This document shows, in pieces, positions 1 to 64,000 of a DNA stretch of 64,000 nt. Source of the DNA: Breoghania corrubedonensis (GTDB lineage: Bacteria; Pseudomonadota; Alphaproteobacteria; Rhizobiales; Stappiaceae); contig NZ_QAYG01000008.1 in assembly GCF_003053845.1 (NCBI RefSeq), positions 62,001 to 126,000 of the forward strand, read 5' to 3'. The position numbers and the translations under genes were made by a program. The notes under the pieces were generated by a model. The model saw only the letters and a list, made by a program, of their open reading frames with translations, made no database searches and was not told where the DNA came from. Position 1 is the first letter of the stretch, and each line of letters begins with the position of its first letter.

Positions 1-1
1 G

Positions 2-1006
2 CTGATCCCGGAGGAATATGGCGGCTCGGGACTGGGGCTCACCGAGGCTTCGGTGATCATGGAGGAGATCAACCGGGCGGGTGGCAATTCCGGTGCCTGC
101 CATGGCCAGATGTACAACATGAACACGCTGGTCCGGCACGGCTCGAAGGAGCAGCGCGACTTCTACCTTCCGAAGATTGCGGCGGGCGAATTGCGTCTTC
201 AGTCCATGGGCGTGACCGAGCCCACGACCGGGACCGACACCACCAAGATCAAGACGACCGCCGTGCGCAAGGGCGACCGCTATGTGATCAACGGCCAGAA
301 GGTGTGGATCAGCCGCGTCCAGCACTCCGACCTGATGATCCTGCTCGCCCGCACCACGCCGCTTGCCGAGGTGAAGAAGAAGTCCGAGGGGCTTTCGATC
401 TTCCTGGTCGACATCAAGCAGGCCGTCAAAAGCGGAATGACGGTCAAGCCGATCCGTAACATGGTCAATCACGAGACCAATGAACTGTTCTTCGACGATC
501 TGGAAATCCCGGTGGAAAACCTGATCGGCGAGGAGGGGATGGGCTTCAAGTACATTTTGACCGGGCTCAACGCCGAGCGGGCGCTGATCGCGGCCGAATG
601 TATCGGCGACGGCTACTGGTTCACCGACCGGGTGACCGCCTATGTGAAGGAGCGCAATGTCTTCGGCCGGCCGATCGGCCAGAACCAGGGCGTCCAGTTC
701 CCGATTGCGGAAGGCTTCATCGAGATCGAGGCTGCGAGCCTGATGCGCTACGAGGCCTGCCGGCTCTATGATGCGGGCGAGCCCTGCGGCGCGCAGGCCA
801 ACATGGCGAAATATCTCGCGGCCAAGGCCTCCTGGGAAGCTGCCAACGCCTGCCTGCAGTTCCACGGCGGCTTCGGCTTCGCCGCCGAGTACGACGTGGA
901 GCGCAAGTTCCGCGAGACCCGGCTTTATCAGGTGGCGCCGATCTCCACCAATCTCATCCTGTCCCATGTCGCCGAGCACATTCTCGGCCTGCCGCGGTCG
1001 TTCTGA
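2..1006 (+). CDS. Acyl-CoA dehydrogenase family protein (5' end cut by window edge)
   Basis: The reading frame is open from base 2, so the N-terminus lies outside the window; about 334 codons are visible against a usual length near 380-400. It begins inside the conserved segment LIPEEYGGSGLGL and continues with MGVTEPTTGTDTT, the middle beta domain, GLNAERALIAAE and FGRPIGQNQGVQFPIAE, and the C-terminal FHGGFGFAAEYDVERKF block. These define an FAD flavoenzyme that forms an alpha,beta double bond in an acyl-CoA. At the position where MCAD-type enzymes carry their catalytic Glu (YEGT), this protein reads LYQVAP, so the base may be elsewhere, for example the Glu in LNAERA. It overlaps the next gene in a TGATG junction, implying one operon. 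The substrate is not evident. Confidence 0.93.
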   Translation: MIPEEYGGSGLGLTEASVIMEEINRAGGNSGACHGQMYNMNTLVRHGSKEQRDFYLPKIAAGELRLQSMGVTEPTTGTDTTKIKTTAVRKGDRYVINGQKVWISRVQHSDLMILLARTTPLAEVKKKSEGLSIFLVDIKQAVKSGMTVKPIRNMVNHETNELFFDDLEIPVENLIGEEGMGFKYILTGLNAERALIAAECIGDGYWFTDRVTAYVKERNVFGRPIGQNQGVQFPIAEGFIEIEAASLMRYEACRLYDAGEPCGAQANMAKYLAAKASWEAANACLQFHGGFGFAAEYDVERKFRETRLYQVAPISTNLILSHVAEHILGLPRSF

Positions 1007-2103
1007 TGGTGTTGCCTCTGGAAGGACTGACGGTCGTCGCCATTGAACAGGCGGTGGCGGCGCCGTTCTGCACCGCGCGGCTCGCCGATGCGGGCGCGCA
1101 TGTCATCAAGATCGAGCGGCCGGAAGGCGATTTCGCACGCGGCTACGACGATGTGGCGGCGGGGCAGTCGAGCTATTTCGTCTGGCTCAATCGCGGCAAG
1201 GAATCGCTGACGCTCAACCTCGCCTCGCCGAAGGGCAAGGCGCGGCTGAAGGAACTGCTCGGCGGTGCCGATGTGGTCGTGCAGAACCTGAAGCGTGGGG
1301 CGCTCGCCCGGCTCGGTTTCGATCCGGATGATCTCGTCAGGGACAACCCGCGGCTCATCGTGTGTTCGATTTCCGGCTACGGTGAAGGCGGGCCGCTGGC
1401 CGACCGCAAGGCCTATGACCTTCTGATTCAGGCCGAATCCGGGCTCTGCTCGATCACCGGCACGGCGGAAGGCCCGTCGCGGGTCGGGCTCTCCATCGTC
1501 GATATCGCCACCGGCGCCACGGCGCATGCGGCCATTCTGGAAGCGCTGATCCGGCGGTCGGTGACCGGCACGGGCGCGAACATCTCCGTCTCCATGTTCG
1601 ACGTGATCGCGGAATGGCTGACCGTGCCGCTGCTCAACCACGAGGGCGGCAATCCGCCCAGGCGCATCGGCCTCGCCCATCCCTCGATCTCGCCCTATGG
1701 CGTCTTCGAGACGCGCGACGGGCAGCCGATCCTCATTTCCATCCAGAGCGATCGCGAATGGCGCAAGCTTGCCGAGGTCTTCATCGGGGATGTTGGCCTG
1801 GGAACGGATCCCCGGTTCGCGACCAACGTCGCACGTGTCGAAAACCGGTCCGAAACCGATGCCATCGTTGCCGAAGCGTTTGCGAGGCGGGATTGCGAAG
1901 ATGCTATCGAGGCATTGTTGCAGGCGGATGTGGCCCTCGCCCGGGTCAACGACATGGCGGGGCTTTCCTCCCATCCGCACTTGCGCCGGATCACGGTCGA
2001 CAGCCCGAACGGGCCCGTGAGCTTTCCCGCTCCTTCGCCGATCTTCGCCGATGAGGCGCGCGATTATGGTGCCGTGCCGGGTCTTGGCCCCGAGGAGAAC
2101 TGA
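1006..2103 (+). CDS. CaiB/BaiF family CoA-transferase
   Basis: A 365-residue protein with the family III CoA-transferase pattern: N-terminal LEGLTVVAIEQAVAAPFCTARLADAGA, then VIKIERPEGDFARGYD, and SISGYGEGGPLADRKAYDLL. The catalytic Asp (which forms the aspartyl-CoA thioester in this family) is probably D199 in SVSMFD. Such enzymes move CoA from a donor thioester to a free carboxylic acid. The ATG overlaps the stop of the acyl-CoA dehydrogenase by one base and the stop lies two bases before the CitE-like gene, so the three are probably translated from one mRNA. The acid activated is not identifiable from sequence; a dicarboxylic or branched acid is a reasonable guess. Confidence 0.92.
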   Translation: MVLPLEGLTVVAIEQAVAAPFCTARLADAGAHVIKIERPEGDFARGYDDVAAGQSSYFVWLNRGKESLTLNLASPKGKARLKELLGGADVVVQNLKRGALARLGFDPDDLVRDNPRLIVCSISGYGEGGPLADRKAYDLLIQAESGLCSITGTAEGPSRVGLSIVDIATGATAHAAILEALIRRSVTGTGANISVSMFDVIAEWLTVPLLNHEGGNPPRRIGLAHPSISPYGVFETRDGQPILISIQSDREWRKLAEVFIGDVGLGTDPRFATNVARVENRSETDAIVAEAFARRDCEDAIEALLQADVALARVNDMAGLSSHPHLRRITVDSPNGPVSFPAPSPIFADEARDYGAVPGLGPEEN

Positions 2104-2105
2104 CG

Positions 2106-2924
2106 ATGACCGACAAAGCGAAACGCGATGCGGAGGCGATCGCCGCTATCCGCGCTCCGCTCTTTGTGCCTGCCTCTCGTGCCGATCGCTTCGCCAAGGC
2201 GGCCGCGTCGGGTGCGGATGCGGTGATCCTCGATCTGGAGGATGCCGTCGGTCCGGGCGAGAAGGAGGCCGCGCGCGCTCAGCTTGCCTGCGACTTCACC
2301 GACCTTCCGGTGCTCGTGCGGGTCAACGCGCATGGAACGCCGTGGCATGCGGCCGATATCGCCGCAGTCCGCGCGCTTCCGGTGTCCGCCGTTGTCTTGC
2401 CGAAGTCGGAGGATGCGGGCGAGGTTCGCAGCGTCGTGGATGCGCTCGGCGGGTCCGTGCCGCTTGTTGCGTTGGTCGAAACGGCGCAGGGGCTTGCCTC
2501 CGCGCGCGCGATCGCGGCGATTGGCGGTGTCGTACGGCTTGCGTTCGGGTCTGTCGACTATTGCGCGGATCTGGGCTGCGACCACCTGCGCGAGGTGCTG
2601 CTTCCCGCGCGCTCGGAACTGGTTCTGGCCTCGCGCTTGGCGCGGATCGCGGCTCCTATCGACGGGGTTACGACGGCCCTCGATGATGCCTCACTGACAG
2701 AGGCCGATGCCGCTCATGCCCGCAATCTCGGCATGAGCGGAAAGCTCTGCATCCACCCAAGGCAGATCGAGGCGGTGAAACGCGCTTTCGCGCCGGGGAA
2801 AGCGGAAATCGTCTGGGCCGAGAGAGTGCTTGCGGCCGGCGAAGGGGCTGTCGCCGTCGACGGCGCGATGGTGGATGAGCCGGTACGCATCCGGGCGCGG
2901 GCAATTCTTTCAGCGGTGCGTTGA
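2106..2924 (+). CDS. HpcH/HpaI (CitE-like) aldolase/citrate lyase family protein
   Basis: A 272-residue TIM-barrel protein of the CitE / malyl-CoA lyase type. Visible landmarks are RAPLFVPASRADRF, DAVILDLEDAVGPGEK with the Glu-Asp pair that supports Mg2+ binding, VRVNAHGTPW, VLPKSEDA, LVALVETAQGL (metal-binding Glu) and AFGSVDYCADLG (metal-binding Asp). The C-terminal part MSGKLCIHPRQIEAV is also typical. Members split or form beta-hydroxyacyl-CoA esters such as malyl-CoA or citramalyl-CoA, or hydrolyse malyl-CoA. It is the third gene of a tight three-gene operon with a dehydrogenase and a CoA-transferase, which suggests a final carbon-carbon cleavage in CoA-ester catabolism. The exact substrate is open. 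Confidence 0.9.
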   Translation: MTDKAKRDAEAIAAIRAPLFVPASRADRFAKAAASGADAVILDLEDAVGPGEKEAARAQLACDFTDLPVLVRVNAHGTPWHAADIAAVRALPVSAVVLPKSEDAGEVRSVVDALGGSVPLVALVETAQGLASARAIAAIGGVVRLAFGSVDYCADLGCDHLREVLLPARSELVLASRLARIAAPIDGVTTALDDASLTEADAAHARNLGMSGKLCIHPRQIEAVKRAFAPGKAEIVWAERVLAAGEGAVAVDGAMVDEPVRIRARAILSAVR

Positions 2925-3265
2925 AGCGCGCTGCTGCCAATCCTTGCCGATCCGATCCCGATTGCCCGCTTCATCGGCTGGTCTAAATGCCCGCTTTGCT
3001 ATATGCGCATAAAGTGACCATGCCGGTTGAATGATGAAAGTCACACCAATCGACGGGTGTGGCGCAGGCCGGCTTGTGCCAGAACGAGCGAGGCTCCCGA
3101 CCTCGCCCTGCCATCCCCTTGACCGGGAGGCATGAAATTTGCTCGGGTTTCCGGTGCGACCGGTCCGCCCGGGCGCGATGTGGAGTTGCCGGAGGGGGCA
3201 CGACGACCGGGTTTTCATTTTCATTCGATCGGTTGCGGCCGGGTCCAATTTCAAGTGAAGGCAAG
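2925..3265. other. Intergenic region upstream of pyruvate carboxylase
   Basis: This 341-base stretch has no convincing gene. The pyruvate carboxylase frame is open back to 3059, but the upstream extension has no family similarity and is low in recognisable structure, so I treat it as leader. A perfect 10-base palindrome, TATGCGCATA, lies at 3002-3011 and could be a regulator site. No clear sigma-70 promoter was found by eye. Confidence 0.5.
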
Positions 3266-6200
3266 ATGTCCGAATTCAGCAAGATTCTGATCGCCAATCG
3301 CGGCGAGATCGCGATCCGCGTGATGCGCGCGGCCAACGAATTGGGAAAGCGCACCGTCGCGGTCTACGCGGAAGAGGACAAGCTCTCGCTTCACCGCTTC
3401 AAGGCGGATGAAGCCTACCGGATCGGCGAAGGGCTCGGGCCGGTTGCCGCCTATCTGTCGATCAAGGAAATCATCCGCGTCGCGAAACACGCGGGAGCGG
3501 ACGCCATCCACCCGGGATATGGCCTCCTGTCGGAGAACCCAGCCCTGGTCGACGCCTGTCGCGAAGCCGGCATCGCCTTCATCGGACCGTCGGCGGACAC
3601 GATGCGCAAGCTCGGCGACAAGGCGAGCGCGCGCCGCATCGCGATCGAGGCCGGGGTGCCTGTGATCCCGGCTTCCGAGGTGCTGGACGACGATATGGAT
3701 GCCGCCCGCAAGGTGGCGTCCGAGATCGGCTATCCGCTGATGCTCAAGGCCTCGTGGGGCGGCGGCGGTCGCGGCATGCGGCCGATCGCGGGACCGGACG
3801 AGCTTGAGGAGAAGATCCGCGAAGGGCGTCGCGAGGCGGAGGCCGCCTTCGGCAACGGCGAGGGTTATCTGGAAAAGATGATCACCCGGGCCCGTCATGT
3901 GGAAGTGCAGATCCTTGGCGATACCCACGGTAACATCTATCACTTGTGGGAGCGTGACTGTTCGGTCCAACGGCGCAACCAGAAGGTCGTCGAACGTGCG
4001 CCTGCACCGTATCTCACCCAGGCCCAGCGGGACGAAGTCTGCCGGCTCGGCAAGACCATCGCAGAGCATGTGGGCTACGAATGCGCGGGAACCGTCGAGT
4101 TCCTGATGGATATGGAGACACAGGCCTTCTACTTCATCGAAGTAAACCCGCGCATCCAGGTGGAGCACACGGTGACCGAGGAGGTCACGGGCATCGACAT
4201 CGTGCGCGCCCAGATCCTGATTTCGGAAGGAAAGACGCTCTCCGAGGCGACCGGAATTGCCAGCCAGGCGGGGGTTGAGCTTTCGGGCAATGCCATCCAG
4301 TGCCGGATCACGACCGAGGACCCGACCAACAATTTCATTCCCGACTACGGCCGCATCACCGCCTATCGCGGGGCTACGGGCATGGGCATCCGGCTTGACG
4401 GCGGCACGGCCTATTCGGGTGCGGTGATCACCCGCTACTACGATTCCCTTCTGGAAAAGGTCACGGCCTGGGCGCCGACGCCGGAGGCGGCGATAGCCCG
4501 CATGGACCGGGCCTTGCGCGAATTCCGCATTCGCGGCGTCTCGACGAACATCGATTTCGTCATCAACCTGTTGCGCCACCCGACCTTCCTGAACGGCCAG
4601 TACCATACGAAGTTCATCGACGAGACGCCGGAACTGTTCGACTTCCAGGGTCGGCGCGACCGTGCGACGAAGATCCTGACCTACGTCGCCGACATCACGG
4701 TGAACGGTCATCCGGAAACGGCAGGCCGCCCGAAGCCCGCGGCAGATGTCAGGGTGCCGGTGGCGCCGGAGACACGGTGCGACATGCCGCCAGCCGGCAC
4801 ACGGCAAATCCTGGAGGAAAAGGGTCCGCAGGGCGTCGCCGACTGGATGTGTGCGCAGACACGGCTGCTGATCACCGACACGGCCATGCGTGACGGGCAT
4901 CAGTCGCTGCTTGCGACCCGCATGCGCTCGATCGACATGGTCAATGTGGCGCCCGTCTATGCCGCGAACCTGCCGGAACTCTTTTCGGTGGAGTGCTGGG
5001 GCGGGGCGACCTTCGACGTCGCCTATCGCTTTCTGCAGGAATGTCCCTGGCAGCGCCTGCGCGATCTGCGGGCCGCCATGCCGAACCTTCTGACCCAGAT
5101 GCTGCTGCGCGGATCGAACGGCGTCGGCTACACCAACTATCCCGACAACGTGGTGCGCGGCTTCGTCCATCAGGCCGCGACGTCCGGTGTCGATCTCTTC
5201 CGCGTGTTCGACAGCCTCAACTGGGTGGAGAACATGCGCGTCGCCATCGACGCGGTGATCGAGACGAACCGGATCTGCGAAGGCACGATCTGCTACACCG
5301 GCGATATCGGCAATCCGGACCGGGCGAAGTACGACCTCAAGTACTACCTCGACATGGCGCGCGAGCTGCGCGACGCGGGCGTTCATGTCCTGGGGCTGAA
5401 GGACATGGCCGGGCTTTTGAAGCCTGCCGTCGCCCGCAAGCTCGTCTCCGTCCTCAAGGAAGAGATCGGGTTGCCGATCCACCTGCACACGCACGATACG
5501 GCCGGCATCGCCTCGGCCACGATCCTGGCTGCGTCGGAGGCGGGTGTCGATGCGGTCGACTGCGCGATGGATTCGCTGTCGGGCAACACCTCGCAGGCGA
5601 CGCTTGGCACCGTCGTCGAAGCTCTCGCCCGCAGCGAGCGTGATACCGGGCTCGATATCGACGCCATCCGCGAGACCTCCAACTACTGGGAAGCAGTGCG
5701 CGGTCACTACGCGGCCTTCGAGAGTGGTCTCCAAGCGCCCGCATCCGAGGTCTATCTGCACGAGATGCCGGGTGGACAGTTCACGAACCTGAAGGCGCAG
5801 GCGCGTTCGCTCGGGCTTGAGGAGCGTTGGCACGACGTCGCCAAGACCTATGCCGATGTCAACAAGATGTTCGGCGACATCGTCAAGGTCACGCCGTCTT
5901 CCAAGGTGGTGGGCGACATGGCGCTGATGATGGTCAGTCAGGGCCTCACGCGCGCGGATGTGGAAGATCCGACCCGCGAGATCTCCTTCCCCGACAGCGT
6001 TGTCGACATGATGCGCGGCAATCTCGGCCGGCCTTCCGGAGGCTTTCCGGAGGCACTACAGAACAAGATTCTGAAGGGAGAGGCGCCGCTAGAGGGGCGT
6101 CCCGGCAAATATCTGCCGCCGGTCGATTTCGAGGCAAAGCGTAAGGAGGCCTCGGAAGCCTCGGGCGGCGTGGAGATCGACGACGAGGATCTCAACGCCT

Positions 6201-6724
6201 ACCTGATGTATCCAAAGGTCTTTGCCGACTACCGCAAACGGTTCGAGGATTACGGTCCCGTCCGGACGCTGCCGACGGCCACCTTTTTCTACGGCATGGA
6301 GCCGGGCGAGGAGATCAGCGTCGAGATCGATCCCGGCAAGACGCTGGAGATCCGCTGTCAGGCCATCGGCGAGACGGATGAAAACGGCAGCGCAAAGGTC
6401 TTCTTCGAACTGAACGGCCAGCCGCGCGTCGTCCGCGTGGCCGATCGTCTGCATGGCGGCGGCAAGGTCAAGGCGCGGCCCAAGGCGGAAGAGGGCAATC
6501 CGAACCACGTCGGCGCACCGATGCCGGGCGTCGTCGCCTCGCTTGCCGTGAAGCCGGGCGTCAAGGTAAGCGCCGGCGATCTGATGCTGACCATCGAGGC
6601 GATGAAGATGGAAACCGGTATCCACGCCCAGAGCGAGGCTGTGGTCGCCGCCGTCCACATCGCGCCGGGGGATCAGATCGACGCCAAGGATCTGCTGGTG
6701 GAGTTCGAGGCGGGGGAGGCCTGA
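3266..6724 (+). CDS. pyc: Pyruvate carboxylase
   Basis: A single-chain biotin enzyme of 1152 residues, the usual size for alpha4 pyruvate carboxylase. Domain order is biotin carboxylase (starts SKILIANRGEIAIRVMRAA; ATP-grasp loop KASWGGGGRGMR; EVNPRIQVEHTVTEEVTG), carboxyltransferase (starts LLITDTAMRDGHQSLLATRMR; metal site HLHTHDTAG) and C-terminal biotinyl carrier (EAMKMET, biotin on about K1114). It makes oxaloacetate from pyruvate, bicarbonate and ATP in the cytoplasm. I chose ATG 3266 because GAAGGCAAG lies just upstream and residue 2 onward matches the family start; the open frame extends further upstream without similarity. It stands alone after a 341-base gap. Confidence 0.98.
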   Translation: MSEFSKILIANRGEIAIRVMRAANELGKRTVAVYAEEDKLSLHRFKADEAYRIGEGLGPVAAYLSIKEIIRVAKHAGADAIHPGYGLLSENPALVDACREAGIAFIGPSADTMRKLGDKASARRIAIEAGVPVIPASEVLDDDMDAARKVASEIGYPLMLKASWGGGGRGMRPIAGPDELEEKIREGRREAEAAFGNGEGYLEKMITRARHVEVQILGDTHGNIYHLWERDCSVQRRNQKVVERAPAPYLTQAQRDEVCRLGKTIAEHVGYECAGTVEFLMDMETQAFYFIEVNPRIQVEHTVTEEVTGIDIVRAQILISEGKTLSEATGIASQAGVELSGNAIQCRITTEDPTNNFIPDYGRITAYRGATGMGIRLDGGTAYSGAVITRYYDSLLEKVTAWAPTPEAAIARMDRALREFRIRGVSTNIDFVINLLRHPTFLNGQYHTKFIDETPELFDFQGRRDRATKILTYVADITVNGHPETAGRPKPAADVRVPVAPETRCDMPPAGTRQILEEKGPQGVADWMCAQTRLLITDTAMRDGHQSLLATRMRSIDMVNVAPVYAANLPELFSVECWGGATFDVAYRFLQECPWQRLRDLRAAMPNLLTQMLLRGSNGVGYTNYPDNVVRGFVHQAATSGVDLFRVFDSLNWVENMRVAIDAVIETNRICEGTICYTGDIGNPDRAKYDLKYYLDMARELRDAGVHVLGLKDMAGLLKPAVARKLVSVLKEEIGLPIHLHTHDTAGIASATILAASEAGVDAVDCAMDSLSGNTSQATLGTVVEALARSERDTGLDIDAIRETSNYWEAVRGHYAAFESGLQAPASEVYLHEMPGGQFTNLKAQARSLGLEERWHDVAKTYADVNKMFGDIVKVTPSSKVVGDMALMMVSQGLTRADVEDPTREISFPDSVVDMMRGNLGRPSGGFPEALQNKILKGEAPLEGRPGKYLPPVDFEAKRKEASEASGGVEIDDEDLNAYLMYPKVFADYRKRFEDYGPVRTLPTATFFYGMEPGEEISVEIDPGKTLEIRCQAIGETDENGSAKVFFELNGQPRVVRVADRLHGGGKVKARPKAEEGNPNHVGAPMPGVVASLAVKPGVKVSAGDLMLTIEAMKMETGIHAQSEAVVAAVHIAPGDQIDAKDLLVEFEAGEA

Positions 6725-6790
6725 GCAGGCTTTTCCAGTTCGTCCCGGGCATCGTCCGGGATGGAGGCCTGTGTGTCGTTTGTCGTGCGA

Positions 6791-6834
6791 CCATACTTCG
6801 AGACGCCGTCTTGCGACGGCTCCTCAGGATGACG
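6791..6834. repeat. Palindromic intergenic element, possibly a dispersed repeat
   Basis: The core GCCGTC-TTGC-GACGGC (6805-6820) is a perfect 6-bp hairpin, flanked by CATACTTCGAGAC on the left and CTCCTCAGGATGAC on the right; the flanks are nearly complementary (CATACT against AGGATG). From memory, very similar CTTCGAGAC...CTCCTCAGGATGA elements are scattered between genes in many Hyphomicrobiales genomes. Only one copy is visible here, so repeat status rests on that recollection. It lies between pyc and the convergent MarR gene and might also act in 3'-end formation. Confidence 0.45.
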
Positions 6835-6950
6835 TTGTATGTGTTGATGTTCTCCGCAAGATCAGCCGTCCGGTACCCTCGTCTTGAGGCGCCGCGGGAA
6901 GACGGTGTCTCGAAAGATCGGCAACCCGGTCCGAAAACGGGTGCCGTGCC

Positions 6951-7418
6951 TTACTGAATCTTCTTCAGGATCTTCAGAAGCGAACGTCGCTCGGATTGGG
7001 TGAGGGGCGCCAGTGTCTCGTTCGAGACCTCGATGCCAATGAGTGCATTCTCCTCGAAAAGGTGCCAGCCGGCCTCGCTCAGGGAAATCATCTGACGGCG
7101 CCGGTCGTTGGGGTCGCGGGCGGTCTCTATCAGGCCGCGTGCGTGAAGTCGGTCAACGACACCCTTGGTGGTGGCGACATCCAGCCCGACGGTGCGGCCG
7201 AGCTGGTTTTGCGAAACCGAGCCCAGTTCGGTGAGCCGCGCCATCACGGCGAACTGCGTCGGCGTAAGGCCGCATTGGACCTTTTCTCCGAAAAGCACGG
7301 CGTTGCGCTGGTAGGCCTTGCGCAGGAGGTATCCGATCTGCTCGTCGAGCACGTAACCATGCGCGCGCGGATCCGCCGCCGGCGGCGTCTCGGGCTCTTT
7401 TTCTGCGTGATCGGACAC
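6951..7418 (-). CDS. MarR family transcriptional regulator
   Basis: A 155-residue winged-helix protein. The sequence TPTQFAVMARLTELGSVSQNQLGRTVGLDVATTKGVVDRLHARGLIETARDPNDRRRQMISLSEAG is the MarR DNA-binding region with the acidic/basic beta-wing (DPNDRRR). An N-terminal tail of about 22 residues, rich in Glu and Pro, precedes the dimerisation helix. The start is GTG 7418, preceded by GGAGGG at good spacing. It lies 137 bases downstream of the livF-like gene on the same strand and may be the last gene of that operon. MarR proteins often respond to aromatic acids or their CoA esters, which would suit the neighbouring catabolic genes, but the ligand is unknown. Confidence 0.9.
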   Translation of the reverse strand: MSDHAEKEPETPPAADPRAHGYVLDEQIGYLLRKAYQRNAVLFGEKVQCGLTPTQFAVMARLTELGSVSQNQLGRTVGLDVATTKGVVDRLHARGLIETARDPNDRRRQMISLSEAGWHLFEENALIGIEVSNETLAPLTQSERRSLLKILKKIQ

Positions 7419-7501
7419 AGTCCCTCCGCGGGTCTGTTCGCGCTGGTGGCGGATTGCCCTCGCGCGATGACCTCGCTTGTCGGTGGTCTCAAACGATCGC
7501 C

Positions 7502-7560
7502 AGCCTGGAGCGATTTCTTGTCGACCGGATCGATTCGATCCGGTCGGAACATGCTCTAGA
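7502..7560. repeat. Large palindrome between livF-like and MarR genes
   Basis: Positions 7522-7533 (CGACCGGATCGA) and 7535-7546 (TCGATCCGGTCG) form perfect 12-bp arms around a single central T. The flanks TGGAGCGATTTC (left) and GAACATGCTCTAGA (right) resemble intergenic palindromic elements that I recall in Hyphomicrobiales. It lies immediately 3' of the livF-like gene (stop at 7556) and could cap that transcript or be a dispersed repeat. There is no U-tract, so it is not a standard terminator. Confidence 0.45.
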
Positions 7561-8269
7561 CCGACAGGTATGCATCGCGGATCTCGGGATGATTCTCAAG
7601 CTCCGCAAAAGATCCGTCGAACTTCTTCTCGCCGCCTTCGATAATGACAGCGCGATCGGCAACGATCCGGGCGAAGTGGAGGTTCTGCTCGGAAATGATG
7701 ACGGTCAAACCTTCCGCCTTGAACTTCAGGATCGTCTCGGCCATCTGCTCCACAATGATCGGCGCGATGCCCTCCGATGGTTCGTCGAGCAGCAGCAGGC
7801 TCGGGTTGCCCATCAGGGTTCGCGCGATGGTAAGCATCTGCTGTTCGCCGCCCGACATCGCCTTTCCCTGTGCGTTGCGGCGCTCCCACAGGTTCGGGAA
7901 CAGCTCGAACATGTCGGCCTCCGTCCAGTAGGGCGTATCCGCGCGTCGCGCCTGCCGGCCGACTTCCAGATTTTCCAGGATCGTCAGGTCTGTAAAGATC
8001 CGCCGTTCCTCTGGCACGTACCCAAGGCCAAGCCGGGCCACCTTGTGCGGCGGCATTCCGGTGATCTGCGAACCGTGGAAGCACACCTGACCACGACGCG
8101 GGCGCACGAGCTGCATGATCGATTTCATGGTCGTTGTCTTGCCGGCGCCGTTGCGGCCCAGAAGTGCGACGACTTCGCCGCGATCGACCGAGAAACCCAG
8201 GCCGTTGAGGATATGGGCCTTGCCGTAGAAGCTGTGGACACCTTCGAGGGTGAGCATGGGTTCAGGCAT
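7556..8269 (-). CDS. livF: Liv-type ABC transporter ATP-binding protein (LivF-like)
   Basis: A 237-residue ABC ATPase of the branched-chain amino acid type (HAAT family). It has Walker A GRNGAGKTT, Q-loop, the signature MSGGEQQML, Walker B LLLDEPSEGIAP and H-loop region VIISEQNLHFA. The short C-terminus and the SFYGKAHILNG opening are typical of LivF. I chose ATG 8269 (MPEPMLTLEG), which has GAGGAG upstream and overlaps the LivG stop by eight bases; a longer open frame exists but lacks similarity. It energises import through the fused LivHM permease encoded just upstream. Confidence 0.93.
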   Translation of the reverse strand: MPEPMLTLEGVHSFYGKAHILNGLGFSVDRGEVVALLGRNGAGKTTTMKSIMQLVRPRRGQVCFHGSQITGMPPHKVARLGLGYVPEERRIFTDLTILENLEVGRQARRADTPYWTEADMFELFPNLWERRNAQGKAMSGGEQQMLTIARTLMGNPSLLLLDEPSEGIAPIIVEQMAETILKFKAEGLTVIISEQNLHFARIVADRAVIIEGGEKKFDGSFAELENHPEIRDAYLSV

Positions 8270-9038
8270 GAGAGGTCTCCTCCGCCGCGTAGAGAGTGCC
8301 GCCGCCGAGATAGACTTCCTGGACATGCGGATTGGATCGCACCTCGGCCGCCGTGCCGTCGGCGATCAGCTCTCCCCGGTTCAACACCATGATGTGATGG
8401 GCATGGGCGAAGACCACATCCATGTCGTGCTCGGTGAAGAGTACCGAAATGCCCCGTTCCTTCACGATGTCGGCGGTCAGCTGCATCAGTGCGATGCGCT
8501 CGCGCGGTGCCATGCCTGCGGTCGGTTCGTCCATCAGCAGCAGCGTCGGTTTGTGGGCGAGCGCGATGGCCAGTTCCAGACGTTTCAGATCGCCATAGGC
8601 GAGGATCGCACAGGCGCGGTCCGCCTGTTGCGCCATCCCGACGACGTCGAGCAGGGCCATCGCTTCCTCGCGGTAGAGCCTGTAGGCGTAGGGCAGCATG
8701 GAGAAAAGACGGCGGTGATGGGAAATCAGCGCCATCTGAACGTTCTCCGCCACCGTCATGGACTGGTAGGTGCCGGTGATCTGGAAGGTACGGCCGACGC
8801 CGCGCCGCCAGATTTCGCGCGGCGGCAGCCCGGTGATCGGCTCGCCGTTCAGTTCCACCTTGCCGGCGGATGGCGTGATCTGCCCCATCAGCATGTTGAA
8901 GCAGGTGGATTTGCCTGCTCCATTCGGCCCGATCAGCGCCTTCAGTTCGCCGGGGGCGACGTCGAAGCTCACCTCGTGAACCGCGCGCAAACCGCCGAAA
9001 TAGCGGGTCAGATTCTCAACCCTGAGGACCGGCGTCAT
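8262..9038 (-). CDS. livG: Liv-type ABC transporter ATP-binding protein (LivG-like)
   Basis: A 258-residue ABC ATPase with Walker A GPNGAGKST, the LivG-typical FNMLMGQITPSAGKV and GVGRTFQITG segments, Walker B LLLMDEPTAGMAPRE, and H-loop TEHDMDVVF. The signature motif is degenerate (LAYGDLKRLELA in place of LSGG), as is common in LivG proteins. Its start overlaps the end of the permease gene by four bases and its end overlaps livF, so the three transporter genes are translationally coupled. With livF it forms the ATPase pair of the importer at 7556-12189. Confidence 0.93.
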   Translation of the reverse strand: MTPVLRVENLTRYFGGLRAVHEVSFDVAPGELKALIGPNGAGKSTCFNMLMGQITPSAGKVELNGEPITGLPPREIWRRGVGRTFQITGTYQSMTVAENVQMALISHHRRLFSMLPYAYRLYREEAMALLDVVGMAQQADRACAILAYGDLKRLELAIALAHKPTLLLMDEPTAGMAPRERIALMQLTADIVKERGISVLFTEHDMDVVFAHAHHIMVLNRGELIADGTAAEVRSNPHVQEVYLGGGTLYAAEETSHA

Positions 9039-10897
9039 CGCATGCTCTCCTCTTCACGCACGATTCCGATGCGTTCACCGAGCTTTCGCAGCGATCCGAC
9101 GATGCCGTCGGGTGCGACGATCACCACCGCGATGATCACGAGGCCAAGGATGAGGCGCCAGTATTCCAGACGGGTCAGCCAGTCCTTCGCGCTTTCCATG
9201 AACGCCGCGCCGACAACGCCGCCTGCGAGCGTCTTGACGCCACCAAGGAAGACGACGATCAGCGCATCGAAGCTGGTCGAGATGCTGAGTTCATCGGGGA
9301 AGATCGAGCCTTTGGAGAAGACGAAAAGACCGCCGGCGAGCCCTGCGAAGGCACCGGCAAGGGTGAAGGCCATCCACTGGATCTGCTTGACGTTGATGCC
9401 TGTCGCCTCCGCCTGGCGGGCGCTGTCGCGGGTGGCCCTCAGCGCGTAGCCGAAGGGCGAATGCATGATGTGGCGCAACACGAGGATGCCACCGATGCCC
9501 ATGGCGAGGGTGAAATAGTAGTAGGCGGTAGTGCCCGACAGCCATTTCGAGGGCCAGATGCTGACCAGCCCGTCATCGCCGCCGGTCACCTCTCCCCACT
9601 GGAAGACGAGCGACCAGACGAGCTGGCTGAAGGCCATGGTCAGCATGGCGAAATAGACGCCGGACAGGCGAATGCAGAACCAGCCGATGCCGATGGCGAG
9701 CACGCCGGCGCCGAGCGGCGCGAGCGCGAAGGCCAACTCCATCGGAGTGTTGAAATAGGTCACCAGCAGCGCAGCCACATAGGCACCGCCGCCGAAAAAG
9801 ACCGCGTGACCGAAACTGACAAGGCCGCCGGTCGACAGGATGAACTGCAACGATGTGGCGAACAGGCAGAAGATCAGGATGTCGATAATCAGCACCTGAG
9901 TGAAGGTGGAGCCGAAGACCGGGATTAGCGCCATGAATGCAATGAGGGCCAGCACAAGGCTGCGCCCGATCCATCCGGCGGGACGGATGGGGCGTTGCGG
10001 TTCGCCGATCTGGCCGTGTTCACCGGCCTTCTCCTCGCGGCCGAGCAGGCCCCAGGGACGGATCATCAGCACGATCGCCATCACCACGTACATCAGCACG
10101 AGCGTGCTCTGGGGGACGTAGGCGACACCGAAGACGTTGAGGACGGAGATCAGCACCGCGGCGATGAAGGCGCCGGGAATGGAGCCCATGCCGCCAACGA
10201 CGACAACGACGAAGACCTCGGCGATGATCGAGAAGTCCATCAGGAGGTCGGCCCCGCCCTTGGGCAACTGGATGGCGCCGCCAAGGCCCGCGAGCGCGGA
10301 ACCGAGGAAGAAGACGCCTGTGAAGAGCCAGGACTGGTTGACGCCCAGTGCGCCGACCATCTCGCGGTCCTGGGTCGCGGCGCGCACGAGAATGCCGACG
10401 CGCGTCTTGGTGATGAGCCACCATAGGCCCAGGAGGATGAAGGGCGTGATGGCGATCAGGGCCAGATCGTATTGCGGGACGGGTTCACCGAGAATGCGGA
10501 CCACGGATTTCAGCCCGGGGGCGCGGGGGCCCAGCATGTCCTCGCCGCCCCAGATCATCAGGGTCAGATCCTGAATGACGAGGATGACGCCAAACGTGGC
10601 GACGAGCTGAAACAGCTCTGGCGCGCGATAGACGGGTCGCAACACGCAGATCTCGATGACGACACCGATCAGCCCGACGGCGACGCCGGCGAGCACGATG
10701 GCGCCCCAGAAGCCGACTGCGCCGGGAAGCACGCCCATCAGTGTGATGCCGACATAGGCGCCCAGCATGTAGAGCGAGCCATGGGCGAAGTTCACGATGC
10801 GTGTGACGCCGAAGATCAGGGAGAGACCGGAGGCCACCAGGAAAAGCGCCGCCGCGTTTGCAAGCCCGGTGAGGAGCTGCGCAACTAAAAGGCCCAT
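9035..10897 (-). CDS. Fused LivH-LivM permease of a branched-chain amino acid-type ABC transporter
   Basis: A 620-residue membrane protein that joins two permeases usually made separately. Residues 1 to about 290 are LivH-like (GLSLIFGVTRIVNFAHGSLYMLGAY near the start; VVVGGMGSIPGAF near the end). After a soluble linker rich in Glu, Arg and Pro (about 290-312), residues to the C-terminus are LivM-like (STGGLVSFGHAVFFGGGAYVAA; RSGVYFAM-type segment LSGVYFAMLTMAFSQLVW; the RATRDSARQAEATG cytoplasmic loop; VFLGGVKTLAGGVVGA). The fusion fixes a 1:1 ratio of the two permease halves. It overlaps livG by four bases and lies 89 bases after its binding protein gene. The second Liv transporter in this window keeps the permeases separate. 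Confidence 0.92.
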   Translation of the reverse strand: MGLLVAQLLTGLANAAALFLVASGLSLIFGVTRIVNFAHGSLYMLGAYVGITLMGVLPGAVGFWGAIVLAGVAVGLIGVVIEICVLRPVYRAPELFQLVATFGVILVIQDLTLMIWGGEDMLGPRAPGLKSVVRILGEPVPQYDLALIAITPFILLGLWWLITKTRVGILVRAATQDREMVGALGVNQSWLFTGVFFLGSALAGLGGAIQLPKGGADLLMDFSIIAEVFVVVVVGGMGSIPGAFIAAVLISVLNVFGVAYVPQSTLVLMYVVMAIVLMIRPWGLLGREEKAGEHGQIGEPQRPIRPAGWIGRSLVLALIAFMALIPVFGSTFTQVLIIDILIFCLFATSLQFILSTGGLVSFGHAVFFGGGAYVAALLVTYFNTPMELAFALAPLGAGVLAIGIGWFCIRLSGVYFAMLTMAFSQLVWSLVFQWGEVTGGDDGLVSIWPSKWLSGTTAYYYFTLAMGIGGILVLRHIMHSPFGYALRATRDSARQAEATGINVKQIQWMAFTLAGAFAGLAGGLFVFSKGSIFPDELSISTSFDALIVVFLGGVKTLAGGVVGAAFMESAKDWLTRLEYWRLILGLVIIAVVIVAPDGIVGSLRKLGERIGIVREEESMR

Positions 10898-10927
10898 AGC
10901 GTTCGTTCTGTTCTTGCTTGAAGGGGA

Positions 10928-10961
10928 CCCGTCCGCCGGTCGCAGGGCGGCAGCGGACGGG
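10928..10961 (-). other. Stem-loop between binding-protein and permease genes
   Basis: CCCGTCCGC (10928-10936) and GCGGACGGG (10953-10961) are perfect 9-bp inverted repeats with a 16-base loop. It sits in the 89-base gap after the periplasmic binding protein gene. Hairpins here often protect the binding-protein mRNA so that it is made in excess over the membrane parts. No U-tract follows, so full termination is unlikely. Confidence 0.5.
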
Positions 10962-10986
10962 ATTTACGGCGCAGGAGGCGCTCCGC

Positions 10987-12189
10987 TCACTCGGCAGGAC
11001 GCATCGCCCTGATCTCGTCGTCGCTTGGCATGTAGGGCGCCGGATCCTTGTAGGACCAGTCGACCATCACGCCCTTGTCGTCCTTCACGGTCGTGGTGCC
11101 GACATAGGCGCCCATGGTCGACTGGTGGTCGAGCGCACGGTAGGTGATCTCGCCCATCGGCGTTGCGACCTTCAGATCCTTGAAGGCCTCCAGCATGGCG
11201 TCCGTGTCCGTGGAGCCGGCCTTGGTGATGAGCGCGGCGATGCTCTTGGCGGTCATGTAACCGACGAGGCTGCCGATCTTCGGCGTCTCGCCCGGATAGG
11301 CGGCCTCATAATCGTCAACGAACTGCTTGGCCGGACCGTCGGTGAAGGCGTACCAGGGATAACCGGTGACGAACCAGCCCTCCGGTGCCTCGGCACCGAG
11401 CGGCTCGAGATATTCCGGCTCGCCGGTCAGAAGGCCGTAAACCATGCGGCCTTCGAAAAGGCCCCGGGTGGTGCCCTCACGCACGAACTTCTGCAAGTCG
11501 GTGCCGAAGGTCACGTTGTAGATGGCATCGGGCTTGGCCCGTTCCAGCGCCTGCACTTCGGCTCCGGCGTCGATCTTGAAGAGTGCCGGCCACTGTTCGG
11601 TGACGAACTCCACATCGGGCTTCAACGCCTTCAGGTTCTTCTTGAAGGCCTCGACGGCCGCCTTGCCGTAGGCGTAGTTGGGCGCGATCGTCGCATACTT
11701 GACCGCGTCGGTCTTGGCGGCCTGTTCGGCCAGCATCGCGGCCTGAACATAGGTGGAGGCGCGCAGGCGGAAGGTGTACTTGTTGCCCGAACTCCATACG
11801 ATGTCGTCGGCGAGCGGCTCCGCCGCCAGGTAGATGTAGCCCTTCTGGCCGGCGAAGGAGGAGATGGCGAGGCCGACGTTCGACAGGATCGAGCCGGTCA
11901 GCATGACTGCGCCGTCCCGTGTCATCAGCTCTTCGGCGATCTTGACCGCATCGCCGGGCTTGCCGTCATCGTCGCGGTGGATGAATTCCAGCGGCCGGCC
12001 GAGGACACCGCCGGCGTCGTTGATCTGCTTGGCAGCCAGTTCGATACCCTGCCGATACGGCTCCGCGAAGGCCGCAAGCCGCTTGAAGTGGTTGATGTCG
12101 CCAATCTTGATGCTGTCGGCGGCCGTGGCCGCGCTCCCCGCAACAAGGGCTGTGGCCAATGCGGCCACTGTGGTGATGAGCTTTTTCAT
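10987..12189 (-). CDS. ABC transporter substrate-binding protein (Liv/HAAT type)
   Basis: A 400-residue periplasmic protein of the Leu/Ile/Val-binding fold. The first 23 residues form a Sec signal peptide (MKKLITTVAALATALVAGSA, cleavage likely after ATA). Typical features follow: IKIGDINHFK, GIELAAKQINDAGGVLGRPLEFIHRDDDGKPGDAVKIAEELM, and a later TVKDDKGVMVDWSYKDP segment. Homologues of this class bind amino acids, amides or aromatic acids. Its neighbours (Rieske oxygenase upstream, other ring-active enzymes further upstream) suggest an aromatic or N-heterocyclic acid as ligand, which is an inference. It begins 105 bases after the Rieske gene on the same strand. Confidence 0.9.
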   Translation of the reverse strand: MKKLITTVAALATALVAGSAATAADSIKIGDINHFKRLAAFAEPYRQGIELAAKQINDAGGVLGRPLEFIHRDDDGKPGDAVKIAEELMTRDGAVMLTGSILSNVGLAISSFAGQKGYIYLAAEPLADDIVWSSGNKYTFRLRASTYVQAAMLAEQAAKTDAVKYATIAPNYAYGKAAVEAFKKNLKALKPDVEFVTEQWPALFKIDAGAEVQALERAKPDAIYNVTFGTDLQKFVREGTTRGLFEGRMVYGLLTGEPEYLEPLGAEAPEGWFVTGYPWYAFTDGPAKQFVDDYEAAYPGETPKIGSLVGYMTAKSIAALITKAGSTDTDAMLEAFKDLKVATPMGEITYRALDHQSTMGAYVGTTTVKDDKGVMVDWSYKDPAPYMPSDDEIRAMRPAE

Positions 12190-12294
12190 TGATCCCTCTT
12201 TCTGGTTGTCGCGTGCGCGGCCTTTTCGACCGTTCTGTGTATCCGAAAGGATGCCGGTTATAGCCGGTCTGGTTCTGGCAGGCGTTGTTATCGG

Positions 12295-13362
12295 TCAGTC
12301 GTGATAGACGAAGGCGGGTGTGGGGGCTGTCGCGAGATCCTGGGTCCGCTCGCGCTCGACCATCTCGCTGATGCGTTTGCGGTAGACCATCGGCCCCTTG
12401 TCGATGGCGATGCGGATCGGCCGCCGTTTCTGCGGGCGTTCCTCTTCCTGCTGGATCGCCTCCAGCACGTCCTTGTCCTCCTGGAAAGCGCCGCGCAGCA
12501 ACTCGTCCATCGTCTCCGCTGCCGTATCATCCTCGAGAGCGGTGTTGCGGATGTGCATCCAGCGATCGATCGTGTGATTGGCGGTGACCGGGGTCATGAA
12601 GTGCAGGGCGAAGATGCGGTTGCCCTTGTTGCGTTCGTCTTCGGCGATGGCATCGCGCGTGAGTGCGCAGCCGAAGTCGATGACGGCGATCGCGGGCGTG
12701 TAGAGATGGTAATAATGCCAGCGGTCGACGTTCTCCGTAAAGCCGCCGAATTTCCTGAAGAAGCCGATCGGTTCGCCATCGCGGATCCAGCGCCAGGCGA
12801 CGATGGCCTTGCCTTCGGCGGCGACGTGAACCGGCACGTTCTCCGAGGACGAATTGCCGAGCGTCGTGGGGTGGACGAAGCTGACATGCGCCGGATCGAC
12901 CAGATTTTCCGCAACGTTGAGGTAATTGGCCTTCAGGTGCAGCGCATCGCCCTGGTGGACGGCCCAGTTCGGATCGTCGAATTCGGGCATGTCGAAGATC
13001 TCGGCCGGATCCGCCTTCTCCTTGTCCCCCATCCAGATCCAGACGATGTCGTGACGCTCATGGACGGGATAGGCCTCGACGTAGGCTGAGGCCGGCAGAT
13101 TGGACTGGCCGGGAATGCGCACGCACTTGCCGTCGCAATCGAAGGTCATGCCGTGATAGCCGCACTGGATATCGTCACCGATGCGCTTGCCTTTGGAGAG
13201 CGGCAGGAGCCGGTGCGGGCAACGATCCTCCAGGGCTGCGACGGTGCCGTCGGCCTTGCGGTACATGACGATGTTCTCGTCGAGGATCGTGAAGCGGCGT
13301 AGCTCCTGGTCGAATTCGCGGGCCCAGCCCGCGACGTACCAGGCGTTGCGGATGAATTCCAT
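12295..13362 (-). CDS. Rieske non-heme iron oxygenase, vanillate O-demethylase (VanA)-like
   Basis: A 355-residue oxygenase alpha subunit. It opens MEFIRNAWYVAGWAREF, as in VanA-type proteins, and has the Rieske [2Fe-2S] site C-P-H-R...C-G-Y-H-G (CxH, 16 residues, CxxH). The mononuclear iron site is seen in NLVDPAHVSFVHP. Such enzymes use O2 and electrons from a reductase to demethylate or hydroxylate aromatic acids. No VanB-type reductase is adjacent; the ferredoxin-NADP reductase at 16510 could serve, although that is inference. It follows the DUF1185 gene by 32 bases on the same strand and belongs to the same predicted operon. The substrate is unknown. Confidence 0.9.
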   Translation of the reverse strand: MEFIRNAWYVAGWAREFDQELRRFTILDENIVMYRKADGTVAALEDRCPHRLLPLSKGKRIGDDIQCGYHGMTFDCDGKCVRIPGQSNLPASAYVEAYPVHERHDIVWIWMGDKEKADPAEIFDMPEFDDPNWAVHQGDALHLKANYLNVAENLVDPAHVSFVHPTTLGNSSSENVPVHVAAEGKAIVAWRWIRDGEPIGFFRKFGGFTENVDRWHYYHLYTPAIAVIDFGCALTRDAIAEDERNKGNRIFALHFMTPVTANHTIDRWMHIRNTALEDDTAAETMDELLRGAFQEDKDVLEAIQQEEERPQKRRPIRIAIDKGPMVYRKRISEMVERERTQDLATAPTPAFVYHD

Positions 13363-13394
13363 GCCGAGTTCTCCCTCCTTCGGCTGGCAGTTGA

Positions 13395-13979
13395 CTATCT
13401 CAGGCCGTCTTCTCCCTTGATTTCGGACGCCTTGAGCCCGCCCATGCGGGCATGGACGCGCGGACCTGTCGTCATGACGAGTGCCAGCAGGATCTCGTCA
13501 GCGCGCGGGCTGTCGGGAATGCCGACCTCCATCGCGTCGAAATGCGAACGCACGAAGGATGCGTTGGTGTGGGTGATGGGAATATCGATGCGTGCGCCGA
13601 GACCGCCGACCTTCTTGGCCGACGGCACGATGGCCTTCGAGGCGGGCAGGATTTCGCGCATCGCGTAACCGCCCGGCACATGCCAAAGCGCGCCGTGTTC
13701 CAGCTCGCCGGCGGCGCCGACGATGGCGCCCTTGCCGTAGCCCTCGACTGCATTCACATCACCGCCGAGCGCGTCGACGAGATCCTTCGTCATCTGCAAT
13801 CCGAGCGGCTTCAGGTCGTCCATGAAGCCGGTGAGGTCTTCGACATATTTGCCGGCAAAGGGGTTCTTGATCACCGCCAGGATGGCGGCGCGGCGACGCG
13901 GGGTTTCCGCGACCGGGCCGCCTTCGTGGAAGATTTCTTCGATGATGATGGCGCGTTTGCGCAATTGAGGCTCAGGCAC
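13395..13979 (-). CDS. AA_synth / DUF1185 family protein ("amino acid synthesis family")
   Basis: A 194-residue soluble protein matching, from memory, the family named amino acid synthesis (PF06684, DUF1185). Features are RKRAIIIEEIFHEGGP, AAILAVIKNPFAGKYVEDL, VEGYGKGAIVGAAGELEHGALWH, and near the end RADEILLALVMTTGPRVHARMGGL. The family name does not reflect an established reaction. The start is GTG 13979, preceded by GGAGGA with 8-base spacing, and it overlaps the UPF0280 gene by eight bases. Members recur beside catabolic and amidohydrolase genes, so a role in processing a ring or amide intermediate is plausible but unproven. Confidence 0.85.
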   Translation of the reverse strand: MPEPQLRKRAIIIEEIFHEGGPVAETPRRRAAILAVIKNPFAGKYVEDLTGFMDDLKPLGLQMTKDLVDALGGDVNAVEGYGKGAIVGAAGELEHGALWHVPGGYAMREILPASKAIVPSAKKVGGLGARIDIPITHTNASFVRSHFDAMEVGIPDSPRADEILLALVMTTGPRVHARMGGLKASEIKGEDGLR

Positions 13980-14871
13980 AGACGGGTTCCTCCCGGATAT
14001 GATCTGCGTTTTGCGTTATTGTTGAAGCCGGCGAAAGCGTGCGGCGATCGCCGGCAAGGCTCAGGTAGGCGGCTTTGAAAAGGCTCCGTTCCAGATAGCC
14101 GGTGGCCGCAGTCTCGCCGTTGTCAAGCGCCGTTGCGATTTCGGCTCTGGTCAGATTTTCGACACCGGTGGTCACGAGACGGGTTCCAAGGTCGCTATCT
14201 GGGGCAAGCTTGCGGGCCGGCTCGCGTTCGATGCGGAGCGAACCGGGCAGATCGACCTTGTTGGCAATCATGGTCGCCGCAGCGTCGGCTTTTGCCGCAT
14301 TCGGGGCCAGTACGGTAACCGCATCCGCGATGCCGAGTGAATGCGACCTGCCCCGCCAGCCGCTGGTCGCGACGCCTCCGATTTCATCGTCCGGCCGTAC
14401 CAGAATCATGCCGCCGGCGGCTCCTGTTACGGGATCGTCGCAGATGCCGACGCGAAAGACGCCTTCGTTGAGGCGCAGCGCGATATCGCCGCCGTTGTTC
14501 ACATAGGCGCGCGAAAGGACCCGCCCGGCGATGAGGTTGGCCAGGACATGGTCGGCGACGCTTCCGGCAACGGCTGCCATGGGGGTGATGAACTCCGGCC
14601 GATAGGGGGTCGTCGCCTCATGCATCCGTCGGGCTACCGTGCCCCGCGGGCGGTTCGCGTTCCCTGAACGAAGCAACGGCAACTCGCGCACAAGGTCATG
14701 GAGGATCGTCTCGAACGCTTCGCGAGCCTGACGATAGGCACGGGTCACTTCCGCCGGCGCGCCATCAGCCTCGATGATGAGGTCGATCGGGCCGTGGCTC
14801 AGGTGCAGCCGTCGCCCGTCGGCGAGAAGGCGAGCGTTGGGGCGTTCGAAACCTGCCGGTTTCCTCATCAT
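13972..14871 (-). CDS. UPF0280 family protein (ApbE-like fold)
   Basis: A 299-residue protein of the UPF0280 family, recognised from the opening FERPNARLLADGRRLHLSHGPIDLIIEADG, the central MAAVAGSVADHVLANLI and AYVNNGGDIALRL segments, and VATSGWRGRSHSLGIADAVTVLA. These resemble ApbE, the flavin transferase that attaches FMN to proteins (the NGGD..L and SG..GR..HS..IADA blocks). No function is established for UPF0280. Its ATG overlaps the stop of the 6-hydroxynicotinate-reductase-like gene, so the two are translationally coupled. A role in handling that enzyme's flavin is a testable guess. Confidence 0.87.
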   Translation of the reverse strand: MMRKPAGFERPNARLLADGRRLHLSHGPIDLIIEADGAPAEVTRAYRQAREAFETILHDLVRELPLLRSGNANRPRGTVARRMHEATTPYRPEFITPMAAVAGSVADHVLANLIAGRVLSRAYVNNGGDIALRLNEGVFRVGICDDPVTGAAGGMILVRPDDEIGGVATSGWRGRSHSLGIADAVTVLAPNAAKADAAATMIANKVDLPGSLRIEREPARKLAPDSDLGTRLVTTGVENLTRAEIATALDNGETAATGYLERSLFKAAYLSLAGDRRTLSPASTITQNADHIREEPVCA

Positions 14872-16376
14872 GCGCCCCTTTTCCAGGGATAGTTGTCCGG
14901 GCCGGTCGGCCAGGGGTTGGCGCCGGAATGCGTAACCCCGCGCCGTCCTTTCAGGATGTGGTCGGACTGGCGCCCGGTCTTGCCTTCCAGCGCTTCCGAC
15001 AGCGGCATGACATAGTCCATGTGGCCGCCAAGAGCGCGGTAGTCGTCAGCCCGCATGGTGAATTCGATCGGCGCGACGAGGGCCGGTGTGGGCACGTACC
15101 CGAAGGCGTTTCTCGGCAAGCGGGTGACGTCGACCATGAAGGTGATGCCGCCACCCGGCCAGATGAACACCGGCGCGCCCCCTGAGGAAACGTAGGTCAG
15201 CGCCTTCTGCACCGAGCGGGTGAGGCCGACGGGGTGCTCGGTTACCCCGGAGCGCAGCGACCCGCCGGCGCCCGCCATGAAGAGAACGGAGGTCAATGCC
15301 GGTTCGCAATTCTCCTCGATGCGCTTTACCGAGGGCTGGAGTCGTTCCGGCATTTCCATTTCAACAGGCATCAGGTTTTCGTCGAGTTCGAAATAGGCCG
15401 CGTGCTCGCCGGTGGTTGAGACCATCAGCAGCGACAAGCCGGGCCTGGCCGTCCTGGGATCGAACGAACCGATGATCTTCAGCGGATCCGTCAGGTTTGT
15501 ACCACCCCAGCCGGTGCCGGGCTCCGCGACCTGAAAATAACGTCCCGGGGTGGAGCGGCGGCCGTTGATCTTGATGCCGGTCGGCTGCCAGCCGATCACC
15601 TTGCCGGCCTGATGTTCGGACATGACGCCGGTGATGTGATCATCCACGACGACGACCTCGTCCACCAGGCCCTTCCATTGCGCGGCGAACATGCCGACGG
15701 TGGCGGAGCCGCAGCCGACCCGCATGCGCTCCTCGATCGCGCCGTTGATGACCGGGGCCTTGCCAGCCTGCACCGTCAGTTCCGTGCCGCCATCGATTGT
15801 CAGGTCGGCTGTCTCACCGTTGCACAGCGCCAACATTGTGGAACAGGTGACGCGGCCTTCCTTCTTGGAGCCTCCGGTCAGATGGTGGACACCACCCAGC
15901 GACAGCATCTGGCTGCCGTATTCGGAGGTGGTGACATGGCCGATGACCTCGCCGTCGGCGCGTACGGGCGCGCATTCGTCACCCAGATGCCGGTCGGTGT
16001 CGATCTTCAGCTTCACGCCGCAATAGCTGAAAATGCCCTCGGTCACGACGGTGACCATGTCCACGCCGGCAGTCTGCGAGGCGACGATGAAGGGGGCGGG
16101 CTTGTAATCGGGATAGGTGGTGCCGGCGCCGATGGCGGTGACGAAGGTCTGCGGTCCGGGGACGATTTCACCATCCCACTCGCGCTCAAGGAAGGGGACG
16201 ACCTCACCGCCGGCCTCGGCAGCGATTTCCAGGATCTTCAGCGGGTCGAGGCGGACGAGCTTGCCGTCCTCGTTGGCGTAGCGGTCGCAGGCGCCGGAGC
16301 GACCGTCGGCGATGTAGCACATGACCGGGCAGGCGTCGCAGCGGATCTTTTCCGGTTTGCCGGTGGCGGCTGTCAC
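14868..16376 (-). CDS. 6-hydroxynicotinate reductase-like iron-sulfur protein
   Basis: A protein of 502 residues (from GTG 16376) that I recognise as the type annotated 6-hydroxynicotinate reductase, the ferredoxin-dependent enzyme that reduces the pyridone ring to a tetrahydro-oxo product in reductive nicotinate breakdown. The N-terminus has C13, C16, C20 and C30 in CDACPVMC...GACDRY, fitting an iron-sulfur cluster. A Gly-rich C-terminal region (MAGAGGSLRSGVTEHP; VFIWPGGGITFMVDV) may bind a cofactor. I prefer GTG 16376 over GTG 16382 because GGAGGG ends directly at 16383 and is well spaced only for the former. The adjacent ferredoxin-NADP reductase is a natural electron donor route. True substrate is unknown. 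Confidence 0.78.
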   Translation of the reverse strand: MTAATGKPEKIRCDACPVMCYIADGRSGACDRYANEDGKLVRLDPLKILEIAAEAGGEVVPFLEREWDGEIVPGPQTFVTAIGAGTTYPDYKPAPFIVASQTAGVDMVTVVTEGIFSYCGVKLKIDTDRHLGDECAPVRADGEVIGHVTTSEYGSQMLSLGGVHHLTGGSKKEGRVTCSTMLALCNGETADLTIDGGTELTVQAGKAPVINGAIEERMRVGCGSATVGMFAAQWKGLVDEVVVVDDHITGVMSEHQAGKVIGWQPTGIKINGRRSTPGRYFQVAEPGTGWGGTNLTDPLKIIGSFDPRTARPGLSLLMVSTTGEHAAYFELDENLMPVEMEMPERLQPSVKRIEENCEPALTSVLFMAGAGGSLRSGVTEHPVGLTRSVQKALTYVSSGGAPVFIWPGGGITFMVDVTRLPRNAFGYVPTPALVAPIEFTMRADDYRALGGHMDYVMPLSEALEGKTGRQSDHILKGRRGVTHSGANPWPTGPDNYPWKRGA

Positions 16377-16392
16377 TCTCACCCCTCCATTT

Positions 16393-16406
16393 GTTAGTAT
16401 GCAAAC
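16393..16406. promoter_or_regulatory. Operator-like motif, copy 1 (upstream of the reductase gene)
   Basis: GTTAGTATGCAAAC. It matches the two sites at 17416 and 17531 under GTTAGYATRCAAAY, and lies 17 bases upstream of the GTG start. Read on the minus strand it contains TGCATACTAA, which could overlap a -10 element, a position expected for repressor control. Confidence 0.6.
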
Positions 16407-16509
16407 ATGTTTCGGAAAATCCCGTCAACGGGATTTACGTTGCGACTTCGCTGATTTGCTGGGCAGGAATGCCGAAAATCGCGTCACGCGATCGGAATTC
16501 CGAAGAAAA

Positions 16510-17343
16510 TCAGTCGACAAAGGCGCGCTCGACAACAAACTGAGCGGGCTTGTTGTTCGCCCCTTCTTCCAACCCGTGGGAGAGGCAAAGCTCCTTTGTG
16601 TCCTTCAGCATGGCCATCGAACCGCAGATCATCGCGCGGTCGTCCTCGGGCCCCATGCGCGACAGGCCGAGATCCTCGAAAAGCTTGCCGGAGGTGATGA
16701 GATCGGTGATCCGGCCCTGGTGCTCGAAGGGTTCGCGGGTGACTGTCGGATAGTGGATGAGCCGGCCTTCCACGAGTTCGCCGATCAGCGGATCCTCTCT
16801 GAGCGCAGCAACGAGGTCCTGACCGTATTTCAGTTCGTCGACGAGGCGGCATCCGTGGGTCAGGATGAGCGTGCCGAACTTGTCATAGGTCTCGGGGTCG
16901 CGGATGAGGCTGGCGAAAGGGGCGATGCCCGTGCCGGTCGAGAACATCCAAAGCCGTTTGCCGGGTTCAAGTGCATCGTTCACCAGCGTTCCGGTCGGCT
17001 TCTTGCGCATCAGGATCGTGTCGCCTTCGCGGATCTTCTGCAGATGCTCGGTAAGCGGGCCGTCGGGCACCTTGATTGAGAAGAATTCCAGTTCCTCGTC
17101 CCAGGCAGGGCTTGCGATCGAATAGGCACGGAAGACCGGTTTTTCGGCGTTCGGCAGGCCGATCATGACGAATTCGCCGGAGCGGAACCGGAATTCCCGG
17201 GGCCTCGACACCCTGAAGCGGAACAACCGGTCCGTGTAATGCTGCACCTCGCGTACCGACAGGGCAAAACAACCGGCGGGAACGGCGAAGGGGGAGGGCT
17301 TTCCTTCGACAATGGGGGGATCGCTCTCAAGCGTATCGGACAT
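16510..17343 (-). CDS. fpr: Ferredoxin--NADP(+) reductase
   Basis: A 277-residue FNR of the bacterial plant-type fold. The FAD site is RAYSIASPA (residues 72-80), and the NADP-binding loop is FSTGTGIAPFASLIRDP (about 135-151), followed by LILTHGCR; the C-terminal AMICGSMAMLKDTKELC segment and terminal VERAFVD are typical of FPR proteins. It moves electrons between NADPH and ferredoxin or flavodoxin in the cytoplasm. Being first in the minus-strand operon, 133 bases before the ferredoxin-type ring reductase, it probably supplies that enzyme or the Rieske oxygenase. No ferredoxin gene is adjacent; the nearest is fdxA at 47081. Confidence 0.93.
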   Translation of the reverse strand: MSDTLESDPPIVEGKPSPFAVPAGCFALSVREVQHYTDRLFRFRVSRPREFRFRSGEFVMIGLPNAEKPVFRAYSIASPAWDEELEFFSIKVPDGPLTEHLQKIREGDTILMRKKPTGTLVNDALEPGKRLWMFSTGTGIAPFASLIRDPETYDKFGTLILTHGCRLVDELKYGQDLVAALREDPLIGELVEGRLIHYPTVTREPFEHQGRITDLITSGKLFEDLGLSRMGPEDDRAMICGSMAMLKDTKELCLSHGLEEGANNKPAQFVVERAFVD

Positions 17344-17415
17344 CTGTTTCTCCGGGCCTTGGGACGCAGGGAAGTGGAACGTAGGGTAAGGTGATTGCCG
17401 TCAGGGACGATTATT

Positions 17416-17429
17416 GTTAGTATACAAAT
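17416..17429. promoter_or_regulatory. Operator-like motif, copy 2, overlapping the -10 of the reductase operon
   Basis: GTTAGTATACAAAT. On the minus strand this reads ATTTGTATACTAAC and includes TATACT, a good -10 for the fpr operon starting at 17343. The centre GTATAC is palindromic, and near-palindromic TTxGTATACxAA symmetry is typical of FCD-type GntR operators. Confidence 0.6.
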
Positions 17430-17498
17430 GAAAAATGCAAGCCATGCAAACCAAAAAGGCGTGCTGAAAATTTACGCATACCTGCCTCCGCCATCGCC

Positions 17499-17528
17499 TT
17501 GACAGGTCTCGGTCGTTGCGGTTCTACT
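17499..17528 (+). promoter_or_regulatory. Sigma-70-like promoter for the molybdenum hydroxylase operon
   Basis: A perfect -35 TTGACA (17499-17504) and TCTACT (17523-17528, 4 of 6) are separated by 18 bases. The predicted start near 17535 falls inside operator-like copy 3 (17531-17544), a classic repression layout. Translation starts at 17564. Confidence 0.55.
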
Positions 17529-17530
17529 TC

Positions 17531-17544
17531 GTTAGCATACAAAC
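17531..17544. promoter_or_regulatory. Operator-like motif, copy 3, at the start site of the molybdenum hydroxylase operon
   Basis: GTTAGCATACAAAC, matching the copies at 16393 and 17416 in 12 or 13 of 14 positions. It lies 19 bases before the ATG at 17564, directly after the predicted -10 element. Confidence 0.6.
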
Positions 17545-17563
17545 GAATGCGTTGAGGGAGACA

Positions 17564-18406
17564 ATGCAGTTCCACCGGCCGGAGACGCTTGAGAGTGCCC
17601 TAGTCCTGATGGCGGACCGCCCTGTCCGCATTCTGGCGGGCGGAACCGATTTCTTTCCGGCATTGGGCGGAAAGACCTTGTGCGAGCCGGTCATCGACCT
17701 GAGCCGTGTCGACGGACTTTCCGGCATCATGAAGCAAGATGATCTGTGGCGTTTCGGTGCAACCACGACGTGGGCCCATATTGCCAAAGCCGATCTGCCT
17801 GCGATGTTCGATGGTCTGCGCCAGGCGGCGCGCGAGGTCGGTTCTATCCAGATCCAGAATGCGGGAACCGTTGCCGGCAATCTCTGCAATGCCTCACCTG
17901 CTGCGGATGGCGTGCCACCCCTTCTTTCCCTCGATGCGCAGGTTGAAATCTCCGGCGGCGCGGGGGTGCGGGTTCTTCCGCTTTCGAAATTCATCACCGG
18001 CGTGCGCAAGACCGAACTGCGGCCCGGTGAACTCGTTACCGCGATCCTTGTTCCGGATCGGCCGAAGACGTGTTCGGCCTTCCTGAAACTCGGCGCGCGG
18101 CGCTATCTGGTCATCTCCATCGCGATGGTCGCCGTCGCTCTCGAACTCGATGCGGCCGGTACGATCAGCGGCCTGGGTATCGCGGTCGGGGCCTGCTCTG
18201 CGGTCGCCACGCGATTGCCGGGCGCGGAAGCGCGGCTCATTGGGGTCACGCCCGATCCGGTTACCCTCAAGGCACGTCTCGGGGAGGAGGATCTGGAAGG
18301 ACTGGCGCCGATCGATGATGTCCGCGCACGCGCCTCCTACCGGCGCAATGCGGCGCGCGAATTGATCTGCCGCGCCATCGTGAAGGCCGCAAGGGGAGGG
18401 GCTTGA
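17564..18406 (+). CDS. Xanthine dehydrogenase family FAD-binding subunit
   Basis: A 280-residue FAD subunit of the molybdenum hydroxylase family (CoxM/XdhB type). Landmarks are the N-terminal MQFHRPETLESALVLM, the FAD loop ILAGGTDF, the second flavin motif IQIQNAGTVAGNLCNASPAAD, and FLKLGARRYLVISIAMVAVAL. It passes electrons from the [2Fe-2S] domains of the partner subunit to an acceptor. The open frame begins further upstream, but ATG 17564 has GAGGGAG at proper spacing and family-like residues from position 2. It is one base from the start of the partner gene, so the two are coupled. Confidence 0.95.
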   Translation: MQFHRPETLESALVLMADRPVRILAGGTDFFPALGGKTLCEPVIDLSRVDGLSGIMKQDDLWRFGATTTWAHIAKADLPAMFDGLRQAAREVGSIQIQNAGTVAGNLCNASPAADGVPPLLSLDAQVEISGGAGVRVLPLSKFITGVRKTELRPGELVTAILVPDRPKTCSAFLKLGARRYLVISIAMVAVALELDAAGTISGLGIAVGACSAVATRLPGAEARLIGVTPDPVTLKARLGEEDLEGLAPIDDVRARASYRRNAARELICRAIVKAARGGA

Positions 18407-18407
18407 A

Positions 18408-21179
18408 TTGGCACTCGTGGATGTGGAAGCGCCGGCCGGCGTGTCGTTCCTGCTCAATGGAAAGCCCGTTCATCTCGACGCCTCGCCGGCGGCGCGGCTG
18501 TCCCTTGCGTTGCGCGAGCGCGGCGAGGCAAAGGATGTCAAGGTTGGGTGCGATGCCGGCGATTGTGGTGCCTGCACGGTGCTGGTTGATGGCCTTCCGG
18601 TCTGTTCATGCACTACGGCGCTTGGACAGGTCGATGGCGCGCATGTCGAAACGCAGGCCGGGCTCGTCGCCAATGACCCGCAGGCACGGGCGCTCGCGGA
18701 TGCCTTTCAGCGGCACCAGGCGGCGCAATGCGGCATCTGTACGCCGGGCATGATGGTTTCGGCCGTTGCCCTGCTGCGCGAAAACAGCGCCCCGCAAGAG
18801 GCCGAGGTTCTTGATGCGCTGGGTGGCGTCCTGTGCCGTTGTACCGGATATCGCAAGATCATCGATGCGGTGATGGACGTGAACGGCAAGGCCGAACCCG
18901 TCCCCGTTGAGGCAAGGGCTGGCGAGATCACCTCTGGTGTCGGCGCCGCCATCGCCCGCATTGACGGCTGGCCCAAGGTGTCGGGCAGCGAACGCTTCGG
19001 CGACGACGTGGCGCCGGCGGGCTCCCTTGTCGTGAAGGTCATCCGTTCCCCCCATCACCATGCCGCTTTCGAGCTGGGCGATCTGGGTGCCTACAGGCGC
19101 GTGAGCGGGCTCGATCTGGTGATGAGCGCGGCGGATGTTCCCGGCCAGAATCGCTTCGGCGTCATCCCCGGTTTCGAGGATCAGCCGATGTTCGCCGAAG
19201 GCGAGACCCGCTTCAAGGGCGAGGCGGTCGCCGCTGTCGTCGGCCAGGCCGATGTAGTCGCCGCGCTCGATCTGTCGGCCTTCCCGGTCACCTGGACGCC
19301 GCTGCCGCATGCGCTGGTGCCGAATGAGGCGGCGAAGGTCGCGAACCTGCACGAGACGCGGGCCAACAACGTCATGTGTCGTGGGTTTGTCAGGCATGGC
19401 GATCCGGAAGCTGCCATGCCGGCAGCGTCGGTGGTGGTCGAGGGGACATTTTCCACCGGCTTCATCGAGCACGGTTATATCGAACCGGAGGCGGCCTATG
19501 CCGAACGGCGCGGCGAGCGGCTGGAAGTTCATTGCTGCACGCAGGCACCCTACATGAACCGGGCCGGTCTCGCCGGTCTCCTCGGGCTTTCGGAACGTGC
19601 GATCAGGGTGGTTCCGACAGCTGTCGGCGGCGGCTTTGGGTCCAAGCTCGACCTTACCGCCCAGCCCTATGCTGCGCTCGCCGCATGGCTGACGGGCCGT
19701 CCCGTGCGCATCACCTATTCGCGCGGCGAATCCATCGCCTCTTCCACAAAGCGGCATCCGTCCGAAATCAGCATGAAGATCGGTGCGACGGCCGACGGCA
19801 CAATTCTCGCCGTCGAGTTCGACGGCACGTTCAATACAGGCGCCTATGCGAGCTGGGGGCCCACGGTCGCCAACCGCGTGCCGATCCATGCGTCGGGCCC
19901 CTATCGCACGCCCAACTATGTGGCGCGCAGTGCCGGCATCCATACCAACACGGCTCCGGCCGGGGCCTTCCGTGGTTTTGGCGTGCCGCAATCCGCGCTC
20001 GCGCAGGAACCCCTCTACGATGAGATCGCCCGCGCTCTTGGGATCGACCGGCTTGAATTTCGCCGCAGGAATGCGCTTCAAAACGGCGATCCGACTGTCA
20101 CCGGCCAGGTCTTCACGCAAGGCATGGGCATCATCGACTGCTTTGACGCGCTGGAACCGCACTGGAAGCGGGTGGTCGCCGAGGCGGAAGCGTTCAATGC
20201 GTCGGCGGATGGGCAGGTTCGTCGCGGCGTCGGCGTTGCCGGAGGCTGGTACGGGTGCGGGAACACGTCGATGTCCAACCCCTCCACGATCCGTGCCGGG
20301 ATCACGAAGGAGGGCAAGGTCGTGCTGCATCAGGGCGCGACCGATATCGGCCAGGGCTCCAACACCGTCATCACCCAGATCTTCGCGACGGCGCTGGGGC
20401 TTCCGGTGGAGGCGATAACGCTGGTCGGTCCGGACACGGATGTCACGCCGGATGCGGGCAAGACCTCGGCGAGCCGCCAGACCTTCATCACCGGCAATGC
20501 GGCCCGGCTTTGCGGCGAGGCATTGAGGGCGCGGATCCTTCGGCTCGGTAACGTGTCGGACGGTGCCGTTCTGAAAATCATCGGGGCGACGATCATTGCT
20601 CATGATGCCGCAGGAGAGCGGGTGATCGATATCGCCTCGCTTGAACCCGACAACGGCTCTTACGTGCTGGAGACGATCGAGAGCTACGATCCGCCGACAT
20701 CGCCGCTCGACGAGAACGGGCAGGGTGAACCTTACGCCGTCTTCGGCACGACCGCGCAGATGGCGGAGGTCGAGGTCGACATGGCGCTCGGTACCGTGAA
20801 GCTGCTCCGTATCATCGCCGCCCATGATGTCGGCAAGGCGATCAATCCGCTGCTGGTCGAAGGTCAGGTGCATGGCGGCGTGGCGCAGGGCATCGGTCTG
20901 GCGCTGATGGAAGAGTTCCTGCCAGGCCGCACCGAGAACCTGCACGACTATCTCATCCCCACCATCGGTGACGTGCCGCCCATCGACGTGCTGATCCTGG
21001 AAACGGGCGACGCACACGGGCCCTATGGCGCCAAGGGCCTCGGGGAACACTGCCTGATCCCGACGGCCCCCGCGATCATCAATGCCATTACCGATGCCTC
21101 CGGCGCGAAGGTCCGGCATATGCCGGCGACGCCGGACAAGGTCTTGCAAGCCATCCGCGAATGCTCCGCCGCGCACTGA
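18408..21179 (+). CDS. Molybdenum hydroxylase: fused [2Fe-2S] and molybdopterin-binding subunit
   Basis: A 923-residue fusion of two subunits often made apart. Residues 1-150 form the iron-sulfur part: C48, C53, C56 and C68 in the plant-type site, and C108, C111, C143 and C145 in the second cluster. The remainder is the molybdopterin domain with GGGFGSK (about 406), AGAFRGFG (about 518) and the catalytic Glu E880 in AKGLGE. The family hydroxylates N-heterocycles or aldehydes with water as oxygen source. TTG 18408 follows AGGGGAGGGG; GTG 18417 is an alternative. The divergent ring-reductase operon suggests a hydroxylated N-heteroaromatic acid as product. The exact substrate cannot be read from sequence. 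Confidence 0.93.
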
Positions 21180-21264
21180 TCCGGGCCGGACCATTCGCGG
21201 AAAAGTTCGCCGGGCGTCTGCGCCCGGCCTCCCGACCACATTCATTCAACGAGAAGTCCAATCC

Positions 21265-23397
21265 ATGAGCGTGTCGACCCGGGCCGTCCCGCCCCTGAAT
21301 GCCGGCGACGAGGCCGGCTCTCCCGATCTGCCCGAGCGCCAGTCGCTGGTGGCCGGTATCGATGTGGGTGGCACCTTCACCGATCTGGTGCTCTTTGATG
21401 CGGGCAAACGCGAGGTGCGTCTCGCCAAGACACCGACGACCCTCGATAACCAGGCTTTCGGCGTTCTCAACGCGCTCCACTCCGCGGGAGCGGATCTGGC
21501 TGCGCTCGACCTCATCGTCCACGGCACCACGACGACGACGAACGCCGTTCTGGAGCGCAACCTGTGCAAGACCGGTCTTGTCACCACGCAGGGGTTTCGC
21601 GATGTACTGGAACTCGGCCGCCGTACGCGGCCCCATGCCTATGGCATGAAAGGCCATTTCGTGCCGGTCATCCCACGCAACCTGCGACTGGAAGTACCGG
21701 AACGCTTCGATGCAGACGGTTGCGAGCTGGTGCCACTTGACGAAGAGGCGCTGCGCGCCGCGCTGAAGGCGCTTCTCGATCAGGGCTGCGAGGCGCTGGT
21801 CATCCATTTTCTGCATGCTTATGCCAATCCGGCGCACGAGATCCGCGCCGGAGAGATCGCGGCCGAAGTCTGGCCCAACGAGAACATCACGCTTGGCCAT
21901 GCGCTGCTTTCGGAAAGCCGTGAGTTCGAGCGTGGCGTGACCGCGGCGATCAACGCCTCCGTCCAGCCGCTGCTGCGTCGCTACGTGGAACGGCTGGCGG
22001 ATCAGCTCGCGCAGGAGGGGTTTCGCCACGACGTTCTGGTGATGAACGGCAATGGCGGCATGGTGTCGGCGCGCCGGGTGGCGATCGAGGCGGCGAAGAC
22101 GGTGATGTCGGGACCTGCTTCCGGCGTCATGGCGGCGGCGACCACAGGCCGGCGCGCCGGTATCCCCGATCTGCTCACCTACGACATGGGCGGCACCTCC
22201 ACCGACGTCGCTCTCATCCGCAATGCAGAGCCTGCGGTCTCCAACGAGATCGAGATCGAATATGCCATGCCGATTCATGTGCCCATGGTCGACGTGCGCA
22301 CGGTGGGGGCCGGTGGCGGCTCGATCGCGCGGGTGACCGAGGCGGGGCTGCTTCAGGTGGGCCCGGAAAGCGCCGGATCGACGCCGGGGCCGATCTGCTA
22401 CGGGCGTGGCGGTGTCCGTCCGACCATCTCGGACGCGAACCTGTTGCTCGGCAGGATGAACCCGGAAAAGCTCAACTCGGTCTCTGGCGAGGTTTCGCTG
22501 GCCGATATCGAGGCGATCTTTGCCGAGAAGCTCGGGGTCCCGCTCGGTGTCGATGCGATCGAGGCGGCGGCCGCCGTTCTCAGGATCGCCAACACCCGCA
22601 TGGCGGACGCGGTGCGGATGGTGTCGGTCAGCCTTGGTGAGGATCCTCGCGATTTCGCACTCTTTGCCTTTGGCGGCGCCGGGCCGCTGCACGCGACCGC
22701 GATCGCGCGTGAACTCGGCGTGCCGCGCGTGCTGGTTCCGGCGCGACCCGGCATCACCAATGCCCTGGGCTGTGTCGTTGCGGATCTCCGGCACGACTTC
22801 GTCAACACAGTCAACAAGCCGCTGGAGGTTCTCGATATCGAGACCGTCCACGCGCTTTTCGATCAACAGTCGGCTGAAGGACGGGCGCTGATCGGAAAGG
22901 AAAACGTGCGTATCGACGAGCTGAAGGAAATCCGCTCCGTCGACATGCAGTTCATCGGCCAGACGCACCTTCTGCGCGTTCCCTTAGAAACGGCACGGCC
23001 GAGCCTGGAGGATCTCCAGCGGCTTTTCGAGGACGCCTATTTCAGCCGCTTCCACGTCGAATTGCCGGAGATCAAGGCAAGCCTCGTCAACGTCAACACC
23101 TCCGTTGTCGGGCGTCGCGAGGAGATCGACCTTTCGTTGCTGATCGATCCGCATGGCCGCAAGGCGAGCCTTGAGGAGGCGCGCACGGGAATGCGCCGGG
23201 TCTGGTTCGACGGGTTCCGGGAAACGCCCGTCTACTGGCGCGATCATCTGCCGCTTGATGCGGAAATCGAAGGGCCGGCCATCGTCGAGCAAATGGACAC
23301 CACCATCGTCATCGAGCCTGGAGACCGGGGCGTGCAGGACGGCGACGGCAACATCATCATCACGCTTGCGGCGAACGCCTGGGGAGACGACGCATGA
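21265..23397 (+). CDS. hyuA: Hydantoinase/oxoprolinase subunit A (HyuA-like)
   Basis: A 710-residue protein of the ATP-dependent cyclic-amide hydrolase family. The actin-like ATPase fold shows AGIDVGGTFTDLVLFD near the N-terminus, DLIVHGTTTTTNAVLER, and TYDMGGTSTDVALI in the middle; SVSLGEDPRDFALFAFGGAGPLHA is also family-specific. Members open hydantoins, 5-oxoproline or N-methylhydantoin. The open frame extends upstream but ATG 21265 is where similarity begins; it follows the hydroxylase gene by 85 bases. It overlaps hyuB by four bases (ATGA). In context, it may open a cyclic amide produced by ring hydroxylation and reduction. Confidence 0.94.
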   Translation: MSVSTRAVPPLNAGDEAGSPDLPERQSLVAGIDVGGTFTDLVLFDAGKREVRLAKTPTTLDNQAFGVLNALHSAGADLAALDLIVHGTTTTTNAVLERNLCKTGLVTTQGFRDVLELGRRTRPHAYGMKGHFVPVIPRNLRLEVPERFDADGCELVPLDEEALRAALKALLDQGCEALVIHFLHAYANPAHEIRAGEIAAEVWPNENITLGHALLSESREFERGVTAAINASVQPLLRRYVERLADQLAQEGFRHDVLVMNGNGGMVSARRVAIEAAKTVMSGPASGVMAAATTGRRAGIPDLLTYDMGGTSTDVALIRNAEPAVSNEIEIEYAMPIHVPMVDVRTVGAGGGSIARVTEAGLLQVGPESAGSTPGPICYGRGGVRPTISDANLLLGRMNPEKLNSVSGEVSLADIEAIFAEKLGVPLGVDAIEAAAAVLRIANTRMADAVRMVSVSLGEDPRDFALFAFGGAGPLHATAIARELGVPRVLVPARPGITNALGCVVADLRHDFVNTVNKPLEVLDIETVHALFDQQSAEGRALIGKENVRIDELKEIRSVDMQFIGQTHLLRVPLETARPSLEDLQRLFEDAYFSRFHVELPEIKASLVNVNTSVVGRREEIDLSLLIDPHGRKASLEEARTGMRRVWFDGFRETPVYWRDHLPLDAEIEGPAIVEQMDTTIVIEPGDRGVQDGDGNIIITLAANAWGDDA

Positions 23398-25166
23398 GCC
23401 TCGATCCGATCACACTCAGCGTCATCCAGTCGGGTCTGCAACAGGTTTGCGACGAGATGGACCTGAGCTTTTCGCGCGCGGCCTTCTCGCCGGTGATTGC
23501 GGAGGCGAACGACCGCTCCGACGGCATCTATTCGGCCGAAGACGGCTCGCTGATCGCGCAAGGTGCCGGTGGCCTGCCGGTCTTCGTCGGCACCATGCAG
23601 GCGTCCACGCGGACGCTGATCGCGATGATCGCCGAGGGCCGGGTACCGGCGCCGGTACCCGGCGACATCTATATCGTCAACGACCCCTATCTCGGCGGCA
23701 CGCACCTGATGGATGTGCGCTTCGCCATGCCGTTCTATCGGGATGGCGAGATCTTCTGCTGGTTGTCGAACACCGGTCACTGGCCGGACACCGGCGGCGC
23801 GGTGCCGGGCGGTTTCTCAGCCTCGGCCACGTCCGTCGAGCAGGAAGGTCTGCGTCTGCCGCCGGTCCGCCTGTTCAAGAAGGGGGTTCTCGATCAGGAG
23901 ATCTATTCGATCATCTGTTCCAACATCCGCGTCTCGGAACAGCGCATCGGCGACGTCAAGGCGCAGGCCGCGGCGCTGCTGGTTGGCGAGAAGCGGCTCG
24001 GCCGGATCCTCGATCGCTACGGCGACGACGTGGTGCGCGATGCGATCGCGGAGTTGCGGCGCCGGGCTGCGGAACAGATGCGTGCCAACATCCGCCTCAT
24101 CCCCGACGGGGTCTATCACTCGCGCGCCTACGTGGACAGCGACGGTGTGGTGGACGAACCGCTCGAGATCCGGCTTGCCATCACGGCGCGGGATGGTGAA
24201 CTGAGCTTCGATTTCTCAGGGTCCTCGAAGCCCTGCATGGGGCCGATGAACTCGGTTCTGGCGACGACGCTTTCCTCCGTCTATCTCGCCATGCGTCACA
24301 TTTTCCCTGACGTGCCGATCTCCGCCGGTGCCTTCGAGCCGCTGAAGGTGAAGACACCGCAAGGCACATTCCTCGACGCCCATTATCCGCGTCCCGTTTC
24401 AGGCTGCGCGGCCGAGGTCAGCCAGCGTATCGCGGAAGCCGTGTTCGCCGCGCTCGTCGAGGCGTTGCCGGACCGGGTCACGGCGGCGCCGGCGGGAAGC
24501 TCGGGCAACTTCGCCCTTGGTGGCCATGATCCCGACCGCAACCGGGATTTCGTGATGTACCAGATCTCGGGAGGAGGCTACGGCGGCAACAGCGATCATG
24601 ATGGGCTTTCCAACGGCTGCTCGACAATCGGTATCTCCAAGGCGCCGCCGGTGGAGATCATGGAGCAGCAATTCCCCGTTCTCTATCACCGCTATGCCCT
24701 GCGCGAAGGCTCCGGCGGCGCGGGGAAGCATCGCGGGGGCTTCGGGCTGGATTACGAGATCGAACTGAGGCGCGGCCACGCCACCGCCAGCTTCGTCATG
24801 GATCACGGCCGCTTCGGCCCGCAGGGCGCACTCGGCGGCAAGGACGGCACGCCGAATACGGTCACCGTTTATCAGGACGGCAAGGCGATCGTGCCGGCCC
24901 ATCTGTCCAAAGCGCAGGATATTCCGTTAAAGCCGGGCGATCGGGTGCGGGTCGGAACTCCGGGAGGCGGTGGCTACGGCGATCCGCTCGAGCGCGATCC
25001 GGAAGCGGTCGCCCAGGATGTCCGGCTTGGCCGCTATACGGTGGGGGAAGCCCGCGATCTCTTCGCAGTGGTCCTGTTGCCCGATGGCACGGTATCGGTC
25101 GCGCCAACCGCCGGGCTGAGGGAACAGGCGTCCCGCGCCGCCAGCTACGGTGCCACTGCCGTATGA
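23394..25166 (+). CDS. hyuB: Hydantoinase/oxoprolinase subunit B (HyuB-like)
   Basis: A 590-residue partner of HyuA. It opens DPITLSVIQSGLQQVCDEMDLSFSRAAFSPVIAEANDRSDGIY and includes GDIYIVNDPYLGGTHLMDV, the metal-site region of the family, WLSNTGHWPDTGG, and the C-terminal GDRVRVGTPGGGGYGDPLERDP. The two subunits hydrolyse a cyclic amide with ATP. Its start overlaps hyuA by four bases. It ends 35 bases before the convergent rpiR-type gene, with a hairpin between them. Confidence 0.95.
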   Translation: MSLDPITLSVIQSGLQQVCDEMDLSFSRAAFSPVIAEANDRSDGIYSAEDGSLIAQGAGGLPVFVGTMQASTRTLIAMIAEGRVPAPVPGDIYIVNDPYLGGTHLMDVRFAMPFYRDGEIFCWLSNTGHWPDTGGAVPGGFSASATSVEQEGLRLPPVRLFKKGVLDQEIYSIICSNIRVSEQRIGDVKAQAAALLVGEKRLGRILDRYGDDVVRDAIAELRRRAAEQMRANIRLIPDGVYHSRAYVDSDGVVDEPLEIRLAITARDGELSFDFSGSSKPCMGPMNSVLATTLSSVYLAMRHIFPDVPISAGAFEPLKVKTPQGTFLDAHYPRPVSGCAAEVSQRIAEAVFAALVEALPDRVTAAPAGSSGNFALGGHDPDRNRDFVMYQISGGGYGGNSDHDGLSNGCSTIGISKAPPVEIMEQQFPVLYHRYALREGSGGAGKHRGGFGLDYEIELRRGHATASFVMDHGRFGPQGALGGKDGTPNTVTVYQDGKAIVPAHLSKAQDIPLKPGDRVRVGTPGGGGYGDPLERDPEAVAQDVRLGRYTVGEARDLFAVVLLPDGTVSVAPTAGLREQASRAASYGATAV

Positions 25167-25167
25167 A

Positions 25168-25199
25168 GCGCGGATCGGGGCGTCGTTTCCCGATCGCGC
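25168..25199. terminator. Hairpin between convergent hyuB and rpiR-type genes
   Basis: GATCGGG (25173-25179) and CCCGATC (25189-25195) pair around a 9-base loop, and the outer GCGC/GCGC bases extend the stem with one bulged G. It fills the 34-base gap between the two stops, which suggests a shared terminator, although there is no strong U-tract. Confidence 0.5.
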
Positions 25200-25200
25200 G

Positions 25201-26088
25201 TCACCTGCCGGTTGTCGGATCCGACAAAACGTAGCCGCGAAAGCGCTTGATGCGCTCTTCGAAATCGTGGACACGGCGCTCCGCATCCGGTGCGCGCAGG
25301 ACCATCTCGGCCAGCAGAAGCTCGATGATGGAGAGAGCAGGCGCCAGTGACGGTATGAGATGCGGGCCGGCCATCGGCAAGGGGACGACCTTCCAGGCGC
25401 CTCGGGCGACCGGAGAGGCCATGCTGTCCGTCAGGGCAATGACCCGGGCTCCGCATTCGTTCGCGATCGTTACGCCACGGACCACCTCCCAGGAATAGTG
25501 GGCATAGGTGATGGCAATGACGATGTCCCGGGGGCCGGCTTGCGACACCATGTCCATGATGCCACCGGGCTCGTTGGGCGTGTGGACAATGTTCGCGAAT
25601 GCCATCGCACCGACATAGGTGAAGTAGTGGGCGAGCGAGAAGCAGCTCCTGACGCCGATGCAGTAGATCCGCCGCGCGGTCACCAGCTCCTGTGCGCAGG
25701 TTGCGAGCAGCGTCCGCATTCCCGGGGAAAATGCCGCTGCCAGATTGGCATTGGTCGCTTTTCGCAAGGATTCCCAGGTGTCGGCGCCACTGCGTCTGGT
25801 GAGCGCGTGGGCTCGCTTCGAGTAGGGCACGAAGTTTTCGCGCAACGCGGACTGGATATCGGCGCGAAACGAATCGTAACCGGCATAGCCCAGTGCCTTG
25901 GCAAGCCTTACCGCAGAGTTCGGGTTGACCGAGGCTGCTCCCGCTGCTGCGCGCAGCGACCGGAACGCCACTTCCTGGTAATTATCCAGTACCCAGGCTG
26001 CAAATGCCGAGACTTGCGGAGAGCCGCCTTCGACGATTTCGCTAATGTCTCTCCGCAATTCCTCGGTGGATCGTATCGCGGCGTTCAA
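25201..26088 (-). CDS. MurR/RpiR family transcriptional regulator
   Basis: A 295-residue regulator with an N-terminal RpiR-type helix-turn-helix (VAFRSLRAAAGAASVNPNSAVRLAKALGYAGYDSFRADI) and a C-terminal SIS domain that begins LVTARRIYCIGVRSCFSLAHYFTYV. SIS domains usually sense phosphosugars, but some RpiR members respond to other metabolites. It is divergent from the TAXI-TRAP gene at 26201, with a 112-base shared control region, so it probably regulates that transporter and perhaps itself. It is convergent with hyuB. Confidence 0.92.
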   Translation of the reverse strand: MNAAIRSTEELRRDISEIVEGGSPQVSAFAAWVLDNYQEVAFRSLRAAAGAASVNPNSAVRLAKALGYAGYDSFRADIQSALRENFVPYSKRAHALTRRSGADTWESLRKATNANLAAAFSPGMRTLLATCAQELVTARRIYCIGVRSCFSLAHYFTYVGAMAFANIVHTPNEPGGIMDMVSQAGPRDIVIAITYAHYSWEVVRGVTIANECGARVIALTDSMASPVARGAWKVVPLPMAGPHLIPSLAPALSIIELLLAEMVLRAPDAERRVHDFEERIKRFRGYVLSDPTTGR

Positions 26089-26127
26089 GGCTCGCTCCCC
26101 ATTGCGTGAAGCAGGCGTCCTGCGTCA

Positions 26128-26156
26128 TTGACAAAAAGAATACGTCTGTTTCTATG
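26128..26156 (+). promoter_or_regulatory. Promoter upstream of the TAXI-TRAP gene
   Basis: TTGACA (26128-26133) is a perfect -35; TCTATG (26151-26156) is a modest -10 at 17-base spacing. The expected start, near 26163, leaves a leader of about 38 bases containing the ribosome site CTGGAGG before ATG 26201. The region is AT-rich compared with its surroundings. Confidence 0.5.
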
Positions 26157-26200
26157 GAGCTTTACTGATTTCTGCCCGACAAACAATTCTGGAGGTAACT

Positions 26201-27165
26201 ATGAACCGACGTCAGGCTTTCTTAGCAACCGTGCTTGCATTCGCCCTTGCCGGCGGAGCTCAGGCGGCGGATCAGCGTTTCATCTCGATCGGTACCGGTG
26301 GCGTCACGGGCGTCTACTACCCCACCGGCGGTGCCATTTGCCGGCTGGTCAACAAGGAACGCAAGACCCACGGCATTCGGTGTTCGGCGGAGTCGACGGG
26401 CGGCTCGGTCTACAACATCAACACCGTGCGCTCAGGCGAGCTGGATTTCGGCGTCGCCCAGTCCGACTGGCAATATCACGCCTACAAGGGCACCTCGAAG
26501 TTCGCGGATCAGGGGCCGTTCGAGAAGGAGCGCTCTGTTTTTTCCGTGCACCCCGAGCCGTTCACCCTGATCGTGCGGGCCGATAGCGGTATCGACAGCT
26601 TCGAGGGGCTCAAGGGCCACAAGGTGAATGTCGGCAATCCGGGCTCCGGTCAGCGCGCGACCACGGAAGTCGTCATGGATGCCTACGGCATGAAAATGGA
26701 CGATTTCTCGCTCGCCGCCGAGCTCAAGGGCTCTGAAATGGCCCAGGCTCTGTGCGATGGCAAGATCGACGCCATGATCTACACCATCGGACACCCGGCT
26801 GCCGCGATCACCGAAGCGGCCACGACCTGCGACGTGAAGCTGGTTTCGGTCAAGGGCGCGCCGATCGACAAGCTGGTCGCCGACAACCCCTATTACCGCA
26901 TCGCCACCATTCCCGCCGGCATGTACAAGGGGACCGATGAGGAGGTGACCACCTTCGGCGTTGGCGCCACGTTCATCACCTCCGCCGACGTTCCCGACGA
27001 CGTTGTCTACACGGTGGTCAAGGCTGTCTTTGACAATTTCGACGACTTCAAGAAGCTGCACCCCGCCTTTGCCCACCTTAAGGAGGAGGAGATGATCAGG
27101 ACGGTCTGTCCGCTCCGCTCCATCCCGGTGCGATCAGGTATTACAAGGAACGCGGCTGGATGTAG
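26201..27165 (+). pseudogene. TAXI family TRAP transporter solute-binding protein, with an apparent 3' frameshift
   Basis: A periplasmic binding protein for a TRAP transporter. It begins with a Sec signal peptide (MNRRQAFLATVLAFALAGGAQA) and has the TAXI pattern FISIGTGGVTGVYYPTGGAICRLVN, STGGSVYNINTVRSGELDFGVAQSDW and VNVGNPGSGQRATTEVVM. At about 27097-27100 a one-base loss shifts the frame: the -1 phase reads DGLSAPLHPGAIRYYKERGWM and stops at 27163-27165, the normal family ending. The unshifted frame runs on to 27289 with no similarity and passes through a strong terminator at 27177. I therefore place the gene end at 27165 and mark it disrupted. It may still be functional, a sequencing error, or recoded. 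Confidence 0.8.
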
Positions 27166-27176
27166 CCGTCCCTTCA

Positions 27177-27210
27177 GCCTCCCGCGCCGGTACGTCGCGG
27201 GAGGCTTTTT
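27177..27210 (+). terminator. Rho-independent terminator after the TAXI binding-protein gene
   Basis: GCCTCCCGCG (27177-27186) and CGCGGGAGGC (27196-27205) make a perfect 10-bp stem with a 9-base loop, followed by TTTTT (27206-27210). It starts 12 bases after the stop at 27165. It probably lowers transcription into the permease gene at 27299, giving more binding protein than permease. Confidence 0.88.
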
Positions 27211-27298
27211 CAATGATCTGAAACATGCCGGCCCGGCACACCGGGGCGGTCTTGTGGCTGACCGGGTCTCGTTTCATCCGGGGCGATGAGGGAGCGTC

Positions 27299-29932
27299 AT
27301 GAACAACGAAACCGCGGACCGGCAGAACAGTCCCCGCGCGGCACCCGATGTCGATGTGATGGTCGCCGAGGTCGAAACCGGTGCGCGCCATTGCGCGGGG
27401 GTGACCGGAAAGATCATTCTGGCACTGGCCTTCGTCTGGTCGTGTTTCCAACTCTACATCGCCTCGAGCACGCCCTTCTTTCTCACGGAACTGACGGGAA
27501 TCAATCTGGTCTTCAATAACCAGGAAGCCCGTCAGATCCATCTGGCCTTTGCCCTTGTGCTGGCGATGCTCGCCTATCCGTTGCTAAAGTCCAGCCCGCG
27601 TGATCGTGTGCCGTTCTACGACTGGGTGCTGGCATTCGCGGGCGCCTCGGCGTGCCTGTATCTGCTGTATTTCAAGGAAGATATCGCGGGGCGCGCGGGG
27701 CTGCCGACGACAGCCGACCTGGTCTTCTCTTCGCTTGGCATGGTGACGCTCGCCATCGCTGTCTTCCGCGCGCTGGGCCTGCCGCTCGTCATCGTCGCCT
27801 CCGTTTTCGTCTTCTACGTCTTCTTCGGGCACCTGTCCTTCATGCCGGATGCGCTGATGTGGAAGGGGGCCTCCTATTCCAAGGCGCTGTGGCACTACTG
27901 GATGCAGACGGAAGGCGTCTTCGGCGTCGCGCTCGGCGTTTCCGCATCGATGATCTTCCTGTTCGTGCTGTTCGGCTCGCTATTGGAAAAGGCCGGCGCC
28001 GGCAGCTACTTCATCAAGCTCGCCTTCGCGCTGCTCGGCCATCTGCGCGGCGGGCCGGCAAAGGCCGCTGTCGTCGCCTCCGCGCTGTCGGGCCTCTATT
28101 CGGGTTCCTCCATCGCCAATGTGGTGACGACGGGCACCTTCACCATCCCGCTGATGAAGCGCACCGGCTTCACGGCGGAAAAGGCCGGCGCGGTTGAAGT
28201 GGCGTCGTCGACCAACGGTCAGCTGACGCCGCCTGTCATGGGCGCGGCCGCGTTCCTGATCTCCGAGTTCACCGGTGTCTCCTATCCCGAACTCATCAAG
28301 CACGCCTTCCTGCCCGCCGTCATTTCCTACATCGCGCTCGTCTACATCGTGCACCTTGAGGCGCTGAAGCTGGGCTTGAAGGGGCTGGATCGCCCCAGCC
28401 CGATGGGCACGCTGGCAAGCCGGCTCGCCAATGTGCTGTTCGGTTTTCTCTTCGTCGCCGTCATCGCCATCGTCGTCTATTACGGGCTTGGCTGGATCAA
28501 GGTTGTCCTTCCGGGAATGGGTTTCTGGGGCGCGACCTTGTTGTTCCTCGCCGGTTATCTGGCGCTGCTTTCGGCTGCCGCGCGCCATCCCGATCTGGAA
28601 CCGGACGATCCCAACACGCCCATCGACGTGCTGCCGCGTCCGTGGGATGTCGCGATCACCGGTTTTCACTTCATTCTGCCTATCGTCATCCTGATCTGGT
28701 GCATCCTCATCGAGCGGTTGTCGCCGACGCTGTCGGCCTACTGGGCGACGATGGCGATGATCTTCATCGTGCTGACGCAACGTCCGTTGAAACAGTTCAT
28801 GCGCGGTCAGGGGGCGTTTGCCGCGGGCTTCAGGCAAGGCTGGGGCGATTTTGTCGAAGGCATGATCGCGGGTGCGCGCAACATGATCGGCATCGGTGTC
28901 GCCACGGGCGCTGCCGGTGTCATCGTCGGAACAGTGTCGCTGACCGGCCTGCACCAGGTTGTGGGGGAGTTCGTCGAGTTCCTGTCCGGCGGCAGCCTGA
29001 TGGCCATGCTGCTGCTTGTCGCCGTCATGAGCCTGCTGCTTGGCATGGGTCTGCCGACAACCGCGAACTATATCGTCGTCTCCTCGCTGATGGCTCCGGT
29101 GATCGTGTCGGTGGGGGAGGGGTCGGGGCTGCTCCTGCCGCTCGTGGCGGTTCATCTCTTCGTCTTCTATTTCGGCATCCTGGCCGATGATACGCCACCG
29201 GTTGGGCTGGCGGCCTTCGCGGCCGCTGCGATCTCGGGTGGTGATCCGATCCGCACCGGTATCCAGGGGTTTGCCTACGACATCCGCACCGCGCTGCTGC
29301 CGTTCCTGTTCGTGTTCAACACGGAGCTGCTGCTGATCGACGTCACGCCGCTCAAGGCGGTCTTCATCTTCTGCGTTGCGGTCGTAGCGATGCTTCTGTT
29401 CGCTGCCGCCACACAGGGCTACTTTCTTGCCCGCAGCCGCATATGGGAATCGCTGGCGCTGCTGCTGGTCGCCTTCACGCTTTTCCGGCCCGGGTTCTGG
29501 CTCGACTATCTGGAGCCCCCCTTTGTCGATCATCCCGGAGCGCAGATTCTGCAAATGGCGCGCGATGCGCCCGCGGACGGGGATATCCGGTTCGTCATAG
29601 AGGGACCGGATTTCAACACCGGCAAGACGGACACGCTCACGGTGCGGGTCGGTCTTGGGGCGCCGGGCGATGGGGCGGAGCGGCTGAAGCGCGCCGGCCT
29701 CGTCGTCAGCGAGGCGGACGGCAAGGCGCTTCTTGAAGAGCCGTTCCCCGGGACACCCTTCTTCCAGAAACTCTCAGGCTACGATTTCTATGGCGATACG
29801 CCCGTGGAGGTCGCGAAAATAGAGACGGAAGCGGAAAGGATGCCGAAGGAAATCTTCTATATTCCTGCGCTGGCGCTGCTCGGTTTCGTGGTCATGCTAC
29901 AACGCAGGCGCCAGACCGTTCCGGCATTCTGA
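27299..29932 (+). CDS. TRAP transporter fused permease (TAXI type, with DUF3394-like tail)
   Basis: An 877-residue membrane protein that fuses the small DctQ-like and large DctM-like permeases, as is usual in TAXI systems. The first about 190 residues carry four or five hydrophobic helices. The large part has signature segments GPAKAAVVASALSGLYSGSSIANVVTTGTFTIPLMK, VEVASSTNGQLTPPVMGAAAFLI and LLGMGLPTTANYIVVSSLMAP. The last about 180 residues hold further helices and a soluble segment resembling the DUF3394 extension. It drives sodium-linked uptake with the binding protein encoded upstream. It lies beyond a terminator but in the same direction, so read-through or its own promoter is needed. 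Confidence 0.94.
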   Translation: MNNETADRQNSPRAAPDVDVMVAEVETGARHCAGVTGKIILALAFVWSCFQLYIASSTPFFLTELTGINLVFNNQEARQIHLAFALVLAMLAYPLLKSSPRDRVPFYDWVLAFAGASACLYLLYFKEDIAGRAGLPTTADLVFSSLGMVTLAIAVFRALGLPLVIVASVFVFYVFFGHLSFMPDALMWKGASYSKALWHYWMQTEGVFGVALGVSASMIFLFVLFGSLLEKAGAGSYFIKLAFALLGHLRGGPAKAAVVASALSGLYSGSSIANVVTTGTFTIPLMKRTGFTAEKAGAVEVASSTNGQLTPPVMGAAAFLISEFTGVSYPELIKHAFLPAVISYIALVYIVHLEALKLGLKGLDRPSPMGTLASRLANVLFGFLFVAVIAIVVYYGLGWIKVVLPGMGFWGATLLFLAGYLALLSAAARHPDLEPDDPNTPIDVLPRPWDVAITGFHFILPIVILIWCILIERLSPTLSAYWATMAMIFIVLTQRPLKQFMRGQGAFAAGFRQGWGDFVEGMIAGARNMIGIGVATGAAGVIVGTVSLTGLHQVVGEFVEFLSGGSLMAMLLLVAVMSLLLGMGLPTTANYIVVSSLMAPVIVSVGEGSGLLLPLVAVHLFVFYFGILADDTPPVGLAAFAAAAISGGDPIRTGIQGFAYDIRTALLPFLFVFNTELLLIDVTPLKAVFIFCVAVVAMLLFAAATQGYFLARSRIWESLALLLVAFTLFRPGFWLDYLEPPFVDHPGAQILQMARDAPADGDIRFVIEGPDFNTGKTDTLTVRVGLGAPGDGAERLKRAGLVVSEADGKALLEEPFPGTPFFQKLSGYDFYGDTPVEVAKIETEAERMPKEIFYIPALALLGFVVMLQRRRQTVPAF

Positions 29933-29943
29933 GGAGAAGCCGA

Positions 29944-30378
29944 ATGTACAAGCGGATACTCGTTCCCATCGATCTGCAGGACACCGTTGTCGCCGCGCAG
30001 GTGCTGGGGGATGCGGCCTATATCGCGCGGGCCAGCGGGGCGGTACTACATCTGCTCACCGTCGTGCCGACCTATTCGATGTCGATCGTGGGATCGTTCT
30101 TCCCCGATGGCTACGAAGCCAAGGCGCTGGACGCGGCGCGGACCGCGCTCGCCGAATTCATGGGCGCGCAGGATACGCCAGATGGGGCGAAGGGCCACGT
30201 TGCCCACGGCACGATCTACGACGAGATCATGAAGGCGGCGGACAAGCTCGATTGCGATCTGATCGTCATGGCGTCGCATCGGCCGGAACTCAAGGATTAC
30301 CTGCTTGGCCCCAATGCCGCCCGGGTCGTGCGGCATGCCAACCAATCCGTCTTTGTGGTTCGTGCCACGAACGCCTGA
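29944..30378 (+). CDS. Universal stress protein, TRAP-associated (TeaD-like)
   Basis: A 144-residue UspA-fold protein: MYKRILVPIDLQDTVVAAQVL at the start, LIVMASHRPELKDYLLGPNAARVVRHANQSVFVVR at the end. The latter resembles the nucleotide-binding loop of TeaD, the USP that regulates the ectoine TRAP transporter TeaABC. It begins 12 bases after the TRAP permease and is probably co-transcribed. By analogy it may bind ATP and modulate transport; this is inference from gene order and motif only. Confidence 0.9.
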   Translation: MYKRILVPIDLQDTVVAAQVLGDAAYIARASGAVLHLLTVVPTYSMSIVGSFFPDGYEAKALDAARTALAEFMGAQDTPDGAKGHVAHGTIYDEIMKAADKLDCDLIVMASHRPELKDYLLGPNAARVVRHANQSVFVVRATNA

Positions 30379-30412
30379 TGGGCGTCGCGACGAACAAGCA
30401 ACAGAAGAAAAA

Positions 30413-31735
30413 ATGACAGGACACATCTTCGGACGCTCCACGCGTCTGATGCCGCCCGCCGCCGCGAAGGGCGAGGGCTGCTATATCATCGACAAATCGG
30501 GCAAGCGCTACCTCGACGGGTCCGGTGGGGCCGCCGTTTCCTGTCTTGGACATAGCGACGCGGATGTCGCGGCGGCGATCCGCGCACAGCTTGACGATAT
30601 CGCCTTCGCTCACACGAGCTTCTTCACCTGCGATGCGGCGGAAGAACTGGCCGACCTCCTTGTCGAGCATGCCCCTGAGGGTATCGATCGCGTCTATCTC
30701 GTTTCCGGAGGATCGGAAGCGGTGGAGGCGGCGATCAAGCTCGCCCGCCAGTATTTCGTGGAAACCGGAGAGCCCGGGCGCCACCGTGTCATTGCACGGC
30801 GCCAGAGTTATCACGGCAACACGCTTGGCGCGCTTGCCGCCGGTGGCAATGCCTGGCGGCGCGCGCAATTCGCGCCACTTCTGGTGGAAACATCGCATAT
30901 CTCGCCTTGTTACGAGTACCGTGGCCGGGCGGAGGGGGAGACGCCGGAGGCATTCGGACGGCGCGTGGCCGAAGAGCTTGCGGCGGAGATCGAGAGGCTG
31001 GGTCCGGAAACGGTCATGGCTTTCGTTGCCGAGCCGGTCGTCGGTGCGACGCTCGGCGCGGTGCCGGCGGTAGAAGGCTATTTCAAGCGTATCCGCGAGA
31101 TTTGCGATCGCTATGGCATATTGCTGATCCTTGATGAGGTGATGTGCGGAATGGGGCGAACAGGCTCGTTCTTCGCCTGCGAGCAGGACGAGATCGCCCC
31201 TGATATCATCACCATCGCCAAGGGCCTTGGCGCCGGCTATCAGCCGATTGGTGCCATGCTGTGCTCAGGGCGCATCTATGAGGCGATCGCGGCCGGTTCG
31301 GGCTTCTTCCAGCACGGCCATACCTACATGGGGCATCCGTTGGCCGCCGCCGCAGGCCGGGCCGTGGTCAAGGCGCTTGATGAACGCGGACTGGTCGCGC
31401 GGGTCCGCGAGCAGGGGCGCAAGCTTGACGCGGCCTTACACTCCGCCTTCGCTCAGCATCCTCATGTCGGGGATATCCGTGGACGTGGACTTTTCCGGGG
31501 TGTGGAAATCGTGCGCGATCGCGCGACCAAGGAACCGTTCGAGCCGGAGCGCGGGATCGCGGCCCGGGTCAAGAAGGCGGCTTTCGAGTCGGGGCTGATC
31601 TGTTATCCGATGGGAGGCACCATCGACGGTCGGCGTGGCGACCATGTTCTGCTCGCGCCGCCCTTCATCATATCCGATGAGCAGATCGGCGAACTTGTCG
31701 GCAAGCTTCAGATGGCATTCGCCGAAGTGCTCTGA
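30413..31735 (+). CDS. Class III aminotransferase family protein (PLP-dependent)
   Basis: A 440-residue enzyme of the acetyl-ornithine/omega-aminotransferase class. It shows YLDGSGGAAVSCLGHSDADV near the N-terminus, YLVSGGSEAVEAAIKLARQYF, ARRQSYHGNT, LILDEVMCGMGRTGSFFACEQ (PLP-ring Asp) and IAKGLGAGYQPIGAM with the Schiff-base Lys at about K270. ATG 30413 follows an AGAAGAAAAA stretch; an upstream open frame overlaps the USP gene and is not used here. The cluster with a TRAP transporter suggests the imported compound, or a metabolite of it, is transaminated. The exact amino donor is unknown. Confidence 0.93.
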   Translation: MTGHIFGRSTRLMPPAAAKGEGCYIIDKSGKRYLDGSGGAAVSCLGHSDADVAAAIRAQLDDIAFAHTSFFTCDAAEELADLLVEHAPEGIDRVYLVSGGSEAVEAAIKLARQYFVETGEPGRHRVIARRQSYHGNTLGALAAGGNAWRRAQFAPLLVETSHISPCYEYRGRAEGETPEAFGRRVAEELAAEIERLGPETVMAFVAEPVVGATLGAVPAVEGYFKRIREICDRYGILLILDEVMCGMGRTGSFFACEQDEIAPDIITIAKGLGAGYQPIGAMLCSGRIYEAIAAGSGFFQHGHTYMGHPLAAAAGRAVVKALDERGLVARVREQGRKLDAALHSAFAQHPHVGDIRGRGLFRGVEIVRDRATKEPFEPERGIAARVKKAAFESGLICYPMGGTIDGRRGDHVLLAPPFIISDEQIGELVGKLQMAFAEVL

Positions 31736-31764
31736 GGGCTTGCTTCTCACTGCGCATCACGCTG

Positions 31765-31791
31765 CCCCAAACGCCACCTGTTTGGGGTGGC
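31765..31791 (+). other. Stem-loop with two competing pairings after the aminotransferase gene
   Basis: CCCCAAAC (31765-31772) pairs with GTTTGGGG (31780-31787); alternatively GCCACC (31773-31778) pairs with GGTGGC (31786-31791). The two structures exclude each other. No U-tract follows. It may end the aminotransferase transcript. Confidence 0.4.
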
Positions 31792-31939
31792 CGATGCCTG
31801 TTGCGGGCCGAGGACAGGGTGTCGCCCGCTCCGATTTCCGGGCTGTTGTCCACAGTGCGGCGGAAACGTGCGGAGGGAACATTACGTCCGCATCGTATTC
31901 ACTTAGCGACCATGCGAACAATCGTATACACTGGTGCAC

Positions 31940-32578
31940 ATGAAGAGCACGCCCGCCAATCCCGAAAGCCTGTATGATCGTCTGCTGGAGGCGATTGAAC
32001 AGGGCGAACTCGGCCCCGGTGACGCCTTGCGCGAGTCGCGCCTTGCGGAACGTTTTGGCACATCTCGCACGCCTGTACGCGAGGCGTTGCGCCGGCTTGA
32101 GGCGCAAGGTCTGGTAACCCATCACGCACACAAGGGATGCGTGGTCGCCGCGCTTGATTACGACCAGATCGGCGAGCTTTACGCCGCGCGCGAGGTCATG
32201 GAAGGATCGGCTGCACGCGGCGCGGCGCTCCATGCGGCACCGCAGGAAATCGCCTTGCTGCGCCAGCTCGTGGAAGACGGGCGGGCCATGGTGGACAAGC
32301 CAGTGGAACTGGCTGTCATCAATCGGCGCTTTCACCGTGTCATCCATCGCTCCTCGCACAACCGCTATCTCAACCAGTTGCTCGACACCATGCGCGTGCA
32401 CATGGCGCTGATCGAGGGCACGACGCTGTCGCTGCCCGAACGCGGTGCCCAGTCGATCGTCGAACACGAAGCCATTGTCGATGCGATCGCCGCGCGCGAT
32501 CCCGATACGGCTGAGAAGGCGACACGGCGCCATGTGGCCACCGCCTATCAGAACCGGGTCGCGATGCTTTTGAGCTGA
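31940..32578 (+). CDS. GntR family transcriptional regulator (FCD subfamily)
   Basis: A 212-residue regulator. The N-terminal winged helix is SRLAERFGTSRTPVREALRRLEAQGLVTHHAHKGCVV; the C-terminal all-helical FCD domain has the metal-binding histidines suggested by NRRFHRVIHRSSHNRYL and ARDPDTAEKATRRHVATAY. I chose ATG 31940; GTG 31934 is possible. TATACA at 31925-31930 sits at -10 distance from the ATG and there is no ribosome site, so the mRNA is probably leaderless. GTATAC within that -10 could be an autoregulatory operator. Neighbouring aminotransferase and hydroxyacid dehydrogenase are likely targets. Confidence 0.92.
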   Translation: MKSTPANPESLYDRLLEAIEQGELGPGDALRESRLAERFGTSRTPVREALRRLEAQGLVTHHAHKGCVVAALDYDQIGELYAAREVMEGSAARGAALHAAPQEIALLRQLVEDGRAMVDKPVELAVINRRFHRVIHRSSHNRYLNQLLDTMRVHMALIEGTTLSLPERGAQSIVEHEAIVDAIAARDPDTAEKATRRHVATAYQNRVAMLLS

Positions 32579-32729
32579 GAGATCTTCCGGTCTGGACGTC
32601 TGCGCATTTGGAAGAACCTGCGGATCTTCTGCCCGCAATGGACCCTACCGATTTCCGGTTTCCAGCCGTTACGATGTTCTCTATCTGTCGGGTCTCGGCC
32701 CCAGACCAGTCGGAGGTTTGCTGAAAAGC

Positions 32730-33683
32730 ATGCGGATTGCGGTTCTCGATGACTACCAGCGCGTCGCCCTGTCCTTTGCGGATTGGAGCAAGGTCAAGGC
32801 CAGAGCCGAAGTTACGGTCTATTCGACGCCGTTGGGCAGCGAGGAGGATGTGGTCGCCGAACTGCAGCCCTACGACGCAGTCTGCCTGATGCGCGAACGC
32901 ACGCCTTTTCCGGCCTCGGTCATCGATACGCTGCCCAACCTAAAGCTGATTGTCACGACCGGCATGCGCAATGCCGCGCTCGATGTGGGCGCGGCCGAGC
33001 GGCGCGGCATCGTCGTGTCGGGTACGCATTCGCCGGGCCATGCCACTGCGGAACTCGCTTTCGGACTGATGATCGGGCTGGCGCGGAACATGCTGGCGGA
33101 AGTGCGCTCGCTCACCTGTGGCGGGTGGCAGGTTGGTGTTGGTCGCGATCTGCGCGGCGCGACGCTCGGTATCATCGGCCTCGGCAGGCTGGGCTCGCAG
33201 ATGGCCGGTTTCGGCAAGGCGTTCGGCATGGACGTCATCGCCTGGAGCGAGAACCTGACCGATGAGCGTTGCGCCGAGGTGGGCGTGGGACGTGCGCCAA
33301 ACCTGGAGGGCCTGCTGCGGCGTTCCGACTTCGTGACCATCCATACGAAATTGTCGGAGCGCACCCGCGGGCTGATCGGTGCGTCCGAATTGGCGCTGAT
33401 GAAGCATGACGCCATTCTCATCAACACATCACGAGCGCCCATTGTCGACACCATGGCGCTAATCGCGGCTCTCTCCAGCGGGCATATCGGCGGTGCGGGT
33501 ATCGACGTGTTCGATGAGGAGCCATTGGCGGCGGTTCATCCTCTTCATGCCGCCCCAAATCTCCTGATGACGCCGCATCTGGGGTATGTGACGCGAGAAA
33601 CCTATGCGGTCTTCTACCGCGAAACAGTCGAGGCGCTGGAAGCGTTTCTCTCGGGAGATCTCGTACGCCCGTTATCGGCCTGA
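32730..33683 (+). CDS. D-2-hydroxyacid dehydrogenase family protein
   Basis: A 317-residue NAD(P)-dependent oxidoreductase of the D-isomer-specific family. The Rossmann motif is LGIIGLGRLGSQMAGFGKAFGM; the catalytic triad is seen as the Arg in INTSRAPIVD, Glu in FDEEPLA and His in PHLGYVTRE. It interconverts a 2-hydroxyacid and a 2-keto acid. I chose ATG 32730, which follows GGAGG at rather long spacing (13 bases); TTG 32718 is too close to that site. It lies downstream of the GntR and aminotransferase genes and may reduce the keto acid formed by transamination. The substrate is unknown. Confidence 0.9.
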   Translation: MRIAVLDDYQRVALSFADWSKVKARAEVTVYSTPLGSEEDVVAELQPYDAVCLMRERTPFPASVIDTLPNLKLIVTTGMRNAALDVGAAERRGIVVSGTHSPGHATAELAFGLMIGLARNMLAEVRSLTCGGWQVGVGRDLRGATLGIIGLGRLGSQMAGFGKAFGMDVIAWSENLTDERCAEVGVGRAPNLEGLLRRSDFVTIHTKLSERTRGLIGASELALMKHDAILINTSRAPIVDTMALIAALSSGHIGGAGIDVFDEEPLAAVHPLHAAPNLLMTPHLGYVTRETYAVFYRETVEALEAFLSGDLVRPLSA

Positions 33684-34048
33684 GCGCCGGGTAGATACGG
33701 TAGAGGTAAGAACAACCTGTGGTTTTTGGCTCGGCTGGCCTATTGATAAAAACCCCTTAGACAAAAGTCTAAATTCATATACTGACGCCGTGTTCTGCTG
33801 TTTTGATGCATTGCGGTATGTCCATACTGGATGCGGATAATTCTTATCCGATGTAAATTCTGAAGCGCAAGAATAGGCTCTTTGTTCGACTTTGGCCGCG
33901 CCAAAGGTCGTATTGCGTAAATCGACTTAAATTTCCTATGTATTGTGCCTCTGCGCCGAGGCCTGGAGGGGCCGGCTCGTATCGTTTGGAGGAAACAATA
34001 CGGCAGCAAGGTGCAGAATCCGGCTTCTATGCCTTTCGGGAGGAATTC
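33684..34048. promoter_or_regulatory. Palindrome-rich leader of the second Liv-type transporter
   Basis: This 365-base AT-richer region has no gene. It carries three inverted repeats within 100 bases: TTAGAC-AAAA-GTCTAA (33757-33772), GTATG-TC-CATAC (33816-33827) and CGGATAA-TTC-TTATCCG (33834-33850). A weak promoter candidate is TTGCGT (33913-33918) with TATGTA (33937-33942) at 18-base spacing. The palindromes upstream of it look like activator or repressor sites for two or more regulators. Confidence 0.5.
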
Positions 34049-35389
34049 ATGAAAGACCTTACTACGTCCGTAAACCGCCGTAGCCTGCTCAAGGCGACCG
34101 CGGCGTCCGGCCTCGTGCTTGCCACCCCGACCATTTTTTCGCGGGGCGCATGGGCGCAAAATTTCGCGAACGATCCGACCAACAAAAGCTCCGTCACGCT
34201 CGGCTTCAACGTACCGCAGACCGGCGCCTATGCCGATGAAGGCGCGGATGAGCTGCGCGCCTACCAGCTTGCCGTGAAGCACCTCAACGGCGAGGGCGAC
34301 GGCGGCATGTTGCAGACGATGAAGCCGCTTGCGCTGAAGGGCAACGGCGTGCTCGGCAAGAAGGTGGAATACGTCACCGGCGATACCCAGACCAAGTCGG
34401 ATGCGGCGCGCTCGTCCGCCAAGCGCATGGTGGAGAAGGACGGCGCGATCATGATCACCGGCGGCTCCTCGTCGGGCGTTGCGGTCGCGGTGCAGTCGCT
34501 TTGCCAGGAGATGGGCATCATCTTCATGGCTGGCCTGACCCACTCCAACGACACCACCGGCAAGGACAAGCGCAAGTACGGCTTCCGTCACTTCTTCAAC
34601 GCCTACATGTCTGGCGCCGCTCTTGGTCCGGTACTGAAGGAAGAGATGGGAACGGACCGTCGCGCCTATCATCTGACGGCGGACTACACCTGGGGCTGGA
34701 CGCAGGAAGAGTCGATCAAGAACACCACCGAAGCCCTGGGCTGGGAAACGGTCGCCACCGTTCGTACGCCGCTGGGTGCCGGTGACTTCTCGCAGTACAT
34801 CACGCCTGTGCTCAATTCGGGCGCCGACGTGCTGATCCTGAACCACTACGGCAAGGACATGGTCAATTCGCTGACCCAGGCCGTACAGTTCGGGCTCAAG
34901 GACAAGATGGTCAACGGCAAGAAGTTCGAGATCATCGTGCCGCTGTTCTCGCGTCTGATGGCTCAGGGCGCGGGCGACGCCATCAAGGGGATCCTCGGTA
35001 CCACCAACTGGAACTGGTCGCTGCAGGACGCCGCCTCGCAGGCATTCGTCAAGTCGTTCGGCCAGGAATACGGTTTCCCGCCGTCCCAGGCCGCGCACAC
35101 CTGCTACGTTCAGACGCTGCTTTATGCGGACGCCTGCGAGCGGGCCGGAACGTTTTATCCCTGCGAGGTCATCAAGGCGCTTGAGGACTTCGAGTTCGAC
35201 GGCATGGGCAACGGCCCGACGCTTTATCGCGGTGCCGATCACCAGTGCTTCAAGAGCGTCCTGGTGGTGCGCGGCAACGAGAACCCGTCGAGCCAGTTCG
35301 ACCTCCTCAAGGTGGTCAAGGAAGTGCCGGCGGAGGCAGTCACCTACGATCCCACGATCTTCGGTGGTGAATTGGGTACCTGCGGCTGA
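34049..35389 (+). CDS. ABC transporter substrate-binding protein, Tat-exported (Liv/HAAT type)
   Basis: A 446-residue periplasmic binding protein. The N-terminus VNRRSLLKATAASGLVLATP has a twin-arginine signal (R10, R11), cleavage likely after AWA at residue 36. The mature part has the periplasmic-binding fold: SVTLGFNVPQTGAYADEGADELRAYQLAVKHLN, VTGDTQTKSDAARSSAKRM, YHLTADYTWGWTQEESI. Tat export of a Liv-type binding protein suggests it folds, perhaps with a cofactor, before export. ATG 34049 follows GGGAGGA; the frame is open further upstream without similarity. Four transporter genes follow. The ligand is not identifiable; it is larger than classic LivJ. Confidence 0.92.
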   Translation: MKDLTTSVNRRSLLKATAASGLVLATPTIFSRGAWAQNFANDPTNKSSVTLGFNVPQTGAYADEGADELRAYQLAVKHLNGEGDGGMLQTMKPLALKGNGVLGKKVEYVTGDTQTKSDAARSSAKRMVEKDGAIMITGGSSSGVAVAVQSLCQEMGIIFMAGLTHSNDTTGKDKRKYGFRHFFNAYMSGAALGPVLKEEMGTDRRAYHLTADYTWGWTQEESIKNTTEALGWETVATVRTPLGAGDFSQYITPVLNSGADVLILNHYGKDMVNSLTQAVQFGLKDKMVNGKKFEIIVPLFSRLMAQGAGDAIKGILGTTNWNWSLQDAASQAFVKSFGQEYGFPPSQAAHTCYVQTLLYADACERAGTFYPCEVIKALEDFEFDGMGNGPTLYRGADHQCFKSVLVVRGNENPSSQFDLLKVVKEVPAEAVTYDPTIFGGELGTCG

Positions 35390-35402
35390 CGACAAGAAAG
35401 CC

Positions 35403-35466
35403 GGCCGGCCGCCCGCTGACGTCTGCCTCCCCTTGTGGGCTGGTGGTTTCGGCGGGGCGGCCGGCC
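35403..35466 (+). other. GC-rich stem-loop after the binding-protein gene
   Basis: GGCCGGCCGCCC (35403-35414) and GGGCGGCCGGCC (35455-35466) are perfect 12-bp inverted repeats with a 40-base loop. It lies between the binding protein and the first permease, in the same place as the stem-loop in the first Liv operon, and could protect the binding-protein mRNA from decay or reduce read-through. Confidence 0.55.
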
Positions 35467-35603
35467 CTCAACGTGTTCCGCTGTTCGAAACGGCATTTCA
35501 GGTCATATCCTGACCGGGTTGGATCCCGACCTGGTCGTATCCTGGATGGTCCTGCCGGCGGCGGGCACTCCCCGATATCCCTTAGAAATTCGGCGTAACC
35601 CCT

Positions 35604-36620
35604 ATGGATGCGTTCGTACTCCAGCTTCTCAACGGGCTCGACAAGGGCGGAGCCTACGCGCTGATCGCCCTCGGGCTGACCCTGGTTTTCGGCACGCTCG
35701 GCGTCGTCAACTTCGCACACGGGGCGCTCTTCATGCTGGGCGCCTTCTGCGCGGTCACGATGCAAAAGCTGCTCACATTGTCCGTCAAGGTGAAGGACCC
35801 TGGCGTCACCTTCTTCGATGCCTACAAGGAGATCCCCTATCTGGAGGTCTGGTTCGGCGACACCGGCAAGGCGGTCATCGACTACGCCGTGCCTCTGTCG
35901 ATCCTGCTGGCGATTCCCGTCATGCTGCTGATCGGGCTGGTGATGGAACGCGGTCTCATCCGCTTCTTCTACAAGCGCAGCCACGCAGAGCAGATCCTCG
36001 TCACTTTCGGCCTAGCCATCGTCCTTCAGGAGATCGTGAAGACCGCCTTCGGCGCTAATCCGATCCCGACCGGCGCGCCGGACGCGGTGGCGGGAAGCGC
36101 CGCAATCGGCGAATGGCTGGGGCTCGGCGCGGCCGTCGTCTATCCATGGTGGCGGCTGATCTATCTCGCCTTCTCGCTCGCGATCATTGCCGGGGTCTTT
36201 TCGTTCCTGCAATTCACCACCTACGGCATGGTCGTTCGCGCCGGTATGCAGGATCGCGAGACGGTCGGCTTGCTCGGCATCAACATCCAGCGGCGCTTCA
36301 CTGTCGTATTCGGCGTCGCCGCCGTCGTGGCAGGGCTCGCCGGTGTCATGTACACGCCGATCCTTCCGCCCGACTATCACATGGGCATGGAGTTCCTGGT
36401 CCTGTCCTTCGTCGTGGTCGTGGTCGGTGGCATGGGCTCCCTGCCGGGCGCAGTCTTCGCCGGCTTCCTTCTCGGCGTCCTGCAATCCTTCGCCTCCATG
36501 ACGCAAGTGAAGGACATTCTGCCGGGCATCGACCAAATCATCATTTATCTCGTCGCCGTGGTGATCCTGCTTGTCAGGCCGCGCGGCCTGATGGGACGTC
36601 GCGGGGTGATGGAAAGCTAA
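35604..36620 (+). CDS. livH: Liv-type ABC transporter permease (LivH-like)
   Basis: A 338-residue inner-membrane protein with about eight helices. It has the LivH landmarks GLDKGGAYALIALGLTLVFGTLGVVNFAHGALFMLGAF, FYKRSHAEQILVTFGLAIVLQEIVK, and FVVVVVGGMGSLPGAVFAGFLLG. A 60-residue insertion near residue 50-110 (around KVKDPGVTFFDAYKEIPYL) is longer than in E. coli LivH. It forms the translocation path with the LivM-like protein encoded three bases after its stop. It follows the binding protein by 214 bases. Confidence 0.94.
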   Translation: MDAFVLQLLNGLDKGGAYALIALGLTLVFGTLGVVNFAHGALFMLGAFCAVTMQKLLTLSVKVKDPGVTFFDAYKEIPYLEVWFGDTGKAVIDYAVPLSILLAIPVMLLIGLVMERGLIRFFYKRSHAEQILVTFGLAIVLQEIVKTAFGANPIPTGAPDAVAGSAAIGEWLGLGAAVVYPWWRLIYLAFSLAIIAGVFSFLQFTTYGMVVRAGMQDRETVGLLGINIQRRFTVVFGVAAVVAGLAGVMYTPILPPDYHMGMEFLVLSFVVVVVGGMGSLPGAVFAGFLLGVLQSFASMTQVKDILPGIDQIIIYLVAVVILLVRPRGLMGRRGVMES

Positions 36621-36623
36621 GCC

Positions 36624-37760
36624 ATGAACAGCAACTTCCTGCGTAACGACATGGTCCTGATGGCGGTCTTCACCTTGGTGGTGCTGACCATGCCGATCTG
36701 GCTTGCCCCGATCGGGGCCGGCTATCCGGACCTTCTGCAGAAGATCGCCATCTATGGCATCTTCGCCATCGGCTTCAACATCCTGTTCGGCCTGACGGGG
36801 TATCTGTCCTTCGGCCATGCCGCCTTCCTCGGTGTCGGGTCCTACGCTGCCGTGTGGACGTTCAAGCTCTTCAGCATGAATGTGGTACCGGCCATCCTTT
36901 TCGGCGTGATTGTCGCCGGATTGTTCGCGCTGTTCATCGGCTACGTGTCGCTGCGCCGCTCGGGCATCTATTTCTCGATCCTGACACTGGCGTTCGCGCA
37001 GATGTCCTACAACCTCGCCTATTCGGTGCTCACGCCGATCACCAACGGTGAGACGGGCCTCCAGCTGTCGCAAGGCGATGCGCGGGTTCTCGACCACGCG
37101 CTGGGCATCGCCCAGTCGGGGTTGCCGACGCCGAGCTTCTTCGGCATGGAGATCCTCGGCTGGAGTGGGTTCTATGTCTGCGCGGTGGCGCTGATCATCG
37201 CATTCTTCTTCGCGCTGCGGATTTTCCGCTCGCCGTTCGGGATGGCGTTGAAGGCGATCAAGTCCAACCAGAACCGCATGAACTATACCGGCTTCAACAC
37301 CCGGCCCTACACGCTTGCCGCCTTCGTCGTGTCGGGCATGTATGCAGGGCTAGCCGGTTCGCTGCTCGCGGTTACCGATCCGCTTGCAGGCGCGGAGCGT
37401 ATGCAATGGACGGCGTCGGGCGAGGTCGTGCTGATGACCATTCTCGGCGGTGCCGGAACCCTGCTTGGGCCCCTTCTCGGCGCAGGCATCATCAAGTACT
37501 TCGAGAACATCTTTTCCGCCTACAACGAGCGGGTGCTGCACGACGTCTTTTCGGGGCTGCCGAACGGCCTGGAGCAAATCGTGGTCTCCTTTACCAGCCT
37601 GTTCGTGGGTGAAGGATGGCAGCTGACACTCGGCATGCTGTTCATGCTGGTCGTCATCTTCCTGCCCGGCGGCGTGATGGAAGGATTCAGGCGCCTGACG
37701 AAACTATTCCGGCGTGACGGGCCCCAAAGCCCGGCCGGCGCAGCGCAACCGGCGGAGTGA
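36624..37760 (+). CDS. livM: Liv-type ABC transporter permease (LivM-like)
   Basis: A 378-residue inner-membrane protein, the second permease of the importer. LivM landmarks are [55 protein letters not shown] and the cytoplasmic coupling loop [27 protein letters not shown] further block, [25 protein letters not shown], is typical. It is followed nine bases later by livG. The C-terminal tail is Pro/Ala-rich and probably cytoplasmic. Confidence 0.94.
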
Positions 37761-37769
37761 GGTCAGGAC

Positions 37770-38528
37770 ATGAACGACATCGTTTTGCATGTGGCCGACG
37801 TCGACAAGAGTTTCGGCGGCTTGCGGGCGCTCTCCAACATCGATCTGCAGATCGAGGAGGGCAAGACGCACGCGATCATCGGTCCGAACGGAGCCGGCAA
37901 GTCGACATTGCTGAACGTCTGCGTGGGCCGCATCGTGCCGGATTCGGGCGCCGTGATCTTCAATGGCAAGGCGCTCACCGGACGTCAGCCGCACGAGATC
38001 AACCAGCTCGGGGTTGCCCGCGTCTTCCAGACGCCGGAAATCTTTCCGGATCTGAGCCTGCTCCACAACGTGATGATTCCGGCTTTCGCCAAGCGCGACG
38101 GAGCCTTCACTTTCAACGCGTGGTCTGGGCTTGTCCGCGAAAGCGGAATCCGGGCGGAAGCGGAGAGCGTGCTGGAGGATATCGGCCTCATCGAGAAGAA
38201 GGATCTGGAGGCGGCGAGCCTGTCGCGCGGCGACAAGCGGCGGCTTGAACTTGCCATGGGGCTCGTTCAGCATCCGCGCCTTCTGCTGCTCGACGAGCCG
38301 ACCGCCGGCATGTCGCGGCACGATACCAACCGCACCATCGATCTTTTGAAGAAGATCAAGGAACGCGGGATGACGAAGGTCATCATCGAGCACGACATGC
38401 ATGTGGTCTTCAGCCTGGCCGACCGGATTTCGGTGCTCGCGCAAGGCCGAATCATTGCGGAAGGAACGCCGGAAGAGGTGCGTAACGATCCCAAGGTCAA
38501 GGAAGCCTATCTCGGGGAGGCGCAGTGA
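37770..38528 (+). CDS. livG: Liv-type ABC transporter ATP-binding protein (LivG-like)
   Basis: A 252-residue ABC ATPase: FGGLRALSNIDLQIEEGK, Walker A GPNGAGKST, LGVARVFQTPEIFPDL, the altered signature LSRGDKRRLELAMGL, Walker B LLLDEPTAGMSRHD and H-loop IIEHDMHVVF. The LSRGD signature in place of LSGG is a feature shared with other LivG proteins. It overlaps livF by a few bases in a GTGATG junction. With LivF it powers the importer at 34049-39289. Confidence 0.94.
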   Translation: MNDIVLHVADVDKSFGGLRALSNIDLQIEEGKTHAIIGPNGAGKSTLLNVCVGRIVPDSGAVIFNGKALTGRQPHEINQLGVARVFQTPEIFPDLSLLHNVMIPAFAKRDGAFTFNAWSGLVRESGIRAEAESVLEDIGLIEKKDLEAASLSRGDKRRLELAMGLVQHPRLLLLDEPTAGMSRHDTNRTIDLLKKIKERGMTKVIIEHDMHVVFSLADRISVLAQGRIIAEGTPEEVRNDPKVKEAYLGEAQ

Positions 38529-39289
38529 TGAATGCAATGACAGCAGATGCCGCAGACGTGCGGACGCAGCCGGCGGCCAGGGCCGAACCGTTCTTCTCCG
38601 TCAGGGATATCCATTCCTACTACGGTGAAAGCTATATCGTGCAGGGTGTTTCCTTCGAGATCCTCGAAGGAGAGATCGTCGCGCTGCTCGGGCGCAACGG
38701 TGCCGGCAAGACGTCGACCTTGCGCACCATCGCGCGCACGGAAGTGCCGGAGCTCAAGCGTGGCGAGATCTGGCTCGCCGGCAATCCCCTCCACTCCATG
38801 AAATCGCATGAGGCTGCCTGTTCGGGGGTGCAGCTCGTGCCGGAAGACCGACGGATCATTTCGGGCCTGACGGTGGAGGAAAACCTCATCCTCTCACAGG
38901 TTGCGGAACCGAGAGGCTGGGAGCTCGAACGCATCTATGAACATTTCCCCCGCCTTGCCGAACGCCGCAAGCAGGAGGCCGTCACGATGTCGGGTGGGGA
39001 GCAGCAAATGCTTGCCGTGGCTCGAGCACTGGCGCGCGACCTGAAGTTGCTGTTGCTGGACGAGCCCTACGAGGGACTGGCTCCCGTCATCGTTCAGGAG
39101 ATCGAGCGCATCGTGGCCGGTGTGAAGGAACTCGGCATCACCACGATTATCGTCGAGCAAAATGCCGTGGCGGCTCTGAAGCTTGCCGACAAGGCGATCA
39201 TTCTCGACATGGGGCAGGTTGTTTTCGACGGAACAGCGCGCGAGGTGCTCGACAACGAAGAATTGCGCCACGAGTACCTCGCGATCTGA
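38528..39289 (+). CDS. livF: Liv-type ABC transporter ATP-binding protein (LivF-like)
   Basis: A 253-residue ABC ATPase with an N-terminal Ala-rich tail of about 20 residues, then VRDIHSYYGESYIVQGVSFEI, Walker A GRNGAGKTS, LVPEDRRIISGLTVEENL, the signature MSGGEQQML, Walker B LLLDEPYEGLAPVI and IIVEQNAVAALKLA. I use ATG 38528 (GGGGAGG lies eight bases before); GTG 38525 is an alternative. It is the last gene of the second Liv-type operon. A 182-base gap with no gene follows. Confidence 0.94.
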   Translation: MNAMTADAADVRTQPAARAEPFFSVRDIHSYYGESYIVQGVSFEILEGEIVALLGRNGAGKTSTLRTIARTEVPELKRGEIWLAGNPLHSMKSHEAACSGVQLVPEDRRIISGLTVEENLILSQVAEPRGWELERIYEHFPRLAERRKQEAVTMSGGEQQMLAVARALARDLKLLLLDEPYEGLAPVIVQEIERIVAGVKELGITTIIVEQNAVAALKLADKAIILDMGQVVFDGTAREVLDNEELRHEYLAI

Positions 39290-39471
39290 GCGGGTGTTTG
39301 TACCGGGCGTGCGCGACGGCGGGTGGCCGCAATCCTCTGCCGGGCATTTTGCGTATCGCTCCAATAGCGACATGCCGTAGAGGGATGTCAAGGGAGCGGT
39401 GTGCATGAGAGTTTTACCATTGCGTATTCATGCGTAGAGGTTCAATCAAGCTAAGATGTTAATGTGCGTAA

Positions 39472-41529
39472 TTGCGATCCGCTACCCTGCACCGGGGACT
39501 CCAATTGCCGAGGGACGTTCAATGGTATTTTGAGGCACTCCGGGATTTCCCGGATGCCGTCATGGGTATTGATGCTGCGGGAGGCGTCGTCTTTGCGAAT
39601 GCGGCGTTCGAGCGGTTGTCCGGTTTTTCCGTATCCGAATTGACCGGCGCTGATGCATCCCGCTTCGTCACGTTGCCCGAGACTCCGTCAGCGCTGGCCG
39701 TTGACGGCTGCGATGGCGGCTGGTCGCAGCCGACACGTGCACAGGTGTTGCGCAAGAGCCGCCTCGTGCTCGACGCGACGATCTCGTCTTTCTGTGTTCA
39801 TGATTCCCACGAACAGGTTGCGGTGCGGCTCGGTCTGGTTCGCCCCCTGCCGGAGGCGACCCGCTTTTCGGAACTGCTCGCCGATATCGGTACGTGCGCG
39901 GCGGGGGGCACGGAGCCGGTCGAAGCGTGGGTGGCCGCGGTGCTTGCCCGGACCAGCAACTTTTTCGATACCGATTTTGCGGCTGTGTGTCTGCCGGACG
40001 GAAACGGCCGGTACGAGGTCTGCCTGGATGCCCGTCAGGCATCCGGCATGAACGGGGATGCGCGGGCCGGCATGGAAGACCTTGCGCGGGAGGTCGTCGA
40101 AATGGCCGGCAGCATCGGCGGGCAGGGCTGCGGCAGCGAATGTTCAACTGTTGCGTATCAGGCAGATCAGCCCGCCCCCCGTTTCCTCTCGGCACCGTTG
40201 CGCATTCCGGGTGGGCGGGATGGTCTTGTTCTGTTTGCCAACAGATCGGCGCATGTCGGATCGGTAAGCGAGATGACGAGAGCCGCCTTATCGGCGGTCT
40301 CGCAGATCATCGCCGGCCGAATCCCGCCCGGAGGACTCTCTCCTGACCGCGCCAGGCGCCCCGGCGCCGGTTTCCCCAAAGCTCCGACACATGGCGATAC
40401 CGCTCTCCCGGAGAGGGTACAGCGGGTGGAAGCCTCTGCGGAAGCCCACTACAGGGGCGCTTTCCGGGTCGCGCCTGCGATGTTGCTGATGCTCGACTGG
40501 CGCGGTGCCATCATTGATGCGAGCGATCAGTTTCTGCGCTTTTTCGGGTATGGGCGGTCGGAACTGGTTGCTCGCTTCTTTCATGAGATCGTGCCGGAGA
40601 ACATGCGCAAGGCCGCCGACGCTGCGGCTGACACGGTCAGCGGCACCTTCACCCGAACAGGCGGCATTGCGCTGGCGATCTGGAGTCGGCAGGGCAAGGC
40701 GGTCGACGTGGAGGCGGTGATTACGCGCCAACCTTCCGCAGGTGTTGTTCTGTTCGTAACGGACATCAGCGAACTCGATCAGGAGCACTCCCGGATCGAA
40801 CAGAGAAACGCGGAGTTGGAGCGGCTCAACGAAAACTTGCAGAATTTCGCCTCGATCGCGTCGCACGACCTTCAGGAACCGCTGCGGAAGATCCGGTATT
40901 TCACCGAAATGCTCCAGCGCGCCCTGGTGGAAGACAACCATGATGACATCGATTACGCACTTGAGGTGCTGGAAAACGCGTCGCGCCGAGCCTCGCGGCT
41001 GGTTTCGGACCTGCTGACCTTCTCCCGCTCCAGCAGTGAAAGCCTCGTGCGCGAGCCGGTGGATCTTGCGCATATGGTGGATGGGCTGGTGGAGGAGATC
41101 CGCCACGAGGAGGCAGCGCACGATGCCGATATCCGGATTGATATTCCGCCCGTGTCCGTCTCGGGCGACCCGACCGCGATCACACAGCTTTTCCGCAATC
41201 TCATCGGCAACGCCCTGAAATACCGGGCATCCGGGCGCACGCCGTCCGTTCTTATCCGTGCCCGGATCGACGACGCGGGAAGCCGGCATCTCCGGATTTC
41301 CATCGAGGACAACGGAATTGGCTTCGAGCCCCAGTACGCGGAGACGATTCTTCAACCGTTTCGCCGTCTGCACCGGCGTCAGGAATTTCCCGGAAGCGGG
41401 ATAGGTCTAGCCATCTGCGATATGGTGGCCCGCCGCCACGGATGGAAACTCACTGCGGAAGGGAGGCCCGGCGAAGGGGCAACATTCACCGTCGATATAC
41501 CGGAATTCGAACGCCCATCGGTCTCGTGA
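39472..41529 (+). CDS. PAS-GAF-PAS sensor histidine kinase (orphan)
   Basis: A cytoplasmic kinase of 685 residues with no membrane helix. Residues about 20-125 are a PAS domain (FPDAVMGIDAAGGVVFANAAFERLSGFSVSELTG), about 140-285 look GAF-like, about 325-425 a second PAS (APAMLLMLDWRGAIIDASDQFLRFFGYGRSEL), then HisKA with the phosphoacceptor His in ASIASHDLQEPLRKIRYF, and HATPase with LFRNLIGNALKY, SIEDNGIGFEP and GSGIGLAIC. The start is TTG 39472 without a clear ribosome site; TTG 39505 is also possible. No response regulator is adjacent. The signal is unknown. Confidence 0.9.
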   Translation: MRSATLHRGLQLPRDVQWYFEALRDFPDAVMGIDAAGGVVFANAAFERLSGFSVSELTGADASRFVTLPETPSALAVDGCDGGWSQPTRAQVLRKSRLVLDATISSFCVHDSHEQVAVRLGLVRPLPEATRFSELLADIGTCAAGGTEPVEAWVAAVLARTSNFFDTDFAAVCLPDGNGRYEVCLDARQASGMNGDARAGMEDLAREVVEMAGSIGGQGCGSECSTVAYQADQPAPRFLSAPLRIPGGRDGLVLFANRSAHVGSVSEMTRAALSAVSQIIAGRIPPGGLSPDRARRPGAGFPKAPTHGDTALPERVQRVEASAEAHYRGAFRVAPAMLLMLDWRGAIIDASDQFLRFFGYGRSELVARFFHEIVPENMRKAADAAADTVSGTFTRTGGIALAIWSRQGKAVDVEAVITRQPSAGVVLFVTDISELDQEHSRIEQRNAELERLNENLQNFASIASHDLQEPLRKIRYFTEMLQRALVEDNHDDIDYALEVLENASRRASRLVSDLLTFSRSSSESLVREPVDLAHMVDGLVEEIRHEEAAHDADIRIDIPPVSVSGDPTAITQLFRNLIGNALKYRASGRTPSVLIRARIDDAGSRHLRISIEDNGIGFEPQYAETILQPFRRLHRRQEFPGSGIGLAICDMVARRHGWKLTAEGRPGEGATFTVDIPEFERPSVS

Positions 41530-41684
41530 CAGTCGAGGCGTCGAGCAACCTGATTTGCTCATGCCCTTGCCGCCGCCGCACTTTTTTGCGTTAGGTGGTG
41601 ACGATGAAATACATCCGCATCACTGTGCGCATTTCGCCTTCAAGTCCAGTGCATGCCTCGACATGTACGGGGGTAGGCGGAATG

Positions 41685-41761
41685 TGGTGACCCCGGCGCG
41701 ATTCGAACGCGCGACCCTCAGATTAGGAATCTGATGCTCTATCCTGCTGAGCTACGGGGCC
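41685..41761 (-). tRNA. tRNA-Arg (anticodon CCT)
   Basis: The minus strand folds as a 77-nt cloverleaf with encoded CCA. The acceptor GGCCCCG pairs with CGGGGTC (one G-T), the D arm is GCTC..GAGC, the anticodon arm TCAGA-TTCCTAA-TCTGA places CCT at 34-36, and the T arm is GCGCG-TTCGAAT-CGCGC. It reads AGG codons, which are rare in this GC-rich genome. Confidence 0.97.
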
Positions 41762-41970
41762 CCTTGACCGTCTGTGCGTGCCGCAATCGGCAACAGCCTG
41801 AGGCTAACGGCAGAAATGCCCTTTAGCATGTTTGGATGGGCGTTGCACCTGGTGGGAGGCATTTTGCATAGCTTTCCAGTATGGTGCGCGTAACTCACTT
41901 TTCGACGAATGCGGGTTGTTATTTCCGGACAGTCATGTCCGCGAGAGACGCGCCTGCGGAGCGTTTTGTC

Positions 41971-42789
41971 ATGGCGTCGCGATCAAGCCGGTTCTTGCCG
42001 GCGATCCTCGCAATATGGTTCGCAACGCTGCCGGCCACTGCGGAGCCGCTGGCTGAAGCTTGCCGTGCAGCTGATACAAGATCGGCGAGCGTCACGGCGG
42101 TCAACGAGGATGGCAGTCTTGCCGTAGTCTATGGTGGAGACGCACGAGAGACCGGCGATGTCAGGCTTGCCGATGTCGCGACTGCCGCGGGAGGTCCCGG
42201 TCCGCAATTGCTGAAAGCCCTGCGTACGCGAATCGGCCGGTCAGTTGTCGTGCATCCGTTGACGCTGGCGCCGGATCGCTGGCAGCGACTGGTTGCGCAT
42301 GTGGAAGCCGTCGGGGACCCTGGAGGCGGGCCGGTCGACTGGCTGCAGGCTGCGCTGGTTCAAAACGGCATCGTGCGTGTGGAACCCGAGGGTTCGCCGG
42401 CCGGCTGTGCGGCGGCGCTCTACCGCAGCGAAGCGGCGGCGCGAGGGGCGAAGCGCGGGCTTTGGAGCCTCTCCGTCAATCGCGTGCTGTCCTCTCGTGA
42501 ACGTGATCTCGCGGACCGGGCAGGCAGCTATCGTATTGTCGCCGGAATTGTGGTTTCCGTTGGCGCAACGTCGCGAAGGCACTATCTGAACTTCGGGCGC
42601 GACTGGTCTCGCGATTTTACTGTAACTATTCCCGCTGGAAGGGCGAGCGCCTTTCGCGCAGCCGGCCGGGATCCACAGACCATGGCCGGGCGTTATGTCC
42701 GTGTGAGGGGCTGGCTTGAGCGTTGGAATGGTGCGGTGATCGATGTCCTTTATCCGGACGCGATCGAAGTGATTGGAAGAGGTGGCTAG
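41971..42789 (+). CDS. Thermonuclease (SNase)-like secreted protein
   Basis: A 272-residue protein with an N-terminal signal (RFLPAILAIWFATLPATA, residues about 6-24). The middle resembles the staphylococcal nuclease fold as found in alphaproteobacterial thermonuclease-like proteins: VRLADVATA, LKALRTRIGRSVVVH, WQRLVAHV, WLQAALVQNGIVRV, and the EAAARGAKRGLW segment. The last about 90 residues (RIVAGIVVSVGATSRRHYLNFGRDWSRDFTVTIP) look like an added OB-type domain. Key catalytic Arg/Asp residues are not clearly conserved, so nuclease activity is uncertain. ATG 41971 is chosen for the signal peptide and the upstream CGGAGCG. Confidence 0.75.
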   Translation: MASRSSRFLPAILAIWFATLPATAEPLAEACRAADTRSASVTAVNEDGSLAVVYGGDARETGDVRLADVATAAGGPGPQLLKALRTRIGRSVVVHPLTLAPDRWQRLVAHVEAVGDPGGGPVDWLQAALVQNGIVRVEPEGSPAGCAAALYRSEAAARGAKRGLWSLSVNRVLSSRERDLADRAGSYRIVAGIVVSVGATSRRHYLNFGRDWSRDFTVTIPAGRASAFRAAGRDPQTMAGRYVRVRGWLERWNGAVIDVLYPDAIEVIGRGG

Positions 42790-42850
42790 TATTTCGGCTC
42801 AGACACAAGGCCGGTGGCCGGGCAGAGCGGGACGCTTGCAGGTTTTCGCG

Positions 42851-44317
42851 ATGAAGCAATGTCGTCGCCTGCGCCCGTGCGCGCGCGTGGCTCTCGCCGC
42901 TGTATTCGCAGTGGCGTTGGCCGGATGCCAGCTGACCAGTTCCAGCAAGATACCGCTCAACAACAATTCGCGAGTCTTCTTCGGTAAGGATTCGGAAGCC
43001 TCTATCGGCGCGCGCGAACATCCGCGCGTGGTGGCGAGCTATGGAGGCGTCTACAAGAATGCAGGCGCCGAGGAAGCCGTGGCGAGAGCGGTCGGCCGTC
43101 TGGTCGCGGCGTCTGAAGATCCTTCGCAGACCTACAAGATCACGATCCTGAACTCGCCCGCTGTCAACGCTTTCGCGCTGCCGGGTGGCTATCTTTATGT
43201 CACCCGAGGTCTTCTGGCTTTGGCGAACGACACATCGGAAATGGCCGCAGTGCTGGCCCACGAGATGGCGCATGTGACGGCCCATCATGGCGCGGCGCGC
43301 CAGCAGCAGGAAGAAGCGGCGGCGCTTGCGAGCAAGGTTGTCACCAATATCGTCGACGACCCGGAAGAGGTGGAGGCGGCCGTGGCCTCTTCCCAGCGTT
43401 CGCTTGCGCGCTTCACGCAGGTCCAGGAATTACAGGCCGATGCCATCGGCGTGCGCACTCTGGCACGCGCCGGGTATGACCCCTATGCCGCGGCCCGCTT
43501 TCTGGAGAGCATGGGCCGGTTCTCCGATTACAAAACGGCGCGCGCGGAAACGAGGTCGGCTCCCGATTTTCTTTCCACCCATCCCGCGACGCCGAACAGG
43601 ATTGCCAGGGCGATTCGCGAGGCGCGGCAGATCGGGGCGCCGGGGATCGGGGAACAGGATCGCGACGCCTATCTCGCCAAGCTCGATGGCATGCTTTACG
43701 GCGACGATCCGCTGCAAGGTTTCGTGCGCGGACGGTCCTTCCTGCACAAGGCGCTTGGTATCGGCTTTACCGTGCCTGACGGATTTACGCTCGAAAACAC
43801 GCCGCAGGCGGTGCTCGCCAGCGATGGAAAAGGAACCGCATTGCGTTTCGACGGGGCGGATCTCGTGTCATCCGAAGTCCTTTCGGATTATATCCAGTCC
43901 GGCTGGATCAACGGTCTGGTGGAAAATTCCATCCGCCAGACAACCGTTAATGGCCTGCCGGCTGTGACGGCGACGGCGCTTGCCGAAGGGTGGTCGTTCC
44001 GCATCGGGCTCGTGCGCAAGGGGGAGACGGTCTACCGCTTCATCCTTGCGACCCGCGATCCTTCGCAGGGGTTCCTGACGGCATTCAATGATACGCTGGA
44101 GAGCTTCCGGCAGCTGAGCCTGACGGAACAGGCGCGGTTGAGACCACTGACGATCCGTATCGCTGAGGTCTCAACCGGTCAGACTGTCCACGATCTGGCC
44201 CGCCGGATGAGCGGTGTCGATCCGGCCCGCCGCATCGAGCTGTTCAAGCTGCTCAACGGCCTGGCGGATGGGGAGCAGCTGGAAACGGGTCAGTCTGTCA
44301 AGCTGATCGTCGATTGA
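42851..44317 (+). CDS. M48 family metallopeptidase, lipoprotein
   Basis: A 488-residue periplasmic peptidase. The N-terminal signal ends in the lipobox LAGC (C26), so it is probably anchored to a membrane. The zinc site is H137-E-M-A-H141 with a third ligand at E193 in ELQADAIG. PGGYLYVTRGLLALANDTSEMAAVLAHEMAH is typical of the BepA/LoiP group that handles outer-membrane protein quality control. The C-terminal about 190 residues are an added region, ending in a LysM-like segment (HDLARRMSG...LLNGLADGEQLETGQSVKLI). ATG 42851 gives the lipoprotein signal; earlier starts do not. It follows the SNase-like gene closely. Confidence 0.9.
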   Translation: MKQCRRLRPCARVALAAVFAVALAGCQLTSSSKIPLNNNSRVFFGKDSEASIGAREHPRVVASYGGVYKNAGAEEAVARAVGRLVAASEDPSQTYKITILNSPAVNAFALPGGYLYVTRGLLALANDTSEMAAVLAHEMAHVTAHHGAARQQQEEAAALASKVVTNIVDDPEEVEAAVASSQRSLARFTQVQELQADAIGVRTLARAGYDPYAAARFLESMGRFSDYKTARAETRSAPDFLSTHPATPNRIARAIREARQIGAPGIGEQDRDAYLAKLDGMLYGDDPLQGFVRGRSFLHKALGIGFTVPDGFTLENTPQAVLASDGKGTALRFDGADLVSSEVLSDYIQSGWINGLVENSIRQTTVNGLPAVTATALAEGWSFRIGLVRKGETVYRFILATRDPSQGFLTAFNDTLESFRQLSLTEQARLRPLTIRIAEVSTGQTVHDLARRMSGVDPARRIELFKLLNGLADGEQLETGQSVKLIVD

Positions 44318-44346
44318 GAAAGAGCGGTAATGCGCGGGAAAAGGTT

Positions 44347-44377
44347 GAGCCGGCCCCCTTGCAAGGCGGGCCGGCTC
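44347..44377. terminator. Bidirectional hairpin between convergent M48 peptidase and rpoH genes
   Basis: GAGCCGGCCC (44347-44356) and GGGCCGGCTC (44368-44377) form a perfect 10-bp stem; the loop contains the self-complementary CCTTGCAAGG. It is located in the 89-base gap between the two converging stops. No long U-tract is present on either strand. Confidence 0.62.
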
Positions 44378-44406
44378 CAGACGGCGTTTAACCAGATACT
44401 GCTCGC

Positions 44407-45276
44407 TCAGCTTGCGGTGCTGACGATACCGGGATGATCGGTGACAAGCGCCGCGCGCAGCTTTTCCAGGGCGCGCACTTCTATCTGGCGCACCCGCTCC
44501 TTGGAAATGCCGAGCTTCTCGCCGAGCGACTCCAGCGTGGCGCCTTCCTCGGAGAGGCGGCGTTCGCGCACGATCTTCAATTCCCGCTCACTGAGCACGC
44601 CAAGCGCCTTCGCAAGCCAGGCGCGCCGCCTTTCCTCATCGATGGCACCGCCGACGACCTCGTCTTGCAGCGGTTCGTTGCTGACGAGAAAATCCTGCCT
44701 GTCGCTGCTTGTTCCGCCATCGTCGAGTACCGGAACGTTGAGCGAGGTGTCGGGAGCCGACAGGCGCGAGTCCATCAGGGCGACGTCCTTGGAATTAACG
44801 CCCATCGCTTCCGCGATCTCGTCGTAGAGTTGTTGGCCCGTCTTGCCTTGTGCGCCCGTCCCCAGTTTGGCGCGCAGACGGCGCAGATTGAAGAACAGGG
44901 CCTTTTGCGTGGACGAGGTTCCGCCACGCACGATCGACCAGTTGCGCAGGATGAAATCCTGCACGGAAGCGCGGATCCACCAGCTGGCATAGGTGGAGAA
45001 GCGAACCTCGCGGTCCGGATCGAAACGGGCCGCGGCTTCCAGCAGGCCGACATGTCCCTCCTGGATGAGGTCGCTCATTGAGAGGCCGAAATAGCGGAAT
45101 TTCGCAGCCAGCGCGATGACGAGCCGCATGTGTGCGGTCGTCAGGCGGTCGAGCGCGTTCGTGTCCTGCTGGTCGCGCCAGCGCAGGGCCAGTTCATGCT
45201 CTTCCTCGCGTGTGAGGTAGGGCGCGGCCATGGCCGCGCGTACGAATTGCCGCCGAGGACTGACCGGATGTTGCAT
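44407..45276 (-). CDS. rpoH: RNA polymerase sigma-32 factor (RpoH family)
   Basis: A 289-residue alternative sigma factor. Region 2 reads LIQEGHVGLLEAAARFDPDREVRFSTYASWWIRASVQDFILRNWSIVR; the RpoH box is QKALFFNLRRLRAKL, which separates sigma-32 from sigma-70; region 4 is LSERELKIVRERRL...LESLGEKLGISKERVRQIEVRALEKLR. It directs transcription of heat-shock or related stress genes. Alphaproteobacteria often carry two RpoH proteins; this may be the RpoH2 type, but that needs alignment. ATG 45276 has GGAGAA upstream; a 16-residue upstream extension is open but unlikely. Confidence 0.93.
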   Translation of the reverse strand: MQHPVSPRRQFVRAAMAAPYLTREEEHELALRWRDQQDTNALDRLTTAHMRLVIALAAKFRYFGLSMSDLIQEGHVGLLEAAARFDPDREVRFSTYASWWIRASVQDFILRNWSIVRGGTSSTQKALFFNLRRLRAKLGTGAQGKTGQQLYDEIAEAMGVNSKDVALMDSRLSAPDTSLNVPVLDDGGTSSDRQDFLVSNEPLQDEVVGGAIDEERRRAWLAKALGVLSERELKIVRERRLSEEGATLESLGEKLGISKERVRQIEVRALEKLRAALVTDHPGIVSTAS

Positions 45277-45963
45277 CCCAGTTCTCCGTTTGTCCTGACT
45301 TGCCCCAAAACAAACCCGCCGCAAGGTCGAACGGACCAGTGAGCGGCGAAGCCCTTGAGCGGGGGGCTGCGCGTCATGAATTTTTCGATTAGGCCGGACG
45401 ACGGGTCCAAGGCCACGAAAGGGAAACCGGACACGACGTGCGCTCGAACGCGACGGTCCGGATTGATTCTCTAATGAAACTCCCGGGGGCGGGGTTTGGT
45501 TTCCTGGGTTGCTGACATTTTTCCGGAACCATCATCGAATGGACTGTTCCGTCGCATTGCCACTTTCGCGGCCCGATCGGAAGTGCCGGATGAAACGTCT
45601 GAACAGCACTTGCTTTGCTGTGCGGCTGTTTCGGATGGCCTGTGGTGCGTTGTTGCCCTCCGGTGCAGGCACCAGACCCGCTTGAAGGGTACGACAAAAC
45701 GTCCGTGACACAAGAGGATGTTGGTACCCGGAAAAGCGCATCTTTGAGGAAAAACCTGGCTTTCGGAAGAGGCTTCGCGAAATTGTGATCCGGGCACCTT
45801 ACGGAACAGTCTGTGCCCGACAATGCAAAACGGCGAGGACTTGCATCCTCGCCGTTCTTGATTTTTCCAGATTTCGAGAGCGTGAAGCCCGCTCAGCGCC
45901 GGGATTTCCTACGGCAGGACAGGACTCACTTCTGCCGCGCGCCTATCGGAAAGACCATCCGTA
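45277..45963. other. 687-base intergenic region upstream of rpoH
   Basis: No convincing gene. Several short open frames occur on both strands but their translations have no recognisable composition or family features. It contains the carD terminator (45829-45856). The rpoH control region must lie here, but I could not assign a clear promoter. Confidence 0.5.
45829..45860 (-). terminator. Terminator downstream of carD
   Basis: TCCTCGCCGTT (45846-45856) and AACGGCGAGGA (45829-45839) form an 11-bp stem with a 6-base loop. On the minus strand the stem ends in TTTT before GCATTG, fitting a rho-independent terminator about 107 bases after the carD stop. On the plus strand a TTGATTTTT follows, so it may work both ways. 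Confidence 0.72.
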
Positions 45964-46578
45964 TCAGGCCGCTTCTTCCTGCTCCACATCGGCGCCGTCC
46001 TCGGCAGGGGCCTCGGCCTCCGCTTCTGTCGTCTCCTCGTCGCCCTTGCCGCCGCGCTTGGGGGCCTTGGCGAGATTCTGCTCGATCTGGCGGATGGCTT
46101 CCGTTTCGGAAGACCGGTTCACGGCCTGAATTTCGCGTGCCATGCGGTCAAGCGCGGCTTCGTAGAGCTGGCGTTCGGAATAGGACTGCTCCGGCTGGGT
46201 ATCGGAGCGATAGAGATCGCGCACAACCTCGGCAATGGAGATCAGATCGCCGGAATTGATCTTCGCTTCATATTCCTGCGCACGGCGGCTCCACATCGTG
46301 CGCTTCACGCGCGCCCGTCCGCGCACCGTTTCCAGCGCCTTCTTGACCGTCGAAGGGTCAGCGAGCTTGCGCATGCCCACCGAGGCGATCTTGGCCACGG
46401 GAACGCGCAGAGTCATCTTGTCCTTCTCGAAATTGATGACAAGCAGTTCCAGCGTGAGGCCGGCGACTTCCTGGTCCTCGATGGCCGTGATCTGTCCAAC
46501 ACCGTGAGCCGGATAGACAATAAATTCGCTGGTCTTGAATCCCTGACGCTGCGCGGTCTTTTTTGCGGGGGGTGCCAT
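45964..46578 (-). CDS. carD: CarD family transcriptional regulator
   Basis: A 204-residue protein with the CarD/CdnL RNA-polymerase-interacting domain: FIVYPAHGVGQITAIEDQEVAGLTLELLVINFEKDKMTLRVPVAKIASVGMR, and the all-helical DNA-binding part (RRAQEYEAKINSGDLISIAEVVRDLYRSD...SYSERQLYEAALDRMAREIQAV). The last about 35 residues are acidic and disordered. CarD stabilises open promoter complexes, notably at rRNA promoters. Its ATG 46578 follows GCAGGAG with 11-base spacing. It follows fdxA, S4 and helicase genes in the same direction. Confidence 0.95.
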   Translation of the reverse strand: MAPPAKKTAQRQGFKTSEFIVYPAHGVGQITAIEDQEVAGLTLELLVINFEKDKMTLRVPVAKIASVGMRKLADPSTVKKALETVRGRARVKRTMWSRRAQEYEAKINSGDLISIAEVVRDLYRSDTQPEQSYSERQLYEAALDRMAREIQAVNRSSETEAIRQIEQNLAKAPKRGGKGDEETTEAEAEAPAEDGADVEQEEAA

Positions 46579-46854
46579 ACGCTTTTATACTCCTGCGCAG
46601 AGACGGCCTCGAAGAGGCGCGTCGGGATGCTCCGCCTTGCGGGCATCAATTTCTACGGACAGGCACATGGCGTCGATACCGGGCATAGAGCCCGGGCGGG
46701 CGCGCACTGTGTGCCATGGGGTGATCAAATTCGTCTCGTTCCCAGATGAGTTCTTATGACGTCGTTTTCTTTTGACGCGGCCGCTTGGCAAGGGTCGTAC
46801 GAACATGGTACGGCAGACTCGGAGAGGCTGTCCGTCCTGGATCGGATTCCGACC

Positions 46855-46904
46855 ACAAAAAAACCTCCGCTAGGAGGAACATGATCCGAGGGCGAGGCGA
46901 CTAG
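46855..46904 (-). ncRNA. Candidate short RNA or transcription attenuator upstream of carD
   Basis: A promoter with -10 at 46911 and a strong terminator that begins only about 27 bases after the expected start would yield an RNA of about 50 nt. The RNA would contain little beyond the terminator hairpin, so it may instead be the leader part of an attenuated carD transcript. No Rfam family was recognised. Confidence 0.35.
46857..46877 (-). terminator. Rho-independent terminator upstream of carD
   Basis: On the minus strand CCTCC-TAGC-GGAGG is followed by seven T (46863-46857). It is 204 bases beyond the fdxA stop and 279 bases before the carD start, so it may end fdxA transcription or attenuate carD. 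Confidence 0.75.
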
Positions 46905-46910
46905 ACCCTC

Positions 46911-46938
46911 TATATAGCACGATTATGGGAAATTACAA
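46911..46938 (-). promoter_or_regulatory. Sigma-70-like promoter upstream of carD
   Basis: On the minus strand, -35 TTGTAA (46938-46933) and -10 TATATA (46916-46911) are 16 bases apart. It stands out as AT-rich within GC-rich surroundings. Transcription would begin near 46904 and meet the terminator at 46877. Confidence 0.5.
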
Positions 46939-47080
46939 AGGATCTGGGCCAAAATCGTTAACGACGGCCCGCTGCCGCGACATGCTGTCGCGGCGAATGC
47001 GGCGATCTGCGCGGGGATAACCTGCATTTCGGCGGATATGACGGGCCTTTTGGACCCGGCCTGCCACTTCCCCCGTGAAA

Positions 47081-47419
47081 TCAGTCGCCTTCGCCCGCCT
47101 CGGCGGAAAAGTATTTTTCCAGCTTCCCCGTCTCTCCGTCAAACTTCTCGGCTTCCGGCATTGGGTCACGCTTGACCGTAAGATTCGGCCATTTGTCGGC
47201 ATATTCGGCGTTCACCGTCAGCCATTTCTCAAGGCCCGGCTCGGTATCCGGCTTGATAGCTTCGGCCGGGCATTCCGGCTCGCAGACACCGCAATCGATA
47301 CACTCGTCGGGATGAATGACGAGCATGTTCTCGCCTTCGTAGAAACAGTCGACAGGGCAAACTTCCACGCAATCCGTGTACTTGCACTTGATGCAATTGT
47401 CGGTGACGACGTAGGTCAT
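47081..47419 (-). CDS. fdxA: Ferredoxin FdxA (7Fe type)
   Basis: A 112-residue ferredoxin with one [3Fe-4S] and one [4Fe-4S] cluster. The first site is [21 protein letters not shown], the second [18 protein letters not shown]; this pattern and the C-terminal extension (residues about 60-112) are those of the Azotobacter-type FdxA found throughout alphaproteobacteria. It is a soluble electron carrier and a candidate partner of the ferredoxin-NADP reductase at 16510, though far away. It lies 249 bases after the S4 gene in the same direction and upstream of carD. Confidence 0.97.
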
Positions 47420-47668
47420 CGCATCCCTCTCTTCGGCGGGCGGCTAATCACCCGCATGTTTCGGCGAAAACGGCGGCGACCGCCAGAAAGATTTTGCTCG
47501 CAGGCACCGTATCCGGAGAGTTTCCTTACTTCGGTGCCGGTTTCGTCTCTGGCTTCGGTCCGGTGCTGGATTGGCGGCAGGGTACCGGGCTCGTTGCTGT
47601 CTCGACGCCGCTCTAGCCGTTTTGACGGGCAAGATCAACCTGCAAGACCAGGCAGGAAGATCCTCGCG

Positions 47669-48070
47669 TCAACTCTCGTCGCTGCCGTCGTCGAAAAAGC
47701 GCTCCAACTGTCTGCGTTCGCGTTTGGTGGGACGGCCCGTGCCGGCATCGCGCAACGCGACGGGCGCAGGACGCTCTTCCCGCGGTGCGGGGGGCGGGCT
47801 GAGATCCTCATAGAGAAGGCGTGCTTCGGCGGCCGGGCCGCGGCGGTGGCCGAGCGCACGGATGCGCAAGATCAGAACGCGGCGCTCCAGCGCGACGGTC
47901 AGCACGTCATCGGCACGCACCTGCTGTGCTGCACCCCTGACGCGCTCCTTGTTGAGGCGGACATGACCGGAGGCAACGAGCTTCTGGGCCAGCGAGCGAG
48001 ATTTGGTCACGCGCGCGTGCCACAACCACTTGTCGATGCGCAGCCGGCCCTGTTCCTCGACGCCAGGCAT
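47669..48070 (-). CDS. S4 domain RNA-binding protein (Hsp15-like)
   Basis: A 133-residue protein whose first 65 residues are an S4 RNA-binding domain: LRIDKWLWHARVTKSRSLAQKLVASGHVRLNKERVRGAAQQVRADDVLTVAL. E. coli Hsp15, with the same domain, rescues stalled 50S subunits that carry nascent chains. The C-terminal half is Arg/Pro-rich and ends in KRERRQLERFFDD, common to the alphaproteobacterial form. ATG 48070 follows GGGAGGTGAGGG. It starts 48 bases after the helicase stop, so the two are likely co-transcribed. Confidence 0.93.
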   Translation of the reverse strand: MPGVEEQGRLRIDKWLWHARVTKSRSLAQKLVASGHVRLNKERVRGAAQQVRADDVLTVALERRVLILRIRALGHRRGPAAEARLLYEDLSPPPAPREERPAPVALRDAGTGRPTKRERRQLERFFDDGSDES

Positions 48071-48118
48071 CCCTCACCTCCCGACCTTCGGCTTGTCCGT
48101 CTCCACGCCGTTGCGGGC

Positions 48119-51100
48119 CTACTTGCCGTCCTTCGGCTTTTCCATGCTGGCCTTGAGTGCCGCCAGAGCTGCAAAGGGGGAATCCGGATCGATGCGGCGC
48201 GGCGCCTTGCGGTCGTCCCTGCCGCCATGCGGTTTGCCGCCGCTCTTGGGGGGACGGCCGCCACGACCTTCGCCGCCGCCTTTTCCCTGCCCGCCCTGAC
48301 CGGGCCTACCGTGCCCTTGTGAGCCGGCGCCTTCGCCCGAGCGACCTTGTCCGCCACCCTTGCCCTGGCGTTTGCCGTCACCGCCGCGCCGGGCCGGGCG
48401 ACCTTGCGGGGCCTGTCCGTCCTCGCTCGAGCGCGCACGCTGCTGCGGCCTGCCGCCATGACGCCGGCGATCTCCGCGTCCGGGACGCCAGATTTCCACG
48501 GCGATCGTCGCGGGGATCTCTTCTTCGCCCTTGGGCTCGTCCGTGGTGGTCGTGGCAGGCGCAGCGCTTGCGGTCGGCTCATCGGAGCTCTGCACGGGCT
48601 GAGGGGCGGCGTCTGTCTCGAGGAGCGAGGCGTCGGCATCTGCGGCGTCAGCGCTTTCCGGTTCAGCTGCGGCCGCGTCCTGCGCCTTGGTGGCGTCTTC
48701 GTCCGCCGGTTGAGGGGCCGCCGTCAGTTCACCTGCAGTGTCTGCGGGAACCTCCTGCGGCGCAGCGTTAACGATCGCCGGAGCTTCGCTTTGCGGCGTC
48801 TCGTCGGGCCCGTCCTGAGCGGATGCGTGGGCGGAGATCTCCACGTCTGCTTCAGCTTCAGCGTCACCCGGGGCAGGGGCCGCTTGCGTCTCGTCCGCGA
48901 CCGCAGGGGGCGTCGGCGTTTCGGCCTCGGCCGGCTGCAGGGCCGGGTTCGGAATTTCGCGGCGTTCGAAGCGATAGCCGAGCGACTTCAAAATGGAATT
49001 GAAGTCCTCGCCCGAGCAGCCGAGAAGCGATGTCATCGCCACCGTGACGGTGAAACCGCCGCCTTCGTCGATCGCGCCTTCCGGACGGGGTGGCTGGCCT
49101 TCGGCCACGCTCTTTTTCCACGAGATCAGCGGGCGGATGAGATCGGCCAGGCGCTCCAGAATGTCGACACGCACAGCTCTCTCTCCGCAAACACGATAGC
49201 CAACGGCGCGGTAGAGCTGCTTGGCGAAGGTCGGGTCGACCGGGATCGAGGTGCGCCCGGACGCGGACAGCTGCGGCAGCTCCGCCAGCCCAGGCATGTC
49301 GAGATCGCCATTCTTCAGTGCCCAGAGCTTCGCGATCAGCTGGCTCGGCGCGGGCTTCAGCAGGGCGGGAATGTAGATGTGGTAGGCGCCGAAACGGACG
49401 CCGAGCCTGCGCAGAACCGCGCGCATCGGCTGGTCGAGCTGGCGCACGTCTTCCGCGATCTCGGGACGCTCCACAATACCGAGCGCCTCAACCATGCGGA
49501 ATGCGACGCCGCGCGCGATGCCTTCGACCTCGGTCGAATCGCGCAGATCGAAAAGCGGCTTCAGCAGTGTTTCGACATGGGTCTTGAGCCACAGGTCGAG
49601 CCTGGCCTGAACCTTTTCGCGGGCGGGGCCGCTCAACAGGTCGTCCGCCAGCAGCAGCAAACCCGGCTTGAGGACGTCGTCGCCTGCCACGAGCTTCGCC
49701 ACGACCTCGCCCTTCCAGCGGATGACGCCGTCCGAGGCAAGTGCGAAGTCCGTATTGGGGGCTGCGGACACGCGCTCGGCGCGGGTCTCGATCTCACTGA
49801 CCAGCGCCTTTCCCGCCGCAGCGCGCAGCGCCTTGGCGTCAAGGCTCCCATTGCCTTCCACGCCCGCGTCCGGTGCAAAGCGGAATCCCTGGAGATGGCC
49901 GACATGCTGGCCCTCGACGAGCACGTCCCCTGTTGCGGTGATTTCCGCTTCGAGCATTGCGTTCTCTCTCAACCGTCTCATCAATACGCTGGTCCGCCGG
50001 TCCACGAAACGCTGGGTCAAGCGTTCATGCAAGGCGTCCGACAGCCTGTTTTCCACGTCTCGTGTGACATCCTGCCAGTGAACCGGATCGCCAAGCCAGT
50101 CCGGCCTGTTGGCGACGAAGGTCCAGGTCCGGATATGCGCGATCCGGTTGGCAAGCGTGTCGATGTCTCCGTCCATGTGGTCGGCATGGGCGACCTGGCG
50201 GGCAAACCAATCGTCGGGGATCCGTCCCTCGTCGACCAGGAAAGTGAATATCGTCGAGATCAGGTCGGCGTGATTGGCCGGCGCGATCTTGCGATAGTCA
50301 GGGACCTGACAGCAATCCCAAAGCAACGAAACCCTGTCACGACGATCCGCCCGCGCGCGGATATCGCTGTCTCGCGTCAGAAACTCAAGCGCAATCTGGT
50401 CAACGGCCGGCGGTGCGCGCGTCAGACCGGGCTCTCCGGGCACCTTGTCGAGGCTGTTGCGCAGAGCTTCCAGCGATTCGAAATCGAGCGCGGCATTGCG
50501 CCACTGCAGCATCTTCACCGGCTGGAACCGATGGGTTTCCAGATGTTCGACCAGTTCGTCGTCGAAGGGGGCGACGCGGCTGGTGACGCCGAACGTGCCA
50601 TCGCGCATGTGGCGCCCGGCCCGACCCGCGATCTGGCCGATCTCGGCCGGCGTCAGGTTGCGGTGCTGGTAGCCGTCAAACTTGCGGTCGGCGGCAAAGG
50701 CGACGTGGTCGACATCGAGGTTGAGGCCCATGCCGATGGCGTCGGTCGCCACCAGCACATCCACGTCGCCGGACTGGAACAGCTCCACCTGGGCGTTGCG
50801 GGTGCGCGGGCTGAGCGATCCCAGCACCACGGCGGCTCCGCCCCGCTGGCGGCGGATCAGCTCGGCGATGGCGTAGACCTCATCGGCGGAAAAGGCGACG
50901 ACGGCGGAGCGTGGCGGAACGCGCGTGATCTTGCGTGAGCCGGCGTAGCTCAACACCGACATGCGCGGCCGCGTCACCACGTTGAGGCCGGGAAGCAACT
51001 TTTCCAGGATCGGCCGCATCGTGGCGGCACCCAGAAGCAGGGTCTCGTGCGCGCCGCGCAGGTTCAGGATGCGATCGGTAAAGACATGGCCGCGATGGAA

Positions 51101-51436
51101 GTCGCCAGCGAGCTGAACCTCGTCGATGGCCAGAAAGTCGGTTTCGATGTCCAGCGGCATGGCCTCCACGGTGGAGACCCAGAAGCGCGGGTTCTTGGGG
51201 ACGATCTTTTCTTCGCCGGTGACGAGCGCCACAGCATCTTCGCCCGCCCGCGCCGTCACCCGGCCGTAGACTTCGCGCGCAAGCAGCCGCAGCGGCAGGC
51301 CGATCATCCCGGTGGGATGCGCCAGCATGCGCTCGATGGCGAGATGGGTCTTGCCGGTATTGGTCGGGCCCAGTACCGCCGTCACTGTGCGGGCACGCAC
51401 GGCCGGCGGAAGCGGCATTTGCAGGTTGCGAAGCAT
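48119..51436 (-). CDS. SUV3-like RNA/DNA helicase with long low-complexity C-terminus
   Basis: A 1105-residue superfamily 2 helicase similar to mitochondrial SUV3. Walker A is GPTNTGKT (residues 23-30), the Walker B box is DEVQ (105-108), and motif VI is QIAGRAGRH. The central SUV3-type region runs to about residue 780 and includes LVSEIETRAERVS and FGAYHIYIPALLKPAP. From about 850, the chain is a long low-complexity tail: first acidic, Ala/Glu/Pro-rich, then Arg/Gly/Lys-rich (GRGDRRRHGGRPQQRARSSE), ending KASMEKPKDGK. The two-part tail may bind RNA or partners. Start codon assignment (ATG 51436) is uncertain; ATG 51418 is possible. Confidence 0.92.
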   Translation of the reverse strand: MLRNLQMPLPPAVRARTVTAVLGPTNTGKTHLAIERMLAHPTGMIGLPLRLLAREVYGRVTARAGEDAVALVTGEEKIVPKNPRFWVSTVEAMPLDIETDFLAIDEVQLAGDFHRGHVFTDRILNLRGAHETLLLGAATMRPILEKLLPGLNVVTRPRMSVLSYAGSRKITRVPPRSAVVAFSADEVYAIAELIRRQRGGAAVVLGSLSPRTRNAQVELFQSGDVDVLVATDAIGMGLNLDVDHVAFAADRKFDGYQHRNLTPAEIGQIAGRAGRHMRDGTFGVTSRVAPFDDELVEHLETHRFQPVKMLQWRNAALDFESLEALRNSLDKVPGEPGLTRAPPAVDQIALEFLTRDSDIRARADRRDRVSLLWDCCQVPDYRKIAPANHADLISTIFTFLVDEGRIPDDWFARQVAHADHMDGDIDTLANRIAHIRTWTFVANRPDWLGDPVHWQDVTRDVENRLSDALHERLTQRFVDRRTSVLMRRLRENAMLEAEITATGDVLVEGQHVGHLQGFRFAPDAGVEGNGSLDAKALRAAAGKALVSEIETRAERVSAAPNTDFALASDGVIRWKGEVVAKLVAGDDVLKPGLLLLADDLLSGPAREKVQARLDLWLKTHVETLLKPLFDLRDSTEVEGIARGVAFRMVEALGIVERPEIAEDVRQLDQPMRAVLRRLGVRFGAYHIYIPALLKPAPSQLIAKLWALKNGDLDMPGLAELPQLSASGRTSIPVDPTFAKQLYRAVGYRVCGERAVRVDILERLADLIRPLISWKKSVAEGQPPRPEGAIDEGGGFTVTVAMTSLLGCSGEDFNSILKSLGYRFERREIPNPALQPAEAETPTPPAVADETQAAPAPGDAEAEADVEISAHASAQDGPDETPQSEAPAIVNAAPQEVPADTAGELTAAPQPADEDATKAQDAAAAEPESADAADADASLLETDAAPQPVQSSDEPTASAAPATTTTDEPKGEEEIPATIAVEIWRPGRGDRRRHGGRPQQRARSSEDGQAPQGRPARRGGDGKRQGKGGGQGRSGEGAGSQGHGRPGQGGQGKGGGEGRGGRPPKSGGKPHGGRDDRKAPRRIDPDSPFAALAALKASMEKPKDGK

Positions 51437-52313
51437 GAAACTTGAAGATCTGGTGCTAGCTGGTTCGCCGTTTTCGGCCCGTCACGGCCCAATTACGGTT
51501 CGGGGCAACTTTACGTGTTGCGGATCCAATCGCCTTTTCGGGTCAACAATTGCGGTCCGGCGATCTCTTGCCGCCAGGTGGGTTCGCCCTGTCGCTCCAC
51601 TCGTCCCTCGCGTCGTTCATGTCATCATGAAAGATGAACGTCCGGACCCTCGCAGGCAGGCGGAGCGGTTGCCGGCGCGTTGATCTAGCACAGCTGGCGC
51701 GTTCTTGTCGCTTCCTTTTACGCAGAGACCGAAGCGGCTTCGTGTAGCAGGGCGGAGCCATCGCGATCGCGGCGATGGGCTACGAATGCGCGAAAAAGGA
51801 ACGACTCTTGAACAAAGAAGGACCGAATCGATGACATGGGCGGATTCAGGATTTGTTCTATACGACATGCTGCGGGAGGTCCGCGTTGCGATACCAAATG
51901 CTGAATCGCCTCAGACTCTTGGCCCCAATTGACGAGGGCTGTCCGGAAAGTTACGGATTCACGTCAAGCCAAAAGATTCCGTTAAGGCGTGCCGCTGTTT
52001 CACCTTCGCTTACGTAAGGAAGCGAAGGGAACGGGAACAGTGAAAGTACGAATCGCTGATTTGAGAATGTTCCGCCTTCGTTCTGGCAAGATGTTGAAAA
52101 TCCTGCCGGCGGGCCGCTAGATGTAGGGCACTGTGGCAAGGGTGGTATCTGCAGTACATCCGTAGCGTTAACCATTCCGTCCCGTTTCGGGGCATGTGGA
52201 GGCGATGTCGATCGGGCACGGTGCCCGACGAGCCTGTTCAGGCAAAGGAAATGCTATCGCGCAACGCGATGGAGAAAAGGCGGGGAGGTGGCCGCTCGGG
52301 GGCGGGGCGGACC
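51437..52313. other. 877-base region without a recognisable gene
   Basis: Short open frames on both strands (for example 51705-51932 and 51951-52175) have no recognisable features. A nested palindrome lies at 52003-52028: CCTTCGCTT and AAGCGAAGG flank ACGTAAGG, and CTTACGTAAG is itself a perfect palindrome; no U-tract follows. The helicase promoter should be within the first 150 bases, but I could not define it. Confidence 0.5.
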
Positions 52314-53063
52314 CTATTCGGCGGCGGCCGCGAGCCGGGCGGGCTTTTCCGCCGTTCCGATCCAGCGGTCAAGAAAATCCTCGAGCCAGGTCTTGATGGC
52401 GGCATCGAAGACCGCCCGGCCTGCGAAGTGGTCTCGCCGATCCTGGGCACCGGGAAGCTGCATCCGCGGGGCCCCACGGGTGGTCCAGCGGTAAAGCATC
52501 GCGAGTGTCAATTCGGGGTGAAACTGGATGCCGTAGGCGGCGGGGCCGACGCGGAAGGCCTGGTTGCGGTAAACGGTCCCTTCTGCGAGCAACTGCGCGC
52601 CTGCGGGCAGATCGAACCCTTCCCGGTGCCATTGATAGACCTTTTCCGGCCATGGCATGAGGGTCTTGCCGGCTTGCGTGGGCGTGATCGGATAATAGCC
52701 GATCTCGGCAAAGCCATCGGCATTGGGGCAAACCTCGGCGCCAAGATTGCGCGCCAGCATCTGCGCTCCGAGGCAGATGCCGAGGCAGGGAGCCTCTTCG
52801 CGCAGCGGCACGTCGAACCAGTCGATCTCGCGGTGGATGAAGGCGTCAGAATCGTTGGCGCTCATCGGTCCGCCGAAGATGACCGCGCCCGCATGTCCCT
52901 CCATTGTGGAGGGGAGCTTGTCGCCGAAGCGTGGACGCCGGATGTCCAGTTCAAACCCGCGCCTGCGCAGGGACTGCCCCACGCGGCCTGGCGTGGACGT
53001 CTCCTGGTGAAGGACGATCAGGACTTTTGGCGAGCAATTCTTGTGGGAGTCTTGAAAGGACAT
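52314..53063 (-). CDS. Class I glutamine amidotransferase (GMP synthase-like GATase)
   Basis: A 249-residue enzyme with the class I glutaminase triad: nucleophile C97 in CLGICLGAQ, H182 and E184 in QFHPEL. An oxyanion-hole segment is seen in VIFGGPMSAND. It is a stand-alone glutaminase-like domain of the YfeJ/GMP-synthase-like group; such proteins hydrolyse glutamine or gamma-glutamyl compounds for an unidentified acceptor. ATG 53063 (MSFQDSHK) is chosen since the upstream extension has no similarity; ATG 53072 is also possible. It is monocistronic, between two long gaps. Confidence 0.9.
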   Translation of the reverse strand: MSFQDSHKNCSPKVLIVLHQETSTPGRVGQSLRRRGFELDIRRPRFGDKLPSTMEGHAGAVIFGGPMSANDSDAFIHREIDWFDVPLREEAPCLGICLGAQMLARNLGAEVCPNADGFAEIGYYPITPTQAGKTLMPWPEKVYQWHREGFDLPAGAQLLAEGTVYRNQAFRVGPAAYGIQFHPELTLAMLYRWTTRGAPRMQLPGAQDRRDHFAGRAVFDAAIKTWLEDFLDRWIGTAEKPARLAAAAE

Positions 53064-53282
53064 AGCCTGCATGTCGAACTTGGTATTTCCAGTTGCCAGG
53101 ACAAAAGTACGCAGGCACGAAGCCTGCTCCACGTTCCGAACCCGGTATGCCGGTCTGTGTATTTCTTCGCGTCGGGTGCCCGGGCCCATCGATTGAGCAG
53201 GCAGTCAGTCTCCGGGGTATCGTACTTATAAATATGCCACTTGCCGCTGCGGTCAATGCGTTGATGCAGGTATGGTGCCGTC

Positions 53283-53795
53283 TCAGGCGTCCGCGTCTCC
53301 ATTGATCGTGTCGCTGTCGAGGGGGATGTTCTCGCGCGTGGCCACCCGGCGGCGCAGCGCCAGGCGGTCGGAGGCGGGAAGGCCCAAAAGCTCGGTGACG
53401 CGCCAGACGGTGTTGTCCTCGAACTCGTGAACTTCACCATCCGCGAACACCATTTCCCACATCATCTCCACCACCTTGCGGCGGCCGTCGATGTCGAGAC
53501 GGCGTTTCAGCACGCTGGTGAAACCGTAGAGATCCACCGCTTCCTTGTTTCGCTTGCCGGCTTCCTCGATGAGCTCGGACGTACTCTGTTCGTCCAGATC
53601 GTAGCTGCTTTGAAGGACCTGACGGAGCTTCTTGCGCTCGGAATCATCCACCACACCGTCGACGGAGATGATGTGCACCATCAAGGCCGCCGCGCAAAGG
53701 CGGTGATCATCGGCGTCGAATGCCTTGTCCTCGTCTTCGCCGACTGTCACGTCGTGAAGAAATTTCTTCAGTTTTTTCAGCATGTCCGCTGCCAT
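53283..53795 (-). CDS. TerB-like (tellurite resistance TerB family) protein
   Basis: A protein of 170 residues, all-helical. The core HRLCAAALMVHIISVDGVVDDSERKKLRQVLQSSYDL ... VVEMMWEMVFADGEVHEFEDNTVWRVTELLGL has the two acidic TerB half-motifs (DGVVDDSE and DGEVHEFED) that bind metal in the family. A basic N-terminus (MLKKLKKFLHD) precedes. Proteins of this type are widespread in alphaproteobacteria and not firmly linked to tellurite. ATG 53783 is an alternative start. The promoter lies directly upstream (53815-53842). Confidence 0.85.
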   Translation of the reverse strand: MAADMLKKLKKFLHDVTVGEDEDKAFDADDHRLCAAALMVHIISVDGVVDDSERKKLRQVLQSSYDLDEQSTSELIEEAGKRNKEAVDLYGFTSVLKRRLDIDGRRKVVEMMWEMVFADGEVHEFEDNTVWRVTELLGLPASDRLALRRRVATRENIPLDSDTINGDADA

Positions 53796-53814
53796 CTCGC
53801 ATGAGCCGATCATT

Positions 53815-53842
53815 ATTGTAGTGAATGGAAGGATTAAGGCAA
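53815..53842 (-). promoter_or_regulatory. Promoter of the terB-like gene
   Basis: On the minus strand TTGCCT (53842-53837) and TACAAT (53820-53815, 5 of 6) are 16 bases apart. Transcription would start near 53808, giving a short leader to ATG 53795 or 53783. Confidence 0.55.
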
Positions 53843-53894
53843 CGCGCCTTTCCGAATGCTGAATGAACGTCTGTGAAAACCGCAGGTTCCACAT

Positions 53895-54293
53895 GCTCTT
53901 AATTAATTATAGTAAATGTTTCTATCGAACAGAATAGTTTCCTCTTAAATCGGTGTAATTTATCGGAACCGGAAGAATATTCACATTCGTACCCAGAATT
54001 GGCTGTTCTTTTTCAGTTTTTAGTCGTTCTAAATTGAGCTTTGCATTCAAGTTTTTATTGACACCCACGTGACCATAGGCAATGTAGGCAAGGCTGAAGG
54101 CCCTTGGGTCAATCGGTATTCGTCCTTTAATGGCGGGGCCTTGAACCCGGTCGATTGGGGGTAGAGATGTTTGACGTGATCCATTTGCATGGCGCAACGC
54201 GCCGTGCCTGTTTAACTCGGCTTTACTGTTCGGTTTCGGACGGTGGCGTCACTTTCTTGTGTCCGGTCGATATTCCCGGGCGAGGGTAGCGGC
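53895..54293. other. AT-rich intergenic island
   Basis: Positions about 53898-54110 are much richer in A and T than any other part of the window. A minus-strand open frame of 91 codons (54197-53922) exists but starts with TTG and has no ATG at all, so I do not call a gene. It could be a remnant of transferred DNA or a regulatory region between the divergent terB-like gene and the unknown gene at 54294. Confidence 0.45.
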
Positions 54294-54800
54294 GTGGCAA
54301 ACGGCATCCATTCGTCCTCCACCGCAAGGAACGGCTATCTCGACCGCCTGCCTGAGCGGCTCGTGGTGGAGGGGTTCCGCCGCTGGATGGCGGGGTATGA
54401 CACGGGCGATATCCAGTGCTGGGAAATGGCGTGGAACCTCTATGCCAAGGCGCTGGGGCCCAAGCAGGCCCGTTCCGCAATGGCCGAGCTGTCGTGCTGG
54501 GTGCGTGCCATCCGTTCGAATTCCGCACGTTCCGTTTGTCTTTTCCCCTACGGCTGCCGAAAGCTGTGTCGGGACGAGTGCATGGCGGTGTCCATGGTTG
54601 CCTGTGTACAGCACCGCGATAACGACGCGCTGGAAGCTGCGGCGACGCAACTGATCGGCTGCGAGCATATCGCGGAAGCCGTCGAGACGGCACGAAGCTT
54701 CGGCGAGATGCTCGACAGCATCGGCCAGCACCTGATCCCGGTACCCAGGCCGGTGATCGAGGATATCGCGCTGCGGCCGGGGCGGCAGCATTTCCATTGA
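54294..54800 (+). CDS. Hypothetical protein, cysteine-containing
   Basis: A 168-residue protein I do not recognise. It begins at GTG 54294 (GAGG nine bases before). The sequence has a coherent helical pattern: YLDRLPERLVVEGFRRWMAGYDTGDIQCWEMAWNLYAKALG, followed by several cysteines (WVRAIRSNSARSVCLFPYGCRKLCRDECMAVSMVACVQHRDNDALE). The CLFPYGCRKLCRDEC cluster might bind a metal or form disulfides; no signal peptide is seen. It lies 84 bases before the imelysin cluster in the same direction, so it may share its iron-related context. Confidence 0.7.
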   Translation: MANGIHSSSTARNGYLDRLPERLVVEGFRRWMAGYDTGDIQCWEMAWNLYAKALGPKQARSAMAELSCWVRAIRSNSARSVCLFPYGCRKLCRDECMAVSMVACVQHRDNDALEAAATQLIGCEHIAEAVETARSFGEMLDSIGQHLIPVPRPVIEDIALRPGRQHFH

Positions 54801-54884
54801 ATTGAAAATCCGGAATTTGTCCGGCGGCGCACTGCGCGCCGAGGGCCATTCGGGAACCCGTCCAGAGCATCAAAAAGGGGAGAC

Positions 54885-56162
54885 ATGCTGGTGAAATTCA
54901 TGAGGACAACGACGGCGGCCGCGGTATTGGCGTTGAGTGCCACAGCCGCGCTCGCGGAGACAAAACCGTCAGAGGTCATCTCGACCTATGCCGATATCGC
55001 GCTTGCCGGCTACGAGGATTCTCTGACGACGGCGAAGGAGCTTGATGCCGCGATCGAAAAGCTGGTCGCCGCGCCGAGCGACGCCAGTCTCAAAGCGGCA
55101 CGCGAAGCCTGGCTCGCCGCCCGCATACCTTATCAGCAGACCGAGGCCTATCGTTTCGGCAACGCCATCGTCGATGATTGGGAGGGGCGGGTGAACGCCT
55201 GGCCGCTCGACGAGGGCCTGATTGACTACGTCGATGCGTCTTCCTATGGCGCGGAATCTGATGAAAACGAGCTCTATACGGCCAACGTGATCGCCAACAA
55301 GACGATCACGATCAATGGCGAGGAGGTCGATGCCTCCACGATCACGCCGGAATTTCTGGCAGGTACGTTGCAGGAAGCCGGCGATGTCGAAGCCAACGTG
55401 GCCACTGGCTATCACGCCATCGAGTTCCTGCTGTGGGGGCAGGATCTGAACGGCACAAATGCCGGTGCCGGCGCGCGTCCGGCAACCGACTTCGATCCTG
55501 CCAATTGCACGGGCGGAAATTGCGAGCGCCGCGCCGCATATCTGTCTTCGGCGTCCGATCTGTTGCTGACCGATCTTGAAGAGATGGTCGGCAATTGGAA
55601 GGACGGCGGCGCGGCGCGCACGGCGCTGATGGAAAACGGCGAAGCCGGAGCGCTTCGCACGATCCTGACAGGCATGGGCTCGCTGTCCTACGGCGAACTG
55701 GCGGGCGAGCGCATGAAGCTCGGTCTGCTGCTCCACGATCCGGAAGAAGAGCACGACTGCTTCTCCGACAACACCTTCAACTCGCACTACTACGACGCGC
55801 TTGGCATCAAGAACGTCTATGAGGGCCGCTACCAGCGTGTGGACGGGTCTATCGTGGAGGGGCCGAGTGTCGCCGATCTCGTCGGGGACGCCGATGCCGG
55901 GGTTGCCGAAGAGCTGGGCACCAAGCTTGAAGCCACGCATGCGGCCTTCACCGAGATGAAGAAACGCGGTGAAACGGTCGAGGCCTACGACCAGATGATC
56001 GGCGAGGGCAATGACGCGGGAAACGCCGTCGTTCAGGCCGCGATCAATGCGCTGATCGATCAGACCCGGTCAATCGAGCGTGCCGTGGCGGTTCTCGATC
56101 TGGAAGCGCTGGAAGTTGAGGGCTCCGATAGCCTAGACAACCCGGACGCCGTTTTTCAATAG
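54885..56162 (+). CDS. Imelysin family protein (M75-type, iron-related periplasmic protein)
   Basis: A 425-residue secreted protein with a Sec signal (cleavage after ALA, residue 24). It has the imelysin GxHxxE motif as G175-Y-H177-A-I-E180 followed by FLLWGQD, and the family segments REAWLAARIPYQQTEAYRFGN, WPLDEGLIDYV and DCFSDNT. Known relatives (IrpA, EfeO) act in iron acquisition; M75 peptidase activity is reported only for a few. SD AGGGGAG precedes ATG 54885. It heads a four-gene cluster with a di-heme oxidoreductase, a second imelysin and a DUF1513 protein, an arrangement linked to Fur-type control in other bacteria. Confidence 0.93.
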   Translation: MLVKFMRTTTAAAVLALSATAALAETKPSEVISTYADIALAGYEDSLTTAKELDAAIEKLVAAPSDASLKAAREAWLAARIPYQQTEAYRFGNAIVDDWEGRVNAWPLDEGLIDYVDASSYGAESDENELYTANVIANKTITINGEEVDASTITPEFLAGTLQEAGDVEANVATGYHAIEFLLWGQDLNGTNAGAGARPATDFDPANCTGGNCERRAAYLSSASDLLLTDLEEMVGNWKDGGAARTALMENGEAGALRTILTGMGSLSYGELAGERMKLGLLLHDPEEEHDCFSDNTFNSHYYDALGIKNVYEGRYQRVDGSIVEGPSVADLVGDADAGVAEELGTKLEATHAAFTEMKKRGETVEAYDQMIGEGNDAGNAVVQAAINALIDQTRSIERAVAVLDLEALEVEGSDSLDNPDAVFQ

Positions 56163-56344
56163 GACTGAATTAAGGGACGCGGGCGGTGCCGTTGTGCCGC
56201 CCGTCTTCCGTCCGTGAACCTTCGTCACGTCCGCCCGTCGCCGGGCAGCGCCACGAGGGGGTGCGGGCTGTTGCGCGTTTTCAGGGGAGGAGACCTTGTC
56301 GGCGCGCTTGTGACCACAGGACCAAGACAAGGAAGCCGACCCAC

Positions 56345-57916
56345 ATGATCCCGTTCCGGTCATGCCCAGCCGATCGCTTGTTGCGGGTTGCTCCCGTTCT
56401 TGCCGCCACGCTGACCGTCATCGCCTGTGCCGCTCTTGCCGTTTCGTGGCAGCCCGTGCGCGCTGACGGCGTTCTTTCCTGGCGCACCGATCTCACGCCG
56501 AAAGACCGTGCGCGCGTCGCCAAAGTGGTCAAGACGACCGGCGACTTTTCAAAGCCCGAACGCTTCGAGACGATGCAGGGCGGGGCAGCGACCTCGCGCA
56601 AGCTCGTCAACCGGGATGCCTTTTCCCAGTTTTCAGCCAATCTGACCTTCAAGCAGGAGCGCGACTTCAAGCTCGGCAATGCGCTTTTCCGCAAGCTTTG
56701 GGTTTCCTCGCCCTCCTCCACCAAGGCGTCCGACGGTCTCGGCCCTCTCTACAATTCAAGGGCCTGCCAGAACTGTCATCTGAAGGATGGACGCGGTCGT
56801 CCGCCGGGAGCCGACGAGATCGCCTCGTCCATGTTCCTGCGTCTTTCGGTGCCACCGCGCACCGATGCAGAGCGCGAGGCGATTGCCACCAAGGCGATGA
56901 TGCGGATCCCGGAACCGACCTATGGCGGTCAGCTTCAGGAATTCGCCGTTGGCGACCTCACCCCGGAAGGTCACATGCGCATTGCCTACGAGCCGGTCGC
57001 GGTCGCGCTCAATGGCGGCGAGACGGTGACGCTTCGCAAGCCAAGCTACACAATCACCGATCTTGGTTACGGCCCGATGGACCCGGAGGCGATGATTTCG
57101 CCGCGCGTGACGCCGCAGATGATCGGGCTGGGGCTGCTGGAGGCGATCCATCCCGGTGACATCATCGCGGGCGCCGACCTGGATGACGCCGATGGAGACG
57201 GCATCTCCGGCAAGGTTTCGTGGAACCGCAACCCGGATACCGGCGAGCCGATGATCGGCCGTTTCGGCTGGAAGGCGACCATGCCGACGGTGCATTCGCA
57301 GGCTGCCGACGCTTTCGCCGGCGACATCGGCATCGCGACCCCCTCTCACCCGGATCCGTGGGGCGATTGCACAACGGCACAGGCCGACTGCCGCTCCATG
57401 CCCTCGGGCATCCAGGCCAATCTCGGAGACACGGAAGCGCCGGACCCTGTGATGGAGCTTGTCGCGTTCTATTCCCGCAATCTCGCCGTGCCCATGCGCC
57501 GTAATGTCGACGACCGCCACGTTCTGGACGGAAAGGAACTCTTCCATGCGGCTGGGTGCGCGTCGTGCCACCGGCCGAAATTCGTCACCAGCCGCGAGGC
57601 GGAGCAGAAGCAGTTCCGCTTCCAGCTGATCTGGCCCTACACCGACATGCTGCTGCACGACATGGGGGAGGGGCTTGCGGACGGTCGTCCGGTGGGCGAC
57701 GCTACGGGACGTGAATGGCGCACCGCGCCGCTTTGGGGCTCCGGCCTGACGGAAACCGTCAACGGTCATACGATGATGCTGCACGACGGGCGGGCTCGCA
57801 ACGCGCTGGAGGCGATCCTGTGGCACGGCGGCGAAGCGAAAGCCGCCCGCGATGCGGTCGTCGCCATGGAGCCCGACGAGCGGGCCGCGCTTCTGCGTTT
57901 TCTGGAGTCGCTTTGA
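56345..57916 (+). CDS. Di-heme oxidoreductase family (DHOR, DUF1111) c-type cytochrome
   Basis: A 523-residue periplasmic cytochrome with a hydrophobic N-terminal signal (VLAATLTVIACAALAVSW). Two heme c sites are C141-Q-N-C144-H145 and C405-A-S-C408-H409. The region around FRKLWVSSPSSTKASDGLGPLYNSRACQNCH and the ATMPTVHSQAADAFAGDIGI block are typical of DUF1111 proteins, often called putative thiol oxidoreductases. It may oxidise or reduce a metal such as iron for the imelysin partners. ATG 56345 follows AAGGAAG; it overlaps the next gene by one base (TGATG). Confidence 0.92.
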   Translation: MIPFRSCPADRLLRVAPVLAATLTVIACAALAVSWQPVRADGVLSWRTDLTPKDRARVAKVVKTTGDFSKPERFETMQGGAATSRKLVNRDAFSQFSANLTFKQERDFKLGNALFRKLWVSSPSSTKASDGLGPLYNSRACQNCHLKDGRGRPPGADEIASSMFLRLSVPPRTDAEREAIATKAMMRIPEPTYGGQLQEFAVGDLTPEGHMRIAYEPVAVALNGGETVTLRKPSYTITDLGYGPMDPEAMISPRVTPQMIGLGLLEAIHPGDIIAGADLDDADGDGISGKVSWNRNPDTGEPMIGRFGWKATMPTVHSQAADAFAGDIGIATPSHPDPWGDCTTAQADCRSMPSGIQANLGDTEAPDPVMELVAFYSRNLAVPMRRNVDDRHVLDGKELFHAAGCASCHRPKFVTSREAEQKQFRFQLIWPYTDMLLHDMGEGLADGRPVGDATGREWRTAPLWGSGLTETVNGHTMMLHDGRARNALEAILWHGGEAKAARDAVVAMEPDERAALLRFLESL

Positions 57917-59010
57917 TGCCCACCCCCTTGATGCGCACAGGCCTTGCTCTCGCAGCCGCTCTTTGCCTTTGCGGTGCGGCGCGCGCGGACGGGACCGACG
58001 ACCATCACCGCTTCGTCGAAAACGCGATCGACGGTTACATCCGGCCGGAATTTCGGCGGTTCGCAGACAGCCTGCACGTTCTGGACGAGCGGATCGGCGC
58101 CTTCTGCTCGGCACCGGATGTGGCCGGCTATGACAACATGCGGGGCGCCTACAGCGATGCGCTGGCGGGTTTTGCCCGCGTCACCTTCCTGCGCTTTGGC
58201 CCGCTTGTCGAAGACCATCGGCTGGAGCGGCTTTTGTTCTGGCCGGATCGCAAATCGATCGGTCGCCGTCAGGCAGAGCAGGCGGTGCGTGAGCGCGACG
58301 ACAGCGTGCTGACCGTTGAAAGCCTGAAGGGAAAGAGCGTCGCCATGCAGGGTCTGCTGGCTTTGGAACCTGTCCTTTTCGACGATGCGCGCGAAAGTCT
58401 TCTTTCCGGCGGCGCGGACGCGGAATTCCGCTGTGGCTATGCGGATGCGATCGGCGACAATCTTGTCTCGATTTCCGATGGGATCGCGACCGAATGGGAA
58501 GCTCCTGACGGGTATGCGGCGCTGCTGCTCGCGCCGGGACCCGACAACATCGCCTTTCGTTCGGATCAGGAGGCGGCGAGCCAGGTGCTCGGCGGGCTGA
58601 CGACCGGCTTGCAGATCGTGCGGGATCAATGGATCGGCCCGATCCTCGGGCAGGGACCCGGGAAGCCGAAGCCACGCATGGCGCTCTTCCGCCGGTCCGG
58701 CAATTCGCTGGTGATGATTCGCGCCGGTGTCGAGGGCGTGAAGGACTATCTGGCCGCGCTTGAGGTCGAGCCGATGCTCGACGAGGAATACGCCTGGATG
58801 GGATCGTCCCTGCAGTTTGAGCTTTCCAGCGCTCTCAAGACGCTGGGCGAGATGAAAGAGCCGCTGACGAAGACGCTGCGAAAACGCGAAGCCTACGACA
58901 AGCTCGCCTTCATTGATGTTGTTTTGGACGGTGTCCGCGATAGCGCAGGCGAGGAACTGGCTGTCGCGTTGAAGATTCAGGTGGGGTTCAATGCGCTCGA
59001 CGGAGATTGA
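57916..59010 (+). CDS. Imelysin family protein, second copy
   Basis: A 364-residue secreted protein; the signal peptide (MRTGLALAAALCLCGAARA) ends near residue 24. The family fold is evident from LEPVLFDD and ATEWEAPDGYAALLLAPG, and TGLQIVRDQWIGPILG. The GxHxxE motif is altered: the matching positions are E99-D100-H101-R-L-E104 followed by RLLFWPD, so the Gly is replaced while His and Glu remain. Homologues in this gene position are usually shorter and more divergent than the first imelysin. It overlaps the DHOR stop by one base and the DUF1513 start by 20 bases. Confidence 0.88.
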   Translation: MPTPLMRTGLALAAALCLCGAARADGTDDHHRFVENAIDGYIRPEFRRFADSLHVLDERIGAFCSAPDVAGYDNMRGAYSDALAGFARVTFLRFGPLVEDHRLERLLFWPDRKSIGRRQAEQAVRERDDSVLTVESLKGKSVAMQGLLALEPVLFDDARESLLSGGADAEFRCGYADAIGDNLVSISDGIATEWEAPDGYAALLLAPGPDNIAFRSDQEAASQVLGGLTTGLQIVRDQWIGPILGQGPGKPKPRMALFRRSGNSLVMIRAGVEGVKDYLAALEVEPMLDEEYAWMGSSLQFELSSALKTLGEMKEPLTKTLRKREAYDKLAFIDVVLDGVRDSAGEELAVALKIQVGFNALDGD

Positions 59011-60115
59011 CCGCAGGTTGCTTCTGGCTGGTGCTGGTGCGGCCCTGCTTGCCGGGCTCGCCCCCCGGCAGCTTGCCGCGATGGAAGCGAACGACACGCT
59101 GTTCCTGTCAGCCCGGAAGGAGGGTGACAGCGGCTATGCGGTTGTTGTCTTCACGCCGGACGGCAAGGATGTGGTTCGCGTGCCGCTGCCGGGACGCGGG
59201 CACGACGTGACCCTGCATGCCGCGAGCGGGCGGGCGGTGGCGTTCGCGCGGCGGCCGGGCACCTTCGCCGCCGCGTTCGACGTTCTTGGCAAGCGTGCGC
59301 CGGTGTTCTTTTCCTCGCCGGAGGAACGCCATTTCTATGGCCACGGGGTCTATTCGCCAGACGGCAAGCTGCTTTACGCGACCGAGAACGACTTCGAAAA
59401 CGGCCAGGGATTCATCGGTGTCTATGACACGAGCGACGGCTATCGGCGGATCGCGGAGTTCGCGTCCGGCGGCGTGGGGCCACATGAGGTGCTGCTGGCT
59501 CCCGACGGGCGCACGCTCGTCGTCGCCAATGGCGGCATGGAAACCCATCCCGATTATGGTCGCACCATCCTCAACCTGCCAACGATGAAGCCGACACTCG
59601 CGCTCATCGACCGCCTCACCGGCGAGATCATCGCCTGCCATGATCTGGGCGAGAGCGAGCGACTGTCCTCTATCCGTCACATGACGATAGACGGGCATGG
59701 CTCGGTCTGGTTCGGTTGCCAGTTCCAGGGCGGCAAGACGGAGCGGCCGCAGCTCGTCGGCCGGCTGAAGCGCGGTGACGAGCCGGAGCTTATGTCCGCG
59801 CCGCAGGATATCCTGCGCGGCTTCAACAACTATATCGGCTCGGTCATGACCAGTCGGGACGGGGAAACGATCGCGACCTCCAGCCCACGCGGCGGACAGG
59901 TTGTCTACTGGAATGCGGCAAGCGGCGAGATCCTGGGGCGGGATCGTGTTGTGGATGGATGCGGCGTTGCGCCGAGGCCGTCCAACGACTTCCTGATCTC
60001 CGACGGGGCGGGCGAGTTGCTGGCCGGTGGGCCGGGCGATGGCGGTAAACCGGCCGTCATCGCGCGCAATTCATCGGTTGCGTGGGACAATCATATGGTG
60101 GGCTTTCGGGTTTGA
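58991..60115 (+). CDS. DUF1513 domain-containing periplasmic protein (beta-propeller-like)
   Basis: A 374-residue protein. The N-terminus has a Tat-like motif (DRRLLLAGAGAALLAGLAPRQLAA). The rest has beta-propeller-type repeats (RGHDVTLHAASGRAVAFARRPG; HFYGHGVYSPDGKLLYATENDF; GPHEVLLAPDGRTLVVANGGMETHPDYGR; HMTIDGHGSVWFGCQFQG) as in DUF1513. No enzymatic role is established. It is the fourth gene of the imelysin/DHOR cluster and overlaps the second imelysin gene by 20 bases, so translation is probably coupled. Confidence 0.9.
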   Translation: MRSTEIDRRLLLAGAGAALLAGLAPRQLAAMEANDTLFLSARKEGDSGYAVVVFTPDGKDVVRVPLPGRGHDVTLHAASGRAVAFARRPGTFAAAFDVLGKRAPVFFSSPEERHFYGHGVYSPDGKLLYATENDFENGQGFIGVYDTSDGYRRIAEFASGGVGPHEVLLAPDGRTLVVANGGMETHPDYGRTILNLPTMKPTLALIDRLTGEIIACHDLGESERLSSIRHMTIDGHGSVWFGCQFQGGKTERPQLVGRLKRGDEPELMSAPQDILRGFNNYIGSVMTSRDGETIATSSPRGGQVVYWNAASGEILGRDRVVDGCGVAPRPSNDFLISDGAGELLAGGPGDGGKPAVIARNSSVAWDNHMVGFRV

Positions 60116-60233
60116 GGTGCCGCAGGGCAGGCCGGCTCTTGATCCTGACCGAGAACCGTAGGACGCTTCGTTTGTCGGGTCGGCGTCAGCGTGCCGCACC
60201 GATCGATGAAAACCAACGCCCAAGCGGGGAACC

Positions 60234-60521
60234 ATGTCCGAAAGCAAGAAGATGGAAGTCAAGGAGCGCCTCGCCCTTTTGTCGAAAGCGATCGACGAGA
60301 AGGTCAAGCAGCTCGACAAGCGTGGCGAGTTGACGAGCCGGCACGAGGCCTATGCGGGCGATCTGAAGAAACGGCAGTATGAATTGCACGTCAAGCTGGA
60401 GAAGTCAGTCCACGACAACAACTTCTGGGAGGCGATGAAGAGCGAACTCGAGCTCGATTCCTCCGCGCTTCTTTCCGAATTCCGCAGCTGGGTGGAAGGA
60501 CTCGACACCGGGAAGCTCTGA
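60234..60521 (+). CDS. Small conserved helical protein, function unknown
   Basis: A 95-residue soluble protein, strongly charged and predicted all-helical (MSESKKMEVKERLALLSKAIDEKVKQLDKRGELTSRHEAYAGDLKKRQYELHVKLEK..., possibly coiled coil). ATG 60234 follows GGGGAA. I do not recognise a family. It is downstream of the DUF1513 gene by 118 bases and convergent with the response regulator, so it may be its own unit. Confidence 0.65.
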   Translation: MSESKKMEVKERLALLSKAIDEKVKQLDKRGELTSRHEAYAGDLKKRQYELHVKLEKSVHDNNFWEAMKSELELDSSALLSEFRSWVEGLDTGKL

Positions 60522-60573
60522 GCGGTTCCTCGCTCAGAGTGCGTCCTGCCGCGTTGTCGCGGCGACCGAGAGC

Positions 60574-60606
60574 GCAAGCGGTCTATCCTTGGAGACGACC
60601 GCTTGC
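60574..60606. terminator. Hairpin between the small helical protein and response-regulator genes
   Basis: GCAAGCGGTC (60574-60583) and GACCGCTTGC (60597-60606) are perfect 10-bp inverted repeats with a 13-base loop; a second hairpin, CCGCG-TTGT-CGCGG, lies at 60549-60562. The pair fills the 141-base gap between convergent stops. Confidence 0.6.
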
Positions 60607-60662
60607 ACGTTCTGCCGCGATTTGCGCGAAGCCCAAGCCGATTGCGCCGGGCCTTTCAGTCC

Positions 60663-61589
60663 TCACAGCTCGTGCAGCACATGCGCGGCGCGCACCGCGG
60701 CCGAGGCGCGGTTTTCCACGCCGAGCTTGGCGTAGATCTGTTCCAGATGCTTGTTCACGGTACGTGGCGAAAGTCCCAGGATTTCGCCGATATCCCGGTT
60801 CGACTTGCCCTTGGCGATCCACAGCAGCACTTCCGCCTCGCGGCCTGTCAGGGAGAAGTGCTCGCGCAGGGTCCCGGCCTGGTTTGGATGGTCGGCGGTG
60901 GTGAGGCGGAAGAGATATTCCTCCACCCCGATCGTGCCCAGGTGATGGAACTGCACCTCTGCCCCATTGCCAAGGCCGATGGTCATCGTCGCCGTCTGAC
61001 CGGCGGGGCGCTCTGCGCCCGAAGCGATCCACGCCGCCAACTCATGGCCAAGATCGGCGAGCGCCTCCTCGCGGCCCGTCATCGCCTTCAGCACCTGCTG
61101 GGCTTGCGGGGTTGACCACACGACCTGACCGGAAGGCGCAACGGCGAGCAGATGACGGCCCGCCGCATCCAGTGCGATGCGGGCATTCTGGACCGAACGC
61201 GCATTGGCGAGATGCACCCGGATGCGGGCCTGAAGCTCATCGATATTAATGGGTTTGGTCAGATAGTCCACGCCGCCGGATTCCAACGCGTGAACCACAT
61301 GCTCGGTTTCCGTTAGCCCGGTCATGAAGATCACCGGCACATGGGCGAGGGCGGCGTCGGTCTTGATGCGGCGGCACGCCTCGAAACCGTCCATGCCGGG
61401 CATGACCGCATCCATCAACACGATATCGGGGGTTACCCGGCTGGAGATCGCGAGCGCCGCTTCGCCGCTTGTCGCGACGAGCACGGTAATGCCAGCCTGT
61501 TCCAGCGCGCTCGTCAGGAAGCCGAGCGCCTCGGGAGAATCGTCGACGACGAGCACGATGTCGCGCTGGCGGAGCGCATTACTCGGCAT
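60663..61589 (-). CDS. Response regulator with LuxR-type HTH, and PAS-like middle
   Basis: A 308-residue regulator. Residues 8-125 are a receiver domain (LVVDDSPEALGF; phosphoacceptor D60 in LMDAVMPGMDGFEAC; VDYLTKPI). Residues about 140-230 include ARIALDAAGRHLLAVAPSGQVVWSTPQAQQVL, which resembles a PAS domain. The C-terminal LuxR helix-turn-helix is LTGREAEVLLWIAKGKSNRDIGEILGLSPRTVNKHLEQIYAKLGV. Its ATG 61589 overlaps the stop of the transporter-kinase gene (61579), so it is the probable partner and output of that kinase. Confidence 0.93.
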   Translation of the reverse strand: MPSNALRQRDIVLVVDDSPEALGFLTSALEQAGITVLVATSGEAALAISSRVTPDIVLMDAVMPGMDGFEACRRIKTDAALAHVPVIFMTGLTETEHVVHALESGGVDYLTKPINIDELQARIRVHLANARSVQNARIALDAAGRHLLAVAPSGQVVWSTPQAQQVLKAMTGREEALADLGHELAAWIASGAERPAGQTATMTIGLGNGAEVQFHHLGTIGVEEYLFRLTTADHPNQAGTLREHFSLTGREAEVLLWIAKGKSNRDIGEILGLSPRTVNKHLEQIYAKLGVENRASAAVRAAHVLHEL

Positions 61590-64000
61590 GGTCCAGGCTC
61601 TCCAGTGTTTGCGTGTAGCGGGCGAAGTCGAAGGCCTGAATGTGCCCGCGCAAGGTTGCGACGATGGCTCCGTTGCCGGGCGTCTCGGCCAGTTCCTCCA
61701 GCTTGGCTTCGATCCCGCGCACGTAGCCGATTTCGCCAAGGTTGATAAGCTCGCGTACCGCGCGTGCGCTCAGGGCATGGCCTTCGGTTTCGCGGGGCGC
61801 GCCGCCGCGTGTCCCTTCTTGCGAAATGTCGGGGCCGCCGGATCCCGTTTCCGCTGCAAGCTGGTCCGCGTCGAGCCACTCCAGTCCCAGGTGCTTGCCG
61901 AGCTTGTCGAGAAGCTGGCGCATGTCGAAAGGCTTGGCGAGCGTGTCGTCGTGGCGTGCATCCTCCTCTATCGCGGAGGCGCCGTCGCCGATATTGGCCG
62001 AGAGCATGATGGCGGGAGCCGTGTGGCCGAGGGCGCGCAGGCGGCAGAGCAGGTCCCATCCGCTCATGCCGGGCATGAAGATGTCGAGCAGGAAGGCGTC
62101 GGGTCGGATACCGGAGACCAGTTCGAGCGCCCTGGGGCCGTCATCGGCGGTCAGTACAGTGAAACCGAGCGGCTGAAGGATCTCCTGCATCAGGTCGCGG
62201 TGATCGGCATTGTCATCGACCACGACAATGGTGCGGCGCGTCCCGGCATAGCCCGCGATCCGCCGATCCGCCGTCTTCGAGGGCGTGGCGATCGAGGAGA
62301 GCATCAGCCGTACGCGGAACGTGCTGCCTTCTCCGCGCGCGCTCGTCAGGGAAATCTCACCGCCCAGCGTTTCCGCCAGAAGTTTGGTGATGGTCAGGCC
62401 GAGGCCGAGGCCCGGCGTCAGGGACCGGCCGTCTTCTTCGCCGCGGCCGAAGGGTTCGAACACCTTGGCCTGATCGGTGGCGGCGATGCCGCGTCCGGTA
62501 TCCGAGACGGTGAAGCTTGCGACCTGCGAGCGGTAGTCGACCGCCAGTGCGATCCTGCCCGTTTCCGTGAACTTGATGGCGTTGGAAAGCAGGTTGACCA
62601 GGATCTGCCTGAGCCGCTTTTCATCGGTGCGCACGAAGAGGGGAAGGCTGGGGGAGCGCACATAGTCGAAGGCGAGCCTCTTGGCGGCGGCTTGCGGGCG
62701 GAACATGTCGACGATCTGATCCAGAAAATCCTGAATGTTGATCTCGTTGGAATAGACCTGCAACCGTCCGGCCTCGATGCGCGAAATATCCAGCAGGCCA
62801 TCGATCAGCCCGGAAAGATGTTCGGCGGAGCGCCTGATCACCTTGATGCCCGCCTCGGTGGGGGCAGGATTGCCATCGGAGCGCTCCAGCACCTGGGCAT
62901 AGCCCAGAACCGCGTTGAGCGGCGTTCGCAGCTCGTGGCTGAGGCCGACGACATAGCGGCTTTTGGCGAGGTTCGCGGCCTCCGCCACTTCCTTGGCGCG
63001 TTGCAGTTCCGCGTCCGTCCGCTGATGGGCTTCGATTTCCTTCAGCAGCAGGGCGTTCTGGCGCAGCGATTCCTCTTCCGCGACGTGGCGCGTGTCGTGG
63101 GCGAGCACCAGAAACCAGGTGGCGATACCGGTGATGATCGCGAAGACGAAGAAGATCAGCGTCACCGTCTCGCCGACGAGCGTCGCCTCGCCCGGCCGTC
63201 CCGCCGTCGCCTGCTGGTAGATCACGGCCAGCAGCAGGCCGATGGCGGCGATAGCGAACGTCGAGGTCAGGGCGTAGCGCCCGAGCCGGGTCCCGAGCCG
63301 GCTCACCAGCCAGCCGGGCAGCAACCGGTCGGCCGCGGCTCCGATCTGGCGGGCGAGACGCGCATCGGGCTTGCAAAGGTCGTGGCAGCGCGCATCGAGG
63401 GAGCAGCACAGCGAGCAGATCGGCCTCTGGTAGGCCGGGCAGTAGGCCATGTCCTCCGGCTCAAACGCGTTCTCGCAGATGGAGCAGGTCAGGGAGGGGA
63501 GGGTCTGCCAGTGCGGGCGCGGTTTGCGGGCGAGGTAGTAGCGCCCGCGCGTGGCGAAGGCGATGAGGGGAACCGTGACATAGGCGACGCCCATGGCGAT
63601 GAAGGTGGAGAGAGCGGCGGCGGCCGCGCCGAAATGACCGGCATGGGCAATCAGCGCGATGGTCGTCGCGAGTGCCACGGCACCGGTGCCCACGGGGTTG
63701 ATATCGTACAGATGGGCGCGCTTGAACTCGATGCCGGGCGGCGAAAGACCAAGCGGCTTGTTGATGAAGAGATCCGATGAAATGGCGGAAAGCCAGGCCA
63801 TGGCGATGATGGAGAAGACGCCGAGCGTTTCCTCCAGCACCCGGTAGATGCCGAGCTCCATCAACAAAAGCGCGATGGAAACGTTGAAGACTAGCCAGAC
63901 CACCCGACCGGGGTGGCTGTGGGTCAGTCGGGAAAAGAAGTTCGACCAGGCGAGCGAGCCCGCATAGGCGTTCATGACGTTTATCTTGAGCTGCGAGACG
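61579..64000 (-). CDS. NCS1 transporter-histidine kinase-receiver fusion (N-terminus beyond window)
   Basis: The frame is open through the window edge, so the N-terminus is missing; the visible part is about 806 residues. It opens KINVMNAYAGSLAWSNFF, SRLTHSHPGRVVWLVFN and INKPLGLSPPGIEFKRAHLYDINPVG, which match the C-terminal half of NCS1 permeases for purines, cytosine or allantoin. Eight cysteines follow in a 38-residue stretch (63373-63486; C-x2-C, C, C-x2-CC, C, C), resembling a zinc ribbon. Two more membrane helices, HisKA (H347 counted from ATG 63975, LSHELRTPLNAVLGYA), HATPase (NLLSNAIKFT) and a receiver (D631 in LLDIFMPG) come next. The C-terminal about 100 residues are Hpt-like or linker. 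The partner regulator gene overlaps. Confidence 0.9.
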   Translation of the reverse strand, partial: VSQLKINVMNAYAGSLAWSNFFSRLTHSHPGRVVWLVFNVSIALLLMELGIYRVLEETLGVFSIIAMAWLSAISSDLFINKPLGLSPPGIEFKRAHLYDINPVGTGAVALATTIALIAHAGHFGAAAAALSTFIAMGVAYVTVPLIAFATRGRYYLARKPRPHWQTLPSLTCSICENAFEPEDMAYCPAYQRPICSLCCSLDARCHDLCKPDARLARQIGAAADRLLPGWLVSRLGTRLGRYALTSTFAIAAIGLLLAVIYQQATAGRPGEATLVGETVTLIFFVFAIITGIATWFLVLAHDTRHVAEEESLRQNALLLKEIEAHQRTDAELQRAKEVAEAANLAKSRYVVGLSHELRTPLNAVLGYAQVLERSDGNPAPTEAGIKVIRRSAEHLSGLIDGLLDISRIEAGRLQVYSNEINIQDFLDQIVDMFRPQAAAKRLAFDYVRSPSLPLFVRTDEKRLRQILVNLLSNAIKFTETGRIALAVDYRSQVASFTVSDTGRGIAATDQAKVFEPFGRGEEDGRSLTPGLGLGLTITKLLAETLGGEISLTSARGEGSTFRVRLMLSSIATPSKTADRRIAGYAGTRRTIVVVDDNADHRDLMQEILQPLGFTVLTADDGPRALELVSGIRPDAFLLDIFMPGMSGWDLLCRLRALGHTAPAIMLSANIGDGASAIEEDARHDDTLAKPFDMRQLLDKLGKHLGLEWLDADQLAAETGSGGPDISQEGTRGGAPRETEGHALSARAVRELINLGEIGYVRGIEAKLEELAETPGNGAIVATLRGHIQAFDFARYTQTLESLDHAE

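Follow-up and report, generated by a model that had tools for sequence, protein, structure and literature searches.

A candidate urea/amide sensor kinase with an NCS1-like permease head in Breoghania corrubedonensis

The transporter types known as heads of sensor kinases are, to our knowledge, SLC5 and Amt, and no receptor through which urea or small amides control the urt or fmd operons is, as far as we know, established in the lineages considered here. The AmiC/AmiR system consists of a soluble binding protein and an antiterminator. The SLC5/STAC kinases CrbS and RpuS have LuxR-type partners which reportedly act via a DNA repeat at the promoter of a utilisation or transport operon (PMC5715377, PMC9100948). 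Ks-Amt5 illustrates how a transporter for the uptake of small nitrogen compounds is reused as the sensory module of a kinase (PMC5764959).

The sensor gene and its NCS1-like head

The window is a stretch of 64,000 nucleotides from Breoghania corrubedonensis, and its numbering is continued here beyond its end. The sequence-only reading had proposed an NCS1 permease fused to a histidine kinase, and this stands as an NCS1-like head on a hybrid kinase encoded by one open reading frame that crosses the window edge. The frame in the window (61579-63999, minus strand) is open at that edge, and the genome sequence extends it to an ATG at 65004; the whole gene is a single frame of 1141 amino acids (61579-65004, minus strand). 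The features of the locus are as follows.

60663..61589, minus: LuxR/NarL-type response regulator, Response_reg and GerE (Pfam; start chosen by us)
61579..64000, minus: NCS1-like hybrid sensor kinase, part in the window (open reading frame list, genome sequence)
61900..62229, minus: receiver domain (Response_reg), residues 926-1035, D974 (Pfam, over cut-off)
62299..62628, minus: HATPase_c, residues 793-902 (Pfam, over cut-off)
62767..62964, minus: HisKA, residues 681-746, phospho-acceptor H690 (Pfam, over cut-off)
63088..63288, minus: two extra helices, residues 573-639, linking ribbon to kinase (AlphaFold2 model)
63373..63486, minus: eight-cysteine ribbon, residues 507-544 (homologue alignments)
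63526..64000, minus: C-terminal part of the NCS1-like head within the window, residues ~336-493 (AlphaFold2 model, fold searches)
63964..63993, minus: TM8 motif Q338-x-K340-I341-N342-x-x-N345-x-Y347 (homologue alignments)
65205-65220, outside the window, between kinase and urtABCDE: palindrome TACGTCAATCGACGTA, proposed operator (sequence search)
65222-71169, plus, outside the window: urtABCDE operon, divergent from the kinase (NCBIfam TIGR03407-03411, all above cut-off)

The order of domains is thus NCS1-like head, eight-cysteine ribbon, helix pair, HisKA, HATPase and receiver. The kinase has every element of a hybrid histidine kinase with a LuxR-type partner, namely the HisKA histidine, the HATPase, the receiver aspartate and an adjacent GerE regulator. 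H690 is invariant in 123 of 123 homologues, a count that leaves out L058, a truncated sequence ending upstream of the cysteine region. D974 is kept in 121 of the 123, the remaining two having no receiver domain; the short fused forms L206 and L207 are devoid of receiver and regulator. An Hpt domain in the tail of about 100 residues was ruled out, as no histidine there is invariant (best column 81/123).

By fold the head lies nearest to CodB and Mhp1, chains of which fill ranks 1 to 5 of a Foldseek search with the head model. It superposes on CodB with Z 32.7 (398/400 residues, rmsd 3.4) and on Mhp1 with Z 29.4, 27.9 and 26.1; the next other family, AgcS, reaches Z 26.1, level with the lowest Mhp1 value. 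The N-terminal half of NCS1 type, on whose presence upstream of the window the fusion had been staked, is there and has the NCS1-type LeuT fold by fold search. Family models are less responsive: the window protein has no match to Pfam PF02133 at E<=0.01 and 22 heads have none even at E<=5, which is why the head is named NCS1-like; nor was there an NCS1 match among the best 25 of 142 rows of an NCBIfam search of the head, or in a PDB sequence search with it. Profile comparison by hhalign places the head with NCS1 (probability 98.6-98.7, E 3e-16 to 5e-16), in a comparison whose control profiles, UrtB and UrtC, reach a probability of 0.2-0.3. With filters off, the window protein scores 51.0 bits against a hidden Markov model built from 34 NCS1 sequences, and the kinase-free permease L202 forms a bridge, matching both A1 (E 3e-46) and PF02133 (36.4 bits, cut-off 23.5). 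Homology to NCS1 is therefore detected by profile, and SLC5 structures stand below CodB and Mhp1 in the fold ranking, which argues against an SLC5 head. Judged from sequence, head and hybrid kinase form one fused protein, the head being NCS1-like.

The pocket and the eight-cysteine ribbon

In TM8, K340-I341 of the head align with S312/T313 of Mhp1 and T278/T279 of CodB, which are sodium-site positions. One hhalign register, that against CodB and not that against Mhp1, was one residue off and was discarded, the register being settled by nine agreeing HMMER alignments. Even within NCS1 some members do without the sodium-site hydroxyl pair, so its loss alone is a weak point and the invariant lysine a stronger one; with K340 at this position the head should not need sodium. 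In Mhp1, W117 and W220 sandwich the hydantoin. Their positions correspond by hhalign to residue 129 (Leu in 82, Phe in 41 of 123) and residue 243 (Met, Val, Ile, Leu, Thr or Ser) of the head, where the tryptophan pair as such has no aromatic counterpart.

The pocket is lined by the invariant polar residues E133, Q245, E248, Q249, D251, R254, Q338, K340, N342, N345 and Y347. Eight of 13 kinase-free permeases share all of them; the other five, which are more distant, retain E133, D251, R254, Q338, N342, N345 and Y347, with Arg at 340. Such sharing would suit a head that still works as a permease, a transceptor like CbrA for histidine, in which signalling follows transport and the lysine couples to protons; CbrA transports histidine and carries K196 in its Na2 site (PMC13022988), and K340 is comparably placed. 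Against continued transport, E57 in TM1 occurs in every one of the 122 fused heads that cover this position and in none of the 13 kinase-free relatives, a dedicated ABC transporter adjoins the kinase, and Ks-Amt5 provides a precedent for a head that binds its ligand without translocation (PMC5764959, PMC8534201). We regard the transceptor as a tenable but less probable reading, the distribution of E57 suggesting instead that reception has partly or wholly replaced transport. The same invariant pocket, seen in 123 heads, is unlikely to have been retained by a degenerate anchor on a kinase that answers to nitrogen status, ammonium or ABC-transporter flux. This second alternative draws on the NtrBC dependence of urea-type ABC transporter genes in Pseudomonas putida (PMC9311074) and on the SLC5 domain of CbrA, reported as non-essential for signal perception (PMC9100948), a report that also weighs against the sensor reading proposed below; we consider this alternative improbable.

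No convincing code for urea versus amide specificity was found in the pocket, since the residues of TM1, 3, 6 and 8 are near-identical in both contexts; the columns that discriminate best are 613, within the last helix pair, and 406, within model helix 386-415.

Downstream of the head, residues 500-680 have no Pfam match. The eight ribbon cysteines (residues 507, 510, 522, 530, 533, 534, 540 and 544; window 63373-63486) are conserved in 25/26 and 105/106 alignment rows, the odd row being the truncated L058, and in 123/123 without it. The conservation among homologues on which the sequence-only reading had made its cysteine module depend is therefore found; the module is, however, no input domain particular to the kinase, being present already at the C-terminus of kinase-free permeases. 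One of these (Methylovirgula) has all eight cysteines and six others have four or five, among them four each in the permeases of Acinetobacter, Klebsiella and Moraxella, and three actinobacterial ones, although their flanking sequence is the same, are left with a single one. Going by the kinase-free relatives with the complete set or with four or five of the cysteines, the ribbon is derived from the permease. Fold searches with it gave no significant match (best Foldseek E 0.28, best Z 3.4). Invariance of all eight cysteines, and the many zinc modules (RING, LIM, PHD, FYVE) among the fold matches, though every match is weak, would fit a redox or metal input (zinc, Fe-S) in its own right. The kinase-free permeases carry the module too, and the three one-cysteine proteins imply that the permease can do without metal, so that such an input appears unlikely. 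From the cysteine pattern, which would suit the two CxxC-type knuckles of a zinc ribbon, we favour a structural zinc module.

Gene neighbourhood, partner regulator and candidate operator

The overlapping LuxR-type regulator had been put forward as the output of the kinase, and its pairing holds well beyond this genome: in 121 of 123 homologous loci it is encoded on the kinase strand, no more than 4.5 kb away. With Met51 taken as its first residue, the gene starts at 61589 and overlaps the 3' end of the kinase gene by 11 nucleotides; the TTG at 61739, given as start in the open reading frame list, probably lies too far upstream.

Among the 123 fused-head loci, which are mutually related so that counts overstate their independence, a urea-type UrtA is found near 80 and a formamide (fmd) type near 27, with none in the stretch in 16. 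FmdA accompanies 24 of the 27 fmd-type loci, and the single FmdA compared with NCBIfam proved to be a formamidase equivalog. The 16 UrtA-less loci include five with ureC and ureG (two of these with urtB-E or urtC-E in addition), two with FmdA/FmdB and one with AmiF. The other eight are without any neighbour sought: L046, L048 and L049 (one genus), L053 and L117 on full stretches, and L121, L126 and L219 at contig ends; L117 and L121 gave weak ABC-ATPase matches only. In three of four two-copy genomes read (G605, G520, G725) the copies are split between fmd and urea, and in G460 both lie by fmd. The urea/amide label, mapped on a tree of 59 heads, switches at least five times, which indicates that several lineages moved between the two contexts. 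Gene context cannot tell urea from formamide or acetamide.

Kinase-free relatives keep similar company: of 13 contexts read, 11 have a urease, formamidase, amidase or nitrilase gene nearby and two have unrelated neighbours. In Methylovirgula the fused sensor, regulator, free permease, amidase and formamidase all occur in one place. Genes of the AmiC/AmiR kind adjoin the permease of G553, and similar ones lie by that of Pantoea. More distant relatives adjoin hydantoinase, 5-oxoprolinase or xanthine-dehydrogenase-like genes. The nucleobase-like ligand (purine, allantoin, hydantoin) originally suggested can cite these hydantoinase genes, the fold nearest to CodB and Mhp1, and the annotation of kinase-free relatives as 'allantoin permease' or 'cytosine permease'. 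The recurring neighbours are nevertheless urea and short-chain-amide genes, the Mhp1 tryptophan pair is missing, and a non-systematic look at annotated fused-form neighbourhoods met no purine, allantoin or hydantoin genes; we hold such a ligand to be highly unlikely.

The head matches 531 plasmid records, 342 of them from Klebsiella. In the one Klebsiella record whose fused-gene neighbours were read, the gene is transcribed divergently from urtABCDE and formamidase; this cluster is similar to the urea transport system (UrtABC/AmiF) discussed for a urinary-tract lineage (PMC13060141). In 2025 the probable Sinorhizobium meliloti counterpart, SMb20609, was described as uncharacterised; its partner regulator there is probably SMb20610.

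The motif TACGY-N6-RCGTA is present near urtA in 91 of 107 UrtA loci (71/80 urt, 20/27 fmd) and in 31 of 45 among heads less than 86% identical, and 47 control palindromes average 0.38 (highest 12). Where the kinase lies more than 1 kb from urtA (38 loci), the palindrome sits by urtA in 32 and by the kinase in three. It is absent from 16 of the 107 UrtA loci and from 12 of the 16 UrtA-less ones; the five urease loci without UrtA have none even with two mismatches allowed, the urt operons of L212 and L221 running off the stretch. The window genome contains TACGTN6ACGTA three times in 5.33 Mb, once at the kinase/urt locus, and the backward control not at all. The other two sites adjoin open reading frames without evident urea or amide link, as read by eye, and may be due to chance.

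A proposed receptor and its relation to known systems

The fused architecture, the conserved LuxR-type pairing, the placement by urea and amide genes and the palindrome close to where the uptake operon begins are established at sequence level. Taken together we consider it likely that the protein is the sensor of a two-component system responding to urea and/or short-chain amides, and that its sensing domain was once an NCS1-type permease for these compounds. The ligand would enter the LeuT-fold pocket, and closing of the head would shift the ribbon and helix pair against the kinase dimer. H690 would be autophosphorylated and its phosphate passed to the LuxR-type regulator, either directly or with D974 as modulator, and the regulator would bind TACGTC-N4-GACGTA and switch on urt (or fmd) transcription. 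There is an even chance, in our estimate, of a wider picture: an unrecognised NCS1 branch of urea/short-chain-amide permeases with a C-terminal cysteine ribbon, turned into a receptor, perhaps a single time, by kinase fusion and by acquiring Glu57, would now govern a conserved TACGTC-N4-GACGTA urea/amide regulon across Pseudomonadota, including the urea/formamide uptake locus of Klebsiella plasmids. The tree places the fusion in one change with a support of only 71/19, and a single origin is accordingly not claimed as shown. In the open-licence PMC literature (titles and abstract starts) we recognised no functional study of the kinase, be it on binding, transport or expression, and the sole paper combining NCS1, histidine kinase, urea and fusion names an NCS1 transporter in a table only (PMC9311074).

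The outcome is a candidate urea/amide receptor together with its partner, operator and free-standing permease cousins. NCS1 would thereby join SLC5 and Amt among the transporter types known to us as kinase heads, and the fused and free forms offer a clean comparison for how a carrier turns into a receptor. Compared with CodB and Mhp1, which the head resembles in fold (Z 32.7 and 29.4) and profile homology, it shares only 14-16% identity, falls under detection by the Pfam model, has neither the sodium-site hydroxyl pair nor the tryptophan sandwich and carries extra C-terminal domains. Control of amide use is a theme common to the proposed system and AmiC/AmiR, which employs a soluble binding protein and an antiterminator and no kinase (PMC13209695). 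Ks-Amt5 provides the same reuse of a small-nitrogen transporter as kinase head, with an Amt fold and, as far as its abstract and headings go, no mention of a ribbon. Closest in layout are the SLC5/STAC kinases CbrA, CrbS and RpuS, which likewise place a LeuT-fold transporter head on a kinase; CrbS and RpuS are also hybrid and paired with LuxR-type regulators, and CbrA has a lysine in its Na2 site, at a place comparable to that of K340 here. The sensor described here differs from them in its NCS1-like head, in the eight-cysteine ribbon and helix pair that apparently stand where those have STAC, and in its neighbours and proposed operator.

Architecture and identity of the sensor

Once the genome sequence past the window edge is taken in, the last open reading frame of the window becomes the 3' part of a single minus-strand gene that runs from 61579 to 65004 (window numbering) and encodes a hybrid sensor kinase of 1141 amino acids, beginning with an NCS1-like head.

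Parts of the kinase downstream of the head (residue numbers)
507-544: ribbon with eight cysteines
573-639: two further helices (AlphaFold2 model)
681-746: HisKA (Pfam)
793-902: HATPase_c (Pfam)
926-1035: receiver (Pfam)

The tail of about 100 residues after the receiver holds no invariant histidine in the alignment of the 123 proteins with fused heads, and thus is not an obvious Hpt domain. A regulator with Response_reg and GerE domains follows the kinase, overlapping it by 11 nt if translation starts at Met51. The first gene beyond the window is a divergent urtA at 65222 (window numbering); all of urtABCDE pass their NCBIfam cut-offs, and the genome also encodes a urease. On the plus strand, the genes at 54885-60115 of the window look, by sequence resemblance, like a putative iron-uptake set (imelysin, di-haem, second imelysin).

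The sequence-only reading had named the head an NCS1 permease, an identification which holds by fold and profile but not by Pfam. PF02133 matches neither the window protein nor any of 22 heads, and a PDB profile search with the head found no transporter. However, the five best Foldseek matches of the AlphaFold2 model (pLDDT 79, pTM 0.81) are CodB and Mhp1 chains, with CodB aligned over 398 of 400 residues (Z 32.7). Profile-profile comparison of the head with NCS1 gave E values of 1.7e-15 and 8.2e-15; with an improved NCS1 set they were 3e-16 and 5e-16, the UrtC and UrtB controls of that run reaching probabilities of 0.2-0.3. An HMM built from 34 NCS1 sequences and run with filters off scored the window protein at 51.0 bits, and UrtB and UrtC below zero among the matches listed. 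L202, a kinase-free permease, forms a bridge, since it matches both the head profile (E 3e-46) and PF02133 (36.4 bits, above the cut-off). As fold, profile and bridge agree while the curated sequence models are blind, the head is, judged by predicted structure and sequence, best labelled NCS1-like.

Conservation and genomic company

The fused sensor is real and widely conserved. Within the class, 26 of 385 genomes have a match (including the window genome and one truncated copy), and within the phylum 56 of 398 at E<=0.001 (including a few fragments or kinase-free forms). Species genomes give at least 571 coding matches, and among 72,556 plasmid records 531 match, with Klebsiella supplying 342; a few of the plasmid matches represent kinase-free relatives or pieces. 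A fused head scored above 400 bits in 123 of the 128 loci tested; left out were the truncated L058, the free permease L202, and L203-L205, which lack a head match. L058 (9437-10159, genome G326) is a shortened head gene of about 240 aa with the regulator still nearby, and L205 (8857-10713, G645) encodes a homologous kinase that has the helix pair and opens with a short Cys-rich stretch (CCNLDVCCTNNC) but lacks the NCS1 head.

With L058 excluded from the counts, all eight cysteines are present in 123/123 heads, bearing out the expectation that the module would be conserved among homologues. Equally invariant (123/123) are H690 and E133, Q245, E248, Q249, D251, R254, Q338, K340, N342, N345 and Y347, as is E57 in the 122 heads holding that site. 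The proposed LuxR-type partner likewise recurs: 121 of 123 loci have it on the same strand, no more than 4.5 kb away. The two loci without it, L206 (G460) and L207 (G557), encode short kinases of 894 and 899 aa without a receiver. In nine HMMER alignments K340-I341 falls on S312/T313 of Mhp1 and T278/T279 of CodB, which we take to be sodium-site residues; position 340 is basic in all 13 kinase-free relatives (eight Lys, five Arg). K340 is reminiscent of the Na2-site lysine K196 that passages of PMC13022988 describe in the proton-coupled CbrA.

Among the 123 fused loci UrtA is urea-type in 80, fmd-type in 27 and absent from the stretch in 16. The fmd-type loci hold FmdA (24), FmdB (23) and AmiF (9); that of L034 has a formamidase-equivalog FmdA, yet its UrtA also passes the urea cut-off, so the fmd label is based on similarity plus FmdA. 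Six urt-type loci also carry ureC. Five of the 16 UrtA-less loci contain ureC and ureG (in two, L212 and L221, urt genes run beyond the stretch end), L206 and L207 have FmdA/FmdB and L132 has AmiF; eight show none of these genes in the stretch. On Klebsiella plasmid NZ_CP069875 the kinase is divergent from urtABCDE plus a formamidase, and on S. meliloti pSymB three small genes separate it from urtABCDE. A tree of 59 heads requires at least five changes of the urea/amide label, which was assigned by us and counts urease loci as 'urea'. Four two-copy genomes were read: in three (G605, G520, G725) one copy lies by fmd and the other by urea genes, and in G460 both lie by fmd genes.

Kinase-free relatives

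In eleven of 13 free-permease contexts (L202, L226, L234, L235, L272-L280) the permease has a urease, formamidase, amidase or nitrilase gene beside it or no more than about 1 kb away, or in nine of eleven if the near-identical Acinetobacter copies L234, L272 and L273 are counted once; L226, with biotin-type neighbours, and L277 have no such gene nearby. The 'cytosine permease' of L275 (4956-6563, Klebsiella pneumoniae NZ_CP129771), a kinase-free relative directly after ureG of ureEFG in a urease cluster, is 75% identical to the Acinetobacter one and a candidate secondary urea permease. Four remoter permeases neighbour hydantoinase, 5-oxoprolinase or xanthine-dehydrogenase-like genes; the records of L230-L232 are unannotated. 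The distant permease at L225 (9944-11938, Streptomyces NBC_01727), near nitroimidazole nitrohydrolase and xanthine-dehydrogenase-like genes, carries a Cys tail and then an SCP2-type domain.

Across head and ribbon the window protein shares 40% identity with the Acinetobacter permease, which terminates immediately after C-x2-C...C-x2-C. In a ribbon comparison of 13 kinase-free sequences, overlapping but not identical with the 13 contexts, all eight cysteines occur in the Methylovirgula permease, five in that of Streptomyces angustmyceticus, four in those of Acinetobacter, Klebsiella, Moraxella, Paracoccus and Rhodococcus USK10, and one, with flanks kept, in those of Tsukamurella and two Arthrobacter; the three sequences of the L202 group have no ribbon tail. 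Since ribbon cysteines occur in kinase-free permeases, the kinase is no prerequisite for the module, which was probably contributed by the permease. E57 separates fused forms from the 13 free ones, which have Phe, Gln, Val or Leu there. On the Methylovirgula sp. HY1 plasmid (L279, 1-9391) one cluster contains a fused sensor and a regulator along with the kinase-free permease that has all eight Cys, an aliphatic amidase and a formamidase; it thereby offers a natural receptor/permease pair for comparison.

A proposed operator and circuit

The intergenic regions of the loci have in common the palindrome TACGY-N6-RCGTA, a proposed operator.

65205-65220 (window numbering): palindrome in the window genome

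It lies near urtA in 91/107 loci (urt 71/80, fmd 20/27), 'near' allowing, as UrtA starts were extrapolated, up to 300 nt before or 130 nt past the start point; 47 control palindromes averaged 0.38, with a maximum of 12 for a GATC palindrome. Loci with heads less than 86% identical retain it in 31 of 45 cases. Where kinase and urtA are more than 1 kb apart (38 loci), it stands by urtA in 32 and by the kinase in three. It is near the kinase in 4/16 UrtA-less loci and absent from all five urease loci without UrtA. The stricter TACGTN6ACGTA occurs three times in the 5.33 Mb window genome.

The signal is likely urea or a short-chain amide and the output likely the urt or fmd operon: binding at the head, perhaps along with transport, may act on the kinase, and the regulator would then switch the operon on. 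In Methylophilus, amides and urea reportedly induce FmdDEF expression. Judged by gene order and the SMb numbers of the adjacent dct genes, SMb20609/SMb20610 are the probable pSymB kinase/regulator genes. Passages of PMC12542648 list these as histidine kinase and response regulator, and place SMb20609, termed functionally uncharacterised, under direct control of PhaR, the regulator of PHB. This control may connect the sensing of urea or amides with carbon storage. The closest working analogues of the fused kinase and its regulator, as portrayed in passages of PMC5715377 and PMC9100948, are CrbS/R and RpuS/R.
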